From Pseudomonadota bacterium (GTDB lineage: Bacteria > Pseudomonadota > Alphaproteobacteria > Sphingomonadales > Sphingomonadaceae): 64,000 nt of DNA. Of this stretch, positions 1 through 64,000 are shown piece by piece. A program made the translations under genes and the position numbers. Every line of letters starts with the position of its first letter. Position 1 is the stretch's first letter. The notes below the pieces were generated by a model that was given only the letters and a program-made list of their open reading frames with translations, had not been told where the DNA came from and ran no database searches. The stretch covers positions 1 to 64,000 of the forward strand of contig JAJZTH010000017.1 in NCBI GenBank assembly GCA_021849075.1. The letters run 5' to 3'.

Positions 1-137
1 TCGAAGACACGGTGAAGTCGTTCAAGGCCGTGGTCGAAGGCGAATATGACCATCTGCCCGAAAACGCCTTCTACATGGTCGGCGGCATCGACGAAGCCGT
101 CGAAAAGGCCAAGAAGCTGGCTGCCGAAGCGGCCTAA
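1..137 (+). CDS. atpD: F0F1 ATP synthase subunit beta, C-terminal end (partial)
   Basis: The window opens inside this gene. The visible tail has 44 full codons and reads [20 protein letters not shown] then [11 protein letters not shown], which is the highly conserved C-terminal helical end of the catalytic beta subunit of the F1 sector. It ends at TAA 135-137. The beta subunit carries the catalytic nucleotide site of the membrane-bound ATP synthase; that part lies outside the window. The epsilon subunit gene follows 155 bp later on the same strand, matching the usual atpHAGDC order. The catalytic motifs cannot be checked here, but the identity is not in doubt. Confidence 0.97.
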
Positions 138-149
138 GTTGAACTGATT

Positions 150-280
150 CCCCTCCCTTTCAAGGGAGGGGATTAAGGGGTGGGTGGCGAGCGAAGCGAG
201 CCAACAACCCATCCCGCAAGGTTGCAGGCGATTGCTGCGCAATCGCACCCACCCCCTGCCCCTCCCTTGAAAGGGAGGGG
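150..280. repeat. Intergenic palindromic repeat element between atpD and atpC
   Basis: Two near-identical hairpin units bound this 131 bp segment: CCCCTCCCTTTCAAGGGAGGGG at 150-171 and CCCCTCCCTTGAAAGGGAGGGG at 259-280. Each is self-complementary. The inner flanks AGGGGTGGGTGGCGAGC and GCACCCACCCC also pair, so the whole element can fold as a long imperfect palindrome. A related element sits at 51535-51628. Elements of this kind are common REP-like intergenic repeats in sphingomonads. Its position inside the atp operon means it is transcribed with it; an effect on the stoichiometry or stability of the atpC mRNA is only an inference. Confidence 0.8.
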
Positions 281-292
281 GGAGAGTTACAG

Positions 293-547
293 ATGGCACT
301 GCATTTCGAACTCGTGACCCCGGAAAAGCTCGTCCGTTCGGAGGAAGTTTATCAGGTGGTCGTTCCCGGCACCGACGGCGATTTCGGCGTGCTGGAAGGC
401 CATGCCCCTTTCATGTCGACCGTGCGCGACGGCGCAATCCAGTTGTTCGCATCCGCCGGCGCCGCGCCGGAAATCATCCCGGTACAGGGTGGCTTTGCCG
501 AAGTGAATGAAAAGGGCCTGACGGTATTGGCCGAAAAGGCGGGCTAA
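293..547 (+). CDS. atpC: F0F1 ATP synthase subunit epsilon
   Basis: This 84-residue protein begins [12 protein letters not shown] and contains [17 protein letters not shown], the signature of the epsilon N-terminal beta-sandwich that contacts the gamma subunit and the c-ring. E. coli epsilon has about 139 residues with a C-terminal two-helix inhibitory arm. This protein stops after the beta domain, so the arm that inhibits ATP hydrolysis is absent, as in other short alphaproteobacterial epsilon subunits. The ATG at 293 follows GGGGGGAGAG closely, a good ribosome binding site. It is the last gene of the atp operon and is followed by a terminator hairpin. Confidence 0.95.
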
Positions 548-598
548 AGCCTGCCCGACGCTGCCGATGCAGCGGCGCATCATAACGAAATTCCTGGA

Positions 599-628
599 GA
601 GCCTGATTAATTTCAGGCTCTTTTCTTT
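599..628 (+). terminator. Rho-independent terminator of the atp operon
   Basis: GAGCCTGA (599-606) pairs with TCAGGCTC (613-620) and is followed directly by TTTTCTTT. It lies about 50 bp after the atpC stop and before the unrelated glycosyltransferase gene, exactly where the atp operon should end. Confidence 0.8.
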
Positions 629-702
629 GCAGACGCAGTTAACGCGACGATAAGCATTGCCCGATATGACCGACCGAACGAACGGTTTAGAGGGCATCGG
701 CA

Positions 703-2271
703 ATGTCAGGCGAGTTGGCACTCGGCATCAGGCGCGAGAAATATCTTGCGGGCCATTGCCAGCATATCCCCTTTAACATCCTGCATCGATATCTGCCCTT
801 TGCCCTGCTGATGCTGGTGGCGGTCATCGTGCGCAGCCCTGCCTATGGCAATCCCGATGTCGGCCTGGACGAGCAATTCTATCTCGTCGTTGCGGACCGG
901 ATGATGCATAGCGCGCTGCCCTATGTAGACATATGGGATCGAAAGCCGATCGGCCTGTTCCTGATCTATGCCGCCACACGCCTGTTGGGCGGCGACGGAT
1001 TTGTTCAGTATCAGATAGTTGCCTCTCTGTTTTCGGGCGCAACCGCCGGGATCATATGGCTGATAGCCAGACGTTCCTCCAATGATCTGGCGGGAATGGC
1101 GGTAGGCATAGCCTATCTGTTCTGGCTCAATATTTATGCAGGCAGCGCCGGCCAATCACCGGTCTTCTACAATCTTCCGGTCGCTCTGGCATTCGCATTG
1201 GCTTTCCGTGCCAATGAACTTCATGATCCCAAAAAAATCGCCCGCTGGGGCGCGATCGCGATGGCGCTATGTGGGCTGGCCATTCAGATCAAATATACCG
1301 TAGTGGCCGAAGGCGCTTTTCTGGGCCTGTGGTTCCTGTGGCGCCTCTGGACTATCGGCAAGAACCCGCTGTCGATCACCACCACAGCCATCGTCTATGC
1401 GCTGTTGGGCCTCGCGCCAACGCTGGCAGTCACCTGCTATTATGCGGCAATCGGACATTTTCCGGAATTTGCTTATGCCAATTTCTGGTCAATCTTCGAT
1501 CGTGGACGATTGGATGAGGGATCTCTGGCCCGTGCAAAATCCTTTCTGATCTTCACCTCCATACCGCTTCAGATTTTCCTGCCCTTCGCGCTGTTGCAGC
1601 GGTGGATGCGCGATCGTCGCATCGGCGATCAAAAACAATTCTGGCTGATGGCTGGCTGGCTGATCGCGGCATTCTGCGGCTTCGTGATGATCGGCAATTT
1701 CTACGATCATTATTTTCTGCCGATGCTGCCCCCCATCTTCATATGCATCGCCCCCTTGCTGAAACGCCCTGTGGTCGGCTTGCCGCTTGGCGCATTTCTG
1801 ATCATCTGGGCGATCGTAGGGACGGGTTATCCGGATTTCGCCTCCAATGCAGCGAAACACGACGCCGTTTCAGAATTGACCGCCAGTGTCCGTCCTTATG
1901 TCGAAAAAGACTGCCTGTTCGTTTTTGACGGGCCGTCAGCCCTGTACATGACGACCCATGCCTGCGCGCCGACCCGGTTCGTCTATCCCGACCATCTGAG
2001 CAACGATGTCGAAAAAAATGCTATAGGCACCGACGCCCGCCAAGAAATGATGCGCGTATTGAACAGCAAACCGGGCGCCATCGTCACGGCATCAAAGCCA
2101 ATCGTATCGCACCTGAACGCCGCCAACCTGTCCCTGTTACGTCATGCGTTGACGCACGATTACAGGCTGGTGGCCGCCGTCAGTCACCCACTGCGAATTT
2201 ACTACGTCTATGCCCGTAAAGATCTGGCCCATGGCGGCATTATCGGACCGGCCGTGCCCTATGCAAATTAA
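703..2271 (+). CDS. Glycosyltransferase family 39 (PMT/ArnT-like) integral membrane protein
   Basis: A 522-residue polytopic membrane protein with about ten hydrophobic helices starting near residue 31 and a short soluble C-terminal part. In the first periplasmic loop it has GLDEQFYLVVADRM (about 54-67), where D56/E57 match the acidic pair that GT39/ArnT-type enzymes use for catalysis, followed by DRKPIG (79-84). Such enzymes transfer a sugar from a polyprenyl-phosphate donor to an acceptor on the outer face of the inner membrane. The next gene is a GT2-GtrA protein of the type that makes such donors, so the two probably form one pathway. The substrate cannot be named from sequence. Confidence 0.8.
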   Translation: MSGELALGIRREKYLAGHCQHIPFNILHRYLPFALLMLVAVIVRSPAYGNPDVGLDEQFYLVVADRMMHSALPYVDIWDRKPIGLFLIYAATRLLGGDGFVQYQIVASLFSGATAGIIWLIARRSSNDLAGMAVGIAYLFWLNIYAGSAGQSPVFYNLPVALAFALAFRANELHDPKKIARWGAIAMALCGLAIQIKYTVVAEGAFLGLWFLWRLWTIGKNPLSITTTAIVYALLGLAPTLAVTCYYAAIGHFPEFAYANFWSIFDRGRLDEGSLARAKSFLIFTSIPLQIFLPFALLQRWMRDRRIGDQKQFWLMAGWLIAAFCGFVMIGNFYDHYFLPMLPPIFICIAPLLKRPVVGLPLGAFLIIWAIVGTGYPDFASNAAKHDAVSELTASVRPYVEKDCLFVFDGPSALYMTTHACAPTRFVYPDHLSNDVEKNAIGTDARQEMMRVLNSKPGAIVTASKPIVSHLNAANLSLLRHALTHDYRLVAAVSHPLRIYYVYARKDLAHGGIIGPAVPYAN

Positions 2272-2344
2272 CGCCGCCCTGCCGCCCCTGGCTTCGGCCA
2301 TGCGCCGTTCGGCCCCGATACGCCCCCTCCTTCCGGAATTGTGA

Positions 2345-3472
2345 ATGCAGCAGCTTCCTCATCATCAATTTGATTTGGGCGTCGCCCTTGGTCCCATCGA
2401 GATGTGCGTGGTGGTGCCGGTACTGAACGAACGCGACAACATCATCGAACTGATCCATCGCATCGAAACCACTCTGAGCGGCGTCGCGTGGGAAGTCATG
2501 TTCGTCGATGATGGATCAACCGATGGTACGCCTGAATTGATCAGCACTCTCGCCGCAGGGGATCGGCGCGTGCGATTGATCCGCCGGTTCAACAGACGAG
2601 GGCTTTCTTCCGCCGTCATAGAGGGCATGCTGGCATCAACGGCGCCGATATTGGCCGTAATCGACGGTGATTTGCAGCATGATGAAGCATTGCTGCCTGA
2701 ATTTCGCCGAGCCATTATGGAGGGCGGCGACGTTGCCATCGGCACTCGCTATGCGGAAGGCGGGTCCACCGGACAATGGGCGCAGTCCCGTGTCTATGTC
2801 AGCAAAGTCGCGACGCGGCTGGCCACCATGCTCACAGGGGCAGCAATCAGCGATCCGATGAGTGGATTCTTCGCAATCAGCCGCGAAAAATTTACGGAAT
2901 TAGCTCCCAATTTATCGGGCATCGGATACAAAATATTGCTCGACATACTTTCCTCCTCCCGATCGCCCATGAATATCGTGGAATATCCCTATGTCTTCAG
3001 GACTCGCAAACATGGCGAGAGCAAACTCGATTCGACCGTCGTTTTGAACTATATTGAAATGCTTGCTGAAAAGCGGGTCGGACGTTTCATTCCAATCAAG
3101 TTCATAAAATTCAGTGCGGTAGGCGCTCTGGGATTGATTGTGCACATGTCCATTCTGTCGCTGCTGTTGAAGCTGTCGGCGGGGTTCGGCGTCGCCCAGC
3201 TATGCGCCGTCATCAGCGCCATGACATTCAACTTCTTCCTCAACAACAGCTTCACCTACCGCGATCAGCGGTTGAAGGGTCTGCCCATGCTGGCCGGCCT
3301 GTTGAGCTTTTACGCGGTGTGCGGATTGGGGGCGATAGCCAATGTCGGCGTCGGCCAATGGGTTTTTGATTCCAGTTATGAATGGTGGTTGGCCGGCCTG
3401 GCCGGCGCCGCCATCGGTTCAGTATGGAACTATACGATGGGCAACCTGCTGACCTGGCGCAAGCGCCGCTGA
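2345..3472 (+). CDS. Glycosyltransferase family 2 (DPM1-like) with C-terminal GtrA domain
   Basis: This 375-residue protein carries the GT-A fold signatures VVVPVLNE (22-29), DDGSTD (55-60) and the metal/donor-binding DGDLQHDE (107-114), typical of dolichyl- or bactoprenyl-phosphate glycosyl synthases. From about residue 240 there is a four-helix GtrA-like membrane domain starting FIPIKFIKFSAVG. The fusion suggests a protein that makes a polyprenyl-phosphate sugar and helps move it across the membrane. It lies 73 bp after the GT39 gene on the same strand, a likely donor-acceptor pair. A second in-frame ATG at 2402 is possible, but it would begin almost at the first strand, so 2345 is preferred. 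Confidence 0.85.
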   Translation: MQQLPHHQFDLGVALGPIEMCVVVPVLNERDNIIELIHRIETTLSGVAWEVMFVDDGSTDGTPELISTLAAGDRRVRLIRRFNRRGLSSAVIEGMLASTAPILAVIDGDLQHDEALLPEFRRAIMEGGDVAIGTRYAEGGSTGQWAQSRVYVSKVATRLATMLTGAAISDPMSGFFAISREKFTELAPNLSGIGYKILLDILSSSRSPMNIVEYPYVFRTRKHGESKLDSTVVLNYIEMLAEKRVGRFIPIKFIKFSAVGALGLIVHMSILSLLLKLSAGFGVAQLCAVISAMTFNFFLNNSFTYRDQRLKGLPMLAGLLSFYAVCGLGAIANVGVGQWVFDSSYEWWLAGLAGAAIGSVWNYTMGNLLTWRKRR

Positions 3473-3594
3473 TCTCGCTGCGGTCGGCCATTAGCCATTT
3501 ATCAAAGTTTCCATCCTATTCACCTTTATCACCCAGATAATGAACCGGTCTTTTTGATGGTTGCCGGCCGGTTGCGACAGAATGGCGGAGATAT

Positions 3595-5127
3595 ATGAGC
3601 GCCTTTGGACGGAAGAATGGACCTGCCGGGATCAAGCCCGGATTCGGTGTGGCCCGCCCGATGCAGGGTGGTGCCGCTGCGCGCGAAGAATTGCCCCGTG
3701 GCGGCGACCAGTTTCCTCCGCTCGACATCGCCTCCCTGCCCGGCGAAGCGCCGTTCGATCCGCTGTCCGCGCCCACCAGCGCGATGCAGCGCAACGCCGA
3801 CGCCATGTCGCGATTGTCGGAACGGGCCAATGCCGAACATGTGCCCGATGCGGGACCGCAGGGCTTTGAAGCCAGCGTCCACAAGATCAAGGAACAGGTG
3901 CTGCCCCGCCTGCTGGAGCGCGTCGATCCGGAAGCCGCCGCGACCCTGACCAAGGATGAACTGGCGGAAGAATTCCGCCCGATCATCATGGAAGTGCTGG
4001 CGGAGCTGAAGCTGACGCTGAACCGGCGCGAACAGTTCGCGCTGGAAAAAGTGCTGGTCGACGAGTTGCTGGGCCTTGGCCCGCTGGAAGAATTGCTGGC
4101 CGACCCGGACGTCAGCGACATCATGGTCAACGGCCCGGAACAGACCTATATCGAAAAGAAAGGCAAGCTCCAGATCGCGCCGATCAAGTTCCGCGACGAA
4201 GAGCATCTGTTCCAGATCGCCCAGCGCATCGTCAACAAGGTCGGCCGCCGCGTCGACCAGACCACGCCGCTGGCCGACGCCCGCCTGCCCGACGGCAGCC
4301 GCGTCAACGTGATCGTGCCGCCGCTCAGCCTGAAGGGCACGGCGATCTCCATTCGTAAATTTTCCGCCAAGCCGATCACCATCGACATGCTGGCCCAATG
4401 GGGCGCGATGTCGCCCAAAATGGCGACGGCGCTGAAGATTGCCGGCGCCTGCCGGTTCAACATCGTCATTTCGGGCGGTACGGGTTCGGGCAAGACCACG
4501 ATGCTGAACGCCCTGTCGAAGATGATCGACCCGGGCGAGCGCGTGCTGACGATCGAGGACGCGGCCGAATTGCGGTTGCAACAGCCGCACTGGTTGCCGC
4601 TGGAAACCCGCCCGCCCAATCTGGAAGGGCAAGGCGCGATCACCATCGGCGACCTGGTCAAGAACGCCCTGCGTATGCGCCCCGACCGCATCATCCTGGG
4701 CGAAATTCGTGGCGCGGAATGTTTCGATCTGCTCGCCGCGATGAACACCGGCCATGACGGCTCCATGTGTACGCTCCACAGCAATAGCCCACGCGAATGC
4801 CTGGGCCGTATGGAAAACATGATCCTGATGGGCGACATCAAGATTCCCAAGGAAGCCATTTCCAAGCAGATCGCCGATTCGGTCGACCTGATCGTGCAGG
4901 TGAAGCGCCTGCGCGACGGTTCGCGCCGCGTGACCAACATCACCGAAGTCATCGGCATGGAAGGCGACGTCATCGTCACGCAGGAACTGTTCAAGTTCGA
5001 ATATCATGACGAGGATGACAGCGGAAAGATCGTGGGCGACTATCGCTCCATGGGCCTGCGTCCCTACACGCTCGACAAGGCGCGCATGTTCGGGTTCGAT
5101 CAGCCTTTTCTGGAAGCGTGCCTCTAA
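3595..5127 (+). CDS. CpaF/TadA-family secretion ATPase
   Basis: A 510-residue type II/IV secretion ATPase. After a low-complexity N-terminus (about 1-90) come the N-terminal domain, Walker A GGTGSGKTT (about 294-302), the Walker B region RPDRIILGEIRG (about 361-373) and the His box TGHDGSMCTLHSN (about 385-397). These belong to the CpaF/TadA branch that drives Flp pilus assembly. GGAG eight bases before the ATG supports the start. No tadB, tadC, cpaE, pilin or secretin gene lies next to it, so it is an orphan here; its partners must be elsewhere or it has another role. A 784-aa antisense ORF across this gene is a codon-bias shadow. Confidence 0.92.
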   Translation: MSAFGRKNGPAGIKPGFGVARPMQGGAAAREELPRGGDQFPPLDIASLPGEAPFDPLSAPTSAMQRNADAMSRLSERANAEHVPDAGPQGFEASVHKIKEQVLPRLLERVDPEAAATLTKDELAEEFRPIIMEVLAELKLTLNRREQFALEKVLVDELLGLGPLEELLADPDVSDIMVNGPEQTYIEKKGKLQIAPIKFRDEEHLFQIAQRIVNKVGRRVDQTTPLADARLPDGSRVNVIVPPLSLKGTAISIRKFSAKPITIDMLAQWGAMSPKMATALKIAGACRFNIVISGGTGSGKTTMLNALSKMIDPGERVLTIEDAAELRLQQPHWLPLETRPPNLEGQGAITIGDLVKNALRMRPDRIILGEIRGAECFDLLAAMNTGHDGSMCTLHSNSPRECLGRMENMILMGDIKIPKEAISKQIADSVDLIVQVKRLRDGSRRVTNITEVIGMEGDVIVTQELFKFEYHDEDDSGKIVGDYRSMGLRPYTLDKARMFGFDQPFLEACL

Positions 5128-5190
5128 GGGAATAAACCGACGTTCGCCTTCGTAGACATGGTAGTTGCCATGTGATCGAAGGAGAAAATC

Positions 5191-5934
5191 TTGTTTCGAC
5201 GAACCACACGCCATCCCGTCAGCCACGGGATGGCGTTTCTTTTGATCGGGCTTTGTTCGCCGGCAGAGGCGGAAACAGACTATCCCACCAGCTATCCCGA
5301 TGTGCCCGAACCGATGATATTCGACATGATGCGGCCGCTGGGCGCCAAGCGGGGCCAGATGGAGGCCAATACGCTGGCGACCACATCGCTGTCCGGTCCC
5401 GACCGGACCGTTCAATGGGCGCCGGAGGTGGAATATGCGCTGGCCGACGGCTTCGCGGTCGAAGGCGAATTGCCGTTCGAGGATGGCCGGCTGACCGAAT
5501 TGAAGCTGGGATTGCAGGCCGCCTTCGGCACGCTGAACGGCGGACGCAGCGCCCATGGCGTGCAATATCTGGGCATTTACGACCGGCAGGCCCGCCATTA
5601 TCGCAGCAGCTTCGCCTATATGGTCGTCCATCGCTACAACCCGCGATGGAGCAGCGTGTCGATGGCGGGCCTTGGCGACATATCCCTGTCTGGCGGGCGC
5701 GGGCGCAACGCCGCCATCATCAACCACTCGCTTTTCTACGACAGCACAGACGGTCAGATTTTGGGGCTGGAACTCAATTACCGGGGCGGATCGGATGGCT
5801 ATGTGCTGGCCATGCCGCAAATCCACCAGCGCCTTGCCGATAAAGTCAATGTGCAGGCGGGGTTGGGTGCGGAGCGGCCACATGGCGGAGTGTTTCGCCC
5901 CAAAGGCGGGGTCCGACTGATCCGCGAATTCTAA
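5191..5934 (+). CDS. Secreted protein of unknown function, TTG start
   Basis: This 247-residue protein starts with a signal peptide ending near CSPAEA-ETD, so it is exported. The remainder is rich in alternating polar and hydrophobic stretches (for example VQWAPEVEYALADGFAVEGEL) and ends in IREF with a terminal phenylalanine, which suggests an outer-membrane beta-barrel. That is inference; I do not recognise the family. The start is TTG at 5191, chosen because AAGGAG lies six bases upstream and no ATG is suitably placed before the signal peptide. It follows cpaF by 63 bp and is closed by a strong hairpin at 5936-5979. Confidence 0.7.
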   Translation: MFRRTTRHPVSHGMAFLLIGLCSPAEAETDYPTSYPDVPEPMIFDMMRPLGAKRGQMEANTLATTSLSGPDRTVQWAPEVEYALADGFAVEGELPFEDGRLTELKLGLQAAFGTLNGGRSAHGVQYLGIYDRQARHYRSSFAYMVVHRYNPRWSSVSMAGLGDISLSGGRGRNAAIINHSLFYDSTDGQILGLELNYRGGSDGYVLAMPQIHQRLADKVNVQAGLGAERPHGGVFRPKGGVRLIREF

Positions 5935-5935
5935 G

Positions 5936-5979
5936 GCGATTTCGAAGCGATCGGTATCGATCGCTGGTTAAGAAATCGC
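5936..5979 (+). terminator. Strong two-tier hairpin after the secreted-protein gene
   Basis: GCGATTTC (5936-5943) pairs with GAAATCGC (5972-5979), and inside it AGCGATCG (5946-5953) pairs with CGATCGCT (5958-5965) around a GTAT loop. It starts one base after the TAA. A true T-tract is missing, so it may be a transcript-stabilising or cruciform structure rather than a classical terminator. Confidence 0.55.
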
Positions 5980-6065
5980 GCCAAACAAAAGTCGCGGAGC
6001 GGCTTGTCAGGCAGGCGGGGAGCAGGCACACCGGCGCGCACGTTCACAATGAAGAGGATTGCCCG

Positions 6066-6860
6066 ATGCGCCTTCCCCTCCTGCTTGCCGCCGCCGCGCT
6101 GTTGCCGGTCGGCGCGGCCGTCGCCCAGCATGCCCATCATCAGGCCGGCGATCCGATCGCCGCCGCCGTCGCCGCGCCCAGCCGTACCGACAAGAATGTC
6201 GCGCGCGACCAGTATCGTCACCCGGCGCAGACGCTGGCTTTCTTTGGCGTAACGCCCGGCCAGACCGTGGTGGAATATGCGCCCAGCGGCGGCTGGTATA
6301 CGGAAATTCTGGCGCCGCTGCTGAAGGACAAGGGCACATTCTATGCGCTTCAGCCAACGGGCCGCTATCTGGAAGGCTATAGGGGCTTTCTGGCCGCCAA
6401 GCCCGACGTCTATGGCAAGGTGAAGCTGGTCGCCTATCCCGAAGAGACGGCCAGCATTCCCGCGAACAGCGTCGACACGGTGCTGACGTTCCGCAACGTG
6501 CATAATATGGTGATGGCGGGGAGCGAAGGCGCGACCTTCAAGACGTTTTTCGACATGCTCAAGCCCGGCGGCACGCTGGGCGTGGTCGACCATCGCCTGC
6601 CCGAAGACCGCGACACCGCGCTGGAGAAGAGCAGCGGCTATCTGAAAGTATCGACCATTCGCCGGATCGCGGAGGCGGCCGGTTTCGAATATGTCGGCGC
6701 GTCGGAGGTGAACGCCAATCCCAAGGACACGGCCGACTGGCCCAAGGGCGTATGGACCCTGCCGCCCACGCTGAGCCAGAAAGATGTCGACAAGGACAAA
6801 TATCTTGCCATCGGCGAAAGCGATCGGATGACGCTGAAATTCCGCAAGCCGACGAAATAG
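6066..6860 (+). CDS. Exported class I SAM-dependent methyltransferase-like protein
   Basis: This 264-residue protein begins with a clear signal peptide (MRLPLLLAAAALLPVGAAVA, cleavage about residue 20) followed by QHAHHQ. The body has a methyltransferase fold: VVEYAPSGGWYTEILAP (about 66-82) corresponds to motif I, and later TLGVVDHRLPED resembles the post-III region. This matches the COG4798-type predicted methyltransferases, which commonly carry signal peptides. A periplasmic SAM enzyme is unexpected because SAM is cytosolic, so the protein may use another ligand. It is monocistronic, flanked by an unrelated secreted protein and an EamA transporter. Substrate unknown. Confidence 0.8.
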   Translation: MRLPLLLAAAALLPVGAAVAQHAHHQAGDPIAAAVAAPSRTDKNVARDQYRHPAQTLAFFGVTPGQTVVEYAPSGGWYTEILAPLLKDKGTFYALQPTGRYLEGYRGFLAAKPDVYGKVKLVAYPEETASIPANSVDTVLTFRNVHNMVMAGSEGATFKTFFDMLKPGGTLGVVDHRLPEDRDTALEKSSGYLKVSTIRRIAEAAGFEYVGASEVNANPKDTADWPKGVWTLPPTLSQKDVDKDKYLAIGESDRMTLKFRKPTK

Positions 6861-6916
6861 AAGAGAAACCGCACCAGCAAGGTTGCGTCGCTGTGTAACC
6901 CGGCTAGAGCAACGGC

Positions 6917-7843
6917 GTGACTTCCGCTGCTCTTTCCGACCGCCCACATCGCCCGCTGTTCGCCATCGGACTGCGCCTGATCGCCGTCATCTGCCTGTCG
7001 ATCATGTTCGTGAGCGGCCGCATCGCCAGCGAGCATGGCGTCAACCTGGTCGAAACGGCTTTTTATCGCCAACTGATCGCGCTGCCGGTGGTGTTCGGCT
7101 GGCTCGTCTTCACCAGCGGCGCGGCCGCCATCAAGACCCGGCGCATCGGTATTCATGCCACGCGCATGGTGATCGGGCTGACCGGCATGATGCTGAATTT
7201 CCTGTCCTATATCCTACTCCCCCCGGCGGAGGCCGCGACGATTGGTTTTACCATGCCGATTTTCGGCACGATCCTGTCGGCGCTGGTGCTGCGTGAGGCG
7301 ACCGGGATTCATCGCTGGACCGCCGTGCTGATCGGCTTTGCCGGCGTGCTGGTGATGGTGCGGCCGGACGCCGGCCACTTCCCGATGCAGGGCGTGGCGG
7401 TCGCCATCATTGCCGCGCTGATAACGGCCAGCGTCAGCCTGGTGCTGCGCGAACTGGGCCGAACCGAAAGCGCGGGCGTGGTCGTATTCTGGTTCACCCT
7501 GTTGTCGATGGTGCCTTTGGGCCTTGCCATGCCCTTCTATGCACAAGCGCATGACGCCGTGGCCTGGGGATGGTTGCTGTTGATCGGCCTGATCGGCGGT
7601 GCGGCGCAAATCTGCCTGACCGCTGCGCTGCGATGGGGACCAGTGTCGGTGGTGCTGCCGATGGATTATAGCGCGATTATCTGGACCACGCTGCTGGGCG
7701 TGGCGATCGGTCAGGGCTGGCCGATGGCGACGACATGGATCGGCGCGAGCCTGATCGTGGCCAGCGGCCTCTATATCGCCTGGCGCGAACATGTCCGCGC
7801 CAGGCAGCCAACCGTCAGTTTAGCAACTCCGCCTCCAGACTGA
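6917..7843 (+). CDS. DMT-superfamily (EamA) transporter
   Basis: A 308-residue polytopic protein with about ten transmembrane helices arranged as two EamA repeats. The first contains EAATIGFTMPIFGTILSALVLRE, the second the equivalent VSVVLPMDYSAIIWTTLLGVA. Members export small metabolites or amino acids; the substrate is not predictable. The start is GTG at 6917. The 3' end overlaps the oppositely oriented osmC gene by 29 bp (7815-7843), a convergent tail-to-tail arrangement. Confidence 0.85.
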   Translation: MTSAALSDRPHRPLFAIGLRLIAVICLSIMFVSGRIASEHGVNLVETAFYRQLIALPVVFGWLVFTSGAAAIKTRRIGIHATRMVIGLTGMMLNFLSYILLPPAEAATIGFTMPIFGTILSALVLREATGIHRWTAVLIGFAGVLVMVRPDAGHFPMQGVAVAIIAALITASVSLVLRELGRTESAGVVVFWFTLLSMVPLGLAMPFYAQAHDAVAWGWLLLIGLIGGAAQICLTAALRWGPVSVVLPMDYSAIIWTTLLGVAIGQGWPMATTWIGASLIVASGLYIAWREHVRARQPTVSLATPPPD

Positions 7844-8246
7844 TCTCCGCCTTCAGCAGTTTGGAAATGGGGCAGTTGGCCTTCGCCTTGGCGGCAAGTT
7901 CCTGAAAAGTGGCGTCGTCCGCGCCGGGGATGCTCGCCTTGAGCGTCAGTTTGCTGGCGGTGACGGCAAAACCATCATCCAGCTTCTCCAGCGTGACGAC
8001 CGCGCTGGTTTCCATCTTCTCCGCCGTCAGGCCCGCTTCGCCCAGGATGAGCGACAGCGCCATGGTGAAGCAGGAGGCATGGGCGGCGGCGATCAGTTCC
8101 TCCGGATTGCTGCCCGGCATCCCTTCGAACCGGGTCGCAAAACCATAGGGATAAGCGTCAAGCGCACCGCTCTGGGTGGAAATCGCCCCCTTCCCGTCCT
8201 TGAGGCCGCCCGTCCACACGGCCGAACCGCTGCGATTGATCTTCAT
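7815..8246 (-). CDS. osmC: OsmC-family peroxiredoxin (organic hydroperoxide reductase)
   Basis: This 143-residue protein contains AAHASCF with the peroxidatic Cys59 and KANCPISK with the resolving Cys125, the two-cysteine pattern of OsmC/Ohr thiol peroxidases that detoxify organic hydroperoxides in the cytosol. The N-terminus MKINRSGSAVWTGGLKDGKG is typical of OsmC rather than Ohr. The track ORF runs to 8378, but AAGGAG nine bases before the ATG at 8246 fixes the start there. It is divergent from the PRC-barrel gene at 8336, with a short shared upstream region. Confidence 0.92.
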   Translation of the reverse strand: MKINRSGSAVWTGGLKDGKGAISTQSGALDAYPYGFATRFEGMPGSNPEELIAAAHASCFTMALSLILGEAGLTAEKMETSAVVTLEKLDDGFAVTASKLTLKASIPGADDATFQELAAKAKANCPISKLLKAEISLEAELLN

Positions 8247-8335
8247 GAGGTGATGCTCCTTATGGTGAAGCGGAGGAACCCCGGCGGCCCCTCTTGGTTG
8301 CATGACTATAGAGACATGCATGCAGGAGAGTGACA

Positions 8336-8701
8336 ATGATCGATTCGACCGTCGACAATCGCAGCGACCTGATCGCATCGGACAGGGTTGAAGGCACCGC
8401 CGTCTATAACCGACAGGGCGAACATCTGGGCAGGATCACCAATTTCATGGTGGAAAAACGCAGTGGGCAGGCGCGTTACGCCACATTGTCCTTTGGCGGA
8501 TTTCTGGGGATAGGCAGCGACCATTATCCCCTGCCCTGGTCGATGCTGAATTACGACCCCGACAAGGGCGGCTATGTCATCGATCTCGACAAGCAGGTGC
8601 TGATCAATGCCCCGCGCTTCGCGGCCGACCAGCGCCCCGATTATAGCGACGCCTATGGCCGCGACGTGCATCACTATTACGGCCTGATCTACCCCTGGTG
8701 A
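8336..8701 (+). CDS. PRC-barrel domain protein
   Basis: A 121-residue protein with the PRC-barrel pattern: GTAVYNRQGEHLGRITNFMV, then ARYATLSFGGFLGIGSDHYPLPW and a strand around GGYVIDLDKQVL. PRC-barrel proteins bind RNA or protein partners, and short free-standing ones are often stress-related. AGGAG seven bases before the ATG at 8336 supports this start over the GTG at 8330 used in the ORF track. The C-terminus is rich in Tyr and His (YGRDVHHYYGLIYPW). It is transcribed away from osmC, which fits a stress context but does not prove it. Confidence 0.88.
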   Translation: MIDSTVDNRSDLIASDRVEGTAVYNRQGEHLGRITNFMVEKRSGQARYATLSFGGFLGIGSDHYPLPWSMLNYDPDKGGYVIDLDKQVLINAPRFAADQRPDYSDAYGRDVHHYYGLIYPW

Positions 8702-8857
8702 ATGCACGCGCAACAGGGAAACAGGGCCGGGCGACACCGTTCATCCGGCCCTTTTCCTCGCCCGGTCGACGCCCTTTTCCGACTGCCTAAATTTCACCAC
8801 ATTTCGCCGCTTGCCCATTGTCTACCAGATAAATAGAATTATTGTCGAAGGCTCGAC

Positions 8858-9547
8858 ATGAAGGATGAGGATCAGACCATGGAGCGATTCGGTTTTTCGA
8901 GTGACGCGCGCCAGCCGGTGATTCTGACCATCCCGGGCCTCAACAATAGCGGACCGGGACATTGGCAGACTTTGTGGGAGGAAAAGCGCGGCGATTGCGA
9001 ACGGGTCGACCTGGGCAGCTGGGCCAGCCCCAACCGCAACGCCTGGGTCACGCGGCTGGACGCGGCGATCCGGCAGGCCAACGGACCGGTCATATTAGCG
9101 GCGCATAGCCTGGGTTGCATGGCGGTGGCCTGGTGGGGTGCGCTGCAAAGTCAGGCTTATGGCTGGCCGGTGACGGGCGCGCTGCTGGTGGCGCCGCCCG
9201 ATTGCGACCGGATGGAAACGCCCGAAACGATCGGCGGCTTTGGCCCTACGCCGCGTGCGCAACTGCCCTTCCCGTCCATATTGGTGGGCAGCCGCGACGA
9301 CCCCTATATTTTTTTCGAGCGCGCCCACAGCATCGGCAAAAATTGGGGCAGCGAATTTATCGATGCCGGCCATGCCGGGCATATCAATGCCGATTCCGGC
9401 CTGGGCGACTGGCAGTTCGGCCAGTCGCTGGTCGACCGGCTGATCGACAATGCCCAGGAACAGGCGTCCGCCATGCGCCAGATGCGCCCCGCCGTCCCGC
9501 TGGCGCAGCAGGAGCGCAAGCCCGGCCACGAGGCTGCCCGGATTTAA
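8858..9547 (+). CDS. RBBP9/YdeN-family alpha/beta serine hydrolase
   Basis: A 229-residue hydrolase. The N-terminal ILTIPGLNNSGPGHWQTLWE is the hallmark of the RBBP9/YdeN family. AAHSLGC carries the nucleophile Ser84. GSRDDPY probably supplies the acid, and AGHAGHIN the catalytic His. Substrates of bacterial members are mostly unknown. The ATG at 8858 has GAAGG upstream; an in-frame ATG at 8879 also has a usable AAGGATGAGG site, so the first seven residues are uncertain. A hairpin terminator follows at 9561. Confidence 0.88.
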   Translation: MKDEDQTMERFGFSSDARQPVILTIPGLNNSGPGHWQTLWEEKRGDCERVDLGSWASPNRNAWVTRLDAAIRQANGPVILAAHSLGCMAVAWWGALQSQAYGWPVTGALLVAPPDCDRMETPETIGGFGPTPRAQLPFPSILVGSRDDPYIFFERAHSIGKNWGSEFIDAGHAGHINADSGLGDWQFGQSLVDRLIDNAQEQASAMRQMRPAVPLAQQERKPGHEAARI

Positions 9548-9560
9548 AGGCTCACCCCCG

Positions 9561-9606
9561 AGGGGCGCGACAAGACAAACTTGCGCGCCCCTTATATTTG
9601 CTTTTT
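9561..9606 (+). terminator. Rho-independent terminator after the RBBP9-like hydrolase
   Basis: AGGGGCGCG (9561-9569) pairs with CGCGCCCCT (9584-9592). The stem extends through CAAG/CTTG with one bulged base and is followed by TATATTTGCTTTTTT. This separates the hydrolase from the yezD-TonB receptor pair. Confidence 0.75.
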
Positions 9607-9649
9607 TGTCTATCTTTGAAGTTGAGATATTAGGCGGAAAGAGGGTTTT

Positions 9650-9838
9650 ATGAACGAACACAGACCAATCGACATCCGCCACGGCCGCACCGAAGGTCAG
9701 CGGCCCGACATCGCCGCCAGCATCGACAAGGTGCGCGACGTACTGGAAGCGCTGCGTTTCGGATCAATCACGCTGACCGTCCATGACGCGCGCGTGGTTC
9801 AGATCGACGTGACGGAAAAGACGCGCCTGACCAGCTGA
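9650..9838 (+). CDS. YezD-family (DUF2292) small protein
   Basis: A 62-residue protein whose second half, DKVRDVLEALRFGSITLTVH then DARVVQIDVTEKTRL, matches the YezD/DUF2292 family. Members of this family often sit near sulfur-uptake genes; the function is undefined. Its start at 9650 is preceded by GGCGGAAAGAGGG. The only neighbour downstream is a TonB-dependent receptor, 161 bp away behind a structured leader, so the two may respond together, possibly to sulfur supply. That link rests on the family association, not on this sequence. Confidence 0.8.
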   Translation: MNEHRPIDIRHGRTEGQRPDIAASIDKVRDVLEALRFGSITLTVHDARVVQIDVTEKTRLTS

Positions 9839-9840
9839 CA

Positions 9841-9999
9841 CCATCGGCAGGGGGCATCGGATACGGGCCGATATGGCCCATGCGGCAAGGGAGTGAGCCG
9901 CAACCAACGACAAGCATCTCCGATATTTATCGGCTTTGACCGGACCGCCGGAAACGCCGTGATCAGCACCACCGGACATCCGGACAAAAGGGGACTATC
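9841..9999 (+). promoter_or_regulatory. Structured leader upstream of the TonB receptor (candidate cis-regulatory RNA)
   Basis: This non-coding gap contains three consecutive short hairpins: GGGCC/GGCCC (9865-9869 with 9875-9879), GCGGC/GCCGC (9882-9886 with 9897-9901) and CCGAT/ATCGG (9920-9924 with 9929-9933). They lie in the presumed 5' leader of the receptor gene. I do not recognise a known riboswitch consensus. It could be an RNA switch, a processed leader or chance in GC-rich DNA. Confidence 0.35.
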
Positions 10000-12456
10000 A
10001 TGATTGCGCGTTTTCTGTTGCTCGCGGGCGTCGCGGGCGCTTCTATCATCACGCCGAACGCCTTTGCGCAGGAACCAGCCCAGCCCAATGTGGATGGCGC
10101 GGAGCAGACCAGCCCGCGCGGCGAAGTGATCGTCGTCACCGCCCGCCGTCGGCAGGAAACCGCGCAGGAAGTGCCGTTGGCCATTTCCGTGGTCAAGGGC
10201 GACAGCATCGAGGCGACCGGCAACTTCAACATCGTGAAGCTGCAACAGTTGGCGCCGACATTGCAGGTCTACACCACCAATCCGCGCAACACGTCGGTCA
10301 ATATCCGCGGCCTTGGCGTGCCGTTCGGCCTGACCAGCGACGGGTTCGAACAGGGCGTGGGCATCTATGTCGACGATGTCTATAACAGCCGCGTCGCCGC
10401 CGCGACCTTCGACTTTCTCGACGTCAGCCAGGTGGAAGTGCTGCGTGGCCCCCAGGGCACGCTTTATGGCAAGAACACCACGGCCGGCGCGATCAACATC
10501 ACCACGAACCAGCCGACCTTCGATTTCGAAGGACGCGCCGAACTGACCGTGGGCAACCTAAACTACAAGCAGGCCAAGGCCGCCGTGTCCGGTCCGTTGT
10601 CCGACACGATCGCCGCCCGCATCGCCGTCGCCGCAACCAGCCGCCGTGGCACGCTGTACAATGTGACGAGCGAGCGCTGGATCAACGAACAGGATAATCT
10701 GGGCATTCGCGGCCAGTTGCTGTTCAAGCCGACCGAGAATTTCAGCCTGACCTTGTCGGGCGACTATAGCAAGCAGGACCCCGAATGCTGCGGCACGACC
10801 TTCGTGCGGGTCGGCCGGACCCAGCGCCCGCTCAACCGTCAATATGACGCGCTGGCCGCTGCGCAGGGCTATGTCGTGCCCAGCCGCAATCCCTATGACC
10901 GGCTGACCGATCTGGACAGCAACCTGAATGCCGGCAACAAGATTGGCGGCGTATCGGCCAAGATCAAATGGGATGTCGGCCCCGGCACGCTGACGTCCGT
11001 CACCGCCTGGCGCTTCTGGGACTGGAAGCCGGAGAACGACCGCGACTTTACCGGCTTGTCGATCGTGTCGCGGTCGCAAAACCCGTCGCAGCAGGACCAG
11101 TATAGCCAGGAATTCCGCTATAATTACGAAAGCAAGGATGTCGACTTCGTCGTCGGCCTGTTCGGTTTCAAGCAGCGGATCGACACCCAGGGCACCGAAC
11201 AGCAGGGCGAAGACGCCGCGCAATGGAGCCTGGCTCCGTCGACCGATCCGAACAATCCCGCCAACCGGCCGGAAACGCTGGCCGGCCTGACCGCCAGCAA
11301 CACCCAATATCTGAAGGCAGACAGCGCCGCCCTGTTCGGCCAGTTGAGCTGGAAGGTGACGGACGCCCTGACCATCCAGCCGGGCGCGCGCCTGAACTAT
11401 GACAAGAAGTCCGGCTTCTATCAGCGCGTCGTCACCAACGCACAGGGTCAGGCGATCAGCTGCACCGCGGTTCCCGCCCCCGGCACCATCGCAGGAACGT
11501 CGCAACAGTGCGGCGTCTATCAGCCGCAGATCAGCGCGCCGTCCGACAGCGCGTGGAACTTCACCTATGACTTCAACGTCAATTACAAGGTGGCGCGCGA
11601 CGTCCTGGCCTATGCCACCTATGCCAAGAGCTTCAAGACGCTGGGCATCAACCAGAACGGCCTGCCGCTCAACGCCGACAACAGCGTCAATTACGACGCC
11701 AGCACAGTAAAGCCGGAATCGGTCAACCATTATGAAATCGGCCTGAAGACCCAGTTCTGGGATCGCCGGGCGACCTTCAACCTCACCGCCTTCCGCACCG
11801 ACATCAAGAATTTCCAGGCGACGGTGAATGGCGGCCAGTTCGGCACGGTCCGCGGCTACCTCGCCAATGCGGGCAAGGTGCGCTCGCAGGGGATAGAGGC
11901 GGACTTCAAGGTCGTGGCGAGCGATCGCTTCACCGCCTATGCCAATGGCGCCTATACAGACGCCAAATATAAGAAGTTCGTCGACGCCCCCTGCCCGCCC
12001 GAACTGTCTGGCGGCACATATCAGCCGGCCAGCGCGACGCCGGATTATTCGCAGCCCGGCGTCCCCGGCGCGCTCAGCCCGCGCCAGTGCGACATTTCGG
12101 GCCAGGATCTGCCCGGCGTGTCCAAATGGGCCTTCTCCTATGGCGCGGAATATAACATCCCGGTCACGCTGCTGGCCAAGGACGGACAAGTCTATCTGGG
12201 CGTCGACGGCAATTACCGATCGCACTGGAACAGCAATGCCTCGCCGTCCATTTATACAGAGGTGAAAGGCTATGCGCTGACCAATGTGCGCGCCGGCTTC
12301 CGTGGCGAGGGCTTCGATGTGTTCGGCTGGGTCCGCAACGCCTTCGACGTCAACTATATCGAAAATCTGCAGGTCGCGCCGGGCAATACCGGCCTGATCG
12401 CAGGGCAGGTCGGCGATCCGCAGACCTGGGGCGGCACGATCAAATTCTCCTTCTGA
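10000..12456 (+). CDS. TonB-dependent outer-membrane receptor
   Basis: An 818-residue receptor with a signal peptide (cleavage after NAFA, about residue 24), a TonB box EVIVVTARRR (about 44-53), a plug domain (SVNIRGLGVPF, VEVLRGPQGTLYGKNTTAGAIN) and a long beta-barrel ending in the terminal aromatic motif IKFSF. It would import a scarce ligand across the outer membrane using TonB energy. Several cysteines fall in predicted outer loops (PECCGTTF, APCPPELS). Sphingomonads carry many such receptors and the ligand cannot be assigned. The neighbouring yezD gene hints at a sulfur compound. A hairpin terminator follows. Confidence 0.95.
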   Translation: MIARFLLLAGVAGASIITPNAFAQEPAQPNVDGAEQTSPRGEVIVVTARRRQETAQEVPLAISVVKGDSIEATGNFNIVKLQQLAPTLQVYTTNPRNTSVNIRGLGVPFGLTSDGFEQGVGIYVDDVYNSRVAAATFDFLDVSQVEVLRGPQGTLYGKNTTAGAINITTNQPTFDFEGRAELTVGNLNYKQAKAAVSGPLSDTIAARIAVAATSRRGTLYNVTSERWINEQDNLGIRGQLLFKPTENFSLTLSGDYSKQDPECCGTTFVRVGRTQRPLNRQYDALAAAQGYVVPSRNPYDRLTDLDSNLNAGNKIGGVSAKIKWDVGPGTLTSVTAWRFWDWKPENDRDFTGLSIVSRSQNPSQQDQYSQEFRYNYESKDVDFVVGLFGFKQRIDTQGTEQQGEDAAQWSLAPSTDPNNPANRPETLAGLTASNTQYLKADSAALFGQLSWKVTDALTIQPGARLNYDKKSGFYQRVVTNAQGQAISCTAVPAPGTIAGTSQQCGVYQPQISAPSDSAWNFTYDFNVNYKVARDVLAYATYAKSFKTLGINQNGLPLNADNSVNYDASTVKPESVNHYEIGLKTQFWDRRATFNLTAFRTDIKNFQATVNGGQFGTVRGYLANAGKVRSQGIEADFKVVASDRFTAYANGAYTDAKYKKFVDAPCPPELSGGTYQPASATPDYSQPGVPGALSPRQCDISGQDLPGVSKWAFSYGAEYNIPVTLLAKDGQVYLGVDGNYRSHWNSNASPSIYTEVKGYALTNVRAGFRGEGFDVFGWVRNAFDVNYIENLQVAPGNTGLIAGQVGDPQTWGGTIKFSF

Positions 12457-12477
12457 GATTTTCGGACCAAATATGTC

Positions 12478-12507
12478 GGGGCGGCAGCAATGCCGCCCCG
12501 TTTGTGT
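12478..12507 (+). terminator. Rho-independent terminator of the TonB receptor gene
   Basis: GGGGCGGCA (12478-12486) pairs with TGCCGCCCC (12491-12499) around a GCAA tetraloop, followed by GTTTGTGTT. It starts 22 bp after the receptor stop. Confidence 0.8.
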
Positions 12508-12520
12508 TGAGCGGCCCGAT

Positions 12521-12540
12521 GGACTATATATGGTCCATAT
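12521..12540. promoter_or_regulatory. Candidate toxin-antitoxin operator palindrome
   Basis: ATATGG-T-CCATAT (12528-12540) is a perfect palindrome overlapping the AT-rich TATATA stretch, 20 bp before the antitoxin ATG. YefM/Phd antitoxins usually repress their own promoter through such a site. Confidence 0.5.
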
Positions 12541-12560
12541 TTGATCGAGGACTATTCGCC

Positions 12561-12842
12561 ATGCGCTATTCCACCCGAATCAAGCCGATCAGCTATTTCA
12601 AAGCCAATGCGGCAGAGGTTCTGGCCGACCTGAACGACGGCGCCGAACCGATGATCCTGACTCAGAATGGCGAGGCGAAGGCGGTCATTCAGGACATCCG
12701 CTCCTATGAACAGACCCAGGAAACGCTGGCCATGCTGAAGATATTGGCGCTGGGCATGGAGGATATCAGAGCCGGCCGCGTAAGGCCGGCGCGTGAGGTT
12801 TTTGAAGAGATCAAGGCGAAGCGCCGCAAAAATGACGGCTGA
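12561..12842 (+). CDS. Phd/YefM-family antitoxin
   Basis: A 93-residue protein. Its N-terminal half, KPISYFKANAAEVLADL then GAEPMILTQNGEAKAVIQD, is the Phd/YefM DNA-binding fold, and the C-terminal half (about 50-93) is the charged helical region that wraps the toxin. It should neutralise the downstream ParE/RelE-like toxin and repress the operon. The track ORF starts at a TTG at 12504 inside the terminator region; ATG 12561 with GAGG upstream is far more likely. Its last 11 bases overlap the toxin start, so the pair is translationally coupled. Confidence 0.9.
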   Translation: MRYSTRIKPISYFKANAAEVLADLNDGAEPMILTQNGEAKAVIQDIRSYEQTQETLAMLKILALGMEDIRAGRVRPAREVFEEIKAKRRKNDG

Positions 12843-13170
12843 AAAGCGCTATCTGGTTGATATGACCCAAGGCGCTGCCGACGACCTTGATGCCATTCAT
12901 GCCTATATAACAGATCAGCGCACACTCGATGATGCTGATGCGCTCCTCAACGCTCTTTATGAGCGCGTCGAGACACTGGAATATTTTGCCTTGCGCGGCA
13001 GTCTGGTGCCGGAGGCAACGGAAGTCGGCAATCGGGAGATGCGGCAAATTCTTCATTTGCCCTACCGTCTTATCTATCACGTTGCAGAGGATAGGGTCGC
13101 AATCATAGCGATCATTGATGGCAGGCGCGATGTGCAAACTCTTCTGAAAGGGCGCCTCCTGGCACCGTAG
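12832..13170 (+). CDS. ParE/RelE-superfamily toxin
   Basis: A 112-residue toxin with the family layout: an N-terminal helical part (QGAADDLDAIHAYI), then GNREMRQILHLPYRLIYHV and the last strands VAIIAIIDGRRDVQTLL. The pattern fits the ParE/RelE fold, which poisons gyrase or cleaves ribosome-bound mRNA; which of the two applies cannot be told. The ATG at 12832 lies inside the antitoxin stop region, the usual arrangement. The pair stands alone between a TonB receptor and panB, so it looks like a chromosomal addiction or stress module. Confidence 0.88.
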   Translation: MTAEKRYLVDMTQGAADDLDAIHAYITDQRTLDDADALLNALYERVETLEYFALRGSLVPEATEVGNREMRQILHLPYRLIYHVAEDRVAIIAIIDGRRDVQTLLKGRLLAP

Positions 13171-13230
13171 AACCACGCTTCCCGCACCGGCATTTGCGCC
13201 GCGGTCCGGGGTGGGCTAGACACCCGCGCC

Positions 13231-14103
13231 ATGTCCACGACCTTCACGATCGACACCGCGACCAGCCGCGCCAATCCCACGCCCGCGCCGATGAAGCGCC
13301 TGACCGTGCCCGCCATCCAGCGGCGCAAGTTCGAAGGGCAGACGGCGGAGCCGCTGGTGATGCTGACCGCCTATACCGCGCGACAGGCGCAGTTGCTCGA
13401 CCCCCATTGCGATATGCTGCTGGTCGGCGACTCGCTGGGCCAGGTCATCTATGGCCTGCCCTCCACCCTGCCCGTCACGCTGGACATGATGGTCGCCCAT
13501 GGCGCCGCCGTCGTGCGGGGCAGCTATCACAGCGTCGTCATCATCGACATGCCGTTCGGCAGCTATGAAGCTTCGCCGCAGCAGGCATTCGCCAGCGCCA
13601 GCCGTATCATGGCGGAGACCGGCGCCGCCGGCGTGAAGCTGGAGGGCGGGGAAGCGATGGCGGACACCATCACCTTCCTGACCCAGCGCGGCATCCCGGT
13701 GATGGCGCATATCGGCCTGACCCCGCAGGCGGTGAACGCGCTGGGCGGCTATGGCGCGCGTGGCAAAAGCCAGGAAGAACATGCCAAGATCCTGGGCGAT
13801 GCGCGCGCGGTGGCGAAGGCCGGCGCCTTTTCCATGGTGGTGGAAGGCGTGATGGAGGAACTGGCCGACATCATCACCGCCAGCGTCGACGTGCCCGTCA
13901 TCGGCATCGGCGCATCGGCGCGATGCGACGGACAGGTGCTGGTGGCGGAAGACATGCTGGGCATGTTTGAACGGGTGCCGCGCTTCGTGAAGCGCTATGA
14001 CAATATCGCGGAAACGATCAGCAATGCGGCGGCACGCTATGCCGCCGACGTCCGCAGCCGGGCCTTTCCCACCGACGAACAGGTGTATCGACCCAAAATT
14101 TGA
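13231..14103 (+). CDS. panB: 3-methyl-2-oxobutanoate hydroxymethyltransferase
   Basis: A 290-residue PanB. Diagnostic segments are [28 protein letters not shown] (metal-binding Asp), [35 protein letters not shown] and the catalytic Glu segment VVEGV. It adds a hydroxymethyl group from 5,10-methylenetetrahydrofolate to 2-oxoisovalerate, the first committed step of pantothenate and CoA synthesis in the cytosol. The protein has a slightly longer N-terminus than usual (about 20 extra residues). No panC or panD lies nearby. It sits 75 bp upstream of yfgM, so it may be co-transcribed with the envelope genes. Confidence 0.96.
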
Positions 14104-14178
14104 TTTGCCTGTGCCATAAGCGCCGCTATTGATCGCGCCTTCCGGCAGAGCTTTCTGACCCAATTCTCGGAGATTCCC

Positions 14179-14877
14179 GTGGCACTCACGCCGCAAAACA
14201 GCGAAGCCTTCATGCGCGAGGTCGATGAAGCCGTCCGTCAGGACCGGCTGATGACCTTCTGGGAGCGCTATGGCCGCCTGACCATTGCCGCCATTGTTCT
14301 GGGCCTGGCCGCCTTTGGCGGCTGGCTCTACTGGCAGCATTACAGCAAAACCCAGTCGCAGGCCGTGTCCGAACAAATGGATGCCGTGCTGACCACGGCG
14401 GCAGGCGGCGGCACGCCCGACGCCAAGCAACTGGACGCGCTGACGCAGGCGAGCCAGCCGGGCTATCGCGCATCCGCCCTGCTGACCAAGGCGGGTCTTG
14501 CCGCGCGCAAGGGCGACACCAAGGCCGCGATCGCCGCCTTTGCCGCCATGGCCGCCGACACCAGCCTGGACCAGCCCTATCGCGATCTGGCGCTGATCCG
14601 CCAGACCGGGCTGGAATTTGACAGCCTGAAGCCCCAGCAGGTCGTCGACCGGCTGAAGCCGCTGGCGATCGAGGGCGCGCCCTGGTTCGGCAGCGCGGGC
14701 GAACTCGTCGCGCTGGCCTATATGAAGATGGGCAAGACCGATCTGGCCGGCCCGATGTTCGCCGCCATGGCCAAGGACAGCAATGTGCCGGAATCGATCC
14801 GTTCACGCGCGCGTCAGATGGCTGGTGTCATGGGCATTGATGCGGTCGAAATCCCGGCCGAAACCACCGAAGGATGA
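14179..14877 (+). CDS. yfgM: YfgM-like tetratricopeptide membrane protein
   Basis: A 232-residue protein with a short cytosolic N-terminus (FMREVDEAVRQDRLMTFWERYG), one transmembrane helix (about 35-55, LTIAAIVLGLAAFGGWLYW) and a periplasmic TPR-like helical domain. This is the layout of YfgM, an ancillary subunit at the SecYEG translocon that works with periplasmic chaperones. The start is GTG 14179 with GGAGA upstream. It overlaps bamB by four bases (ATGA), and yfgM-bamB-der is the well-known conserved order. Confidence 0.88.
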   Translation: MALTPQNSEAFMREVDEAVRQDRLMTFWERYGRLTIAAIVLGLAAFGGWLYWQHYSKTQSQAVSEQMDAVLTTAAGGGTPDAKQLDALTQASQPGYRASALLTKAGLAARKGDTKAAIAAFAAMAADTSLDQPYRDLALIRQTGLEFDSLKPQQVVDRLKPLAIEGAPWFGSAGELVALAYMKMGKTDLAGPMFAAMAKDSNVPESIRSRARQMAGVMGIDAVEIPAETTEG

Positions 14878-16223
14878 TCGAGCGGATGGCAAGCATGAAG
14901 ATGGGCCGTGCAGTCACGATGGCGGCTCTGGTCGCGCTGCTGGCGGGCTGCGGCGTCGTCGGCGGCAAGAAGGGTGGTCCCAAGACCCCGGTGCTAGGCA
15001 ACCGCGTGTCGATCCTGAGCAACGAGCAGGGCATCGAGGTGGAGCCGTCGCTGGCCGATGTGCCGGTCAGCCTGCCCGCCCCCTATGTCAATGATGCCTG
15101 GGCGCAGCCGGGCGGCGATCCGTCCAAGGCGATGGGCCATGTGTCGCTGGGCGGATCACCCAGTCAGGTGTGGACCGCCTCGATCGAGGGCAGTTCGCCC
15201 CAGGCGCGCCTTGCCGCATCCCCGGTGGTGTCGGGCGGCAAGCTGTTCGTCACCGACGCGGGCGCGCATGTCATCGCTTATGACGCGGCCAGCGGCGCCA
15301 AGCTGTGGCAGACCAGCCTGCCGTCCGAAGGCAAGGGCAATGGCCGTGCGCTGTTTGGCGGCGGCGTCAGCGTGCTGGGCGATCGCCTGTTCGCCAGCAC
15401 CGGCCTGGGCGACGTATTCGCACTCAATGTCGCGGATGGCGCGATCCTCTGGAAAAAGCATCCCGGCGGCCCGCTGCGCGGCGCGCCGACGCTGGAAAAT
15501 GGCCATGTCTATGTGATGGGCCAGGACAATCAGATTTTCGCGCTCAACCAGAGTGACGGCGAAACCCAGTGGACCGACAGCGGCACGTTGCAGGTCACGG
15601 GCATTTTCGGCGTGGCCGCCCCCGCCGCCGCGCAGGGAACGGTGATCGCGGGCTACAGCTCGGGCGAAATCACCGCCTATCGTTATGAAAATGGCCGCAG
15701 CCTGTGGGGCGACGCCCTGTCGCGCACCAGCATTTCCACGGCGGTGGCGACGCTGACCGATATCGACGCCGATCCGGTGATCGATCGCGGCCGCGTCTTC
15801 GCCATTGGGCAGGGCGGCCGCATGGCCAGCTATGAACTGACCAGCGGCCAGCGCCTGTGGGAAATCAACATTGCGGGCATTTCGACGCCGGCTGTCGTGG
15901 GCGAATGGGTGTTCGCTGTCACCAGCGACGCCAAGCTGCTGTGCGTCGCGCGCGCCACCGGCAAGATTCGCTGGATCAGCCAGCTGCGCCGCTGGCAGAA
16001 GGAAAAGAAAAAGGACAAGGCGATCCGCTGGACCGGGCCGGTCCTGGCCGGCGGCCGCCTGATCGTGGTGTCGACGCGCGGCGAGATGGTCTATGTCGAC
16101 CCGGCAAATGGCGCCGTCCAGTCGACCGTGGACATGGACCGTTCCATGTCCCTGTCGCCGATCGTCGCCAACAACATGCTTTATGTGCTGGCCGATGATG
16201 GAAAATTGACGGCGTTCCGCTAA
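14874..16223 (+). CDS. bamB: Outer-membrane protein assembly factor BamB (lipoprotein)
   Basis: A 449-residue lipoprotein with signal peptide and lipobox LLAGC (Cys about 27), followed by a beta-propeller built from repeats such as GKLFVTDAGAHVIAYDAASG and GDVFALNVADGAILWKK. BamB is the propeller scaffold of the BAM complex that inserts beta-barrels in the outer membrane. At 449 residues it is longer than the E. coli protein (about 390). The first ATG (14874) overlaps the yfgM stop; in-frame ATGs at 14886 and 14895 are alternatives that leave the signal peptide intact. Confidence 0.93.
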   Translation: MIERMASMKMGRAVTMAALVALLAGCGVVGGKKGGPKTPVLGNRVSILSNEQGIEVEPSLADVPVSLPAPYVNDAWAQPGGDPSKAMGHVSLGGSPSQVWTASIEGSSPQARLAASPVVSGGKLFVTDAGAHVIAYDAASGAKLWQTSLPSEGKGNGRALFGGGVSVLGDRLFASTGLGDVFALNVADGAILWKKHPGGPLRGAPTLENGHVYVMGQDNQIFALNQSDGETQWTDSGTLQVTGIFGVAAPAAAQGTVIAGYSSGEITAYRYENGRSLWGDALSRTSISTAVATLTDIDADPVIDRGRVFAIGQGGRMASYELTSGQRLWEINIAGISTPAVVGEWVFAVTSDAKLLCVARATGKIRWISQLRRWQKEKKKDKAIRWTGPVLAGGRLIVVSTRGEMVYVDPANGAVQSTVDMDRSMSLSPIVANNMLYVLADDGKLTAFR

Positions 16224-16241
16224 AAGCAGGAAATATGCTAA

Positions 16242-16282
16242 GCGCTACTCCCGTGCAGGCCCCGCCTGCGCGGGAGTAGCGC
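16242..16282 (+). terminator. Large hairpin between bamB and der
   Basis: GCGCTACTCCCG (16242-16253) pairs with CGGGAGTAGCGC (16271-16282), and GCAGGC (16255-16260) with GCCTGC (16264-16269). The near-perfect 41-base stem-loop is followed by only a short GTTT, so it may attenuate or stabilise transcripts rather than fully stop them. Confidence 0.6.
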
Positions 16283-16318
16283 GTTTAACCGATTTGAATT
16301 TTTGGAAGGAATACGGGC

Positions 16319-17683
16319 ATGCTGCCCACGGTAGCCATCGTCGGACGTCCCAATGTCGGCAAGTCCACCCTGTTCAACCGTCTGGTCGGCAAAAGGCTGG
16401 CGCTGGTCGACGATCAGCCCGGCGTGACCCGCGACCGGCGTGAGGGCGAGGCGAACCTGCTCGGCGTCGACTTCACCATCGTCGACACCGCCGGCTATGA
16501 GGATGAAGATGCCCAGTCGCTGCCCGGCCGCATGCGCATGCAGACGCAGGCCGCGGTCGACAATTGCGACGTCGCCCTGTTCATGATCGACGCGCGCGCC
16601 GGCATCACCCCGCTGGACGAGGAAATCGCCCGTTGGCTGCGCGCCAACGACACGCCGGTCGTGCTGGTCGCCAACAAGGCGGAAGGCAAGGCGGCAGACG
16701 ATGGCGTCATGGAATCCTTCAGCCTGGGCCTGGGCGAACCCATCCCCTTTTCGGCCGAACATGGCCAGGGCCTGGCCGACCTGTTCCAGGCGCTGTTGCC
16801 CCATATCGACCGTGAAGACGCTGCGGACGAGAAGGATTTCTACGAGGATGAGGAAAGCGCGCCGCTCAAGCTCGCCATCGTCGGTCGCCCCAATGCTGGC
16901 AAGTCCACGCTCATCAACAAATTTCTGGGCGAAAATCGCCTGCTGACCGGGCCGGAAGCCGGCATCACCCGCGACAGCATCGCCGTCGACTGGATGTGGA
17001 CCAGCCGCGAAGGGCTGGACCGGCCCGTCCGCCTGATCGACACGGCCGGCATGCGCAAGCGCGCCAAGGTGCAGGACAAGCTAGAAAAGCTGGCGGTTTC
17101 CGATGGTCTGAACGCCGTGAACTTCGCCGAAGTCGTCGTCCTGCTGCTGGACGCGACGCGCGGGTTGGAAGCGCAGGATCTGCGCATCGCCGACAAGGTG
17201 CTGGAGGAAGGCCGCGCCCTCGTCATCGCGCTCAACAAATGGGACACGGTGGAAAATGGATCGGCCCTGTATCAGGGCATCAAGCAGGCGCTGTCCGATG
17301 GTCTGGCGCAGGTGCGCGGCGTGCCGATCATGACCGTGTCGGCGGCGAGCGGAAAGGGTCTGGACGATCTGATCCATGTCGCCTTCGAAACGCGGACCGC
17401 CTGGTCGCAGCGCATTTCGACCGGCCAGCTCAACCGCTGGTTCGAAACCGCACTGGAGGCCAATCCGCCGCCGGCGCCGGGCGGCAAGCGGATCAAGCTG
17501 CGCTACATCACCCAGAACAAGACGCGCCCGCCGACGTTCGTGCTGTTCGGCACCCGACTGGACGACCTGCCCGAAAGCTATCGCCGCTATCTGGTGAACG
17601 GCATCCGCAAGGAACTGGGCTTTGGCGCGGTGCCGGTGCGGCTGACCCTGCGCAGCCAGAAAAATCCGTTCGCCACCAAATAA
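16319..17683 (+). CDS. der: Ribosome biogenesis GTPase Der (EngA)
   Basis: A 454-residue protein with two tandem GTPase domains, the hallmark of Der: G1 GRPNVGKST (about 8-16) and GRPNAGKST (about 190-198), each followed by DTAG (VDTAGYEDED, IDTAGMRKRA) and NKxD-type motifs (VANKAEG, ALNKWDT). The last 90 residues form the KH-like domain. Der acts in 50S subunit maturation. The first G4 motif reads NKAE instead of NKxD, a frequent variation in this family. It follows bamB by 95 bp with a hairpin between. Confidence 0.97.
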   Translation: MLPTVAIVGRPNVGKSTLFNRLVGKRLALVDDQPGVTRDRREGEANLLGVDFTIVDTAGYEDEDAQSLPGRMRMQTQAAVDNCDVALFMIDARAGITPLDEEIARWLRANDTPVVLVANKAEGKAADDGVMESFSLGLGEPIPFSAEHGQGLADLFQALLPHIDREDAADEKDFYEDEESAPLKLAIVGRPNAGKSTLINKFLGENRLLTGPEAGITRDSIAVDWMWTSREGLDRPVRLIDTAGMRKRAKVQDKLEKLAVSDGLNAVNFAEVVVLLLDATRGLEAQDLRIADKVLEEGRALVIALNKWDTVENGSALYQGIKQALSDGLAQVRGVPIMTVSAASGKGLDDLIHVAFETRTAWSQRISTGQLNRWFETALEANPPPAPGGKRIKLRYITQNKTRPPTFVLFGTRLDDLPESYRRYLVNGIRKELGFGAVPVRLTLRSQKNPFATK

Positions 17684-17687
17684 GGCG

Positions 17688-17900
17688 ATGGCAGGCGAAC
17701 AGTTGCATGTGAACGCCAGAGGCATGAAATGCCCCTGGCCCGCCCTGCGCGCCGCGCGAGCGATGCGACAGGCTGACGCCATCCTGATCGAGGCGGACGA
17801 CCCAATCGCGCCGGGTGAATTGGAGGCGCTGGCGCGGCAGCAGGGCTGGACCTTCACCGCGCTGGATGGACAGCGTTTTTCGCTTAACCGGCAAGCCTGA
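17688..17900 (+). CDS. TusA-family sulfurtransferase
   Basis: A 70-residue protein with GMKCPWPALRAARAMR, the CPxP motif of TusA/YedF/SirA proteins; the Cys (about 14) carries a persulfide. It would relay sulfur in the cytosol, for example to tRNA 2-thiouridine or cofactor synthesis. It starts five bases after the der stop, so it is almost certainly co-transcribed. It is slightly shorter than E. coli TusA (81 residues), and no other tus gene is nearby. Confidence 0.88.
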   Translation: MAGEQLHVNARGMKCPWPALRAARAMRQADAILIEADDPIAPGELEALARQQGWTFTALDGQRFSLNRQA

Positions 17901-17987
17901 TGCGCCCCGGACGAGCGCATCAAAATCCATTGCGGACCGCCACCCTTTAACCGCCTGTTTACGCGAAAAGCCTATTTTCACGGCTGT

Positions 17988-18446
17988 ATGCAAGTGGAGT
18001 GGCGGGTGTCTCATCAATCGACCGATCTGGTCAGCTGGACCGACTTTGCGCGGACCCGGGGTGAACTGGGCGCCGCGTTTCTGCGCATTCTGGGCTATTT
18101 CCGGGAAGATGGCGTGAAGTCGATCGCCGCCATCGAGGAAGCGTTCCGCGCCCGCAATGCCGCCGCCCTCGTCACCCCGGCCCATACGCTGAAAGGGGAA
18201 TCGGCGCAGTTCGGCGCCTATCGCCTGAGCGGCATGGCGGAAGAAATCGAAATGACCGCCCGCCGCTGCGTGGAAACGCGGGAAGGGCCGGACGAACTGA
18301 TCGAAACTGTCGTGGCGTTGCGCCCCTGCTTCACCGAAACCATGGCGCTGCTAGACCGCGACGCCAGCCCACTCGCCGCACGCCGGCCTACGACCTTCGG
18401 CCGCCGGGTCGACACGCCAGCGACCAGTTTCGGCCGCGCCGGCTAA
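17988..18446 (+). CDS. Hpt (histidine phosphotransfer) domain protein
   Basis: A 152-residue protein made of one Hpt four-helix bundle. PAHTLKGESAQFGA holds the phospho-accepting His66 in the canonical HxLKG motif. Preceding helices include ELGAAFLRILGYFREDG, and the C-terminal 30 residues look disordered. It would shuttle phosphate between a hybrid kinase and a response regulator, but neither is present in this window. An in-frame GTG at 18006 is an alternative start. Confidence 0.87.
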   Translation: MQVEWRVSHQSTDLVSWTDFARTRGELGAAFLRILGYFREDGVKSIAAIEEAFRARNAAALVTPAHTLKGESAQFGAYRLSGMAEEIEMTARRCVETREGPDELIETVVALRPCFTETMALLDRDASPLAARRPTTFGRRVDTPATSFGRAG

Positions 18447-18489
18447 TTCCGTCTTGAAGTGAAACCAATCATGCCCCCATATAGCGGGC

Positions 18490-19494
18490 ATGACGCGCTT
18501 TTCCCTGCTCGACCTCGTCCCCGTCCGCGAAGGCGACGACGCGGCGACCGCCCTCGCCAATGCCGCCGATCTGGCCGCCCATGCCGAAGCGCTGGGCTAT
18601 CATCGGTTGTGGGTGGCGGAACATCATGGCATGGCCGGCATCGCATCGGCCGCGACGGCGGTGGTGCTGGCCCATATCGGGCAGGCCACATCCACTATCC
18701 GCATCGGCGCGGGCGGCATCATGCTGCCCAATCATGCGCCGCTGCTGATCGCCGAACAGTTCGGCACCCTTGACGCCCTGTTCCCCGGCCGGGTCGACCT
18801 GGGGCTGGGCCGCGCGCCCGGTTCCGACCAGCGGGTGGCGCAGGCGATCCGCCGCAACCTGTCGGGCGGTCCTGACCAGTTCCCGCGCGATGTGATGGAG
18901 TTGCAGGCTTTCTTCGCCGGCGACGACCGGATGGGCATCCAGGCGACGCCCGGCGCGGGCGCGCAGGTGCCGATCTGGATTTTGGGGTCCAGCCTCTATG
19001 GCGCGCAATTGGCGGCGATGCTGGGCCTCCCCTATGCCTTTGCCTCCCACTTCGCCCCCGCCGCGCTGGACGAGGCGATCGCCATCTATCGCCGCGATTT
19101 CCGCCCCTCGGCGCAGCTCAAATATCCCTATGTGATGGCGGGCTATAATGTCTTTGCCGCCGACGATGCGGAGGAGGCGCATCTGATCGCCACATCGATG
19201 CAACAGGCGTTCGTGCGGCTGCGCACCGGCAATCCGGGCAAGCTGCAACCGCCCGTCGCAGGCTATCTGGACAGCCTGCCGATGCAGGCGCGCGCGATGC
19301 TGGCCGATGTGCTGAGCGTATCGAGCATCGGCACGCAGGCCGATGTGGAGCGCGACCTGGCCGCTTTCCTACGCCGGACGCAGGCGGACGAGTTGATCCT
19401 GACCGGTCAGATTTTCGATCCCGCCGCACGCAAGCGCAGCTTCGCCATCGCCATGGCGGCGGCTCAGGCCATTGCGACCCGCGAACTGGCCTGA
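18490..19494 (+). CDS. LLM-class flavin-dependent oxidoreductase
   Basis: A 334-residue luciferase-like monooxygenase-family protein. Signatures are [13 protein letters not shown] near residue 38-50, [42 protein letters not shown] in the barrel, and the FMN/F420-binding loop region. It resembles the YhbW branch of group 1 oxidoreductases, for which no physiological substrate is settled. Its 3' end overlaps the convergent acyltransferase gene by 31 bp. Confidence 0.88.
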
Positions 19495-20594
19495 GTCTCC
19501 CGCTTCAACCGCCCGCCGCTGAGCACTGTCGCAGCGCCGGGGGCGATACGGCGGAGCGCCCCACCAACCAGCATCACGATGCCCAGCACGATCAGCGGCT
19601 GCGTCAACAGATAGAGCGGATAGAGCGGTTCGCCCATCCGGCCAAACAGCCCGCCCAGCACCGGCCCGCCCAGCCAGATCAGGATCAGATGGGCGCAGAA
19701 AAGGAAGAAGGCGTAAGGTTCGACCTGTAGCAGCCAGCCACGCGCAGGACTGCGCGCCAGCGCCCAGGCCAGCCGCCAGAAGGCGAGAGCCGCCGCCATC
19801 CGCACCGACAGGTCGAGCGCGGTCTGCGCCATGCGGGGGCCGCCATCGCCGATCGTCACCGAACGATAGAGTTGCGCGCCCATCAACAGCGCAAAGGGCA
19901 GCAGCGCCAGCAGCCAATGCCAGGTCACGACCCGATCCGCCCAGCCGCCGCGCCGCGCCATGATGCCGGTCACAAAGAAGAACAGGATCGACGCGCGCAT
20001 CAGCACCGGCGGCCCCAGCCCGGCGATATGGCAGGCCGCCGCCGTCAGGCCGATCATCGCTAGCATCCAGCCAGGCAGACGCACCAGCAGCGGCGCGGCG
20101 ACCATGCACAGGAACAGGTCGCGCAGGAAGGGCATCTGCACATTGATGTCAGGATTGCGGGTGAGGATCAGCACCTCGTCCACGGTCCACCAGATGGATT
20201 GCGGCTGCGGCGCGGACAGGTTGAACAGGCGCGCCGCGCCTGACACCAGGAAGATCGCGATGATATTCCACAGGATCATCGGCAGAACGATGGTGCGCGC
20301 CTTGCGCCGGACATGGCCGCCCCAGTCGCGGGTTCGGCTGGACGCCGCGACCAGCCAGCCCGATATCAGGCCCAGCAGCGGCACCGCGCTGCGCCCGAAC
20401 ATTTCCATCAGGAACCAGCGCAGGTCATCCTGCGGCGTGCCGCGCAGGGCGGCCAGCGCTTCGCCATTCTGCCCCGTCCAGGCATGAACATAGACGACGC
20501 CCAATATGCACACGACCCGCGCGATTGCGATCGCATCGGAGCGTCTGGCGCTATCGGTCGGGACTATTGGGGTCAAAAGGCGGCATCCTCGCAA
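19464..20594 (-). CDS. Acyltransferase 3 family membrane protein
   Basis: About 376 residues with roughly ten transmembrane helices and the start region [19 protein letters not shown], typical of the acyltransferase-3 (OafA/NolL) family, where the His in VYVHAW is catalytic. Such enzymes O-acetylate sugars of surface polysaccharides or small molecules. There is no in-frame ATG before the first helix; the start is TTG at 20594, or TTG at 20576 which has GAGG upstream. It overlaps the LLM gene tail-to-tail. No polysaccharide cluster is adjacent. Confidence 0.8.
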
Positions 20595-20758
20595 CTATGA
20601 TATCGACAATGCAGCAGGACGGCCCCTGTTCCAACCTGACATGGTCCGGTTCGAAATGGGCATGCCGCCGCCAATCGTCAATCATTGGGCTGCCCGCTGG
20701 TGCGGGTCGTGCAGGAATCAGGACTAAGCCATTCTTTACCTATCCGGGATAAACCCTG

Positions 20759-20777
20759 ACGTCTTGCCGGAAGACGT
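20759..20777. promoter_or_regulatory. Inverted repeat upstream of the HerA-like ATPase gene
   Basis: ACGTCTT (20759-20765) and AAGACGT (20771-20777) form a perfect inverted repeat around GCCGG, 27 bp before the start codon. It could be an operator or a leader hairpin; the sequence alone does not decide. Confidence 0.35.
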
Positions 20778-20803
20778 TCCGGCGCAGGGGACGACAAAGG
20801 CCA

Positions 20804-22453
20804 ATGACCCATATGCCGGGCGCTCAATCCTTCACTTCCGCAACGGCGGCCATGGCCCATAATCAGTCGATGGGCATGGTGTTCCAGATTGCCGGCTCCA
20901 GTTCAAAGGTGCTGATCGACGCCCATCGCCTGGCCATATTGGGGCAGGATGAAGACCCCTCCATCGCCATGGCCGGGCAGGTCGGCAGTCAGGTGAAGAT
21001 GCGTGTGGGCAATAGCTGGCTGATCGCCAGCGTGCGCGCCATGACGCTGGATCAGGCCAGCAAGGGCATCGTCGCCGACATCGACTTTCTGGGCGAAGGG
21101 GACGAGGAAAGGCTGACCGGGCGCATCTATCATTTCCGGCGCGGCGTCACCCGTTATCCTACGCCCGGCACAGACATTTTCCCGGTGTCGAGCGCCGACA
21201 TGCAGCAAATCTATGCCGCAGACGATCGGCCGCATGTGCAGATTGGCACCGTCTATCCCACCAGCGACACGCGCGCCGCGCTCTATGTCGATTCAATGCT
21301 GGGCAAACATTTCGCGCTGCTCGGCTCCACCGGCACCGGCAAGTCGACCAGCGCCGCGCTGATCCTGCACCGCATCTGCGACCTGTCGCCACAGGGGCAT
21401 ATCGTCATGATCGACCCCCATGGTGAATATGGCGCAGCCTTTGCCGGCAATGGCGCGGTCTATGACGTCAGCAATCTGGCCCTGCCCTATTGGCTGATGA
21501 ATTTCGAGGAACATTGCGAAGTGTTCGTCACATCGCAGGGCGCGGACCGCACGGTCGACAGCGACATCCTCGCCAAATGCCTGCTCGCCGCGCGGTCGAA
21601 GAACCGGCTGGCCGAAAGCATCGGGCGGCTGACGGTGGATTCGCCGGTTCCCTATCTGTTGTCCGACCTGACCACCATCCTGCAAAATGAAATGGGCAAG
21701 CTGGACAAGGGCACCAATTCGCTGCCCTATATGCGCCTTAAAACCAAGATCGACGAGATCAAGGCCGATCCGCGTTACAGCTTCATGTTCTCGGGCATGC
21801 TGGTCGCCGATACGATGCAGCAGTTCATCGCCAAGATTTTCCGCCTGCCCGCCAATGGCAAGCCCATCTCCATCATCGACGTGTCGGCCATGCCGTCCGA
21901 CATCACGTCGACCGTGGTGTCGGTGCTGTCGCGGCTTGTGTTCGACTATGCCATCTGGGCGCGGGACGAGCCGCAGCGGCCGATCCTGCTCGTCTGCGAA
22001 GAGGCGCATCGCTACATTCCCAACAACACGACCGGATCGGGTCAGGCGGTGCGCAAGATATTGGAGCGGATCGCCAAGGAAGGCCGTAAATATGGCGTGT
22101 CTCTGGGCCTGATCACGCAGCGTCCGTCCGACCTTGCCGAAGGCGTGCTGTCGCAATGCGGCACGATCATATCGATGCGCCTCAACAACGACCGGGATCA
22201 GGCGTTCGTGAAAGCCGCCATGCCCGAAGGCGCGCGCGGCTTCCTCGATTCCATCCCCGCCCTGCGCAACCGGGAGGCGATCATCTGCGGCGAAGGCGTC
22301 GCCGTGCCGATCCGCGTGGCGCTCGACAATCTGGAAGAACATCGCCGTCCCGCGTCGAGCGATCCCAGCTTCACCGAGCTATGGCGGCAGTCGGGCAGCG
22401 AGAACGACATTCTCGAACGCACCATCACCCGCTGGCGCAGTCAGGGGCGTTAG
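20804..22453 (+). CDS. HerA-like DNA translocase / DUF87 ATPase
   Basis: A 549-residue HerA/FtsK-superfamily ATPase. The N-terminal beta-barrel (about 25-120, HAS-barrel type) precedes Walker A LLGSTGTGKST (about 172-182), MIDPHGEYG, the Walker B region ILLVCEEAHRY (about 394-404) and the late motif SLGLITQRPSDL. HerA hexamers pump DNA, in archaea with NurA nuclease for end resection; bacterial stand-alone members are poorly characterised. No nuclease, Sir2 or other defence partner gene is adjacent, so a defence role is not supported by context. In-frame ATGs at 20813 and 20861 are alternative starts. Confidence 0.87.
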   Translation: MTHMPGAQSFTSATAAMAHNQSMGMVFQIAGSSSKVLIDAHRLAILGQDEDPSIAMAGQVGSQVKMRVGNSWLIASVRAMTLDQASKGIVADIDFLGEGDEERLTGRIYHFRRGVTRYPTPGTDIFPVSSADMQQIYAADDRPHVQIGTVYPTSDTRAALYVDSMLGKHFALLGSTGTGKSTSAALILHRICDLSPQGHIVMIDPHGEYGAAFAGNGAVYDVSNLALPYWLMNFEEHCEVFVTSQGADRTVDSDILAKCLLAARSKNRLAESIGRLTVDSPVPYLLSDLTTILQNEMGKLDKGTNSLPYMRLKTKIDEIKADPRYSFMFSGMLVADTMQQFIAKIFRLPANGKPISIIDVSAMPSDITSTVVSVLSRLVFDYAIWARDEPQRPILLVCEEAHRYIPNNTTGSGQAVRKILERIAKEGRKYGVSLGLITQRPSDLAEGVLSQCGTIISMRLNNDRDQAFVKAAMPEGARGFLDSIPALRNREAIICGEGVAVPIRVALDNLEEHRRPASSDPSFTELWRQSGSENDILERTITRWRSQGR

Positions 22454-22459
22454 GCTGCA

Positions 22460-23941
22460 TCAGCCGGTCGGCGCAATGCGCCCTGCCGGCTCGCTTTCGC
22501 TGTTCACCACCTCGCGACATTCCTCGCCATGCACCGGCGCCATCAGCTTCGCCTTGCGCCAGCCGCCGTGCAGATAGACCAGCGCCGCCAGCGACAATGA
22601 CGCGATCGATCCGGCCGGGAAGCTGAGCCACAAGGCGTCCGCCCCCATCACCGGATAGGCCAGATGATAGAAGCCCAGCCGCACGCCGAACAAAGTGAAG
22701 GTCAGGATCACCAGCGGCGCCACAACCACGCCATTGGCGCGCATCACCCCGAACAAAATCATGGTGCAGCCGAACAGCAGGAAGCTCCAGCTGGCCAGCA
22801 ACTGCATGTGCCAGGCCGCATCGATCGCCGCCTGATTGCTGCCCAGGAACAGCGACAGCAACGGCGCATGAAACAGCAGGATGATCGCAATCATCGTGAT
22901 GGTGATGGCGAACAGATAGCCCATGCCAAAGCCGGTGATGCGGCTGATCCGGTCCCACCGGCCAGCGCCGACATTCTGCGCCGCCATGGCGCTGACCGCC
23001 GCGCCCATCGCCATCGCCGGCATCTGAAGATAGGTCCATATCTGCTGCGCCGCGCCATAGGCCGCCGTCACCAGCAATCCTTCGCGATTGACGAGGCCGA
23101 TCATGACGAGGCCGGAGGCGGACATGACGATCATCTGCAATCCCATGGGCAGCCCCTTGCCCACCAGCACGCGCATCTGGTCGGCCGCCGGCCACAGATA
23201 GCGCAGTTCCGGCCCGCGCAGGCGCAGCGGCAAATCCTTTGCATAAATGAAGGCGATGACGCCGATCAGGCTGACGAAGCCCGCCGCCGCCGTGGCCGCC
23301 GCCGACCCGGCAATGCCAAAGGCCGGGATCGGTCCCAGCCCCAGGATCAGCACCGGATTGAGCACCAGGTCGATGGCGACGCTGACGATCATGAAGATCA
23401 GCGGCGTGCGCGCATCGCCCGCGCCGCGCAGGCCCATCATGATCATGACGACCAGCAAGGTTGCCGGCATGGCGAAGAAAATGACGCGCAGATAGACCAG
23501 CGCCAGATCGAACGCTTCGGCCGGGGTCGCCAGCAACCGCAGCAGCGCCGGCGCGCCGATCCAGCCGCCGATCGCCACGCCCAGCCCCATGATCGTGCAG
23601 AAACCGACCGCAGAACCAAAGGCGCGCCGCGCCGCATCCAGATCGCGCGCGCCCACTGATTGCGCGATGACCACGGTGGACGCCATGCCGAAACCGAACA
23701 CGACCGAGAACATCAGAAACATGATGATATTGGCGTTGGCAGTCGCCGCCAGCGCCTGCGCACCCAGAAAGCGGCCGACCCAGATGGCGTTGATCGACCC
23801 GTTGAGCGACTGGAGGATGTTGGACGCCAGCGTGGGAATGGCGAACAGCAGCAGGGTCGATCCGATCGGTCCCTGCGTCAGATCCCTTGCGCCTTGCCCC
23901 GGTCCACTCATCCCTGCCCCCTTGTTCTTGAGCAGGCTCAT
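22460..23941 (-). CDS. MATE-family efflux transporter
   Basis: A 493-residue protein with about twelve transmembrane helices in two MatE repeats (GSTLLLFAIPTLASNILQSLNG in the first, VLVGKGLPMGLQMIVMSASG opening the second). MATE proteins expel drugs or metabolites using Na+ or H+ gradients. It is convergent with the HerA-like gene, with only 6 bp between the stops. The start may be the ATG at 23941 or the in-frame ATG ten codons later (MSGPGQGARD). A dispersed repeat occupies the region upstream of it. Confidence 0.9.
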   Translation of the reverse strand: MSLLKNKGAGMSGPGQGARDLTQGPIGSTLLLFAIPTLASNILQSLNGSINAIWVGRFLGAQALAATANANIIMFLMFSVVFGFGMASTVVIAQSVGARDLDAARRAFGSAVGFCTIMGLGVAIGGWIGAPALLRLLATPAEAFDLALVYLRVIFFAMPATLLVVMIMMGLRGAGDARTPLIFMIVSVAIDLVLNPVLILGLGPIPAFGIAGSAAATAAAGFVSLIGVIAFIYAKDLPLRLRGPELRYLWPAADQMRVLVGKGLPMGLQMIVMSASGLVMIGLVNREGLLVTAAYGAAQQIWTYLQMPAMAMGAAVSAMAAQNVGAGRWDRISRITGFGMGYLFAITITMIAIILLFHAPLLSLFLGSNQAAIDAAWHMQLLASWSFLLFGCTMILFGVMRANGVVVAPLVILTFTLFGVRLGFYHLAYPVMGADALWLSFPAGSIASLSLAALVYLHGGWRKAKLMAPVHGEECREVVNSESEPAGRIAPTG

Positions 23942-23960
23942 TAGAAGGAACCCCTCCTCC

Positions 23961-24052
23961 GTTCGCCCTGAGCCTGTCGAAGGGCTGCTCTTATTCCAGA
24001 AAAGAACAGGGCTTCGACAAGCTCTCCTGAGCGGAGTCGAAGGGCCGAACGG
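23961..24052. repeat. Dispersed palindromic repeat, copy A
   Basis: The left arm GTTCGCCCTGAGCCTGTCGA runs into AGGGC; the right arm is its complement, GCTTCGACAAGCTC...GAAGGGCCGAACGG, with an insert CTCCTGAGCGGAGTC. It lies between the valS stop and the MATE gene. Copies B (41714-41789) and C (49621-49702) share the arms. Confidence 0.85.
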
Positions 24053-24070
24053 AGAAGTATTTGTAACGCC

Positions 24071-26770
24071 TTAGCCCAGCCGGTCCAGCGCCGCCTTCAG
24101 CCGTTCCGCCTCTGCGGTCTTTTCGGCATGATCCTCGCGCGCCTTGGCGACGGCTTCGGGCTTGGCCTTTTCGACGAAGCTGGGGTTGGACAGGCGACCG
24201 CCCAGACCATCGCGCTCCTTCTCCGCAGCAGCCAGCGCCTTGGCGAGGCGGGTCTTTTCCGCCGCAATGTCGATCACGCCTTCCAGCGGCAGGATGAAGG
24301 TCGCTTCATCCACCACGATCTGCGCCGCGCCGCCCGCTGGCGGCTCGCCGAAGGTCAGGCTTTCCACGCGGCCCAGACGCGCCAGCGCCACGCCCTGACG
24401 GTCGAGACGGCGCTGCGTCCCCTCCGCCGCATCACGCACCACCATGGGCAGCTTCGCGCCCGGCGGCACGTTGAGTTCGGTCCGCGCGGTGCGGATCGCG
24501 CTCACCAGCCGGATCAGCCAGTCGATTTCCGCCTGCGCATCACTGTCCACAGCGGCCAGCGCCTGCGGCCACTGTGCGACGATCAGTTCGTTCGCGCGGT
24601 CGCCGGTCAGGTGCCACAATTCTTCGGTGATGAAGGGCATGAAGGGGTGGAGCATGACCAATATCTGATCGAACGCCCAGCCCGCGACGGCCTTCGTCTC
24701 GTCATCCATCGCGCCCTTGGTCAGTTCGATATACCAGTCGCAAAACTGGTCCCAGACAAAATGATAGATGGCGTTGGCGGCCGCGTCGAAACGCAATTCT
24801 GTCATCGCTGTGTCGATCGCCTGCACGGTCGCCACCGTTTCCGCGATGATCCAGCGATTGACCGGCAGCGTGGCGTGCGGCGCTTCGTGGGAGGTCGATG
24901 CGGTGACGCCGTTCGACTGGAGGAAGCGCGCCGCGTTCCACAGCTTGGTCGCGAAGTTGCGATAGCCCTCGACCCGCTTCTCATCCATCTTCACGTCGCG
25001 GCCCTGGCTTTCCATCGCCGCCATGAAGAAGCGCAGCGCATCCGCGCCGAACTTATCGATCAGGCCAAGCGGATCGACCACATTGCCCTTGGACTTGGAC
25101 ATTTTCTGCCCATCGGCCGCGCGGACGAGGCCGTGGAGATAGAGCTTCTTCCACGGAACCGCGCCCATGAACTCCATCCCCTGCATCGCCATACGCGCGT
25201 CCCAGAAGAACAGGATGTCGAAGCCGCTGATCAGCAGATCATTGGGATAATGGCGCGACAGCTTTTCGGTCGGTTCCGGCCAGCCCAGCGTGCCGAAGGG
25301 CCAGAGAGCGGAGGAAAACCAGGTGTCGAGCACGTCGGGATCGCGCGTCAGCACCTTGTTGCCGGCCAGTGCTTGCGCTTCGGCCTCGCTCTCCGCGACA
25401 TAGCTGTTGCCGTCTTCATCGAACCAGGCCGGAATCTGATGGCCCCACCACAGCTGACGCGACACGCACCAGGGCTGGATATTCTCCATCCAGTTGAAGA
25501 AGGTCTTTTCCCATGTCTTGGGTACGATCTCGATCGCGCCGTCGCGCACGGCCTGCATGGGCGCAATGGCCAGCTTTTCCGCGTCGACATACCATTGATC
25601 GGTCAGCCAGGGTTCGATGACCACGTTGGAGCGGTCGCCGAACGGCGTCTGGATGGTGCGCGGCTCGAAATCGGCCGACACTTCCTCGCCTTCCTTATTC
25701 TTGGTGACATGCGGCACGAGGAAGCCGAGCGCCTTCATCTCCGCCACCACGGCTTCGCGCGCGCCGTCCACGCCATCCTTCTTGAAGCGATGCAGCCCCA
25801 GGAAGCGGTCGGGGATCAGGCCGTCGGCGGTCTGGACGACATTGGCGTCAGCGTCGAACATGTTGAGCATCTCGCCGGCCTTGAAGCCCGCGCGCTTGCC
25901 CACGTCAAAGTCGTTGAAGTCATGGCCCGGCGTGATCTTGACCGCGCCGGTGCCCAGCGCCGGATCGGCATGTTCGTCGGCCACGATGGCGAAACGCCGA
26001 CCGGTGATCGGCTGGAGGATGTCCTTGCCGATGACGGCCTTGTAGCGCTCATCCTCGGGATGCACGGCGATCGCCATGTCGGCCAGCATCGTTTCCGGCC
26101 GCGTGGTCGCGACCACGATATGATCGCTGCCGTCGGCCAGCGTTACGCCATCGGCCAGCGGATAGCGGAAGCGCCAGAAGCCGCCCTTCGTCTCGACCGT
26201 CTCGACTTCAAGGTCGGAAATGGCCGAGCGGAAATGCGGGTCCCAGTTCACCAGCCGCTTGTTGCGATAGAGCAGGCCGCGCTTGTGCAGTTCGACGAAG
26301 GTCTTGACGACCGCCTTGGAAAAGCCCTCGTCCATGGTGAAGCGTTCGTTCGCCCAGTCCATGGAGCAACCCAGCCGCCGCAACTGGCCAGTGATGGCGC
26401 CGCCGCTCTCGGCCTTCCATTCCCACACCTTCTCGACGAACTGCTCGCGGGTGTAGTTGCTGCGCTTGTCCTGCCGCGCTTCCATCTGCCGCTCGACCAC
26501 CATCTGCGTCGCGATGCCGGCATGATCGGTGCCGACCACCCACAAAGCATCCTTGCCGCGCAGCCGCTCGTACCGGATCACGATATCCTGCAAGGTGTTG
26601 TCGAGCGCATGGCCGATATGCAGGCTGCCCGTGACGTTCGGCGGCGGATTGACGATGGTGAAGGGCGTCGCGTCCGGGCGTTCGGGGCGGAACAGGCCCT
26701 TCTCTTCCCAATGGGCGTACCAGCGGGATTCGATATCGGCGGGATCAAAGGTTTTGGGCAGCTCGGTCAT
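24071..26770 (-). CDS. valS: Valyl-tRNA synthetase
   Basis: An 899-residue class Ia synthetase. [19 protein letters not shown] carries the HIGH motif (51-54) and [16 protein letters not shown] the KMSKS loop (about 553). The middle contains the editing CP1 domain ([19 protein letters not shown]), and the C-terminus is the ValRS-specific coiled coil ([20 protein letters not shown]). It charges tRNA-Val and edits Thr-tRNA-Val. The track ORF extends to 26803, but [10 protein letters not shown] at 26770 with AAGG upstream is the natural start. The 885-aa antisense ORF over it is a shadow. Confidence 0.97.
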
Positions 26771-26813
26771 GGGAAGGCGCCTTAATCCGCCTTCCCCTGT
26801 CATTCCAGCGCTT

Positions 26814-28862
26814 TTACGGTTTCATCCACTTGTCCAGCCAGCCCAGCGCCTCGCCATACCATTGCAGCGAGTTTTTGGGCTTGAGAACCCAGTGATTTTC
26901 GTCCGGGAAGACCAGCAGTTTCGAGGGAATATCCCGCCGCTGGAGCGCGGTGAAGGCGGCCAGCCCCTGCGTATAGGGGATGCGGAAATCCTTTTCGCCG
27001 GTCACGACCAGCATCGGCGTCTTCCATGCGGCGACATGGTTGACCGGGTTCCATTTTTCGAACTCTTCCGACTTTTCATAATAGGGACCGCCATGTTCCC
27101 ATTCGTCGAACCAGAGTTCCTCGGTTTCATAGGCCATGGCCCGAGCATCGAAAACGCCATCATGCTGGACGATACATTTGAACCCGTCGGCCCATTGCCC
27201 CTCGATCCAGTTCATCATGTACCCGCCATAGCTGGCGCCCAGCGCGCAGGCGTTACTCGCATCCACCGCCGCGTCTTTCGCGGCAGCAGCGGCAAGGCCC
27301 AGCTTGAGGTCTTCGAGCGGCTTGCCGCCCCAATCCTTGTTGATGGCGTCGGTAAAGGCTTGCCCATAGCCGGTGGAGCCGTGAAAATCGACGATCACCG
27401 CCGCATAGCCATGGGCTGCAAAGGCTTTGGGATTCCAGCGATAGGACCATGAATCGTTAAAGCTGCCCTGCGGCCCGCCATGGACCAGGAAGGCGACCGG
27501 CAGCTTGCCCGTTGCGCCTTTGGGCTTCACGATCTGGCCCCAGACGGTGTCGCCATTCGCGCCCTTGAAGCTGTAGCGTTCGACCGACACATCATCGACG
27601 CCCGCGAGTTTCGCGGCGTTCACATCGGTCAGGCGGACGGGCTTGCCTTTTGCCGGCATCTGCCAGAAATCGGCGGGCGACTGGATGCTGTCCAGCGCAT
27701 AGACGAACCCGCCCTTGGGCAACGGCACGACGCTGCCGGCATGGCCCTTCTCCGTCAGACGCACCACTTTGCCCGACGCGGCGTCGACCCGGAACACCGG
27801 ATTGTCGAGCACATCATTGGCGGTGACGAGCAGCCCCTTGCCGGTCGCCTCCCACGCGATCGAGGCGACCGAGCGGTCCCAGCCTTGCGTCAGCGCCTTC
27901 GTCTCGCCGCTGGCGATGTTGCGCAGCATCAGCACTTGCCGATCCGCCTCATAGCCCGGCCGCGCCATCGCCACATAGGCCAGCCACTTCCCGTCCGGCG
28001 ACACGGTAGGCAGCGTATCGGTCGCGTCATTGGCGTCGGTCAGGTTCACCGGCGCGGCGCTGCCATCGGCGGGGACTGAAAAAATATCCAGATTGGTCGA
28101 CAATGGCTCGATCCGGCCCGCCTCACGCAATGCGAAGAACAGGGTCTTGCCGTCCCTGCCCCAGGCGATTTCCTCCGCGCCGCCAAAAGGCTTGGACGGG
28201 CTGTCGCCGACAAGCCCGCCCATCACCGACACGGCCGGGCCGCCGGCGACCGGCATGACGAAAATCTGCGATCGCTGGCCGTCCGACCATGTGTCCCAAT
28301 GGCGCACGAACATCTGGTCATAGACGCGGCCCGATCCCGCTTCTTTCGGAGCATCCGCCTTCATGTCGTCGATCGTCTTCGCGCCCACCGGGCGATCGGC
28401 CCATAGCGCGACCTTGCCGCCGTCCGGGCTGAGCAGAAAACCGGAAATGCCGCCGGGCGCCTTGCTGATCTGCACCGGATCGCCGCCGGACAGCGCCACC
28501 CGCCACAGCTGATCGTCGCCGCTGGCGTTGGACTGAAAATAGAGCGTGGAGCCGTCGGGCGAAAAGACCGGCGACGCCTCATTCTTGTCCGGCTTCGACG
28601 CGATCAGTCGGGGCGTTTTTCCCGACTTGCTGATGTCGAGCAGATAGAGGTCGGTCCGCCCCCTGTTGCCGGCCAGATCGGTGCTGCGCAGTTGATAGGC
28701 CAGCCATTTGCCATCCGGCGACACGGCCGGCGCGCCGATTCGGTCCAGCGCCACCATGTCGGCGGGGGTGAAGGGCCGGGCGAAGGCGGGCGCCGGACAC
28801 AGGGCCACCATAGCGGGCGCCAGCGCGGTGGCGGCCAGCGCAGCAGTCAGGATTTTCTTCAT
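26814..28862 (-). CDS. Exported S9-family prolyl oligopeptidase-like peptidase
   Basis: A 682-residue protein with a signal peptide ([20 protein letters not shown]..., cleavage near AFA), a WD40-like beta-propeller ([33 protein letters not shown] repeats) and a C-terminal alpha/beta hydrolase domain with GASYGGY (nucleophile Ser about 542) and DENHWVLKP (catalytic His). This is the DPP4/acylaminoacyl-peptidase branch and should cleave short peptides in the periplasm. The start at 28862 is preceded by GGAAAG; the longer track ORF is not needed. It follows the adenosine deaminase gene by 144 bp. Confidence 0.92.
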
Positions 28863-29006
28863 GAGACAGGCTTTCCAGATCGATCGCCCGCGCCCCGACA
28901 GGACGTCATGGGGCGGCGGGCGATACGGATGATGGCCAAGGACTAGTCCTGGACGGCTGTGCCGACAAGCCCGCGCGCTTCTGGAAAGTAACGCGGACAA
29001 GTCCGC

Positions 29007-30140
29007 TCAGGCGACGACGCCCTCCGCCTTTGCAAATGCGTCCAGCTTCGCGAGGCAGGTGGCGCGATATCCCTCGTCCATCCATCCCGCATTGAAGGCG
29101 TTGCGCGACAGCATGACCAGTTCCGCTTTGGTCAGCGCGCTGCGCGCCTGCGCCTTGACCAGCACGTCGTTCAGATATTCGCTGCCCATATAGGCGGGAT
29201 CATCGGAATTGATGGTGAGGGTAAGGCCCGCATCGATCATGCCGCGCACCACATCGACCGGCGGCGCAGCCCCGCGCACCGTGCCGGAAAAGCTGGGGCA
29301 GACGGTGAAGGTCAGGTTCCGGGCCTTGGCCGCCGCAATCAGTTCAGGCGACTCCAATATATTGCCGCCATGGTCGATGCGGTCGACCTGCAACTCCACG
29401 ATCGCCTGACGCAGATGATCCAGAATATCCTTCTGGTTAAGGTCGCAATGCGCCGTCACCTTCAGCCCCGCCGCGCGCGCCTTGGCGAAATGGGCCGCAA
29501 ATTTGGTCGGCGGATTGTCCTTTTCATCGGAGTCCAGCCCGACCGCGACCAGTTGATCGCGAAAAGGCAGCCCCGCATCCAGCGCCGCCATCGCCGATTC
29601 GGCCGTCAGGTCGCGCACGAAACAGAGGATGAGCTGCGACCGGACGCCCAGCTTCGCCGCCGCATCCTGTCGCGCATGGGTGATGCCGCCGATCACCGCC
29701 GCCATCGGCACGCCGCGTTTCAGATGCTCCTGCGGGTCGAAGAACATTTCGGCGTAGAGGATGTTCTGCGACGCGGCCTTGGCCAGATAGGCATAGGCGA
29801 GGTCGTAGAAATCCTGCTCCGTCCGCAGCACCTGCATCCCGTCATAATAGATGGCCAGGAAGCTGGGCAGGTCATGATAACGATAGCTGGCCTTCATCGC
29901 GGCGACATCGGCAAAGGGCAGGTTCAGCCCGTTGCGCTTCGCCAGCGCGAATTTCATCTCCGCTTCCAGCGTGCCTTCCAGATGGACATGATATTCCGCC
30001 TTGGGCAGGGCGGCGATGAAACGGGCCATATCGGCGGCATCGCCGCTGGTCGCCGCCATGGCCGGAAATGAGGGAAGACAGGCGACGACGCCCGCGCCCA
30101 TCATGCCACGAACGAGCGCGCGCCGGCTTGCCTGCATCAT
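29007..30140 (-). CDS. Tat-exported adenosine deaminase-family protein
   Basis: A 377-residue protein. The N-terminus MMQASRRALVRGMMGAGVVA is a twin-arginine signal. The body has the adenosine/adenine deaminase zinc site: AEYHVHLEGT, VTAHCDL, DRIDHGGNI and INSDDPAYMG. It would convert adenosine or a related purine to the inosine form in the periplasm, salvaging extracellular nucleosides. Most adenosine deaminases are cytosolic, so export is notable. Together with the S9 peptidase it interrupts the popZ-valS neighbourhood usual in this class. Confidence 0.9.
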   Translation of the reverse strand: MMQASRRALVRGMMGAGVVACLPSFPAMAATSGDAADMARFIAALPKAEYHVHLEGTLEAEMKFALAKRNGLNLPFADVAAMKASYRYHDLPSFLAIYYDGMQVLRTEQDFYDLAYAYLAKAASQNILYAEMFFDPQEHLKRGVPMAAVIGGITHARQDAAAKLGVRSQLILCFVRDLTAESAMAALDAGLPFRDQLVAVGLDSDEKDNPPTKFAAHFAKARAAGLKVTAHCDLNQKDILDHLRQAIVELQVDRIDHGGNILESPELIAAAKARNLTFTVCPSFSGTVRGAAPPVDVVRGMIDAGLTLTINSDDPAYMGSEYLNDVLVKAQARSALTKAELVMLSRNAFNAGWMDEGYRATCLAKLDAFAKAEGVVA

Positions 30141-30246
30141 TGAACCCCCCTTGAAAACCCGGCCTTCTATCCGGGGATCGGGGTGGGACTGTCCATCATG
30201 ATATGGTTCACGCCCCGTACCAAAAAAGCGGTAGGGGGCGGGAGGA

Positions 30247-30750
30247 TCACCGTCCCGTGATGCGGGCGATTTCCTTGGCCACCATTTCTTCGACCATCGA
30301 AGGCAGGCGGGTGTCCAGCCATTCCTTCAGCATGGGCTTCAGCATCGAACGGACCAGCCCTTCGAGCGTGTTGTCGCCGCCATCCTTGGGCGTGACCAGC
30401 ATGGAGGACAAAGCGGACAGCGAATGACGCGCGGCCACTTCGCTTTCGACCGACAGGATCGAATCGTCGGTTTCGGCGGCAACGGTCTTGGGCGCTGCTT
30501 TGGGAGCGGGCACGGCTTCCTCCTCCGCAATCTCTTCGGTCAGTTCCAGCACTTCCTCGATCACCGGCTGCGGGATCGGCTGAAGCGGCGGCAGGGCGGC
30601 CGCCTTGGCTTCGCCGCGCGGCCTGCGTGGCGCGGCCTGCACCGCTTCCTCACCCTCTTCGGCAATGATCCGCTTGATGGACGAGAGTATCTCTTCCATC
30701 GAGGGTTCCTTGGTCATGTCACCCATGGATAGTCCCCGTCCAAAACGCAT
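30247..30750 (-). CDS. popZ: PopZ-like cell pole-organizing protein (DUF2497)
   Basis: A 167-residue protein with the two conserved ends of PopZ: EPSMEEILSSIKRIIAEE near the N-terminus and LEGLVRSMLKPMLKEWLDTR with LPSMVEEMVAKEI at the C-terminus. These are joined by an acidic, proline/alanine-rich linker (about 45-105). PopZ self-assembles into a polar matrix that anchors the chromosome origin in alphaproteobacteria. GAAGGG before ATG 30750 supports this start; ATGs at 30726 and 30717 are alternatives. It lies downstream of tolC. Confidence 0.88.
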   Translation of the reverse strand: MRFGRGLSMGDMTKEPSMEEILSSIKRIIAEEGEEAVQAAPRRPRGEAKAAALPPLQPIPQPVIEEVLELTEEIAEEEAVPAPKAAPKTVAAETDDSILSVESEVAARHSLSALSSMLVTPKDGGDNTLEGLVRSMLKPMLKEWLDTRLPSMVEEMVAKEIARITGR

Positions 30751-30798
30751 TGCGCACCCTTCACGCTTTTATGATTACCCGGCCGGGTTAACAAGCGG

Positions 30799-32304
30799 TT
30801 AAGGCTGCCTTACTGTCTGGGGGTCGACATTGGCGTTTTGCGCGGGCGTGTCAACGGTGCGCGTGGCGACCGGTTTTGCCGCCGAATCGAAATCCCAGTC
30901 GAACCATTTGCCCTTCACCCGGTCATAATTGACCATCGGGTCATAGAGCGCGCCGCTTTCCAGCCCCAGATCGTCGGCTTCGGCATGGCCCATCGCCGCC
31001 AGCAGCGAGAAGCCGGCGACATAGGCGTTGCGCTGGGCCGTCACCAGCTGAACCTTGGCGTTGAGCGATTCCTGTTCGGCGTTCAGGATATCGAGGATAG
31101 TGCGGCTGCCGACCGAATTTTCCGCCCGCACGCCTTCCAGCGACAGGTCGGCGGCGTCGACCGCCCGGTTGCTCGATTCGATCGTCTGGAGCGACGCCTG
31201 CCAGCTGGCATAGGCCGCGCGGGTCTGGGCGATGACGCCACGCTCGGTTTCGATCTCCTGCTCGATCGCCTGCGATTCGAGCGCCTGATTCTGCCGCACC
31301 TGCGCGGCGGGGCGTCCGCCCTGATAGAGCGGGATGGTCAGCTGCACGCCGGCTGCGGCCTGCTTGTTGATCTGCGGGCCTTCCACCGCATTGCCTTCCG
31401 CATCCTGCGCAGTGCCGCCCAGCGAATGAAGATAGTTGGTGTAGCCCGCCTGGGTGAAGGCCGAAACCGTCGGCATCACCGATCCGCGCGCCGCCTTCAC
31501 ATCATAGCGACGCGCCTCCCGCTGCTTTTGCGCGCTCAGAATATCGGGATTGTCCTTCAGCGCGACCTGCACCGCCACATCGGGATCGGCGGGAAGGCCG
31601 GGCAATTGCGGCGGCGCTTCCAGCGCGTCGGGGGCCTGGCCGACCAGCGCGATGTAATTTTCGCGACTGGTGATCAGATTCGCCTGCGCCGTCTGAAAAT
31701 CCGACCGCGCCAGCGCCAGACGCGATTGCGACTGGGCGACGTCGGTGCGGGTCAGGTCGCCCACTTCGAACCGGTCGTTGGTCGCCTGGAGATTGACCTC
31801 CAGCACCTTCACATTGGCCTGATTGAGCGACACGATTGCCATGTCGCGGATGACGTCCATATACGCCGCGACCGTCTGGGAAAAAATGCTGGCTTCGGTG
31901 CCGCGCAGCCCCGCCTGCCCCGCCGCGACGCGGATCTTGGCGGCCTTCACGCCATTGCGCACCGTGCCGCCGCTATAGACCGGCACGCTCAAATTCGCTT
32001 GCGCGTTCACCGTCCGCTGGGGCGATGTGAAGCTGATCGTCGGCTTGAGGATGCTTTCGCTATAGCTGCCGGAAACGTCCAGCCCCGGACGGCCGGCCGC
32101 TTTCTGGATCGGCACATTTTCGTCCGTCGCCCGCTGACCGGCGCGCGCGGCGGTCAGCGTGGGGTTGGACGCATAGGCTTTGGCCAGCGCCCCCTGCAGC
32201 GTTTCGGCCTGCACGGGGGCGGTGATGGCGCCAGCCAGGGCGGAGGTCAGCAACAACAGGGCAGCTGCGGCACGATGCCGTGTGTAGGTGCGCTTTGCCG
32301 TCAT
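30799..32304 (-). CDS. tolC: TolC-family outer-membrane efflux protein
   Basis: A 501-residue protein with a signal peptide (about residues 1-33, ending APVQA) and two repeats of the outer-membrane efflux domain: ETLQGALAKAYASNPTL begins the first, PPQLPGLPADPDVAVQVALK the second. TolC trimers form the exit duct of type I secretion and RND efflux systems. The C-terminal tail is proline/asparagine-rich. The ATG at 32304 lies 19 bp after the pcm stop, so pcm-tolC is one operon; a TTG at 32334 in the ORF track is unlikely. Confidence 0.94.
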   Translation of the reverse strand: MTAKRTYTRHRAAAALLLLTSALAGAITAPVQAETLQGALAKAYASNPTLTAARAGQRATDENVPIQKAAGRPGLDVSGSYSESILKPTISFTSPQRTVNAQANLSVPVYSGGTVRNGVKAAKIRVAAGQAGLRGTEASIFSQTVAAYMDVIRDMAIVSLNQANVKVLEVNLQATNDRFEVGDLTRTDVAQSQSRLALARSDFQTAQANLITSRENYIALVGQAPDALEAPPQLPGLPADPDVAVQVALKDNPDILSAQKQREARRYDVKAARGSVMPTVSAFTQAGYTNYLHSLGGTAQDAEGNAVEGPQINKQAAAGVQLTIPLYQGGRPAAQVRQNQALESQAIEQEIETERGVIAQTRAAYASWQASLQTIESSNRAVDAADLSLEGVRAENSVGSRTILDILNAEQESLNAKVQLVTAQRNAYVAGFSLLAAMGHAEADDLGLESGALYDPMVNYDRVKGKWFDWDFDSAAKPVATRTVDTPAQNANVDPQTVRQP

Positions 32305-32323
32305 CTCCCCCCGCCTGTCATTA

Positions 32324-32956
32324 TCAGAACACAAAAGCCTTGGGCGCGCCGAAACCAGGCAACGCCACCATTTCCATATCGATCAGGCTGCTCAGCCCCA
32401 GCACGCCGTCCACGACGCGCCCGCTGCACAGGCGGGTGACGCTGCGGTCGACCACGCCGGTCACGACGCGGGCGTCCTGGCCAAGCTGCTGAACGAGCGC
32501 GGCGGGAACTTCCTCCACGGCGCCGTCGATGAAAAGCACATCATAGGGCGCACCGGCCGAAGCGCCGGCGGCGAGCGCGCCGCGCACCACGGTCACGCCG
32601 GGCACGGCGATATCCGCCCCACCCTCTTCCTCGACCGCCGTCACCTGACCGCCCAGCTCGGCGATCAGCGCTGCGGCATAGCCGGTCGCGGCGCCGATCA
32701 GCAGCACCTTGTCGCCCGGCGCGATCTGCGCTTCCTTGAGCAGCCGGCCCGTCACCAGCGGCGGATTGATCGCACGGCCGGCGGCCAGCGGGATCGGACG
32801 GTCGATATAGGTCATGGCGCGGCGGTCGGCGGGGACGAAATCCTCGCGCGGCACCTTGGCCATCACCGCGATGACGCGCTGGTCGTCCACGTCGCTGGTG
32901 CGCAACTGGCTGTCGACCATGGCGGCCCGCATCGAAGAAAAGTTCTGCTCGGTCAC
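32324..32956 (-). CDS. pcm: Protein-L-isoaspartate O-methyltransferase family protein
   Basis: A 210-residue protein with MRAAMVDSQLRTSDV, VPREDFVP and the SAM-binding segment KVLLIGAATGYAAALIAELG. In the family motif I reads GxGSGY; here the sequence is GAATGY, a variant seen in the alphaproteobacterial paralogue beside tolC, so repair activity on isoaspartate is likely but not certain. The start is GTG 32956 with GAGGAA upstream. It is the first gene of pcm-tolC-popZ and is divergent from tRNA-Cys. Confidence 0.88.
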   Translation of the reverse strand: MTEQNFSSMRAAMVDSQLRTSDVDDQRVIAVMAKVPREDFVPADRRAMTYIDRPIPLAAGRAINPPLVTGRLLKEAQIAPGDKVLLIGAATGYAAALIAELGGQVTAVEEEGGADIAVPGVTVVRGALAAGASAGAPYDVLFIDGAVEEVPAALVQQLGQDARVVTGVVDRSVTRLCSGRVVDGVLGLSSLIDMEMVALPGFGAPKAFVF

Positions 32957-33099
32957 GATAGTTCCTCGCTTGGCACAACTGTATTGGCAATGCAATACAC
33001 TAAGGGGATCATCGGACCTCTAAATCAGCAGGAGGCCCGCGCCAAGCGGCTTTGCGCGATGACCGCCAAGATTCTTGCGTCCTCTCGTCCCGATCCGAC

Positions 33100-33128
33100 T
33101 TGACTTTACCGCCAAAGCCGCACATTTG
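33100..33128 (+). promoter_or_regulatory. Possible promoter of tRNA-Cys
   Basis: TTGACT (33100-33105) is a good -35 box; CATTTG, 17 bases later (33123-33128), would be a weak -10. The spacing places the start about 10 bases before the tRNA. Evidence is limited to the -35 match. Confidence 0.35.
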
Positions 33129-33146
33129 CCGCCTCCACCGCATCGA

Positions 33147-33220
33147 GGCCCGATGGCGGAGTGGTGACGCAGAGGACTGCAAATCCTTGCACGCCGGTTC
33201 GATTCCGGCTCGGGCCTCCA
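33147..33220 (+). tRNA. tRNA-Cys (GCA)
   Basis: A 74-base cloverleaf. The acceptor stem GGCCCGA (33147-33153) pairs with TCGGGCC (33210-33216), discriminator T, and encoded CCA. The anticodon loop CTGCAAA gives anticodon GCA, and the T-arm is GGTTCGATTCC. Discriminator U (T) is expected for Cys. The gene is the integration site of the adjacent island: the 3' 21 bases act as attL, and an imperfect copy lies at 37109-37128. Confidence 0.96.
33200..33220 (+). repeat. attL: 3' end of tRNA-Cys
   Basis: CGATTCCGGCTCGGGCCTCC plus the final A is the tRNA 3' end. It recurs at 37109-37128 with one G missing. The duplication and the adjacent integrase identify it as the left attachment site. Confidence 0.8.
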
Positions 33221-33333
33221 AAATCCTGTTTGGCGAGAGCCGCCAACAGTTGGAAAAATCCCTGATTTCTGCTAATTTATGGGCAATCGCTGGTTGTCAG
33301 CGACTGCCCTTATTTGCCTGTAGCCGCAGACGA

Positions 33334-33367
33334 TGGGGGCCTAATTTGGGGGCTTCTTGAAGCCCCC
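33334..33367. promoter_or_regulatory. Left integrase arm-type repeats and palindrome
   Basis: TGGGGGC occurs at 33334-33340 and 33347-33353. The second begins a perfect palindrome, GGGGGCTTC-TT-GAAGCCCCC (33348-33367). Similar G-tracts occur at the other end of the island (37032-37050). They probably bind the integrase N-terminal domain and may also control its promoter. Confidence 0.5.
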
Positions 33368-33385
33368 ACGGAAGCGAGGCCCCCA

Positions 33386-34582
33386 ATGGTGCTGACCGAT
33401 ACCGCGATCCGTAACGCAAAACCCAAGGACAAGCCCTATAAAGTCTCAGATTCACAGGGACTTTACCTCCTGGTCAATCCAAGGGGTAGCAAACTCTGGC
33501 GGGTAAAATACCGCATCAACGGCGTGGAGCGAAAGCTGGCGCTCGGATCATATCCCGAAATCACACTGGCTGAGGCGCGATCAGCGCGTGATGCGGCCCG
33601 TAGACTACTTGCCCATGCGGTTGATCCCAACGTCGCCAAGCGCCAAGCGCGGATTGAGGCCAGTATCCGCGCCAGCAATAGTTTCGCCAGCGTAGCCGAG
33701 GAATTGATTGAAAAGAAAACGCGGGAGGGGCTGGCGGGGCCGACATTGGAAAAGATGCGCTGGTTCGTGAAGCTGCTGGGCGGCGATTTCGGCAGGCGTC
33801 CCGTTACGGAGATCACGCCGCAGGAACTGCTACATGAACTGCGGAAGCATGAGCGGCGGGGCCAGCTGGAGACGGCGAATCTTCTTCGGGCGTTTGCCAG
33901 CCGCGTGTTTCGTTATGCGGTGGCGACAGCGAGAGCCGAGCGCGACCCGGCCCAACTGCTGATGGGGGCGCTGACAACAGCGAAGGTCAAACATTTCCCC
34001 GCGATCACTGATCCCGCCGCTTTCGGGGCGCTGCTCCGGGCCATCGAAGATTATCAAGGCGATCCTGCCGTCATGTACGCGCTGAAACTAACGCCCCATG
34101 TTTTCCAACGTCCGGGCGAAATTCGGCAAATGGAATGGATGGAGGTGGATTTTGAAAAGGCGGTTTGGATCATCCCGGAAAGGAAGATGAAGATGCGCCA
34201 GCCCCACTCGGTGCCTTTGTCGCGGCAGTCGCTGGCAATCCTAACCGATATGCGCTCCCTATCCGGTTCCGGACAATATGTGTTCCCGTCGATTAGAACA
34301 CGGGCAAGGCCGATCAGCGATAACACGATCAACGCAGCCTTGCGGCGCATGGGCTACACCAAGGAGCAGATGACTGCGCACGGTTTCCGCACGACAGCAT
34401 CTTCGCTGCTGAACGAGTCCGGAAAGTGGAATCCCGACGCCATCGAGCGAGCGTTGGCACATATGGTGGCGGGCAGCGTCCGGCGCATCTACAACCAGTC
34501 GGCCTATTGGTCGGAGCGTGTTGCCATGGCGCAATGGTGGAGCGATTATCTGGACGAGTTGCGGGAGGGTGGAAACAGATGA
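33386..34582 (+). CDS. Tyrosine recombinase/integrase, P4 type
   Basis: A 398-residue integrase. The N-terminal DUF4102 arm-binding domain (LTDTAIRNAKPKDKPYKVSD, about 2-22; then GSKLWRVKYRINGVERKLALGSYPEITLAEAR) is followed by a SAM-like core-binding domain and a catalytic domain. The catalytic domain has R in RPGEIRQMEW, HGFRTTASSLLNE (H-x-x-R) and a C-terminal Tyr in RRIYNQSAYW. The active site looks intact. ATG 33386 is preferred over the earlier track start. It lies beside tRNA-Cys, reads into the island, and its stop overlaps the next start (ATGA). Confidence 0.95.
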   Translation: MVLTDTAIRNAKPKDKPYKVSDSQGLYLLVNPRGSKLWRVKYRINGVERKLALGSYPEITLAEARSARDAARRLLAHAVDPNVAKRQARIEASIRASNSFASVAEELIEKKTREGLAGPTLEKMRWFVKLLGGDFGRRPVTEITPQELLHELRKHERRGQLETANLLRAFASRVFRYAVATARAERDPAQLLMGALTTAKVKHFPAITDPAAFGALLRAIEDYQGDPAVMYALKLTPHVFQRPGEIRQMEWMEVDFEKAVWIIPERKMKMRQPHSVPLSRQSLAILTDMRSLSGSGQYVFPSIRTRARPISDNTINAALRRMGYTKEQMTAHGFRTTASSLLNESGKWNPDAIERALAHMVAGSVRRIYNQSAYWSERVAMAQWWSDYLDELREGGNR

Positions 34583-35316
34583 CAGGCAGTCCCGGCGAAA
34601 GATGGAAGGTCTTTGCGGACGGGGATGATGTTGATGATATTCCGCTCTGGAAGGTGCTGGCAAAGATCAGGGCGGACGATCAGGATGAGGGATTGAGCCT
34701 GAATGCGGCGTTTCTCAAAGGGATCAAGCCGCGCTTCTCACGGTCTTATAGACTTGCCATGGCCGTCAGCAGCATATTGGGGTTTCTGGCCCTTGTGTTC
34801 GTGATCGGTCTTGCAGCCGCGACCCGATCGGAATCCGCCGACTTTTTCTATTATGGCACCTTGCTGATGCTGGCAGGGACCTTAGCCCCCTACTTGTGGC
34901 GGCGGGCCTATCAATATGGTCTGGCAGTCCCGGATGCCCCGCTGGGATTGCCCCACCCATCGGATCAATTGTTCGACGAGGTGCTGGGGCATTTGCAGAA
35001 GGTGGATGGCCCGAAAGCCTATTATGTCTCCCGCTTCGGCAAAAAGCGGATTCCACTCAATCGCAGACAGTTTTTCGGAAGGCTGCGCTACTTCCTGTTT
35101 TCCGAGCAGAGCAATGACCGGGCCATAGTCATGCGCTTCCCGACCGCCATGTCCCTTCCGGCTGACCTTTATCTGCATCGCGAAGACATGGAGAAAATGC
35201 TGGCGATGAGCGCGCCAAAACGCTCGGGCGGACCAGGCCGCAACGTCAAATATGCCTATGTCGAAAGAGGGTGGGCGGAGACGATGCTCCCGACCTCGCG
35301 CAGGAGGTTTTCGTGA
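34579..35316 (+). CDS. Two-helix membrane protein of unknown function, C-terminus probably fused to foreign sequence
   Basis: A 245-residue protein with a soluble N-terminus (about 1-55), two transmembrane helices (LAMAVSSILGFLALVFVIGLAAA about 58-80, and YYGTLLMLAGTLAPYLW about 90-106) and a basic C-terminal half with SAPKRSGGPGRNVKYAYVE. The ATG overlaps the integrase stop, so the two are translationally coupled. The last 15 residues or so (GWAETMLPTSRRRFS) are read out of frame through the start of the sigma-factor gene, which suggests a deletion joined the two. I do not recognise the family. Confidence 0.65.
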   Translation: MTGSPGERWKVFADGDDVDDIPLWKVLAKIRADDQDEGLSLNAAFLKGIKPRFSRSYRLAMAVSSILGFLALVFVIGLAAATRSESADFFYYGTLLMLAGTLAPYLWRRAYQYGLAVPDAPLGLPHPSDQLFDEVLGHLQKVDGPKAYYVSRFGKKRIPLNRRQFFGRLRYFLFSEQSNDRAIVMRFPTAMSLPADLYLHREDMEKMLAMSAPKRSGGPGRNVKYAYVERGWAETMLPTSRRRFS

Positions 35317-35699
35317 AGCTGTTCGCTGCGGGAGTTGTCGAACAAATCGAGAATCCGCCAGCCTATCTCACCCGATGCGCGCGCAACCTTCTTGTCAGCC
35401 ACGCGCGTCGCAGGGCGTCGGCACACATCGTCACCTGTCCGATCGACGAGGGTCGGGATGCACCGGCGCCTCCCGAGCAAATGTGGGGAATTGAGGAGGG
35501 AGACATCCGGAGGGTCTATCGGCGGACACTGCTGGCCATGCCGCGCAAGACCCGCCGCATCTTCCTGATGCACCGGCTGAAATGCATGACCTATGCGGAG
35601 ATCTCCGAACAGGTCGGCATTGGCTACGGTGGCGTCGAATATCATATGACGCGCGCCCTGGCACGGTGCCGCAGGACGGCTTCTGTGCATCGATTGTAG
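35271..35699 (+). pseudogene. FecI-like ECF sigma factor, 5'-truncated
   Basis: 142 codons from a GTG. The product starts directly at DDAPDLAQEVFVKLFAAG, which is sigma region 2, and continues through the region 2/3 linker to a complete region 4 (TLLAMPRKTRRIFLMHRLKC, YAEISEQVGIGYGGVEYHM). ECF sigmas of the FecI type normally have 30-50 more residues covering region 2.1. Upstream in this frame the sequence does not resemble a sigma factor. It overlaps the preceding ORF by 46 bases, and no FecR anti-sigma or receptor gene follows. It is probably a truncated, non-functional copy, though a short translated product is possible. Confidence 0.7.
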
Positions 35700-35942
35700 A
35701 ATGGCTTCCTAGGCTCGCGATTGAGCGCCGCCAGCGGCACGATCTTGCCACAGTTCTGGAGGGAGAAAGAGGCTCTGCCTCTCTCTCCCTGCAAGGTGCC
35801 GCTTTGGGGCCGTGGCTCGCTGCGCTGCGCCCGCACCACCCCCCGGCACCGGACCTTGCCCCCACTCTCTCCGCCCCTCGCCGGGTCGGCAGGGGTCATG
35901 CGCGGCATAACCCGCTGCGCGGATTGAAAGGGAGTAACAGCA
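35700..35942. other. Non-coding leader before the ArdC gene
   Basis: This 243 bp gap holds purine-rich repeats that can pair (GAGGGAGAAAGAGGCTC with GCCTCTCTCTCCCT, 35758-35792) and a GGGAG ribosome site just before the ArdC ATG. No ORF with coding character was seen. The hairpin could control antirestriction gene expression; that is inference. Confidence 0.45.
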
Positions 35943-36857
35943 ATGACCCAGAGCAGCGGCAAGCAAGACCCTCACAGCCGTATCACCGACCGCATCTTGG
36001 CCGAACTTGAGCAAGGCACTCGCCCTTGGCTGAAACCCTGGAGCGGCGGCGACATGGCCACGTCCGGGCAAGTTCGACCCTTGCGCGCCACCGGCCAGCC
36101 CTATCGCGGGATCAACGTGCTTCTTTTGTGGATCGAGGCGCAGGCATCCGGTTTCGTCAGCCCGTCATGGATGACCTACAAGCAGGCGCAAGCCTTGGGC
36201 GCGCAAGTGCGCAAGGGGGAGCATGGTGCGACCGTGGTCTATTACGGCGACAGCACCAAGACGGTATATGACGATGCCAGTGGGGAGGACCGGAAACAGG
36301 GCTTCCGTTTCCTGAAGACCTATACCGTATTCAACGTGGCGCAGATCGACGGCTTGCCGGAACGGTTCCATATTGTGCCGGAACCATCGCCGGAGGCAGA
36401 GCGCATCGAAGCCGCCGAGGCATTATTTGCCAGCATTCCGGCAACCGTGAACCATGGCGGCGACAAGGCCTATTACATCCCATCAGCCGACCGCATCCAG
36501 CTACCGCCCTTTGCAGCCTTCCATGATGCCCATGGCTATTACACCACGAGGGGCCATGAGACTGTCCATTGGACTCGGCACGAGAGCCGCCTTGATCGCA
36601 GTTTTGGCCGGGAGAGATGGGGCGATGAAGGGTACGCACGGGAGGAATTAGTGGCAGAATTAGGCGCTGCCTTTCTTGCGGCCGATCTTGGGCTTTGCAT
36701 CGAGCCGCGCCCCGACCATGCCAGCTATATCGCAACCTGGATCAAGGTGCTGCAAAACGATACCCGCGCCATCGTGCAAGCCGCTGCCCATGCGGAGCGG
36801 GCCGTGGCCTATCTGCATCAACTGGCAAGCCCAGATAAGTTGAAGCAGGCGGCATAG
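35943..36857 (+). CDS. ardC: ArdC-family antirestriction protein (ssDNA-binding zincin)
   Basis: A 304-residue protein. The N-terminal ArdC ssDNA-binding domain (RITDRILAELEQGTRPWLKP, about 13-32; YRGINVLLLW; then WMTYKQAQALGAQVRKGEHG) is followed by a zincin-like domain with GHETVHWT, an HExxH zinc site at 205-209, and a distal ELVAELGAAFLAADLG with the third ligand. ArdC proteins come from plasmids and integrative elements and protect incoming single-stranded DNA from restriction. It indicates that the island descends from a transferable element. GGGAG precedes the ATG, and a hairpin follows the stop. Confidence 0.9.
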   Translation: MTQSSGKQDPHSRITDRILAELEQGTRPWLKPWSGGDMATSGQVRPLRATGQPYRGINVLLLWIEAQASGFVSPSWMTYKQAQALGAQVRKGEHGATVVYYGDSTKTVYDDASGEDRKQGFRFLKTYTVFNVAQIDGLPERFHIVPEPSPEAERIEAAEALFASIPATVNHGGDKAYYIPSADRIQLPPFAAFHDAHGYYTTRGHETVHWTRHESRLDRSFGRERWGDEGYAREELVAELGAAFLAADLGLCIEPRPDHASYIATWIKVLQNDTRAIVQAAAHAERAVAYLHQLASPDKLKQAA

Positions 36858-36871
36858 GTCTTCCGATGATC

Positions 36872-36903
36872 GCGGCCGACCCGAAAGGGCCGGCCGCTTC
36901 ATT
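36872..36903 (+). terminator. Hairpin after ardC
   Basis: GCGGCCG (36872-36878) pairs with CGGCCGC (36891-36897), followed by TTCATTTG. It lies 14 bp after the stop. The T-tract is poor, so termination strength is uncertain. Confidence 0.5.
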
Positions 36904-36920
36904 TGACCTCGCGCCTGTGG

Positions 36921-36974
36921 ATTTCGGAGCAAGTCGGCATCCGCTATGATAGCGTCGAAACTCGCGCGCGTTGA
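36921..36974 (+). pseudogene. Remnant of a second sigma factor C-terminus
   Basis: This stretch reads ISEQVGIRYDSVETRAR then stop. It matches ISEQVGIGYGGVEYHMTRA of the sigma factor at 35271, the DNA-recognition helix of region 4. Only this short piece survives, 15 bp upstream of which no sigma-like sequence is seen. It is a decayed second copy, not a gene. The similarity covers the strongest conserved block, so a chance match is unlikely but the fragment is short. Confidence 0.55.
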
Positions 36975-37031
36975 CGTGGTACCGCCGGACGCAGGCAGCC
37001 CACCCCTTCTTTCGCTAATTGATGGTACGTT

Positions 37032-37050
37032 TGGGGGCACGATCGGGGGC
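37032..37050. promoter_or_regulatory. Right integrase arm-type repeats
   Basis: TGGGGGC (37032-37038) and CGGGGGC (37044-37050) are spaced 12 bp apart, mirroring the left pair (33334 and 33347). They lie about 60 bp inside attR, as expected for integrase arm sites. Confidence 0.5.
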
Positions 37051-37108
37051 CTTACACGCTTTGCATTCCCATAAGCTCTTGTTTTTAAATGTGACAACTT
37101 CTGGAATG

Positions 37109-37128
37109 CGATTCCGGCTCGGCCTCCA
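37109..37128 (+). repeat. attR: imperfect copy of the tRNA-Cys 3' end
   Basis: CGATTCCGGCTCGGCCTCCA equals the tRNA end except for one missing G. It is followed by TTTTTCTCC, a plausible original tRNA terminator now separated from the tRNA by the island. Confidence 0.75.
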
Positions 37129-37154
37129 TTTTTCTCCAGATGCCGATGCCGCGT

Positions 37155-37370
37155 TCAGCCCTGTCCGGGCGGACGCCCCCGACGGCGCGCTTCGGGCGCG
37201 GCCAGCGCCACGCCGCGCCGCTTCAACCCTTCGCGCAACAGCATTTCGACCTGCGCATTGACGCTGCGAAACTCGGCCGCGGCGCATCGCTCCAGCGCAT
37301 CATACAGGCTCTGGTCGATGCGCAGCGGGAATGCCTTGCGCGCAGGGGGAGGAGTATCGTCGCCGTTCAC
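37155..37370 (-). CDS. Arc/HicB-like ribbon-helix-helix protein
   Basis: A 71-residue protein with AFPLRIDQSLYDALERCAAA then EFRSVNAQVEMLLREGLKRRG, a ribbon-helix-helix DNA-binding fold of the Arc type. The tail RRRGRPPG is basic. The start is GTG 37370, eight bases after the SPFH stop, so the two are one operon. It could repress that operon through the AT-rich palindrome at 38279-38300. It is outside the island, 27 bp beyond attR. Confidence 0.85.
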   Translation of the reverse strand: MNGDDTPPPARKAFPLRIDQSLYDALERCAAAEFRSVNAQVEMLLREGLKRRGVALAAPEARRRGRPPGQG

Positions 37371-37378
37371 GCCCGATC

Positions 37379-38263
37379 CTATTGGTAGAGCGTGCCCGCA
37401 TTGACGACCGGCTGCGTGTCTCGCTCACCGCACAGCACGACCATCAGATTGCTGACCATGGCAGCGCGGCGTTCGTCATCCAGTTCCACCACATTCTTCG
37501 CCGACAGCTGGTCCAGCGCCAGTTCGACCATCGTCACCGCCCCCTCCACCAGCCGCGTGCGCGCCGCGATGACCGCTTCGGCCTGTTGCCGGCGCAGCAT
37601 CGCCTGGGCGATTTCCGGCGCATAGGCCAGATGCGTCAGGCGGCATTCGTCGATCGACACGCCGGCGATCGCCACCCGATCCTGCAACTCCGCCTGCAAT
37701 TCGTCGGCCACATGCGCGCCATCGCCGCGCAGCGTCTTTTCCTCATGTTCGAAATCATCATAGGGGTAGCGCGACCCGATCACGCGCACCGCGCTTTCGA
37801 TCTGGATTTCGACGAACGCCTTATAATCGTCGACATCGAACAGCGCCTGGGCCGTGTCGGTCACGCGCCACACGACATTGGACGCGATCTCCACCGGATT
37901 GCCGCGCTTGTCGTTGATCTTCAGCTTTTCCGAGGTGACATTGTGGACCCGCACGCTGATTTTTTGCCGGGTGAGCCAGGGCAGCACCCAGCGCAAACCG
38001 CTCCGCCGGTCCGTCCCCTTATAATCGCCGAACAGCAGGATCGCCGCCGCCTGATTAGGCTGGATCAGATAGAAGCCCGCCAGCACGAAGACGAATGCGG
38101 CGACACAGGCCATGAGCAGCAACGCCCCCATGCCAGCCCCGCCGACCGCCATCAGGCTGAGCGCGAACAGGCCGCCGCCGACGCACCCCAGCAGAACCAG
38201 CAACATCACATAGCCGCTCGCCGTGGCGATCGACCTTTCTCGCGTTGCCTGCAACAGGGCCAT
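37379..38263 (-). CDS. SPFH (band 7) domain membrane protein
   Basis: A 294-residue protein with two N-terminal transmembrane helices (about 15-65) and an SPFH domain (about 65-230: [21 protein letters not shown], then [33 protein letters not shown]). Band-7 proteins form membrane scaffolds and often control proteases or membrane order. The gene is followed by an Arc-like regulator in the same operon. No NfeD or FtsH-complex gene is adjacent. Confidence 0.9.
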
Positions 38264-38278
38264 GACGATTCCTTTCCG

Positions 38279-38300
38279 ATAATTATGATATCATATTTAT
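38279..38300. promoter_or_regulatory. AT-rich palindrome upstream of the SPFH-RHH operon
   Basis: ATAATTATGATATCATATTTAT is an imperfect 22-base palindrome with a perfect ATGATATCAT core, very AT-rich in GC-rich DNA. It begins 16 bases upstream of the SPFH start codon and lies in the gap shared with the GST gene. It is a good candidate operator for the Arc-like protein. Confidence 0.55.
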
Positions 38301-38381
38301 ATCGATTTGACGGAGGTGGATCAAGGGCCGCTCAATGCAAGCATCTCGACTTGTCGCCCCTATGCCGTCTAAGACAGGCCC

Positions 38382-39056
38382 ATGATGAAGCTGTTCATTG
38401 GCAACAAAGCCTATTCGAGCTGGTCGCTGCGCGGCTGGCTGGCGTGCAAGCTGTCGGGCCTGCCCTTCGAGGAGGTCGTGGTCCCCCTCTATGACGAGGC
38501 ATGGGAGAAACGGCGCGAAGGCGACGAGTTCGCGCCCTCCTCCGGCAAGGTGCCGATCCTGTGGGATGGCGACGACATCGTCGTGTGGGACAGCCTGGCC
38601 ATCGTCGAATATCTCAATGAAAAGGCCGGCGGCGACAAATTCTGGCCGACCGATCCCGCCGCGCGCGCCATGGCCCGGTCGATGGCGGCGGAAATGCATT
38701 CGAGCTTTGCCGCGCTGCGCCGCGAGCACAGCATGAACATCCGCCAGATTTATGCCCCCGTCCCCCCGTCGCAGGCGGTGGCGCAGGATATTGCCCGCAT
38801 GATGCAGCTGTGGGCGCAGGCCCGCGCCCGCCATGGCGGCGAAGGCGATTTCCTGTTCGGCGCATTTGGCGCGGTGGACGTGATGTTCGCGCCGGTCGTC
38901 ACCCGCTTCATCACCTATCAGCTGCCCGTCGCCCGCTTTGCCGAAGCCTATATGCGCGCCATCATCGCCCATCCCTGGATGCAGGAATGGATCGGCGGCG
39001 CACAGGCCGAAGACTGGGTGATCGACCGGTTCGAAGGGCCGCCACAGGCGGTATAA
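38382..39056 (+). CDS. Glutathione S-transferase family protein
   Basis: A 224-residue GST. The N-terminal thioredoxin-like domain has KLFIGNKAYSSWSLRGWLACK (the SSWS segment supplies the catalytic Ser region), GKVPILWDGD (cis-Pro loop) and VVWDSLAIVEYLNE (glutathione gamma-Glu contact). The C-terminal helical domain follows. It conjugates or reduces electrophiles with glutathione in the cytosol; the substrate is unknown. It is followed six bases later by a small membrane protein gene, a likely operon. Confidence 0.9.
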   Translation: MMKLFIGNKAYSSWSLRGWLACKLSGLPFEEVVVPLYDEAWEKRREGDEFAPSSGKVPILWDGDDIVVWDSLAIVEYLNEKAGGDKFWPTDPAARAMARSMAAEMHSSFAALRREHSMNIRQIYAPVPPSQAVAQDIARMMQLWAQARARHGGEGDFLFGAFGAVDVMFAPVVTRFITYQLPVARFAEAYMRAIIAHPWMQEWIGGAQAEDWVIDRFEGPPQAV

Positions 39057-39061
39057 GGCGC

Positions 39062-39715
39062 ATGTCCGACACGCCCGAAGACCCAAAGCCGGAAACCCCC
39101 AAGGAAGCACGCGCCGCCGAAGCGGCCGCCATCCGCCGTCGCTGGATCACGCTGGGCGAAGGCGTGGCGGTGCTGGCGGTGTCGATTTCCGCCATCACCC
39201 TTTATCTCAACTGGTCGGACAAGCGGGACGAACGCGCCGACAAGGCTGCGGAAAGCCGCAAGGCGTCCAGCCGCGCGGGCGCGCTGGTGCTGAACGCGCA
39301 GGCGGTGAAGGACGACCGGATCACGCTCAGGCCCGCCGATCCCGACCAGATCGTCCAGAGCCAGACCATCCTTTTCCCCCGCACGCTGGGTATTGATCCG
39401 GTCGAAACCACCGGCGATCCGCGGATTGAGGCGGGCTGGTTCGCCGATGCGCTGAAGAAGGCGCGGGCGAAGGCGAAGCTGCCCGACGACAGCGTGGGCG
39501 ACGAACGATTGCCGGTCGCCATCACCACCCGCTTCGTGGTGGGTGGCGACACGCATGACAATATCGCCCTCTATGATATCGGCTATGGCATAGCGGGCCG
39601 CTGGATCGCCGGACACAGCCTGTCGCTGCGGGGCCTTTCCCGCGTGGAAAAGCTCAGCGCCGACGGCGCCCAGGCCCGGATCGACGCCCGCTGGGCGCGG
39701 CTGACCAGCAAATAG
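39062..39715 (+). CDS. Single-pass membrane protein of unknown function
   Basis: A 217-residue protein with a charged N-terminus (SDTPEDPKPETPKEAR), one transmembrane helix (about 33-50, GEGVAVLAVSISAITLYL) and a soluble C-terminal domain of about 165 residues with DRITLRPADPDQIVQSQTI and LPVAITTRFVVGGDT. I do not recognise a family. The ATG is at 39062; the longer ORF in the track is the GST shadow. It probably shares a transcript with the GST gene. Confidence 0.75.
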   Translation: MSDTPEDPKPETPKEARAAEAAAIRRRWITLGEGVAVLAVSISAITLYLNWSDKRDERADKAAESRKASSRAGALVLNAQAVKDDRITLRPADPDQIVQSQTILFPRTLGIDPVETTGDPRIEAGWFADALKKARAKAKLPDDSVGDERLPVAITTRFVVGGDTHDNIALYDIGYGIAGRWIAGHSLSLRGLSRVEKLSADGAQARIDARWARLTSK

Positions 39716-39824
39716 GCCCAAGCCCTGCTTGCCCCCCTGAAACCCGAAACCCGCTTGTCATGTCCGCCCCGACCGGCTGGAAGGCAGGACACAGGGTTGG
39801 GACAATAAGGAAAAGACAATCGCG

Positions 39825-40673
39825 ATGAGCCTGATGGCATCGATCGACCTGTTTCATGCGGTCGCCGGCTTGCTGGTCGGCCTGCTCGTGGGCGTGACGG
39901 GGGTTGGCGGCGGATCGCTGATGACGCCGCTGCTGGTGCTGATGTTCGGCGTCAGCGCCAAGACGGCGGTGGGCACCGACCTGTTGTTCGCCGCCCTTAC
40001 AAAAATCGTCGGATCGGCCGTCCATGGCCGGCGCGACACCATTGAATGGCCGATCGTGCGGCGGATGGCGATGGGCAGCGTTCCCGCCGCCATCGCGACC
40101 CTGCTGGTGCTGGGCTGGATCGGCGATCTGGGCAAATCGACCGAACATGTGATCCTGTTGTCGCTGGCGACACTGCTGGCGGTCACGGCGGTCGCCGTCA
40201 TCGGCCGCAAATGGCTGTTTCGCCATCGCAGCGACCTGGGGTCCACCCATTCCCGCGGCGCGACCCTTTATGGCACGATGGCGCTGGGCGCGCTGATCGG
40301 CGCAGCCGTCTCCCTTTCGTCCGTGGGCGCGGGGGCGATCGGCGTGACGGTGCTGCTAATCCTCTATCCCCGGCTGCCGGTCGCGCGCATCGTGGGATCG
40401 GACATCGCCCATGCCGTGCCGCTGGCGCTGATCGCGGGGACCGGCCACTGGCTGATGGGGGACGTCAACGGCGTGCTGCTGATGAACCTGCTGATCGGGT
40501 CGATCCCCGGCGTGATCGTGGGCAGTTACCTGTCCTCCCACGCGCCGGATAAGGTGCTGCAACCCCTGCTCGCCACCGTGCTGGCCGTCAGTTCGTGGCA
40601 GTTGTTTCTGAAAGCGCGCGCCACCGATCCGGTCAAGGTCGAAGCGCCCGCAACTGGACAGGCGCACAGCTGA
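39825..40673 (+). CDS. TauE/SafE-family sulfite/sulfonate exporter
   Basis: A 282-residue protein with about eight transmembrane helices and the family start FHAVAGLLVGLLVGVTGVGGGSLMTPLLVL. Internal repeats include GVGAGAIG-like ALIGAAVSLSSVGAGAIGV. TauE/SafE proteins export sulfite or sulfonate-derived products. AAGGAAAAG upstream supports the start. A bidirectional terminator separates it from the convergent ndk gene. Confidence 0.9.
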   Translation: MSLMASIDLFHAVAGLLVGLLVGVTGVGGGSLMTPLLVLMFGVSAKTAVGTDLLFAALTKIVGSAVHGRRDTIEWPIVRRMAMGSVPAAIATLLVLGWIGDLGKSTEHVILLSLATLLAVTAVAVIGRKWLFRHRSDLGSTHSRGATLYGTMALGALIGAAVSLSSVGAGAIGVTVLLILYPRLPVARIVGSDIAHAVPLALIAGTGHWLMGDVNGVLLMNLLIGSIPGVIVGSYLSSHAPDKVLQPLLATVLAVSSWQLFLKARATDPVKVEAPATGQAHS

Positions 40674-40680
40674 CCCAAAG

Positions 40681-40717
40681 AAAAAGCCCGGCCGCTCCAT
40701 CGGAGCGCCGGGCCTTT
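40681..40717. terminator. Bidirectional terminator between tauE and ndk
   Basis: GCCCGGCCGCTCC (40686-40698) pairs with GGAGCGCCGGGC (40702-40713) with one bulge. An A-tract on one side and CTTT on the other serve both convergent genes. Confidence 0.8.
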
Positions 40718-40743
40718 CGCCATCCTTGCGGATGATCAGCTTT

Positions 40744-41166
40744 TTAGCCGACGATTTCTTCGGGCTTGAAGAAATAGGCGATTTCGATCGCGGCATTTTC
40801 TTCGCTGTCCGAACCATGGACCGAATTGGCTTCGATCGATTCGGCCAGTTCCTTGCGGATGGTGCCGGCGTCGGCATTGGCGGGGTTGGTGGCGCCCATG
40901 ATGTCGCGGTTGCGCTTCACGGCGTCTTCACCTTCCAGAACCTGGACGACGACCGGACCGGAAATCATGAAGGCGACCAGATCGGCGAAGAAAGGGCGTT
41001 CCTTGTGAACGGCATAGAAGCCTTCGGCCTGCTCGCGGCTCATGCGGATGCGCTTGGAAGCGACGATGCGCAGACCGGCTTCTTCCAGCATCTTGGCGAC
41101 CGCGCCGGTCAGGTTGCGACGGGTCGCGTCGGGCTTGATGATCGAGAAAGTGCGGGTGACGGCCAT
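40744..41166 (-). CDS. ndk: Nucleoside diphosphate kinase
   Basis: A 140-residue NDK with [16 protein letters not shown], ALxxR-type contacts and the phospho-His site NSVHGSDS, followed by EIAYFF. It transfers the gamma phosphate of ATP to other NDPs through a phosphohistidine. ATG 41166 is the normal family start; the track's extra three residues are not needed. It lies downstream of holC on the minus strand. Confidence 0.97.
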
Positions 41167-41258
41167 GGCCCTCAATACTCCAGATGGTGGGGAAACAAAG
41201 TTGCGCGGCCTTTAGACGCGACCGCTTCCCACCGCAAGAGGCTTAACCGTGGCCCGGC

Positions 41259-41705
41259 TCAGGCCATTTGCACCCATTTGCGGCCATCCTGCCGGAAGTA
41301 ACGGGCGACAATGCCATCCCGCTTCGAAAGGTCGCGCCAGCTTGCCCGCGCGCCCTCGATCGTTTCGTCGTTGAAAAAGAAGAAAGCGCGCTCGAAACCG
41401 ATCGCCTCTTCCGGCCACAGCCCGTCGGCCAATGCGATATGGCGCGCGCCGTTCGCCGCGTCGCAGGTCGCGCCAAGCAGGATCGGCTGGTGCGCCGCGC
41501 CATCCTCATTCGCCCGGCCATGGGCCAGGAAACTGTCGGGCGGCCCGGCCCACAGGCCATCGGAAATGCGCGCAAGCTGATCCTCCTCCTGCGCCACCAC
41601 CAGCAGCCGCGCACCCAGGCCCAGGATGCGCCCGGCAATAGCGGGCAGCACCTGTTCCACGGGATCGCGGCTCAACTGGTAGAAATCGACCTGCATAGGC
41701 TCCAT
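41259..41705 (-). CDS. holC: DNA polymerase III subunit chi
   Basis: A 148-residue protein starting MQVDFYQLSRDPVEQVLPAI, the HolC/chi family. WRDLSKRDGIVARYF lies near the C-terminus and resembles the SSB-contact side. Chi links the clamp loader to SSB. Either ATG 41705 or ATG 41696 may be the start. It follows pepA; pepA-holC is a conserved neighbour pair. A dispersed repeat lies between the two. Confidence 0.9.
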   Translation of the reverse strand: MEPMQVDFYQLSRDPVEQVLPAIAGRILGLGARLLVVAQEEDQLARISDGLWAGPPDSFLAHGRANEDGAAHQPILLGATCDAANGARHIALADGLWPEEAIGFERAFFFFNDETIEGARASWRDLSKRDGIVARYFRQDGRKWVQMA

Positions 41706-41713
41706 CCAAAACC

Positions 41714-41789
41714 CGTTCGCCCTGAGCTTGTCGAAGGGCCGTTCTTCTCAAAGAGGAGAACAAGGCTTCGACAGGCTCAGCCCGAACGG
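41714..41789. repeat. Dispersed palindromic repeat, copy B
   Basis: CGTTCGCCCTGAGCTTGTCGA with AGGGC forms the left arm, and GCTTCGACAGGCTCAGCCCGAACGG the right arm, its near-complement. It lies between the pepA stop and the holC start. Confidence 0.88.
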
Positions 41790-41802
41790 ACGAGAGTTTT
41801 GT

Positions 41803-43248
41803 TTAAGCCTCGAACTTCGCCGCCACCAGCCGGTCGATCAGGCGCACGCCATAGCCGGTCGCGCCCTTGTCCCATGTCGCGCCGGGCTTGTCGGCCCACA
41901 CCATGCCAGCAATGTCGAGATGCGCCCATTTCACGCCGTCGTCGATGAAGCGCTTGAGGAACTGCGCCGCGGTGATCGATCCGGCATAGCGCGCGCCCAT
42001 ATTCTTCATGTCGGCGATCGGGCTGTCGATCAGCTTGTCATAGGCAGGCAGCAGCGGGAAGCGCCACAGCGGATCGCCCGCCGTCTGCCCCGCCGCGATC
42101 AGATCATTGGCCAGGCCGTCGTCATTGGCGAACAGGCCGGCATATTCATGCCCCAGCGCCACGATCATCGCGCCGGTCAGCGTGGCCAGGTCGATCACGA
42201 CCTCGGGTTGATAGGTGCGCTGCGCCCAGGTCAGCGCGTCGCACAGCACCAGCCGGCCTTCGGCGTCGGTGTTGATGACCTCGATCGTCTGGCCCGACAT
42301 GGACGTGACGACGTCGCCGGGGCGCTGCGCATTGCCGTCGGGCATATTTTCAACCAGGCCGCAAATACCCACGACATGCGCCTTCGCCTTGCGCCCGGCC
42401 AGCGCCTTCATCGCGCCCGCGACCGCGCCCGCGCCGCCCATGTCCCATTTCATGTCTTCCATGCCCGCGCCAGGCTTCAGGGAAATGCCGCCCGTGTCGA
42501 AGGTCACGCCCTTGCCGACGAAGACGACCGGCTTTTCGGTCGCGCCATCAGTGCCGTCCCACTCCATCGCCAGCAGCCGCGCTTCGCGCACCGATCCCTG
42601 CGCCACGCCCAGCAGCGATCCCATGCCCAGCTTCTCCATCGCCGCCTTGTCCAGCACGGTGATCTTGACGCCAAGGTCGGCGAGATGCTGGCACCGCTCC
42701 ACGAAGCTTTCGGGATAAAGGATATTCGCCGGCTCCGACACCAGTTCGCGGGTAAAGGCGACGCCCGCCGCAATCGCCGACAGCTTTTCCCAGGCGGCTT
42801 CCGCGCCGGTCGCGACCAGCGTTACCAACTTGAGCGTCGGCTTGGCCTTCTCCGCTTGTCGCGTGCGATAGGTGTCGATGCGCCAGCTGCGCAGCAGCGC
42901 GCCGAACGCCAGCTGGGCCGCCTGCTCGCCGGTGGCACCGCCGACAAATTCGACCGCGGCGTGGCTCGCGCCGCTCAGGTTCAGCTTCGCGGTCAGCGCC
43001 GCGCCGGCCCTTTCATAATCCTGCTCGCCGCCAGCGCCCACGCCCAGCAGCAGCACGCGGACCGTCTTGCCGCCTTCCTCGACGAAGCTTTCGAAGCTCG
43101 ATCCGGTTTCACCCATAAAGCGCGATGCAGCCGCGCCCGCCGCCAGCACCGGCGCTGCGGCCAGCGGCAGCGCATCGAATCCACCCTTGGGCACGATGAA
43201 GGCCAAAGTGTCGGCGTCGGGACGGGTCGGGCTGAACTGGATATCCAT
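41803..43248 (-). CDS. pepA: Leucyl aminopeptidase
   Basis: A 481-residue M17 aminopeptidase. The catalytic domain carries VGKGVTFDTGGISLKPG (Lys/Asp metal ligands), MKWDMGGAGAV and the signature NTDAEGRLVL (Asp/Glu metal ligands plus Arg). The N-terminal domain is typical of PepA. It cleaves N-terminal residues from peptides in the cytosol using two Mn/Zn ions. The start is MDIQFSPTRP at 43248; the track ORF to 43548 reads into the divergent lptD upstream region. Confidence 0.95.
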   Translation of the reverse strand: MDIQFSPTRPDADTLAFIVPKGGFDALPLAAAPVLAAGAAASRFMGETGSSFESFVEEGGKTVRVLLLGVGAGGEQDYERAGAALTAKLNLSGASHAAVEFVGGATGEQAAQLAFGALLRSWRIDTYRTRQAEKAKPTLKLVTLVATGAEAAWEKLSAIAAGVAFTRELVSEPANILYPESFVERCQHLADLGVKITVLDKAAMEKLGMGSLLGVAQGSVREARLLAMEWDGTDGATEKPVVFVGKGVTFDTGGISLKPGAGMEDMKWDMGGAGAVAGAMKALAGRKAKAHVVGICGLVENMPDGNAQRPGDVVTSMSGQTIEVINTDAEGRLVLCDALTWAQRTYQPEVVIDLATLTGAMIVALGHEYAGLFANDDGLANDLIAAGQTAGDPLWRFPLLPAYDKLIDSPIADMKNMGARYAGSITAAQFLKRFIDDGVKWAHLDIAGMVWADKPGATWDKGATGYGVRLIDRLVAAKFEA

Positions 43249-43424
43249 CTGGGCTTTTTTCCTCTTGGGCCTTGGGCGGCGAAAACCGCTCTGTTGATTG
43301 CCAGATAGTGCGGCTTTCCCCGTCTGGCAAAGCCGTTCGACCGATTTTGCCACCTGTCCTGTATCGCGGACGATTGCGAACCGGCCATCGGTGCGATAGG
43401 CGGGAAGGCCAGAAGTGCCCGTCC

Positions 43425-45695
43425 ATGAGGCCCCAACGCTTGCCAAACACCCTGTTCCCCCTTTCCTTCCGCGCCGCATTGCTGGGCGGCGTCGCGCTCG
43501 CGGCTGCTCCGGCTGCGCTGGCGCAGCAGCTGAACGAGCCGCAAACACCGATCAGCGCGCCCGACGCGCCGGTGCCCGACGGCGAAGATCAGATCGGCTT
43601 CGCCGCCGACAGCCTGCAATATGACAGCAACGCCGAAGTCGTGACCGCAAACGGCAATGTCCAGTTGCTGCGCGACGGCAACCGCCTTCGCGCCGACAAG
43701 GTCGTGTGGAACCGCAACAGCGGCAAGGTGGAGGCGCAGGGCAATGTCTCCGTCACCGATCCCGAAGGCAATATCGCCTATGGCGACCGCTTCGACGTCA
43801 CCGATACGCTGAAGGACGGCGCGGTCGACAATATGCTGCTGGTGCTCCAGTCGGGCGGACGGCTCGCTTCGGCGAAGGGCGAACGGGTCAGCGGCATCTA
43901 TACGCTGCACCACGCCGCCTATACCGGCTGTACCGTGGAGGGCAGCGACGGCTGCCCCAAGGAACCGACCTGGCAGATCAACGCCGTCCGCGTCATCTAT
44001 GATCCCGTGCGCCAGCGCGTCAGTTACAAGGACGCCACGATCGAGCTGTTCGGCCTGCCGCTAATCCCGCTGCCCGGCCTGTCCCACCCGGTCGGCGATG
44101 GCGGCAGCAGCGGGTTGCTGGTGCCCAATTTGCGCTATGACCGCAATAACGGCATGGAAGTCGCGCTGCCCTATTATTTCAAGCTGGCGCCCAATCGCGA
44201 CCTGACCGTCACGCCGCATGTCTACAGCGACACGCTGCCGATGCTGGAAAGCACCTATCGCCATCTGTGGGATCGGGGCGCCTATCAGCTCACCGGCTAT
44301 ATCACCCATGGTCGGCGCGTGGGCATTGGTGACGCCGCGAGCACCACGCCCGCCGACGCGCAAAAGGATCTGCGCGGTTATTTCGACGCCAGCGGCGCGA
44401 TGCAGCTGTCGCCCGAATGGAGCCTGGACGGATCGCTGCGCCTCGCCACCGACCGCACCTTCCTGCGCCGCTACGACATCAGCCGCGAAGATCGGCTGCG
44501 GTCGACCATCGGTGCGCAGCGGATTGGCGAGAACAGCTATTTCTCGATTCGCGGCTGGGCGGTCCAGACGCTGCGTCAGGGCGATTCGCAGGGGCAGACC
44601 CCCATCGCCCTGCCGGTCATCGATTATCGTCTGCGGATGAAAGACCCGCTGCTGGGCGGCGTGCTGCAATTGCAGGCGAACAGCCTGGCCATCACCCGCA
44701 CCAGCGGACAGGATACGCAGCGCGCCTTCGCCGCCGCCGAATGGAATCTGCGCACGCTGACCGGTCTGGGACAAGAAGTCACCTTCACCGGCTATCTGCG
44801 TGGCGACGTCTATCACAGCAGCGACAATATCCTGACGTCGGTCAGCAGCTATGCCGGCAGCCCCGGCTGGCAGGCGCGCGGCATCGCCGCCGCTGCGGTC
44901 GACATGCGCTGGCCCTTCGTTGGCGAAGCTTTTGGCGGCGTCCAGCGGATCGCCCCGCGCGTGCAGATCGTGGCCGCGCCGCATCTGGCCAATTTGTCGC
45001 TGCCCAATGAGGACGCCCGCGCCGTCGACCTGGAGGATAGCAACCTCTTCGCGCTCAACCGCTTTGCCGGCTATGACCGGTTCGAGGACAGTTCGCGCGT
45101 GGTCTATGGCCTGGAATATAGCCTCGACCTGCCGAACTTCTCCCTCCAGAGCAATGTCGGCCAAAGCTATCGGCTAACCGATCGCACCAGTATCCTGCCC
45201 GATGGCACCGGCCTGTCCGACCGCATGTCCGACATCGTCGGCCGCACGACGATCCGTTACAAGGACTTCATCGCCTTCACCCACCGCTTCCGGCTGGACA
45301 AGGATAGTCTGGCGGTTCGCCGGAACGAGATCGACGCCACCGTCGGCAGCAAGAAAACCTACGCCATGGTCGGCTATCTGCGGCTGAACCGCGACGCCGT
45401 ATCGGGACTGGAGGATTTGCAGGACCGTGAGGAATTGCGGCTGGGCGGCCGGGTGCAGTTCGCCCGTTTCTGGTCTATATTCGGATCGACCGTCATCGAT
45501 CTGACCGATGCGGCCGAAGATCCGGTCAGCGTGTCAGACGGTTATCAGCCGGTTCGCCATCGCCTGGGCATCGCCTATGAAGATGATTGCCTGACGCTGG
45601 GCTTCACCTGGCGGCGCGACTATCAGACCAATGGCGACGCGCGGAAGGGCAATGGCTTCGCGCTACGGCTAGCTTTCCGCAATATTGGCATATAA
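43425..45695 (+). CDS. lptD: LPS-assembly protein LptD
   Basis: A 756-residue outer-membrane protein with a signal peptide (about 1-35, ending AALA-QQ), an OstA/LptA-like N-terminal domain (IGFAADSLQYDSNAEVVTAN and GNVQLLRDGNRLRADKVVW) and a large beta-barrel whose last strands end ALRLAFRNIGI. It inserts lipopolysaccharide, or glycolipid in sphingomonads that lack LPS, into the outer leaflet together with LptE. ATG 43425 is the start. Only two Cys pairs are evident, near TGCTVEGSDGC and at DDCLTL. surA, pdxA and rsmA follow. Confidence 0.94.
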   Translation: MRPQRLPNTLFPLSFRAALLGGVALAAAPAALAQQLNEPQTPISAPDAPVPDGEDQIGFAADSLQYDSNAEVVTANGNVQLLRDGNRLRADKVVWNRNSGKVEAQGNVSVTDPEGNIAYGDRFDVTDTLKDGAVDNMLLVLQSGGRLASAKGERVSGIYTLHHAAYTGCTVEGSDGCPKEPTWQINAVRVIYDPVRQRVSYKDATIELFGLPLIPLPGLSHPVGDGGSSGLLVPNLRYDRNNGMEVALPYYFKLAPNRDLTVTPHVYSDTLPMLESTYRHLWDRGAYQLTGYITHGRRVGIGDAASTTPADAQKDLRGYFDASGAMQLSPEWSLDGSLRLATDRTFLRRYDISREDRLRSTIGAQRIGENSYFSIRGWAVQTLRQGDSQGQTPIALPVIDYRLRMKDPLLGGVLQLQANSLAITRTSGQDTQRAFAAAEWNLRTLTGLGQEVTFTGYLRGDVYHSSDNILTSVSSYAGSPGWQARGIAAAAVDMRWPFVGEAFGGVQRIAPRVQIVAAPHLANLSLPNEDARAVDLEDSNLFALNRFAGYDRFEDSSRVVYGLEYSLDLPNFSLQSNVGQSYRLTDRTSILPDGTGLSDRMSDIVGRTTIRYKDFIAFTHRFRLDKDSLAVRRNEIDATVGSKKTYAMVGYLRLNRDAVSGLEDLQDREELRLGGRVQFARFWSIFGSTVIDLTDAAEDPVSVSDGYQPVRHRLGIAYEDDCLTLGFTWRRDYQTNGDARKGNGFALRLAFRNIGI

Positions 45696-45782
45696 GGATC
45701 ACGCTTCCCGCGTCCCTGTCAGGGCTGGTTAAGGCGGCCCGACGCATATTGCGCCGGACCGTATTGGAGATTTTTGCCGACG

Positions 45783-47168
45783 ATGCTGCTTGTCGTTTCC
45801 TCGCCCAATCGCCTGCTTCGTGGCGTTCGTTCGGGCCTGCGCACCCTGCTTCTGTCCTCGGCGCTGCTGGGCGTCGGCGTTCATTCGGTTTCCGCCCAGA
45901 CGGTCGCCGACGATGACGACGTTGCATCGCAACAGCTCAACCTGCCCAAGGATGTGACCGTCTTTGGCAAGAGCGACCCCAATGTTCGCAAGGCGACCGC
46001 CATCGTCAACGGCCGCATCATCACCGGCACCGACGTCGACCAGCGCCTGGCCCTCATCATCACCGCCAATGGCGGCAAGGTGTCGGACGAGGAGAAGGAA
46101 CGGCTGCGCGTGCAGGTGCTGCGCAACCTGATCGACGAAACGCTTCAGATTCAGGAAGCCGCCGCCAACGATATCAAGGTCGATCCGGCCGAAGTGAACC
46201 AGAGCTATGAGCGGGTGGCGGCCAATTTCCGCCAGTCGCCCACCCAGTTCGACGCCTATTTGCGCGAACGGGGCAGTTCGTCCGCCAGCATCAAGCGCCA
46301 GATCGAGGGCGAACTGGCATGGAGCCGCCTGCAACGCCGCAACATCCAGCCTTTCGTCAACGTGTCGGAAGAAGAAGTGAAGTCGGTGGTCGATCGACTC
46401 AACGCCGCCAAGGGCAGCGATGAAGTCCGCATCAGCGAAATCTATCTGTCCGCAACGCCGGAAAATCATGCGCAGGTCGTGGCCAACGCCCGCGACATCA
46501 TCGAACAGATTCAGAAGGGTGGCAGTTTTGCCGCCTATGCCCGGCAATTTTCGGAAGCATCGACCCAATCGGTCGGCGGCGATCTGGGCTGGGTTCGCCC
46601 CAGCCAGTTGCCTGCCGAATTGGCGCAGGCCGCGAACGAATTGCAGGTCGGTCAGATTGCCGGCCCGATCGACACCGTCGGCGGCGTTTCAATCGTCTAT
46701 GTGATGGACAAGCGCAAGGTGTTGACCGCCGATCCGCGCGACGCGCTGCTCAGCCTCAAGCAATTGTCCGTGCTCTTCCCGCAGGGTACGACCAAGGAAC
46801 AGGCCAGCGCCAAGGCGGCCAGCTTCGCTGCGGCGGTCAAGGAGATCAAGGGCTGCGGCCAGGCCAATGAGGTCGGCGCAAAGATCGGCGCCGACGTGGT
46901 CGACAATGACAATGTGAAGGTGCGCGACCTGCCGCCCCAGTTGCAGGAAATCCTGGCCAATCTGCAGGTCGGCGAAGCGACGCCGCCCTTCGGTTCCATC
47001 ACCGACGGCGTGCGCGTGCTGGTGGTTTGCGGCCGCGACGATCCGGCGTCGGCGAACGCCCCCAATGCTGACCAGATCATGGCGCAGCTGGAAGAAGAAC
47101 GGGTCAACAAGCGCGCCCGCATCTATCTGCGCGATCTTCGCCGCGATGCCATCATCGAATATAACTGA
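45783..47168 (+). CDS. surA: Periplasmic chaperone/peptidyl-prolyl isomerase SurA
   Basis: A 461-residue protein with a signal peptide (cleavage near VSA-QT), the SurA N-terminal chaperone region (AIVNGRIITGTDVDQRLALI, RNLIDETLQIQEA) and a parvulin domain (about 215-310, with GGDLGWVRPSQLP). A degenerate second segment ends in the C-terminal helix. SurA escorts outer-membrane proteins to BAM. ATG 45783 lies 12 bases after GGAGA; the track's TTG at 45774 is too close to it. It overlaps pdxA by 23 bp. Confidence 0.94.
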   Translation: MLLVVSSPNRLLRGVRSGLRTLLLSSALLGVGVHSVSAQTVADDDDVASQQLNLPKDVTVFGKSDPNVRKATAIVNGRIITGTDVDQRLALIITANGGKVSDEEKERLRVQVLRNLIDETLQIQEAAANDIKVDPAEVNQSYERVAANFRQSPTQFDAYLRERGSSSASIKRQIEGELAWSRLQRRNIQPFVNVSEEEVKSVVDRLNAAKGSDEVRISEIYLSATPENHAQVVANARDIIEQIQKGGSFAAYARQFSEASTQSVGGDLGWVRPSQLPAELAQAANELQVGQIAGPIDTVGGVSIVYVMDKRKVLTADPRDALLSLKQLSVLFPQGTTKEQASAKAASFAAAVKEIKGCGQANEVGAKIGADVVDNDNVKVRDLPPQLQEILANLQVGEATPPFGSITDGVRVLVVCGRDDPASANAPNADQIMAQLEEERVNKRARIYLRDLRRDAIIEYN

Positions 47169-48183
47169 CGCCGTCCCGCCGGCGGGGGCAGCCTTGCCCC
47201 CCTTCGCCGTCTCGCTCGGCGATCCGGCGGGGATCGGCCCGGAAATCGTCGCCAAAAGCTGGGTGATGCGCGAAGCGCGCGGCCTGCCGCCCTTCTTTGC
47301 GGTAGGCGACATCGCGTCGATCCGCGCGGTGTGGCTCGGCCCGGTCGCCCGGATCGACAGCCCGGAGGAAGCCGCCGCCGTCTTCGACACGGCGCTGCCG
47401 TGCCTCCAGGTCGCCGAAGCCGGGGACATCGTGCCGGGCACGCCCAGCGTTGATGGCGCACGCACCGCTTTTCAGGCGCTGGAAGTCGCCGTCGGCCTTG
47501 CGCGCTCAGGATCGGCGGCGGGCATCGTCACCGCGCCGGTGGGCAAGGAACAGCTGTACGGCGTGGGCTTCACCCATCCCGGCCAGACCGAATTCGTCGC
47601 CGAACGCTGCGGCGTCGCGCCGCATAACGCCGTGATGATGCTGGCCGGGCCGTCGCTCAAAGTCGTGCCGATCACCATCCATATCGCGCTGGCCGATGTG
47701 CCATCGGTGCTGACCATCGATCTGATCCGCGCCCGCGCGCTGACCACGGCCAAAGGGCTTCAACGCAATTTCGGCATCGCCCGCCCGCGCCTCGCCGTCG
47801 CCGGCCTCAATCCCCATGCCGGGGAAAATGGCGCGCTGGGTCGCGAAGAAATCGACGTGATTCGCCCCGCGATCGAATTGCTGCGTGCCGACGGCCTCGA
47901 CATTGTCGGCCCGCTCGCCGCCGACGGCATGTTCCATGCCCGCGCCCGCGAAGCCTATGATGCGGCGCTATGCATGTATCATGATCAAGCGCTGATCCCC
48001 ATCAAGACGCTGAACTTCGACGATGGCGTCAACATCACGCTGGGCCTGCCGATCGTGCGCACGTCGCCCGATCATGGCACCGCCTTCGGCATTGCCGGCA
48101 CCGACGCCGCCAATCCCGGCGCGATGATGGCCGCGCTTAAAATGGCGGCCGAAGCGGCGCGCGCGCGCATCGCCCATGGCTGA
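47146..48183 (+). CDS. pdxA: 4-hydroxythreonine-4-phosphate dehydrogenase
   Basis: A 345-residue enzyme with [17 protein letters not shown] at the start, the metal/substrate His segments [16 protein letters not shown] and [12 protein letters not shown], plus LNPHAGENG and [13 protein letters not shown]. It oxidises 4-phospho-hydroxythreonine in pyridoxal phosphate synthesis. The ATG at 47146 lies in the surA 3' end, and the gene overlaps rsmA by 8 bp. This PLP gene lies in the same window as two PLP enzymes (61.7-64 kb), but nothing links them physically. Confidence 0.96.
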
Positions 48184-49027
48184 AACCCGTCCTGTCCAAA
48201 ACAGACCGGCCCTCCCGCCGTTGCGCGATGTCATTGCGCGCCACGGCCTGAACGCCAGCAAGGCGCTGGGCCAGAATTTCCTGCTCGACGAACAATTGCT
48301 GGACCGCATCGCCGCCATTCCCGGCCCGTTGAAGGACGCCCCGGCGTTCGAAGTCGGTCCCGGTCCCGGCGGCCTGACCCGCGCTATCCTGCGCGCCGGG
48401 GCCAATCTGGTCGCGGTCGAGCGCGACGATCGCTGCCTGCCCGCGCTCGCCGAACTGACCGACGCCTTCCCCGGCCAGCTCCGCGTCATTTCCGGCGACG
48501 CGATGCAAGTCGATGCGCTGGCCGAAGCAGGTCAGGGTGCGCATATCATCGCCAACCTGCCCTATAATGTCGGCACGCCCCTGCTGGTCGGCTGGCTGTC
48601 GGCCGACTGGTCGCCCCTACCCTGGTGGAACAGCCTGACGCTGATGTTCCAGATGGAGGTGGCCGAACGCATTGTGGCAAAGCCCGGCACCGACCATTAT
48701 GGCCGCCTCGCCGTGCTGTCCCAGTGGCGCAGCGACGCCCGGATCGCGATGAAGGTGCACCGCAGCGCCTTCACCCCGCCGCCCAAGGTCATGTCGGCCG
48801 TGGTCCACATCACGCCCAAGCCCGCGCCCGAGGGCGTGCAGCTCAAATTTCTGGAGCGCCTGACCGCCGCCGCCTTCGGCCAGCGCCGCAAGATGCTGCG
48901 CCAGAGCCTGAAAGGGCTGCCCGGCGCGCTGGAGGCGCTGGAGAGCCTGGACATCGACCCACAACGCCGCGCCGAAACGGTGAGCGTCGAGGAATTCGTC
49001 GCGATCGCCCGGATATTGAGCGCTTGA
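48176..49027 (+). CDS. rsmA: 16S rRNA dimethyladenosine transferase
   Basis: A 283-residue KsgA/RsmA with [21 protein letters not shown] motif [29 protein letters not shown] (motif IV NLPY) and the C-terminal helical domain ([13 protein letters not shown]). It dimethylates two adenosines near the 3' end of 16S rRNA during 30S maturation. It ends the lptD-surA-pdxA-rsmA run, a very conserved arrangement. Confidence 0.97.
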
Positions 49028-49049
49028 ACCGACCGATGGTGGATCGCCC

Positions 49050-49598
49050 ATGTCCCGCCTGATCCTGTTCAACAAACCCTATGACATGCTGTCCCAATTC
49101 ACCGACCGGGGCAGCGAAACGACGCGCGCGACCCTGTCCGATTCCATCGCGATCCCCGGCGTCTATCCGGCAGGCCGGCTGGATCGGGACAGCGAGGGCC
49201 TGCTGCTGCTGACCGATGATGGCCGCCTGCAATCGCGCATCGCCGATCCCAAGTTCAAGATGCCCAAAACCTATCTGGTGCAAGTGGAAGGCGAGATTGG
49301 CGAGGAGGCTCTGACCGCGCTGCAACGCGGCGTGGAGTTGAAGGATGGCCTCACCCGTCCCGCCGAGGCCGAACGCATCGCAGATCCCGATCTATGGCCG
49401 CGCAATCCGCCAATCCGCGTGCGCAAGAGCGTACCCGACGGCTGGATCCGCCTCACCATCCGCGAAGGCCGCAACCGGCAGGTGCGCCGCATGACCGCCG
49501 CGGTCGGCCACCCCACCCTGCGCCTCATCCGCTGGCGCATCGGCGACTGGACGCTGGACGGCATCGCACCGGGGCAGTGGCGCGAGGTGCGGGTGTAG
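49050..49598 (+). CDS. RluE/RsuA-type pseudouridine synthase
   Basis: A 182-residue protein without an S4 domain: [34 protein letters not shown] with catalytic Asp45, and [21 protein letters not shown]. This is the RluE layout, which modifies a uridine in 23S rRNA; the target base here is not proven. It starts 22 bp after rsmA and is followed by repeat copy C. Confidence 0.92.
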
Positions 49599-49620
49599 AA
49601 GATCTTGGTTTAATTATAGC

Positions 49621-49702
49621 CCGTTCGCCCTGAGCCTGTCGAAGGGCTGCACTATCTTTGATCAGGAAAAGAACGAGGCTTCGACAAGCTCAGCCCGAAC
49701 GG
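49621..49702. repeat. Dispersed palindromic repeat, copy C
   Basis: CCGTTCGCCCTGAGCCTGTC with GAAGGGC on the left pairs with GCTTCGACAAGCTCAGCCCG plus AACGG on the right. It sits in the gap between two convergent genes. Confidence 0.88.
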
Positions 49703-49746
49703 AAGTTCGGCAATTCCGCTTCAACCCGCGACGCCCCAAGCCCCAA

Positions 49747-50265
49747 TCAGGGCTTCTCCACCGGCGCAACCTTGGCCTCAGGCCCAGCCGTCTTGTCGGT
49801 CATGGCGACGGCAGGCGGGCCTTTCTGGATCGCGGCGGCCAGTTGCCCGACCGGCGCGCAATTGCCCTTGCACAGCGCCTGGGCCTGGGCCAGCACTTCC
49901 TTGGCGCGCGCGACCGCGCCCTTTTCCATCATCGCCTCACCCTGCCCGGCCAGCGCCGCGACATCGGTCGGGTCCAGCAGCAACGCTTCCTTGTACAGGC
50001 GGATCGCCTTGCCCTGAAGCCCCTGCGCCCGCGCCACTTCGGCCAGTTCGACAAAGGCGGTGCGGTTGCGCGGGTCGATCGCCAGCGCGCTTTCCAGCGC
50101 ATCGGTCGCGCCGTCCAGATTGCCTGCCTTGCGCGCCGTTTCGCCCGCCTTCTGCCATTCGACCGACTGGGGACTGATCTGGTTGTCGGGCTTCTGGCTC
50201 AGCCCCATGCTCGACACGGTGGTCAGCACGGCGGCCAGGGCGATGGAGGCGGGGGTAAAACGCAT
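49747..50265 (-). CDS. Secreted tetratricopeptide repeat protein
   Basis: A 172-residue protein with a signal peptide ([21 protein letters not shown]) and two to three TPR motifs ([60 protein letters not shown]). Two cysteines close to the end (ALCKGNC) could form a disulfide. It is a periplasmic scaffold of unknown partner. GGAG before ATG 50265 fixes the start; the longer ORF is not supported. Confidence 0.82.
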
Positions 50266-50345
50266 TACTATCTCCAGCCATGTTTCAGGCATAGGGTCCG
50301 GGGCAAAAGTGTCGCGGTTTTGCGCGCCTTTGTCCATGGTCTGTT

Positions 50346-51521
50346 TCAAGCCCCCCGCTTGAGCCGCGCAAAATAGAAGCCGTCGCTGCCGTCATGCCCG
50401 GGCGTCAGCAACAGCCCCGCGCCATGCGGCCGCCCCACCGGCAGGTCGATCGGCTCGGCCTCCCACCCGGCATGGCGGGTCAGGAAAGCCTCCACCTGAT
50501 CGCGCCCCTCCCGGTCGGTCAGCGCGCATGTAGCGTATAGCAGCACGCCGCCCGGCGCCACCACGAGCGCGGCGAAATCGAGGATTCGCGCCTGCTCCGC
50601 GACGAGTCGCGCCAGTCGCGCCGGGGTCAGCCGCCAGCGCGCCTCGGGATTGCGCCGCCATGTCCCGGTGCCCGAACAGGGCGCATCGACCAGCACCACA
50701 TCGGCCCGACCGTTCAGCGCCGCCAGCCCGCGCGCCTCATGGCTCTGGTCCATCAGCAGCGTTTCGATGAAGGTCGCGCCGGCCCGCTCCGCCCGCGGCT
50801 CCAGCCGGGAGAGGCGCGACCGGATCGTGTCCGCCGCGATCAGCGTCCCCTGGCCCCGCATCGCCGCCGCCAGCGCCAGCGTCTTGCCGCCCGCCCCGGC
50901 GCACAGGTCCACCACCGTCATGCCCGGCTGCGCGCCACAGGCCGCCGAAATCCACTGACTGCCGGCGTCCTGCACCTCGACACGCCCGTCCTTCCAAGCG
51001 GCATGCTGCTCGATCGGCGATCCTTCGGGCAAGCGCAGCCCATCGGTCAGCCCGGCGATCGGCGCGGCATCGGGCAATAGCGGCGCGACATCGGCCGGAA
51101 CCGCCTTCAGACGATTGACGCGCAGGTCCACCGGCGCACGACCCAGCAAAGCCGCCTGCTCCACCGGCGCCGCGAGCAACGGTTGTAGCCACCCCGGCAC
51201 CGCGCCCGCCGCCGCGCCGATTTCGCCCGGCTCGATCGGCAAGGGCGCATGGGCGCTCCCGTCGAACAAGGCGGCGATCTCCGGCCGCTCCAGCGCCAGC
51301 CCGATCATCGCCTCGCGCCCCGTTTCGGGCCGTTCGGCAACGCGGCGGATCGCATCATAGACATGGTCGCGCACCGCCCGCCGGTCGCGCGATCCGGCAT
51401 AACGCCGTTCTTTGAAATAGCGCGCGATCAGCGTATCGGCCGCCGGCCCGCCATCGCGCGCCGTCGCGATGATGGCGTCCAGAAGATCGATCGCAGCCTG
51501 AATGCGGGCGGATGGGGTCAT
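50346..51521 (-). CDS. RsmB-family rRNA cytosine-C5 methyltransferase
   Basis: A 391-residue protein with an N-terminal NusB-like region (about 1-80) and a SAM methyltransferase domain: [37 protein letters not shown] with the motif IV catalytic Cys, and [13 protein letters not shown] with the motif VI Cys. It methylates C5 of a cytosine in 16S rRNA (position 967 in E. coli RsmB). It is divergent from none and lies between guaB and the TPR gene on the same strand. Confidence 0.92.
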
Positions 51522-51534
51522 AATAAAATCCTCC

Positions 51535-51628
51535 CCTCCCTCTTAGGGAGGGGCCGGGGGTGGGTCGCCTCCGAAGGAGGCTCGCGATGCTCGCCACCTA
51601 CCCCTAACCCCGCCCTGGAAGGGAGGGG
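51535..51628. repeat. Palindromic repeat element upstream of the RsmB-type gene
   Basis: CCCCTCCCTCTTAGGGAGGGG starts the element and GCCCTGGAAGGGAGGGG ends it, with GGGGTGGGTCGCC inside. This is the same architecture as the element at 150-280, with a diverged middle (CTCCGAAGGAGGCTCGCG). It lies between guaB and the methyltransferase gene. Confidence 0.75.
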
Positions 51629-51641
51629 AATAAGTGTTAAA

Positions 51642-53213
<1,572 letters not shown>

Positions 53214-53319
53214 TTATTGGGGGATGTTGGGTGGACAATCTGAACGATCGGTCGCGCGGCATATGTCAGGACAATAACCGCTTCATTTCCGCCCTATTCT
53301 GCTCACAACACTAACCTGC

Positions 53320-53832
53320 TCAATGCGGCAAGCGGATGATCGCAGGTGCAATCTCTATTTCCGGCGGATTGCGGCACACCAGTTCCAGACATTGCCAGGG
53401 AGTGGCGATCAAGTAACTATAGCCACCGGGCGCATCTTCCATGAGCCACTCCAACTCGCTTTCGGTTTGCCAGCCATGCCCTCTAACCCTGAATGTCGAA
53501 TGGCTGATCCCACCTTCTTGCCGCGCTGCCGTCCAGATATCGACGAGGCCGCCTTCATCCAACACCCGAAAAGCTCTTACATTCCGGGCGGTCACATTCA
53601 CGATGGCCTGTTTCTGTCGGGACAGAAACCGCGCCTGCAACGCATAGGACGGGTCATATTTCAAGTCCGACACCGCTAATTCAGCTTCCGGGTAAGTGAC
53701 GGTATCGGCGCAGACATAGGTCAGCCCGGTTAACGTCAATTCATCACGCTCGACCACCGTTTCCCAGCGGGCAAATTCTATCAGCCCCGGCGTAGCTTCG
53801 CCTTCTGCTCCGTCCATGTCCATGCCCGACAT
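53320..53832 (-). CDS. Protein of unknown function
   Basis: A 170-residue protein without signal peptide or membrane helix. It begins with SGMDMDGAEGEATPGLIEFA and has ELTLTGLTYVCADTVTYPEA, mostly beta-rich, then SELEWLMEDAPGGYSYLIAT. I do not recognise a family. The start may be ATG 53832 or ATG 53823 (better spaced from AAGG); the longer ORF crosses the ftsH terminator. Codon usage looks less biased than that of its neighbours. It stands alone between guaB and ftsH on the same strand. Confidence 0.65.
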   Translation of the reverse strand: MSGMDMDGAEGEATPGLIEFARWETVVERDELTLTGLTYVCADTVTYPEAELAVSDLKYDPSYALQARFLSRQKQAIVNVTARNVRAFRVLDEGGLVDIWTAARQEGGISHSTFRVRGHGWQTESELEWLMEDAPGGYSYLIATPWQCLELVCRNPPEIEIAPAIIRLPH

Positions 53833-53875
53833 CCTTGATTCACTGTGCCTTTGACGAACCGACAATCCCCGCTCA

Positions 53876-53911
53876 ACAAAAAAGGGCGCGACCACCGCCG
53901 CGCCCTTTCTC
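53876..53911 (-). terminator. Rho-independent terminator of ftsH
   Basis: On the minus strand, AAAGGGCGCG pairs with CGCGCCCTTT (53899-53908 with 53881-53890) and is followed by TTTTTTG. It lies directly after the ftsH stop and before the unknown gene. Confidence 0.85.
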
Positions 53912-53936
53912 ATTTCGTCACCGGAGCCTCAGCCCC

Positions 53937-55889
<1,953 letters not shown>

Positions 55890-55948
55890 TCTCTTTCACC
55901 CGCCAAGATAGGTCGCGCCCGCAAAAGCGCAAGCGGATGCAATCGTCT

Positions 55949-56140
55949 TCAGCGGCCCAGCAGCAGCGAAAGGGCGACATAGCCCAGCGCCAGCGCCAGC
56001 CCCGCCGACAGGCCGCACAGCAAATAGCCCATATAGAGCAGCAGCGGCGGGTGGGGCCGCGCCAGTTTCCGGTTCCGTTGCGCCGCCGAAAGGATGACGC
56101 TGGCCAACAGGCCATAGGTCAGGGCCGCAAATTCCATCAT
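55949..56140 (-). CDS. Small two-helix membrane protein
   Basis: A 63-residue protein, MMEFAALTYGLLASVILSAA then a basic loop (QRNRKLARPHP) and a second helix (MGYLLCGLSAGLALALGYVALSLL). The helix-loop-helix pattern and its place between tilS and ftsH on the same strand suggest a real gene, perhaps a partner of FtsH, but the ribosome binding site is weak. The family is not recognised. Confidence 0.5.
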   Translation of the reverse strand: MMEFAALTYGLLASVILSAAQRNRKLARPHPPLLLYMGYLLCGLSAGLALALGYVALSLLLGR

Positions 56141-56270
56141 GAATCAAAATTCCCCGCAGTCTCGTCCCGACGATTAACCATGAAGCGGGTTAAGAAAAGA
56201 TCATTGCGGCGCATCAAAGCGGCAAAGCGTGGGAGTCGCGCGATTGCCGGTGGAACCTTTCCGTAACGAT

Positions 56271-57233
56271 CTAACGGCGCGGCGGCGCAGGCCGCAGCGT
56301 CCAGGCTGCGCCACCACCTTTGAGAAGCCAGTCGCCCAGACTCGCCTGCCCGCCATCCAGAGCGAGGGCGATCGCCCGGTCCAGGCTTTCGCCCCGTGGC
56401 GGCGGCGCATCCGCCTGCTCCAGCATATGCAGCACCAGACGGCGCAGATATTCGCGCGGCAAATCGGTGCGATCCAGCCGCCAGCCCACCCCATCGGCCC
56501 GGACATGATCAACCGCCATCGCCGCCGCGCTCCAGGCGATGGCCCCCTCCGCCTCCGCCAGCGCCGCCGCGCTGCGCGCGCCCGCCTGCACATCGATCCA
56601 CGGCGCCTGGGCCAGCGCTGCGCGCATCACCGCCCGGTCGAAACGGGGGTCCGCATTGGATGGGTCCACCACATGCGGCAGCGCCTGATCGTGCGCAAAT
56701 GCCTCCAGCGCCGCCTTGCGCTCGCCCAGCAGCGGCCGGATCACCCGCCCGGTTCGCGCCCGCACCCCCGCCAGCCCGGCCACGCCCGATCCCCGGTTGA
56801 GCCGCATCATCAGCGTTTCCAGCTGATCGTCGGCATGATGGGCGGTCATGATCCAGTCGATCCCCTGACTGGCGCGCCACTGCTCGATCAACCGATAGCG
56901 CATCGCCCGCGCCCAGGCATGGACATTGCCGTCGACCGGCCGGTCCGGGGTCAGGATCGCATGGGGGATGCTCTGCGTTGCACACCAGTCCGCAACCATC
57001 GCCGCCTCGTCCGCAGACGCCGCGCGCAACTGATGGTCGATCGTCACCGCCGCCACCCGGCCGGGAAAGGCGCGCGCCGCCAGGCACAGCAGCGCCATGC
57101 TGTCCGGTCCGCCTGAAACCGCCACACCGAAACGGGCTACGGCAAAGCGCGCCGCCGGATCATCCCCGACCAGCGTCCGCGTCGCCGCGATCAGCCGCGC
57201 CGTCAGCGCCGCCGCTTGCTCGTTCAGCTGCAC
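56271..57233 (-). CDS. tilS: tRNA(Ile)-lysidine synthase
   Basis: A 320-residue protein with the PP-loop SGGPDS (40-45), DHQLRAASADEA, MTAHHADDQLETLMMRLNRGSG and the family's C-terminal domain in shortened form. It converts C34 of the tRNA-Ile2 anticodon to lysidine, allowing AUA decoding. The start is GTG 57233, which lies inside the cpoB 3' end (10-base overlap), so translation is coupled. Confidence 0.95.
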   Translation of the reverse strand: MQLNEQAAALTARLIAATRTLVGDDPAARFAVARFGVAVSGGPDSMALLCLAARAFPGRVAAVTIDHQLRAASADEAAMVADWCATQSIPHAILTPDRPVDGNVHAWARAMRYRLIEQWRASQGIDWIMTAHHADDQLETLMMRLNRGSGVAGLAGVRARTGRVIRPLLGERKAALEAFAHDQALPHVVDPSNADPRFDRAVMRAALAQAPWIDVQAGARSAAALAEAEGAIAWSAAAMAVDHVRADGVGWRLDRTDLPREYLRRLVLHMLEQADAPPPRGESLDRAIALALDGGQASLGDWLLKGGGAAWTLRPAPPRR

Positions 57234-58156
57234 TTCGCCTTCGTGCGGCCCGACGTCATCATGCCGCGCAGGCTGGACGACAGGCTTTCGCCATAAACCT
57301 GCTCCAGTTCCTCATAGACTTTGCACGCATCGGCCGGCTTCTTCAGCTGGATCAACGCTTCGCCCAGATAGGCCAGGCTGTCGGCCGCGCGGTCGCCGCG
57401 CGGGCGCTTCTGGTAATTTTCATAGAAGGCGACCGACGCCAGCGCCGGCTTGCCATCGTCCAGATAGGCGCGGCCCAGCAAATTCTGCGCCTTGCTGGCG
57501 ATCGGGCTGGCGCCATATTTGTCGACCGTCGCCTTCAGCTGCCCCTGCGCCTCGGGATAGAATTTCGCGTCCCACAGGCGGAAGCCGTAATTATAGGCGT
57601 CACCGGCCGCGTCGCCGGTGCTGGGCCGCTCGATCGCGGCAACGGCGGTCTTGCGCTCTTCGCTGGCGGGGGCCGGCGCGGCCGGTTTGGCGGCGGCCGC
57701 CGGCTTGGGCGCGGCGGGCTTGGCGGCCACCGGGGCCGGATCGACCGCGACCGGTGCGGACACGGTCGGGCGCGGCGCAGGCGCCGCTACCTCAGGCTGG
57801 GCCAGCCGGGCATCGGTTTCCGCCTTATATTTGTTGAACGCTTCCTCCAGCTGGCGGAGCTTGTAGTTATTTTCCTCCACCTGTCCGGTGATGGAGGCCA
57901 GCTGCGATTCCAGCGCCCCCACCCGCGCGGTCAGATCGGAAATCGGCGTGCCCGACGGGCTGCCCGGCGTCACCACCGGGGCGGCCGGACGGGTGATTTC
58001 CGCCTCCAGCGGCGTGCCGGCGGGAAACACCTTGCGCTGTACCGCGCGCATTTCCTTTTCCAGCCGGTCGACCCGTCCTTCGACCGATGTCTGGGCAGCG
58101 GCGGGTGACGCGACCGCCAACAAGACGGCGGTGGTCGCAAAAAGGGCGTTACGCAT
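57224..58156 (-). CDS. cpoB: Tol-Pal cell division coordinator CpoB (YbgF)
   Basis: A 310-residue periplasmic protein: signal peptide (cleavage near AAA-QT), an N-terminal coiled coil (EGRVDRLEKEMRAVQRKVF; ALESQLASITGQVEENNYKL), an Ala/Pro linker (about 120-175) and a C-terminal TPR domain (DAYNYGFRLWDAKFYPEAQG, ASKAQNLLGRAYLDDGK). CpoB links the Tol-Pal machine to peptidoglycan synthesis during constriction. tol and pal genes are not in the window. Confidence 0.93.
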   Translation of the reverse strand: MRNALFATTAVLLAVASPAAAQTSVEGRVDRLEKEMRAVQRKVFPAGTPLEAEITRPAAPVVTPGSPSGTPISDLTARVGALESQLASITGQVEENNYKLRQLEEAFNKYKAETDARLAQPEVAAPAPRPTVSAPVAVDPAPVAAKPAAPKPAAAAKPAAPAPASEERKTAVAAIERPSTGDAAGDAYNYGFRLWDAKFYPEAQGQLKATVDKYGASPIASKAQNLLGRAYLDDGKPALASVAFYENYQKRPRGDRAADSLAYLGEALIQLKKPADACKVYEELEQVYGESLSSSLRGMMTSGRTKAKCS

Positions 58157-58243
58157 GATGATCCCCGACTAACTTGGTCGCCTTAACCATAAGGCGTAAT
58201 TTTGCACGGTAAAGCGCGGCGTTTCGCCCGCTCAGCCGCCGCT

Positions 58244-59194
58244 TCAACCGGCCGATCCGGCCTGCCCGGCGGACGGCGCAGGCGTTGTCGGCGCGGTCGG
58301 CGCCGCTGCCGGCACCGGGCTTTCCAGGGTCGGCGTGCCGACGGGCGCAGGACGGCGCTGGGCCGGGCGGGCGGCGGGCGTTGCGGCAGGCGGCACGGCG
58401 GCGGCTGGCGCAGTCGTGCCGCGCGCCAACAGCGCCTCGGCGCTGACGGGCACATCGGCGATGGTGCGGTCGGCCGCGCCCAGCGGCGCGATCGGCTTGC
58501 CGCCGACCGTCACGCTCAGCGCCTGCGGCCGGCCGGTCAGGATGGTCGGCCCCTTGGCCCCTTCGGGCAGGGTGAAGCTCTCGCCCTTCTTCAGCGTGCC
58601 GTCTTTCAGCCGCTCCCCGGTTTCGTCGACGATGCGCAGCCATACGTCATCGATCGCGGTGAAGACCACCGGCTGGGCGGCGGGCGCAACCGGCGCGGCC
58701 CCGGCCGGGCGGGCGGCAGCAGGCGCGGCCTCTTCCTGGGCGATCTCCTCACCGGTGGGCGGGGTCAGCAACTGGGTGCGCCACAGCGTATAGCCCGCGA
58801 TCAGCAGGACGACGATGACCGCGACCACCCAGGCCAACCGACGCGGCGGCACGCGGGCGGGATCGACCGGCTCGAATGTTTCATAGCGATTGGCGCCCAG
58901 ATCGCTGGCATGCACGCCATGGCGCACCTCCGCGGCGATCGTCACTTCGTCCAGATCGACGGCGCGGGCATAGGCGCGCGCGAAACCCACGGCATAGGGA
59001 ATGCCCGGCAAAGCGGCGTAATCGTCGCGCTCCACCGCTTCCAGCTGGCGCACGGCAATGCGCGTGCGGGTCGCAACATCCTGGATCGAAAGGCCCTGCG
59101 CTTCCCGCGCGGCGCGCAGCTTCGCGCCGGGGGTAGTGGGCTGCGCCTCCGGCGCGCCATTCGCGCCGGTTTCCAGTTCTGCTTCGTCTGCCAT
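58244..59194 (-). CDS. rodZ: RodZ-like cytoskeletal/HTH membrane protein
   Basis: A 316-residue protein. An N-terminal HTH_25 domain (KLRAAREAQGLSIQDVATRT, about 25-90) precedes one transmembrane helix (about 121-140, LAWVVAVIVVLLIAGYTL), a periplasmic DUF4115-type domain (VVFTAIDDVWLRIVDETGER) and a proline/alanine-rich tail. RodZ joins MreB filaments to the wall synthesis machine. MADEAELETG at 59194 is the natural start, and the track's extension begins with TTG. Confidence 0.9.
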   Translation of the reverse strand: MADEAELETGANGAPEAQPTTPGAKLRAAREAQGLSIQDVATRTRIAVRQLEAVERDDYAALPGIPYAVGFARAYARAVDLDEVTIAAEVRHGVHASDLGANRYETFEPVDPARVPPRRLAWVVAVIVVLLIAGYTLWRTQLLTPPTGEEIAQEEAAPAAARPAGAAPVAPAAQPVVFTAIDDVWLRIVDETGERLKDGTLKKGESFTLPEGAKGPTILTGRPQALSVTVGGKPIAPLGAADRTIADVPVSAEALLARGTTAPAAAVPPAATPAARPAQRRPAPVGTPTLESPVPAAAPTAPTTPAPSAGQAGSAG

Positions 59195-59270
59195 GCTGCT
59201 CCCGCGACCTTTTTGGGCCGGGCCTTGTCTCACTGCGGGACGGGCCTTGTCAACGCCATGCCCCTGCAAT

Positions 59271-61547
59271 TCAGCTCAATTCGATGTTTCTCTCCTGCGC
59301 CCACCGGGTCAGCGGGCCGCGAATGTCGGACGTTCCACTGTCCAGCAGTTCGCGCATCAAAGCCTGCAATTGCGCCGCATCGATCGCGCGGATCATCGCC
59401 TTGACCGGGCCGACCGACGCGGGCGTGATCGACAGGCGACGGATGCCCAGGCCGATCAGCGCCATCGCCTCCAGCGTGCGCCCGCCCATTTCGCCGCACA
59501 CGCCCACCGGCACCTGATGCGCCTGACAGGCGCGCGCCACCCGGTCCAGGAACCGCAGCACCGCGATGCTCAGCCAGTCATAGCGTTCCGCCAGCTTGGG
59601 ATGGGCGCGGTCGGCGGCGAACAGGAACTGGGTCAGGTCATTGGTGCCGATCGACAGGAAATCGACGCGCGGCAGCAATATGTCCAGCACCTCGGCCAGC
59701 GCCGGCACTTCCAGCATCGCGCCATATTTGACCGCGATCGGCATCTTCTTCTTCTGCGACTGCAACCATTCGCGCTGATGCTCCACCAGCGCGCGGGCCT
59801 GTTCATATTCCCATGGCTCCGACACCATCGGGAACATGATGTTCAGTACCTTGCCCGCGCCGGCCTCCAGCAGAGCGCGCGCCTGCGCCTTCATCAACCC
59901 GTCGCGGTCCAGCGCCAGCCGTAGCGCGCGCCAGCCCATCGCCGGATTATCCTCCAGCTCCTCGTCCCCGTCGCGCGTCATATAGGGCAGCGCCTTGTCG
60001 CCGCCGATGTCGACCGTGCGGAAAATGACGGGCCGGTCGCCCGCCGCATCCAGCACATCCTTGTACAGACGCTGCTGTTTTTCCCGCTGCGGCAGGGTGG
60101 CCGACACCAGAAACTGAAATTCCGTGCGGAACAGGCCAATGCCGTCCGCGCCGACAATGTCCAGCGCCTGCGCATCTTCCCGCAGACCGGCATTGACCAT
60201 CAGCTCCACCCGCTGCCCGTCGGTCGTCACCGACGGCAGATCGCGCATCGCGGCGAATTCGGCGCGGCGCTTTTGCGTCACATGCAGCTTGCTTTCAAAC
60301 GCCTCGTCCATGTCGGCGCTCGGCCGGATCAGCAGCGAATTGGCGCCGACGTCCATCAGGATCAGGTCGCCTTCGTTCAACTGGTGGCGCACATCGCGCA
60401 CCCGGCCCAGCACCGGCACGCCCATGGCGCGTGCGACGATGGTGACATGGGCGGTCAGCGACCCTTCCTCCAGGATCACGCCCTTCAGCCGCCGCCGGTC
60501 ATATTCCAGCAGTTCCGCCGGCCCCAGATTGCGCGCGATCAGGATGGCGTCACCGCGCAGTCCCAGTTGCGCCGCCGTGCCCAGCTGCCCCGACACGATG
60601 CGGAGCAGCCGGTTGGCCATATCCTCCAGATCGTGCATCCGGTCCTGCAACAACGGATCGTCAATCTGGCGCATGCGCATCCGGGTGCGCTGCTGCACCC
60701 GTTCGATCGCCGCTTCCGCAGTCAGGCCGCTGTCGATCGCCTCGTTGATCCGCCGGATCCAGCCTTCGTCATAGGCGAACATCTTGTAGGTTTCGAGCAC
60801 CTCCTGATGCTCGCCCTCGGTGCCGAACTCGGCCGCTCCGGTCATCCGGTCGATCTGCTCGCGCATCTTGGCAAAGGCGGAAATGACCCGCGCCCGCTCC
60901 GCCTCCGTATCCTCCGCGACGGTATGTTCGACATGGATGCGCGGCTGGTGGAACACCGCATGGCCGCGCGCCATGCCCATCACCAGTTGCAAGCCATGCA
61001 GCATCGTCGTGCCGGTGTCGGTCACGCGCGCGTCCGCCGGGCCATCGTCAGCCAGTTCGGCATGGGCGATCAGTTCGGACAGCACCATGGCGACCGTCTG
61101 CAACGCCTCGATCTCGACCTCTTCATATTTGCGCGGCTCGACATGCTGCACGCACAGCACGCCGATGGCGCGCTCGCGCCGCACGATCGGCACGCCGGCA
61201 AAGCTGTGGAACAATTCTTCGCCGGTTTCGGGGCGATAGCTATAGTCGGGGTGCGACGCCGCCTCGTCCAGGTTCAGCGTCTCGACATTGGTGGCGATCA
61301 GGCCGACCAGACCCTCGCCCATCGCCATGCGGGTGACATGCACCGCTTCCTGCTTCAGGCCCCGCGTCGCAAACAGCTCCAGCACGCCTTCGCGCACCAG
61401 ATAGATGGAGCAGACCTCGCTCGACAGCGACTCGCCGATAATCTCCACAACCTTGTTCAGCTTGGCCTGCGCGCTGGTACGCGCGGCCATCACTTCCTGA
61501 AGGCGGACAAGGATCTGGCGGGCGGCGGCGGCGGGCGAACTGGGCAT
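59271..61547 (-). CDS. ptsP: PTS-Ntr enzyme I (phosphoenolpyruvate-protein phosphotransferase)
   Basis: A 758-residue protein with an N-terminal GAF domain (about 20-165, CSIYLVREGVLELFATRG) and the enzyme I domains: EGSLTAHVTIVARAMGVPVLG with the phospho-His (about 366), FRTEFQFLVS, GGDKALPYM and FLSIGTNDLTQFLFAADR with the PEP-binding region. It starts the nitrogen-related phosphorelay (PtsP-NPr-EIIA). It is divergent from the first aminotransferase gene, sharing a 161 bp upstream region, and rodZ follows 76 bp downstream. Confidence 0.96.
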   Translation of the reverse strand: MPSSPAAAARQILVRLQEVMAARTSAQAKLNKVVEIIGESLSSEVCSIYLVREGVLELFATRGLKQEAVHVTRMAMGEGLVGLIATNVETLNLDEAASHPDYSYRPETGEELFHSFAGVPIVRRERAIGVLCVQHVEPRKYEEVEIEALQTVAMVLSELIAHAELADDGPADARVTDTGTTMLHGLQLVMGMARGHAVFHQPRIHVEHTVAEDTEAERARVISAFAKMREQIDRMTGAAEFGTEGEHQEVLETYKMFAYDEGWIRRINEAIDSGLTAEAAIERVQQRTRMRMRQIDDPLLQDRMHDLEDMANRLLRIVSGQLGTAAQLGLRGDAILIARNLGPAELLEYDRRRLKGVILEEGSLTAHVTIVARAMGVPVLGRVRDVRHQLNEGDLILMDVGANSLLIRPSADMDEAFESKLHVTQKRRAEFAAMRDLPSVTTDGQRVELMVNAGLREDAQALDIVGADGIGLFRTEFQFLVSATLPQREKQQRLYKDVLDAAGDRPVIFRTVDIGGDKALPYMTRDGDEELEDNPAMGWRALRLALDRDGLMKAQARALLEAGAGKVLNIMFPMVSEPWEYEQARALVEHQREWLQSQKKKMPIAVKYGAMLEVPALAEVLDILLPRVDFLSIGTNDLTQFLFAADRAHPKLAERYDWLSIAVLRFLDRVARACQAHQVPVGVCGEMGGRTLEAMALIGLGIRRLSITPASVGPVKAMIRAIDAAQLQALMRELLDSGTSDIRGPLTRWAQERNIELS

Positions 61548-61708
61548 AATAGTTGCGCTATCAGATTGATGCGCCCACTTCCAAGGCGTTTCCTATTATC
61601 TGCGCCGCAATATTGTTGATCACAGCTTATTTGCATGGCGGGAACAATCTGTACAATCGTCCAACGGATCGAACGGGCCGTCGACAGGCCCGCAGGGAGA
61701 AATGGGAC

Positions 61709-62866
61709 ATGGCCACGCAACTCGAACCCGCATTTGAACAGGATCTCATCGACCGCGGCTATTCGCGCCGCCAGCTGGCGAAGGCCGCCGCGCTGCTGGG
61801 CGCCGGCGCCGCCGCCATCCACGTCACCGGGGCCGGCGCGCAGCAGGCGGCCAAGGCGGTTGTCGGCGCGGTGCGCATCGGCGCCAATGAATGCTGGACC
61901 GGTCCCTTTCCCGTCGCTGCCGACGCCGCCTTCAAACTGGTGAAGGAAGGCAATCGCTACGAACCCGACAATGAACATCAAAAGCTGTTCGACGCCGTCG
62001 CCTCGGTCGAGGGCATTCCGGCCGATCGCGTCGTCGCCTGGCCCGGCTCTTCCGATCCCTTGAGCCGCGTCGCCGTCGCCTATGCATCGCCCACGCGCGG
62101 CATCGTCACCGCCGATCCGACCTATGAAGCCATCTGGCGCACCGGCGACTGGCTGGGCGCCAAGGTGACGAAGGTGCCCCTGACCAAGGATTATGCGCAC
62201 GACGTCAAGGCGATGCTGGCGGCCGATCCCAATGCTGGCGTCTACTATATCTGCTCGCCCAACAACCCGACCGGCACCGTCACGCCGATCACCGACATTG
62301 AATGGCTGGCCAACAACAAGCCCAAGGACGCGATCCTGGTCGTGGACGAAGCCTATATCCACTGGGTCGACGGTCCCAACGCCGCCAAACTCGCCGCCAC
62401 GCGCGACGATGTTCTGATCCTGCGCACCTTCTCCAAGTTGTTCGGCATGGCCGGCATGCGCCTTGGCCTCACCTTCGCCAGCCCCGTGCTCATGGAAAAG
62501 ATGATGCGCTATGACGGCGGACAGGTGACGGGCATGCTGCCGATGACCGCCGTCGCCTGCGGCACCGCCTCCGTCACCGAAGCCGGCCTCATCAAGGCGC
62601 GCCGCGCGGAAATGAACGCCGCCCGCGAAAAGGCCGTCAGCCATCTCAAAGCCAAGGGGATCAAGGTCGTCCCCGGCAGCCAGGCGAACATGTTCATGGT
62701 CGACTGGGGCAAGCCGGCCAAGGGCATGATGGAGGCGCTGATGACGCAGAATGTGCAGATCGGCCGCAGCTGGCCGATCTGGCCCAACATCTCGCGCATC
62801 TCGGTAGGATCGATGGAAGAGATGGAAAAGTTCAACGCCGCAATCGACAAGGTGTGGAAGGCGTAA
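61709..62866 (+). CDS. Tat-exported histidinol-phosphate aminotransferase-like PLP enzyme, copy 1
   Basis: A 385-residue protein. The N-terminus holds a twin-arginine signal (GYSRRQLAKAAALLGAGAAA, about 17-36) followed by AVVGAVRIGANECWTGPFPV. The rest is a fold type I aminotransferase: PNNPTGT (residues near the cofactor), VVDEAYIHWV, and RTFSKLFGMAGMRLGLTFA with the PLP lysine, as in HisC. GGGAGA before ATG 61709 supports the start; the track's upstream extension overlaps the ptsP promoter region. It is exported folded with its cofactor, an unusual location. Substrate unknown. Confidence 0.87.
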   Translation: MATQLEPAFEQDLIDRGYSRRQLAKAAALLGAGAAAIHVTGAGAQQAAKAVVGAVRIGANECWTGPFPVAADAAFKLVKEGNRYEPDNEHQKLFDAVASVEGIPADRVVAWPGSSDPLSRVAVAYASPTRGIVTADPTYEAIWRTGDWLGAKVTKVPLTKDYAHDVKAMLAADPNAGVYYICSPNNPTGTVTPITDIEWLANNKPKDAILVVDEAYIHWVDGPNAAKLAATRDDVLILRTFSKLFGMAGMRLGLTFASPVLMEKMMRYDGGQVTGMLPMTAVACGTASVTEAGLIKARRAEMNAAREKAVSHLKAKGIKVVPGSQANMFMVDWGKPAKGMMEALMTQNVQIGRSWPIWPNISRISVGSMEEMEKFNAAIDKVWKA

Positions 62867-62874
62867 CTTATTTG

Positions 62875-62902
62875 CGGGATGCGCCGAAAGAGGCGCATCC
62901 CG
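62875..62902 (+). terminator. Hairpin after the first PLP enzyme gene
   Basis: CGGGATGCGCC (62875-62885) pairs perfectly with GGCGCATCCCG (62892-62902). It lies nine bases after the stop but lacks a T-tract. Confidence 0.55.
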
Positions 62903-62937
62903 TGACGGTGCCGGCCCGCAGGAAAATTGCAGAAAAG

Positions 62938-62978
62938 AAAAGGCGGCGCATTGCGGATATGCGCCGCCTTTTCGTTTC
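62938..62978 (+). terminator. Rho-independent terminator between the two PLP enzyme genes
   Basis: AAGGCGGCGCA (62940-62950) pairs with TGCGCCGCCTT (62960-62970), followed by TTCGTTTCTC. Its presence suggests that the two paralogous genes are mostly separate transcripts. Confidence 0.75.
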
Positions 62979-63020
62979 TCCCCACGTAACTGAAGAGCAT
63001 TCAGACGAGGGACAGACGAC

Positions 63021-64000
63021 ATGACCATGATGCTGACGAAGGATGCCAAGGAAGATCTGATCGAGCGCGGCTATTCGCGCCGCCAGCTGGGCGAGGTCGC
63101 CGCGCTGCTGGGCGCTGGCGTCGCCGCCAGCTCGCTGCTGGGCGGCAGCGCCATGGCGCAGCAGCAGGCGGCCCGCGCGGTCAAGGGCGCGGTGCGCATC
63201 GGCGCCAATGAATGCTGGACCGGCCCCTTCCCCTCGGGCGTTCAGGCCGCTGCCGAAGCCGCCTCGTTCGGCAACTGGTACGATCCGGACAATTACAAGG
63301 CGGACCTGATCAAGACCGTCGCCACGGTCGAAGGTCTGCCCGAAGAGCAGGTGATGCCCTGGCCCGGCTCGGGCGGCCCGCTGGTCAGCATCGTCGCAGC
63401 CTATTGCTCGCCGACCAAGGGCCTCGTCACGGCCGACCCGACCTTCGAATCCGCCTGGCGCACCGCCGATTACATGAAGGCCCCCATTGCCAAAGCCCCC
63501 CAGGCGATCGGCAAGGGCCATGATGTGAAGGCGATGCTCGCCGCCAATCCGAACGCGGGTCTCTATTATATCTGCACCCCCAACAACCCGACCGGCACGA
63601 TCACCCCGCTCGCCGACATCAAGTGGCTGCTGGACAACAAGCCGGCCGACGCCATGCTGCTGGTGGACGAAGCCTATATCCACTTCTCCGAAAGCCCCAG
63701 CGCCGCCACGCTGATCGGCAACCGCAAGGACATCATCGTCATGCGGACCTTCTCGAAGCTGTTCGGCATGGCGGGCGTCCGCCTTGGCCTCACCTTCGCC
63801 GATCCCGAAGTGCAGAAGCGCATTTCGCTGTTCGGCCCGGCCGCAGGCGGCCTCGCCATCACCGCCATGCATTGCGGCAATGCGGTCTATACCGAAGCCG
63901 CCCTGATCAAGGCGCGCCGGAATGAAATGATCGCCAACCGCGAAGAAACCATCGCATGGCTGACCAAGAAGGGGCTGGAAGTGCAGCCCGGCAGCCAGGC
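63021..64000 (+). CDS. Tat-exported histidinol-phosphate aminotransferase-like PLP enzyme, copy 2 (partial, cut by window end)
   Basis: This gene is missing from the ORF track because it has no stop inside the window. 326 codons are visible. They start MTMMLTKDAKEDLIERGYSR with the Tat signal (SRRQLGEVAALLGAGVAAS), then GAVRIGANECWTGPFPSG, PNNPTGT, LVDEAYIHF and RTFSKLFGMAGVRLGLTFAD with the PLP lysine. It shares long identical blocks with copy 1 and is a tandem duplicate that has diverged in the middle. It has its own leader with a hairpin terminator upstream. Substrate unknown. Confidence 0.86.
   Translation, partial: MTMMLTKDAKEDLIERGYSRRQLGEVAALLGAGVAASSLLGGSAMAQQQAARAVKGAVRIGANECWTGPFPSGVQAAAEAASFGNWYDPDNYKADLIKTVATVEGLPEEQVMPWPGSGGPLVSIVAAYCSPTKGLVTADPTFESAWRTADYMKAPIAKAPQAIGKGHDVKAMLAANPNAGLYYICTPNNPTGTITPLADIKWLLDNKPADAMLLVDEAYIHFSESPSAATLIGNRKDIIVMRTFSKLFGMAGVRLGLTFADPEVQKRISLFGPAAGGLAITAMHCGNAVYTEAALIKARRNEMIANREETIAWLTKKGLEVQPGSQ

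Follow-up and report, generated by a model that had tools for sequence, protein, structure and literature searches.

Two aminotransferases with twin-arginine motifs at their N termini stand in tandem at the end of the DNA analyzed here (the window, 64,000 nucleotides, G000:C53:1-64000). The draft genome to which it belongs measures 3.67 Mb and, among named organisms, is closest to Sphingobium species. The tandem pair raises the question of what a duplicated transaminase would do outside the cytoplasm, and with which partner. Both open reading frames lie on the + strand where an earlier note on this DNA had placed them. Copy A (61709..62866, 385 aa) begins with the ATG at 61709 and reaches its stop at 62866. 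Copy B (63021..64000, 388 aa) begins with the ATG at 63021, 154 bases farther on, and runs off the end of the window; its stop is reached at contig position 64187 (stop included), 187 bases past that end. The segments SRRQLAK and SRRQLGE, the PLP lysine motif RTFSKLFGMAG in both copies, and the common block GAVRIGANECWTGPFP were all found as described in that note. Each SRR segment is followed by at least 22 uncharged residues and an AxA sequence. The further copies for which it had advised looking past position 64000 did not turn up; when the contig was read on, convergent AHSA1, PF06983, glyoxalase-like, and DUF1428 genes followed copy B. Upstream and divergent from the pair lies a gene for a PEP-utilizing enzyme with a GAF domain (ptsP type, 59271..61547, - strand), which is a conserved neighbor throughout the genus, although we do not regard it as contributing to what the pair does.

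Both copies scored above the curated cut-off (444 bits) of the NCBIfam model PRK09105 (NF006580, "pyridoxal phosphate-dependent aminotransferase"), copy A with 517 and copy B with 500 bits. The matches ran from residues 15/16 to the C terminus, such that the model extends into the RR segment. Scores with the hisC model (TIGR01141) were 201 and 176 bits (cut-off 276.55), and those with the PtaA equivalog model (NF051461) were 325 and 308 bits (cut-off 500). A Pseudomonas-type PtaA protein passed both the PRK09105 (502 bits) and the PtaA model (685 bits), showing that PRK09105 is the family containing PtaA. A PF00155 search of the window genome returned 16 aminotransferase-like proteins, and the genome encodes a separate hisC, which scored 286.6 bits, above the cut-off. 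The possibility that the copies are ordinary HisC enzymes, which the earlier note had named as fatal to its reading, is thus contradicted by scores well below the hisC cut-off and by a cytosolic hisC elsewhere in the genome. Judged by these models, the pair consists of cousins of the PtaA/PRK09105 kind and not of HisC.

The assignment to HisC-like aminotransferases of fold type I was borne out by the PF00155 family, by the active site residues, and by a structural model. The Schiff-base lysine and the PLP contacts expected for this fold are present. As evident from the alignment, Lys243, Asp213, Tyr216, and Arg251 of copy A (K243, D213, Y216, and R251) correspond to K214, D184, Y187, and R222 of Escherichia coli HisC, and R363 aligned with R335. 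All five residues of copy A were invariant across 27 orthologues. The AlphaFold model of copy A showed a fold-type-I domain (mean pLDDT 76.9, pTM 0.81) with low confidence in the signal region, and its top PDB matches were HisC-like (3ly1; TM 0.77-0.85).

We then asked whether the N termini have the features of Tat substrates, using a rule that called for RR within the first 35 residues and, behind it, 13 or more consecutive uncharged residues. Both copies satisfied this rule. The predicted signal of copy A (MATQLEPAFEQDLIDRGYSRRQLAKAAALLGAGAAAIHVTGAGAQ, 61709..61843, + strand) carries RR at residues 20-21 and an AxA-type site ahead of QQ, and that of copy B (MTMMLTKDAKEDLIERGYSRRQLGEVAALLGAGVAASSLLGGSAMAQ, 63021..63161, + strand) carries RR at the same residues and AMA ahead of QQ. 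The genome encodes TatC, so that an RR near the N terminus, an uncharged stretch, an AxA site, and the Tat machinery were all present. Among the 12 best aminotransferase loci of the genome, several of which have rough starts apart from the pair, only A and B conformed to the rule. R20 and R21 of copy A were invariant in the 27 orthologues. The RR pair is kept in relatives across several families of the phylum, in very different flanking sequences (TRRDWLKGTSS, SRRRFLQLAGAG, and, in PtaA, SRRSLLAIGAALP), and RR plus an uncharged stretch occurs in PRK09105 members as well as in more distant exported groups. It was absent from all 11 cytosolic HisC-type relatives compared. With RR retained amid otherwise divergent signals, and with no such signal in any recognized cytosolic HisC relative, Tat export of A and B is well supported by sequence comparison, in agreement with the earlier note. 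The n-region speaks against export, being acidic and, for a signal, long. A and B are probably exported already folded, with their PLP cofactor, beyond the inner membrane. A periplasmic aminotransferase is less unusual than had been suggested, since a published case, Pseudomonas PtaA, falls within PRK09105.

The duplication, with both copies retained, proved to be real. A and B share 57% identity over 390 positions. The idea that the second copy had diverged in its N-terminal half was not upheld, because identity was 60.1% for residues 49-216 and 58.7% from residue 217 to the end, an even spread of divergence over the protein; N-terminal divergence as a sign of specialization was therefore discarded. 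Between the orthologues of A and those of B, 36 positions are fixed for different residues; 18 of them lie at residues 85-173 and 10 in a loop region, 267-288. In a tree of 95 sequences, a comparison that the earlier note had proposed, the HisC sequences fell on one side of a branch (support 99*) and were separated from the exported forms. PRK09105 including PtaA received 100*, the A-type clade 98*, and the B-type clade 99*. The A and B clades each contain Sphingobium and other genera; thus, the duplication predates the genus, and a recent tandem duplication was ruled out. Beside ptsP, most genus members carry A followed by B, about ten carry B alone, and most others carry neither. As B stands alone in about ten members, A is the more dispensable copy, and by gene content B is the core copy, often found without A, and A an additional paralogue. 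Copy A probably differs from B in substrate preference. A hairpin resembling an intrinsic terminator (62937..62973; stem AAAAGGCGGCGCA/TGCGCCGCCTTTT, about -22 kcal/mol, followed by a T run) lies between the two genes, as had been noted. It is not conserved along with the pair: of the 23 intergenic regions that were scanned, just 5 had a strong stem and T run. Separate regulation of A and B through it is a guess.

A candidate partner emerged from the neighborhoods of relatives. A TauE/SafE (TSUP) permease gene adjoins the transaminase gene in 11 sphingomonad loci, co-directionally or divergently and in several gene orders, and seven of these loci also contain a TonB receptor. The association was equally evident from the permease side. 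A close homologue (E <= 1e-90) was found in 13 of 151 Sphingomonadaceae genomes, and 11 of these 13 loci adjoin a Tat-signal transaminase, which belongs to either of two distant types; Tat signals are also visible in the second, G019 type. In two members of the genus (G881 and G902), a permease of this kind and a transaminase are immediate neighbors at a site away from ptsP. In the window genome, the permease (PF01925, 73% identity, G000:C45:7292-8128) is unlinked to the pair, as is the TonB receptor, and the neighbors of the permease are genes for Lrp and alanine dehydrogenase. The Lrp/AsnC regulator, ald, and the permease gene lie together there (L170:5200-8125), and ald adjoins tauE in 29 of 30 genus loci examined. 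An Lrp/AsnC-type regulator also stands beside the permease in three transaminase loci (L154, L157, and L161), which hints at amino-acid-responsive control. Two of these loci (L154 and L161) are flanked by a gene resembling that of spore photoproduct lyase, with hisD farther out.

Within the genus, permease and transaminase were found to come and go together. Among 81 genus genomes (cut-offs E <= 1e-80 for the permease and E <= 1e-100 for an A/B-type transaminase), 57 had both and 22 had neither, leaving one with the transaminase only (G776) and one with the permease only (G641). G776 is also missing ald, the usual neighbor of the permease, so this region is probably missing from the assembly, and in G641 the permease adjoins the other type of exported transaminase. 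When placed on a ptsP tree, the absences amounted to three or more losses of both genes together within the A/B-bearing clade (in G870, in G802, and in the clade G895/G685/G892/G927). All four independent contrasts agreed, four being too few for a sign test to reach 0.05 (p = 0.125). All six genomes of the A/B-bearing clade that lack permease and transaminase have kept ald; thus, the loss is specific to permease plus transaminase, and ald, not being a specific partner, does not point to the substrate. A pyruvate/alanine shuttle via permease and ald was rejected because of this retention and because ald lies apart from the permease in several other genomes. The gene neighborhoods and the joint losses together suggest that the transaminase works with a specific inner-membrane permease.

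From these results we favor, as reasonably probable, a pair of periplasmic transaminases of the PtaA/PRK09105 kind that work with the TauE/SafE permease. A and B would each take up PLP and fold in the cytoplasm, be exported by Tat, and be cut after the AxA site. Their periplasmic reaction would be the transfer of an amino group between a 2-oxo acid and an amino compound. The permease would carry the 2-oxo acid partner, bringing the product in or sending the amino acceptor out, and would thereby supply or remove the keto acid on the outer side of the inner membrane. Where a TonB-dependent receptor shares the locus, as in many relatives, it would import the amino substrate through the outer membrane. 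A cargo of this kind would be in keeping with a report that the TSUP family carries organic acids besides sulfur compounds and that Neisseria meningitidis depends on a TSUP protein to use alpha-ketobutyrate (PMC12671195). Against this reading count the diversity of TSUP substrates (sulfonates, sulfite, and organic acids) and, in the window genome, the missing linkage of permease and TonB receptor to the pair. More tentatively, and with somewhat less confidence than doubt, we propose a general sphingomonad module for periplasmic transamination, in which a Tat-exported transaminase, a dedicated TSUP permease for the 2-oxo acid, and in some cases a TonB receptor would remove or exchange amino groups outside the cytoplasm. 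Such a module would have been assembled at least twice, from two distant transaminase types and the same permease subfamily.

Other explanations were weighed against this partnership. The Pfam family and the HisC-like PDB matches would also fit extra cytosolic HisC or aromatic aminotransferases whose SRR stretch is a fortuitous N-terminal extension. We give this hardly any credence, because the genome has its own hisC elsewhere, A and B fall below the hisC cut-off, RR with a hydrophobic stretch is family-wide and absent from cytosolic HisC relatives, and the tree sets HisC apart from the exported forms. Membership of the permease in PF01925 could be taken in the strict TauE/SafE sense, with a sulfur compound as cargo and transaminases whose substrate would be a sulfonated amino acid, for example cysteate. 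This is very unlikely, as no sulfonate genes occurred among the neighbors scanned and the family also transports organic acids (PMC12671195).

The pair might instead tailor a secreted or periplasmic metabolite, a siderophore or peptide, as PtaA does, with the permease as a mere pathway neighbor. PtaA, likewise in PRK09105, acts on a siderophore (PMC6206403), and the TonB receptors beside relatives weakly resemble siderophore receptor models. We nevertheless consider this rather unlikely: a scan of recurrent neighbors by family revealed no recurrent biosynthetic cluster beside about 30 sphingomonad relatives, the PtaA equivalog cut-off was missed, and the joint loss with an inner-membrane permease would need a separate reason. 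It is also quite improbable that the pair are O2-dependent PLP oxidases or decarboxylases, as PvdN, or lyases, which would need no amino acceptor and whose imine or enamine product would be hydrolyzed by water or an exported RidA. Fold-type-I PLP oxidases are known, including the periplasmic PvdN (PMC7497351), and three genus members carry a third, PtaA-branch copy with a Rid-family gene behind it, whose product has an apparent Sec signal. RidA, however, adjoins neither A/B nor the copies linked to TauE, the ordinary residues of HisC-type transaminases are all retained, and published work treats PtaA as a normal transaminase (PMC6206403). O2-dependent chemistry is possible above all for the PtaA-branch third copies in some genus members.

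The favored partnership of exported transaminase and permease was compared with characterized systems. PtaA resembles the pair in having a Tat signal before a HisC-like fold-type-I domain, in belonging to PRK09105, and in being usually encoded outside a large biosynthetic cluster. The pair differs in that it is only about 40% identical to PtaA, scores below the equivalog cut-off, stands in tandem, and co-occurs with the TauE permease; the activity that defines PtaA is the conversion of pyoverdine glutamate into alpha-ketoglutarate. The description of PRK09105 itself states no function and no permease or TonB linkage. HisC shares the fold, the PLP lysine, and the arginines, but is cytosolic and makes histidine. 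PvdN of Pseudomonas, likened to the pair by description, is also a Tat-exported periplasmic fold-type-I PLP enzyme, but it is described as decarboxylating, as using O2, and as serving pyoverdine maturation (PMC6206403, PMC7497351). The meningococcal permease KbuT, which serves alpha-ketobutyrate use, is in the same broad TauE/SafE/TSUP family as the proposed partner but is linked to the methylcitrate cycle and not to an exported transaminase.

Exported HisC-like transaminases are thus already known from PtaA, and we make only a modest claim for the pair, as it falls in a named family with one characterized member. What is new is an exported transaminase that is duplicated, lies outside the PtaA equivalog, and is tied to a permease by linkage of the permease subfamily in other Sphingomonadaceae and by joint loss within the genus. 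A literature search found no paper treating TauE, an exported transaminase, and a TonB receptor jointly. PtaA is exported by Tat with PLP and also occurs in species without pyoverdine; its PLP is said to be "somehow regenerated" in the periplasm, and its role in bacteria without pyoverdine was left open (PMC6206403). A permease linked to and lost with an exported transaminase would provide a concrete partner for both questions, in environmental bacteria whose genes are routinely deleted, and hints at how exported transaminases can run outside the cytoplasm.

Neighborhoods of other relatives were varied. Xanthomonad-type relatives (DNA ligase, zipA, and smc) and Pseudomonas-type PtaA (cytochrome oxidase genes) had neighbors that gave no functional clue. 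In the window's genus, the third exported transaminase, that of the PtaA branch, is flanked by a TonB receptor and the Rid-family protein (L148, L149, and L150), which by its apparent Sec signal is possibly a periplasmic RidA. In genus g42 of family f8, a different family from that of the window genome but within its taxonomic order, arrays of about four to eight tandem aminotransferases were seen in four genomes (L137, G061:C38; L138, G052:C15; L139, G021:C1; L140, G085:C62), beside genes for a UvrD-type helicase/nuclease, thioredoxin, and IPP transferase. Nearly all of the array proteins have a clear Tat signal of the TRRDWLKG type, and they form a clade of their own outside PRK09105 (support 100*).
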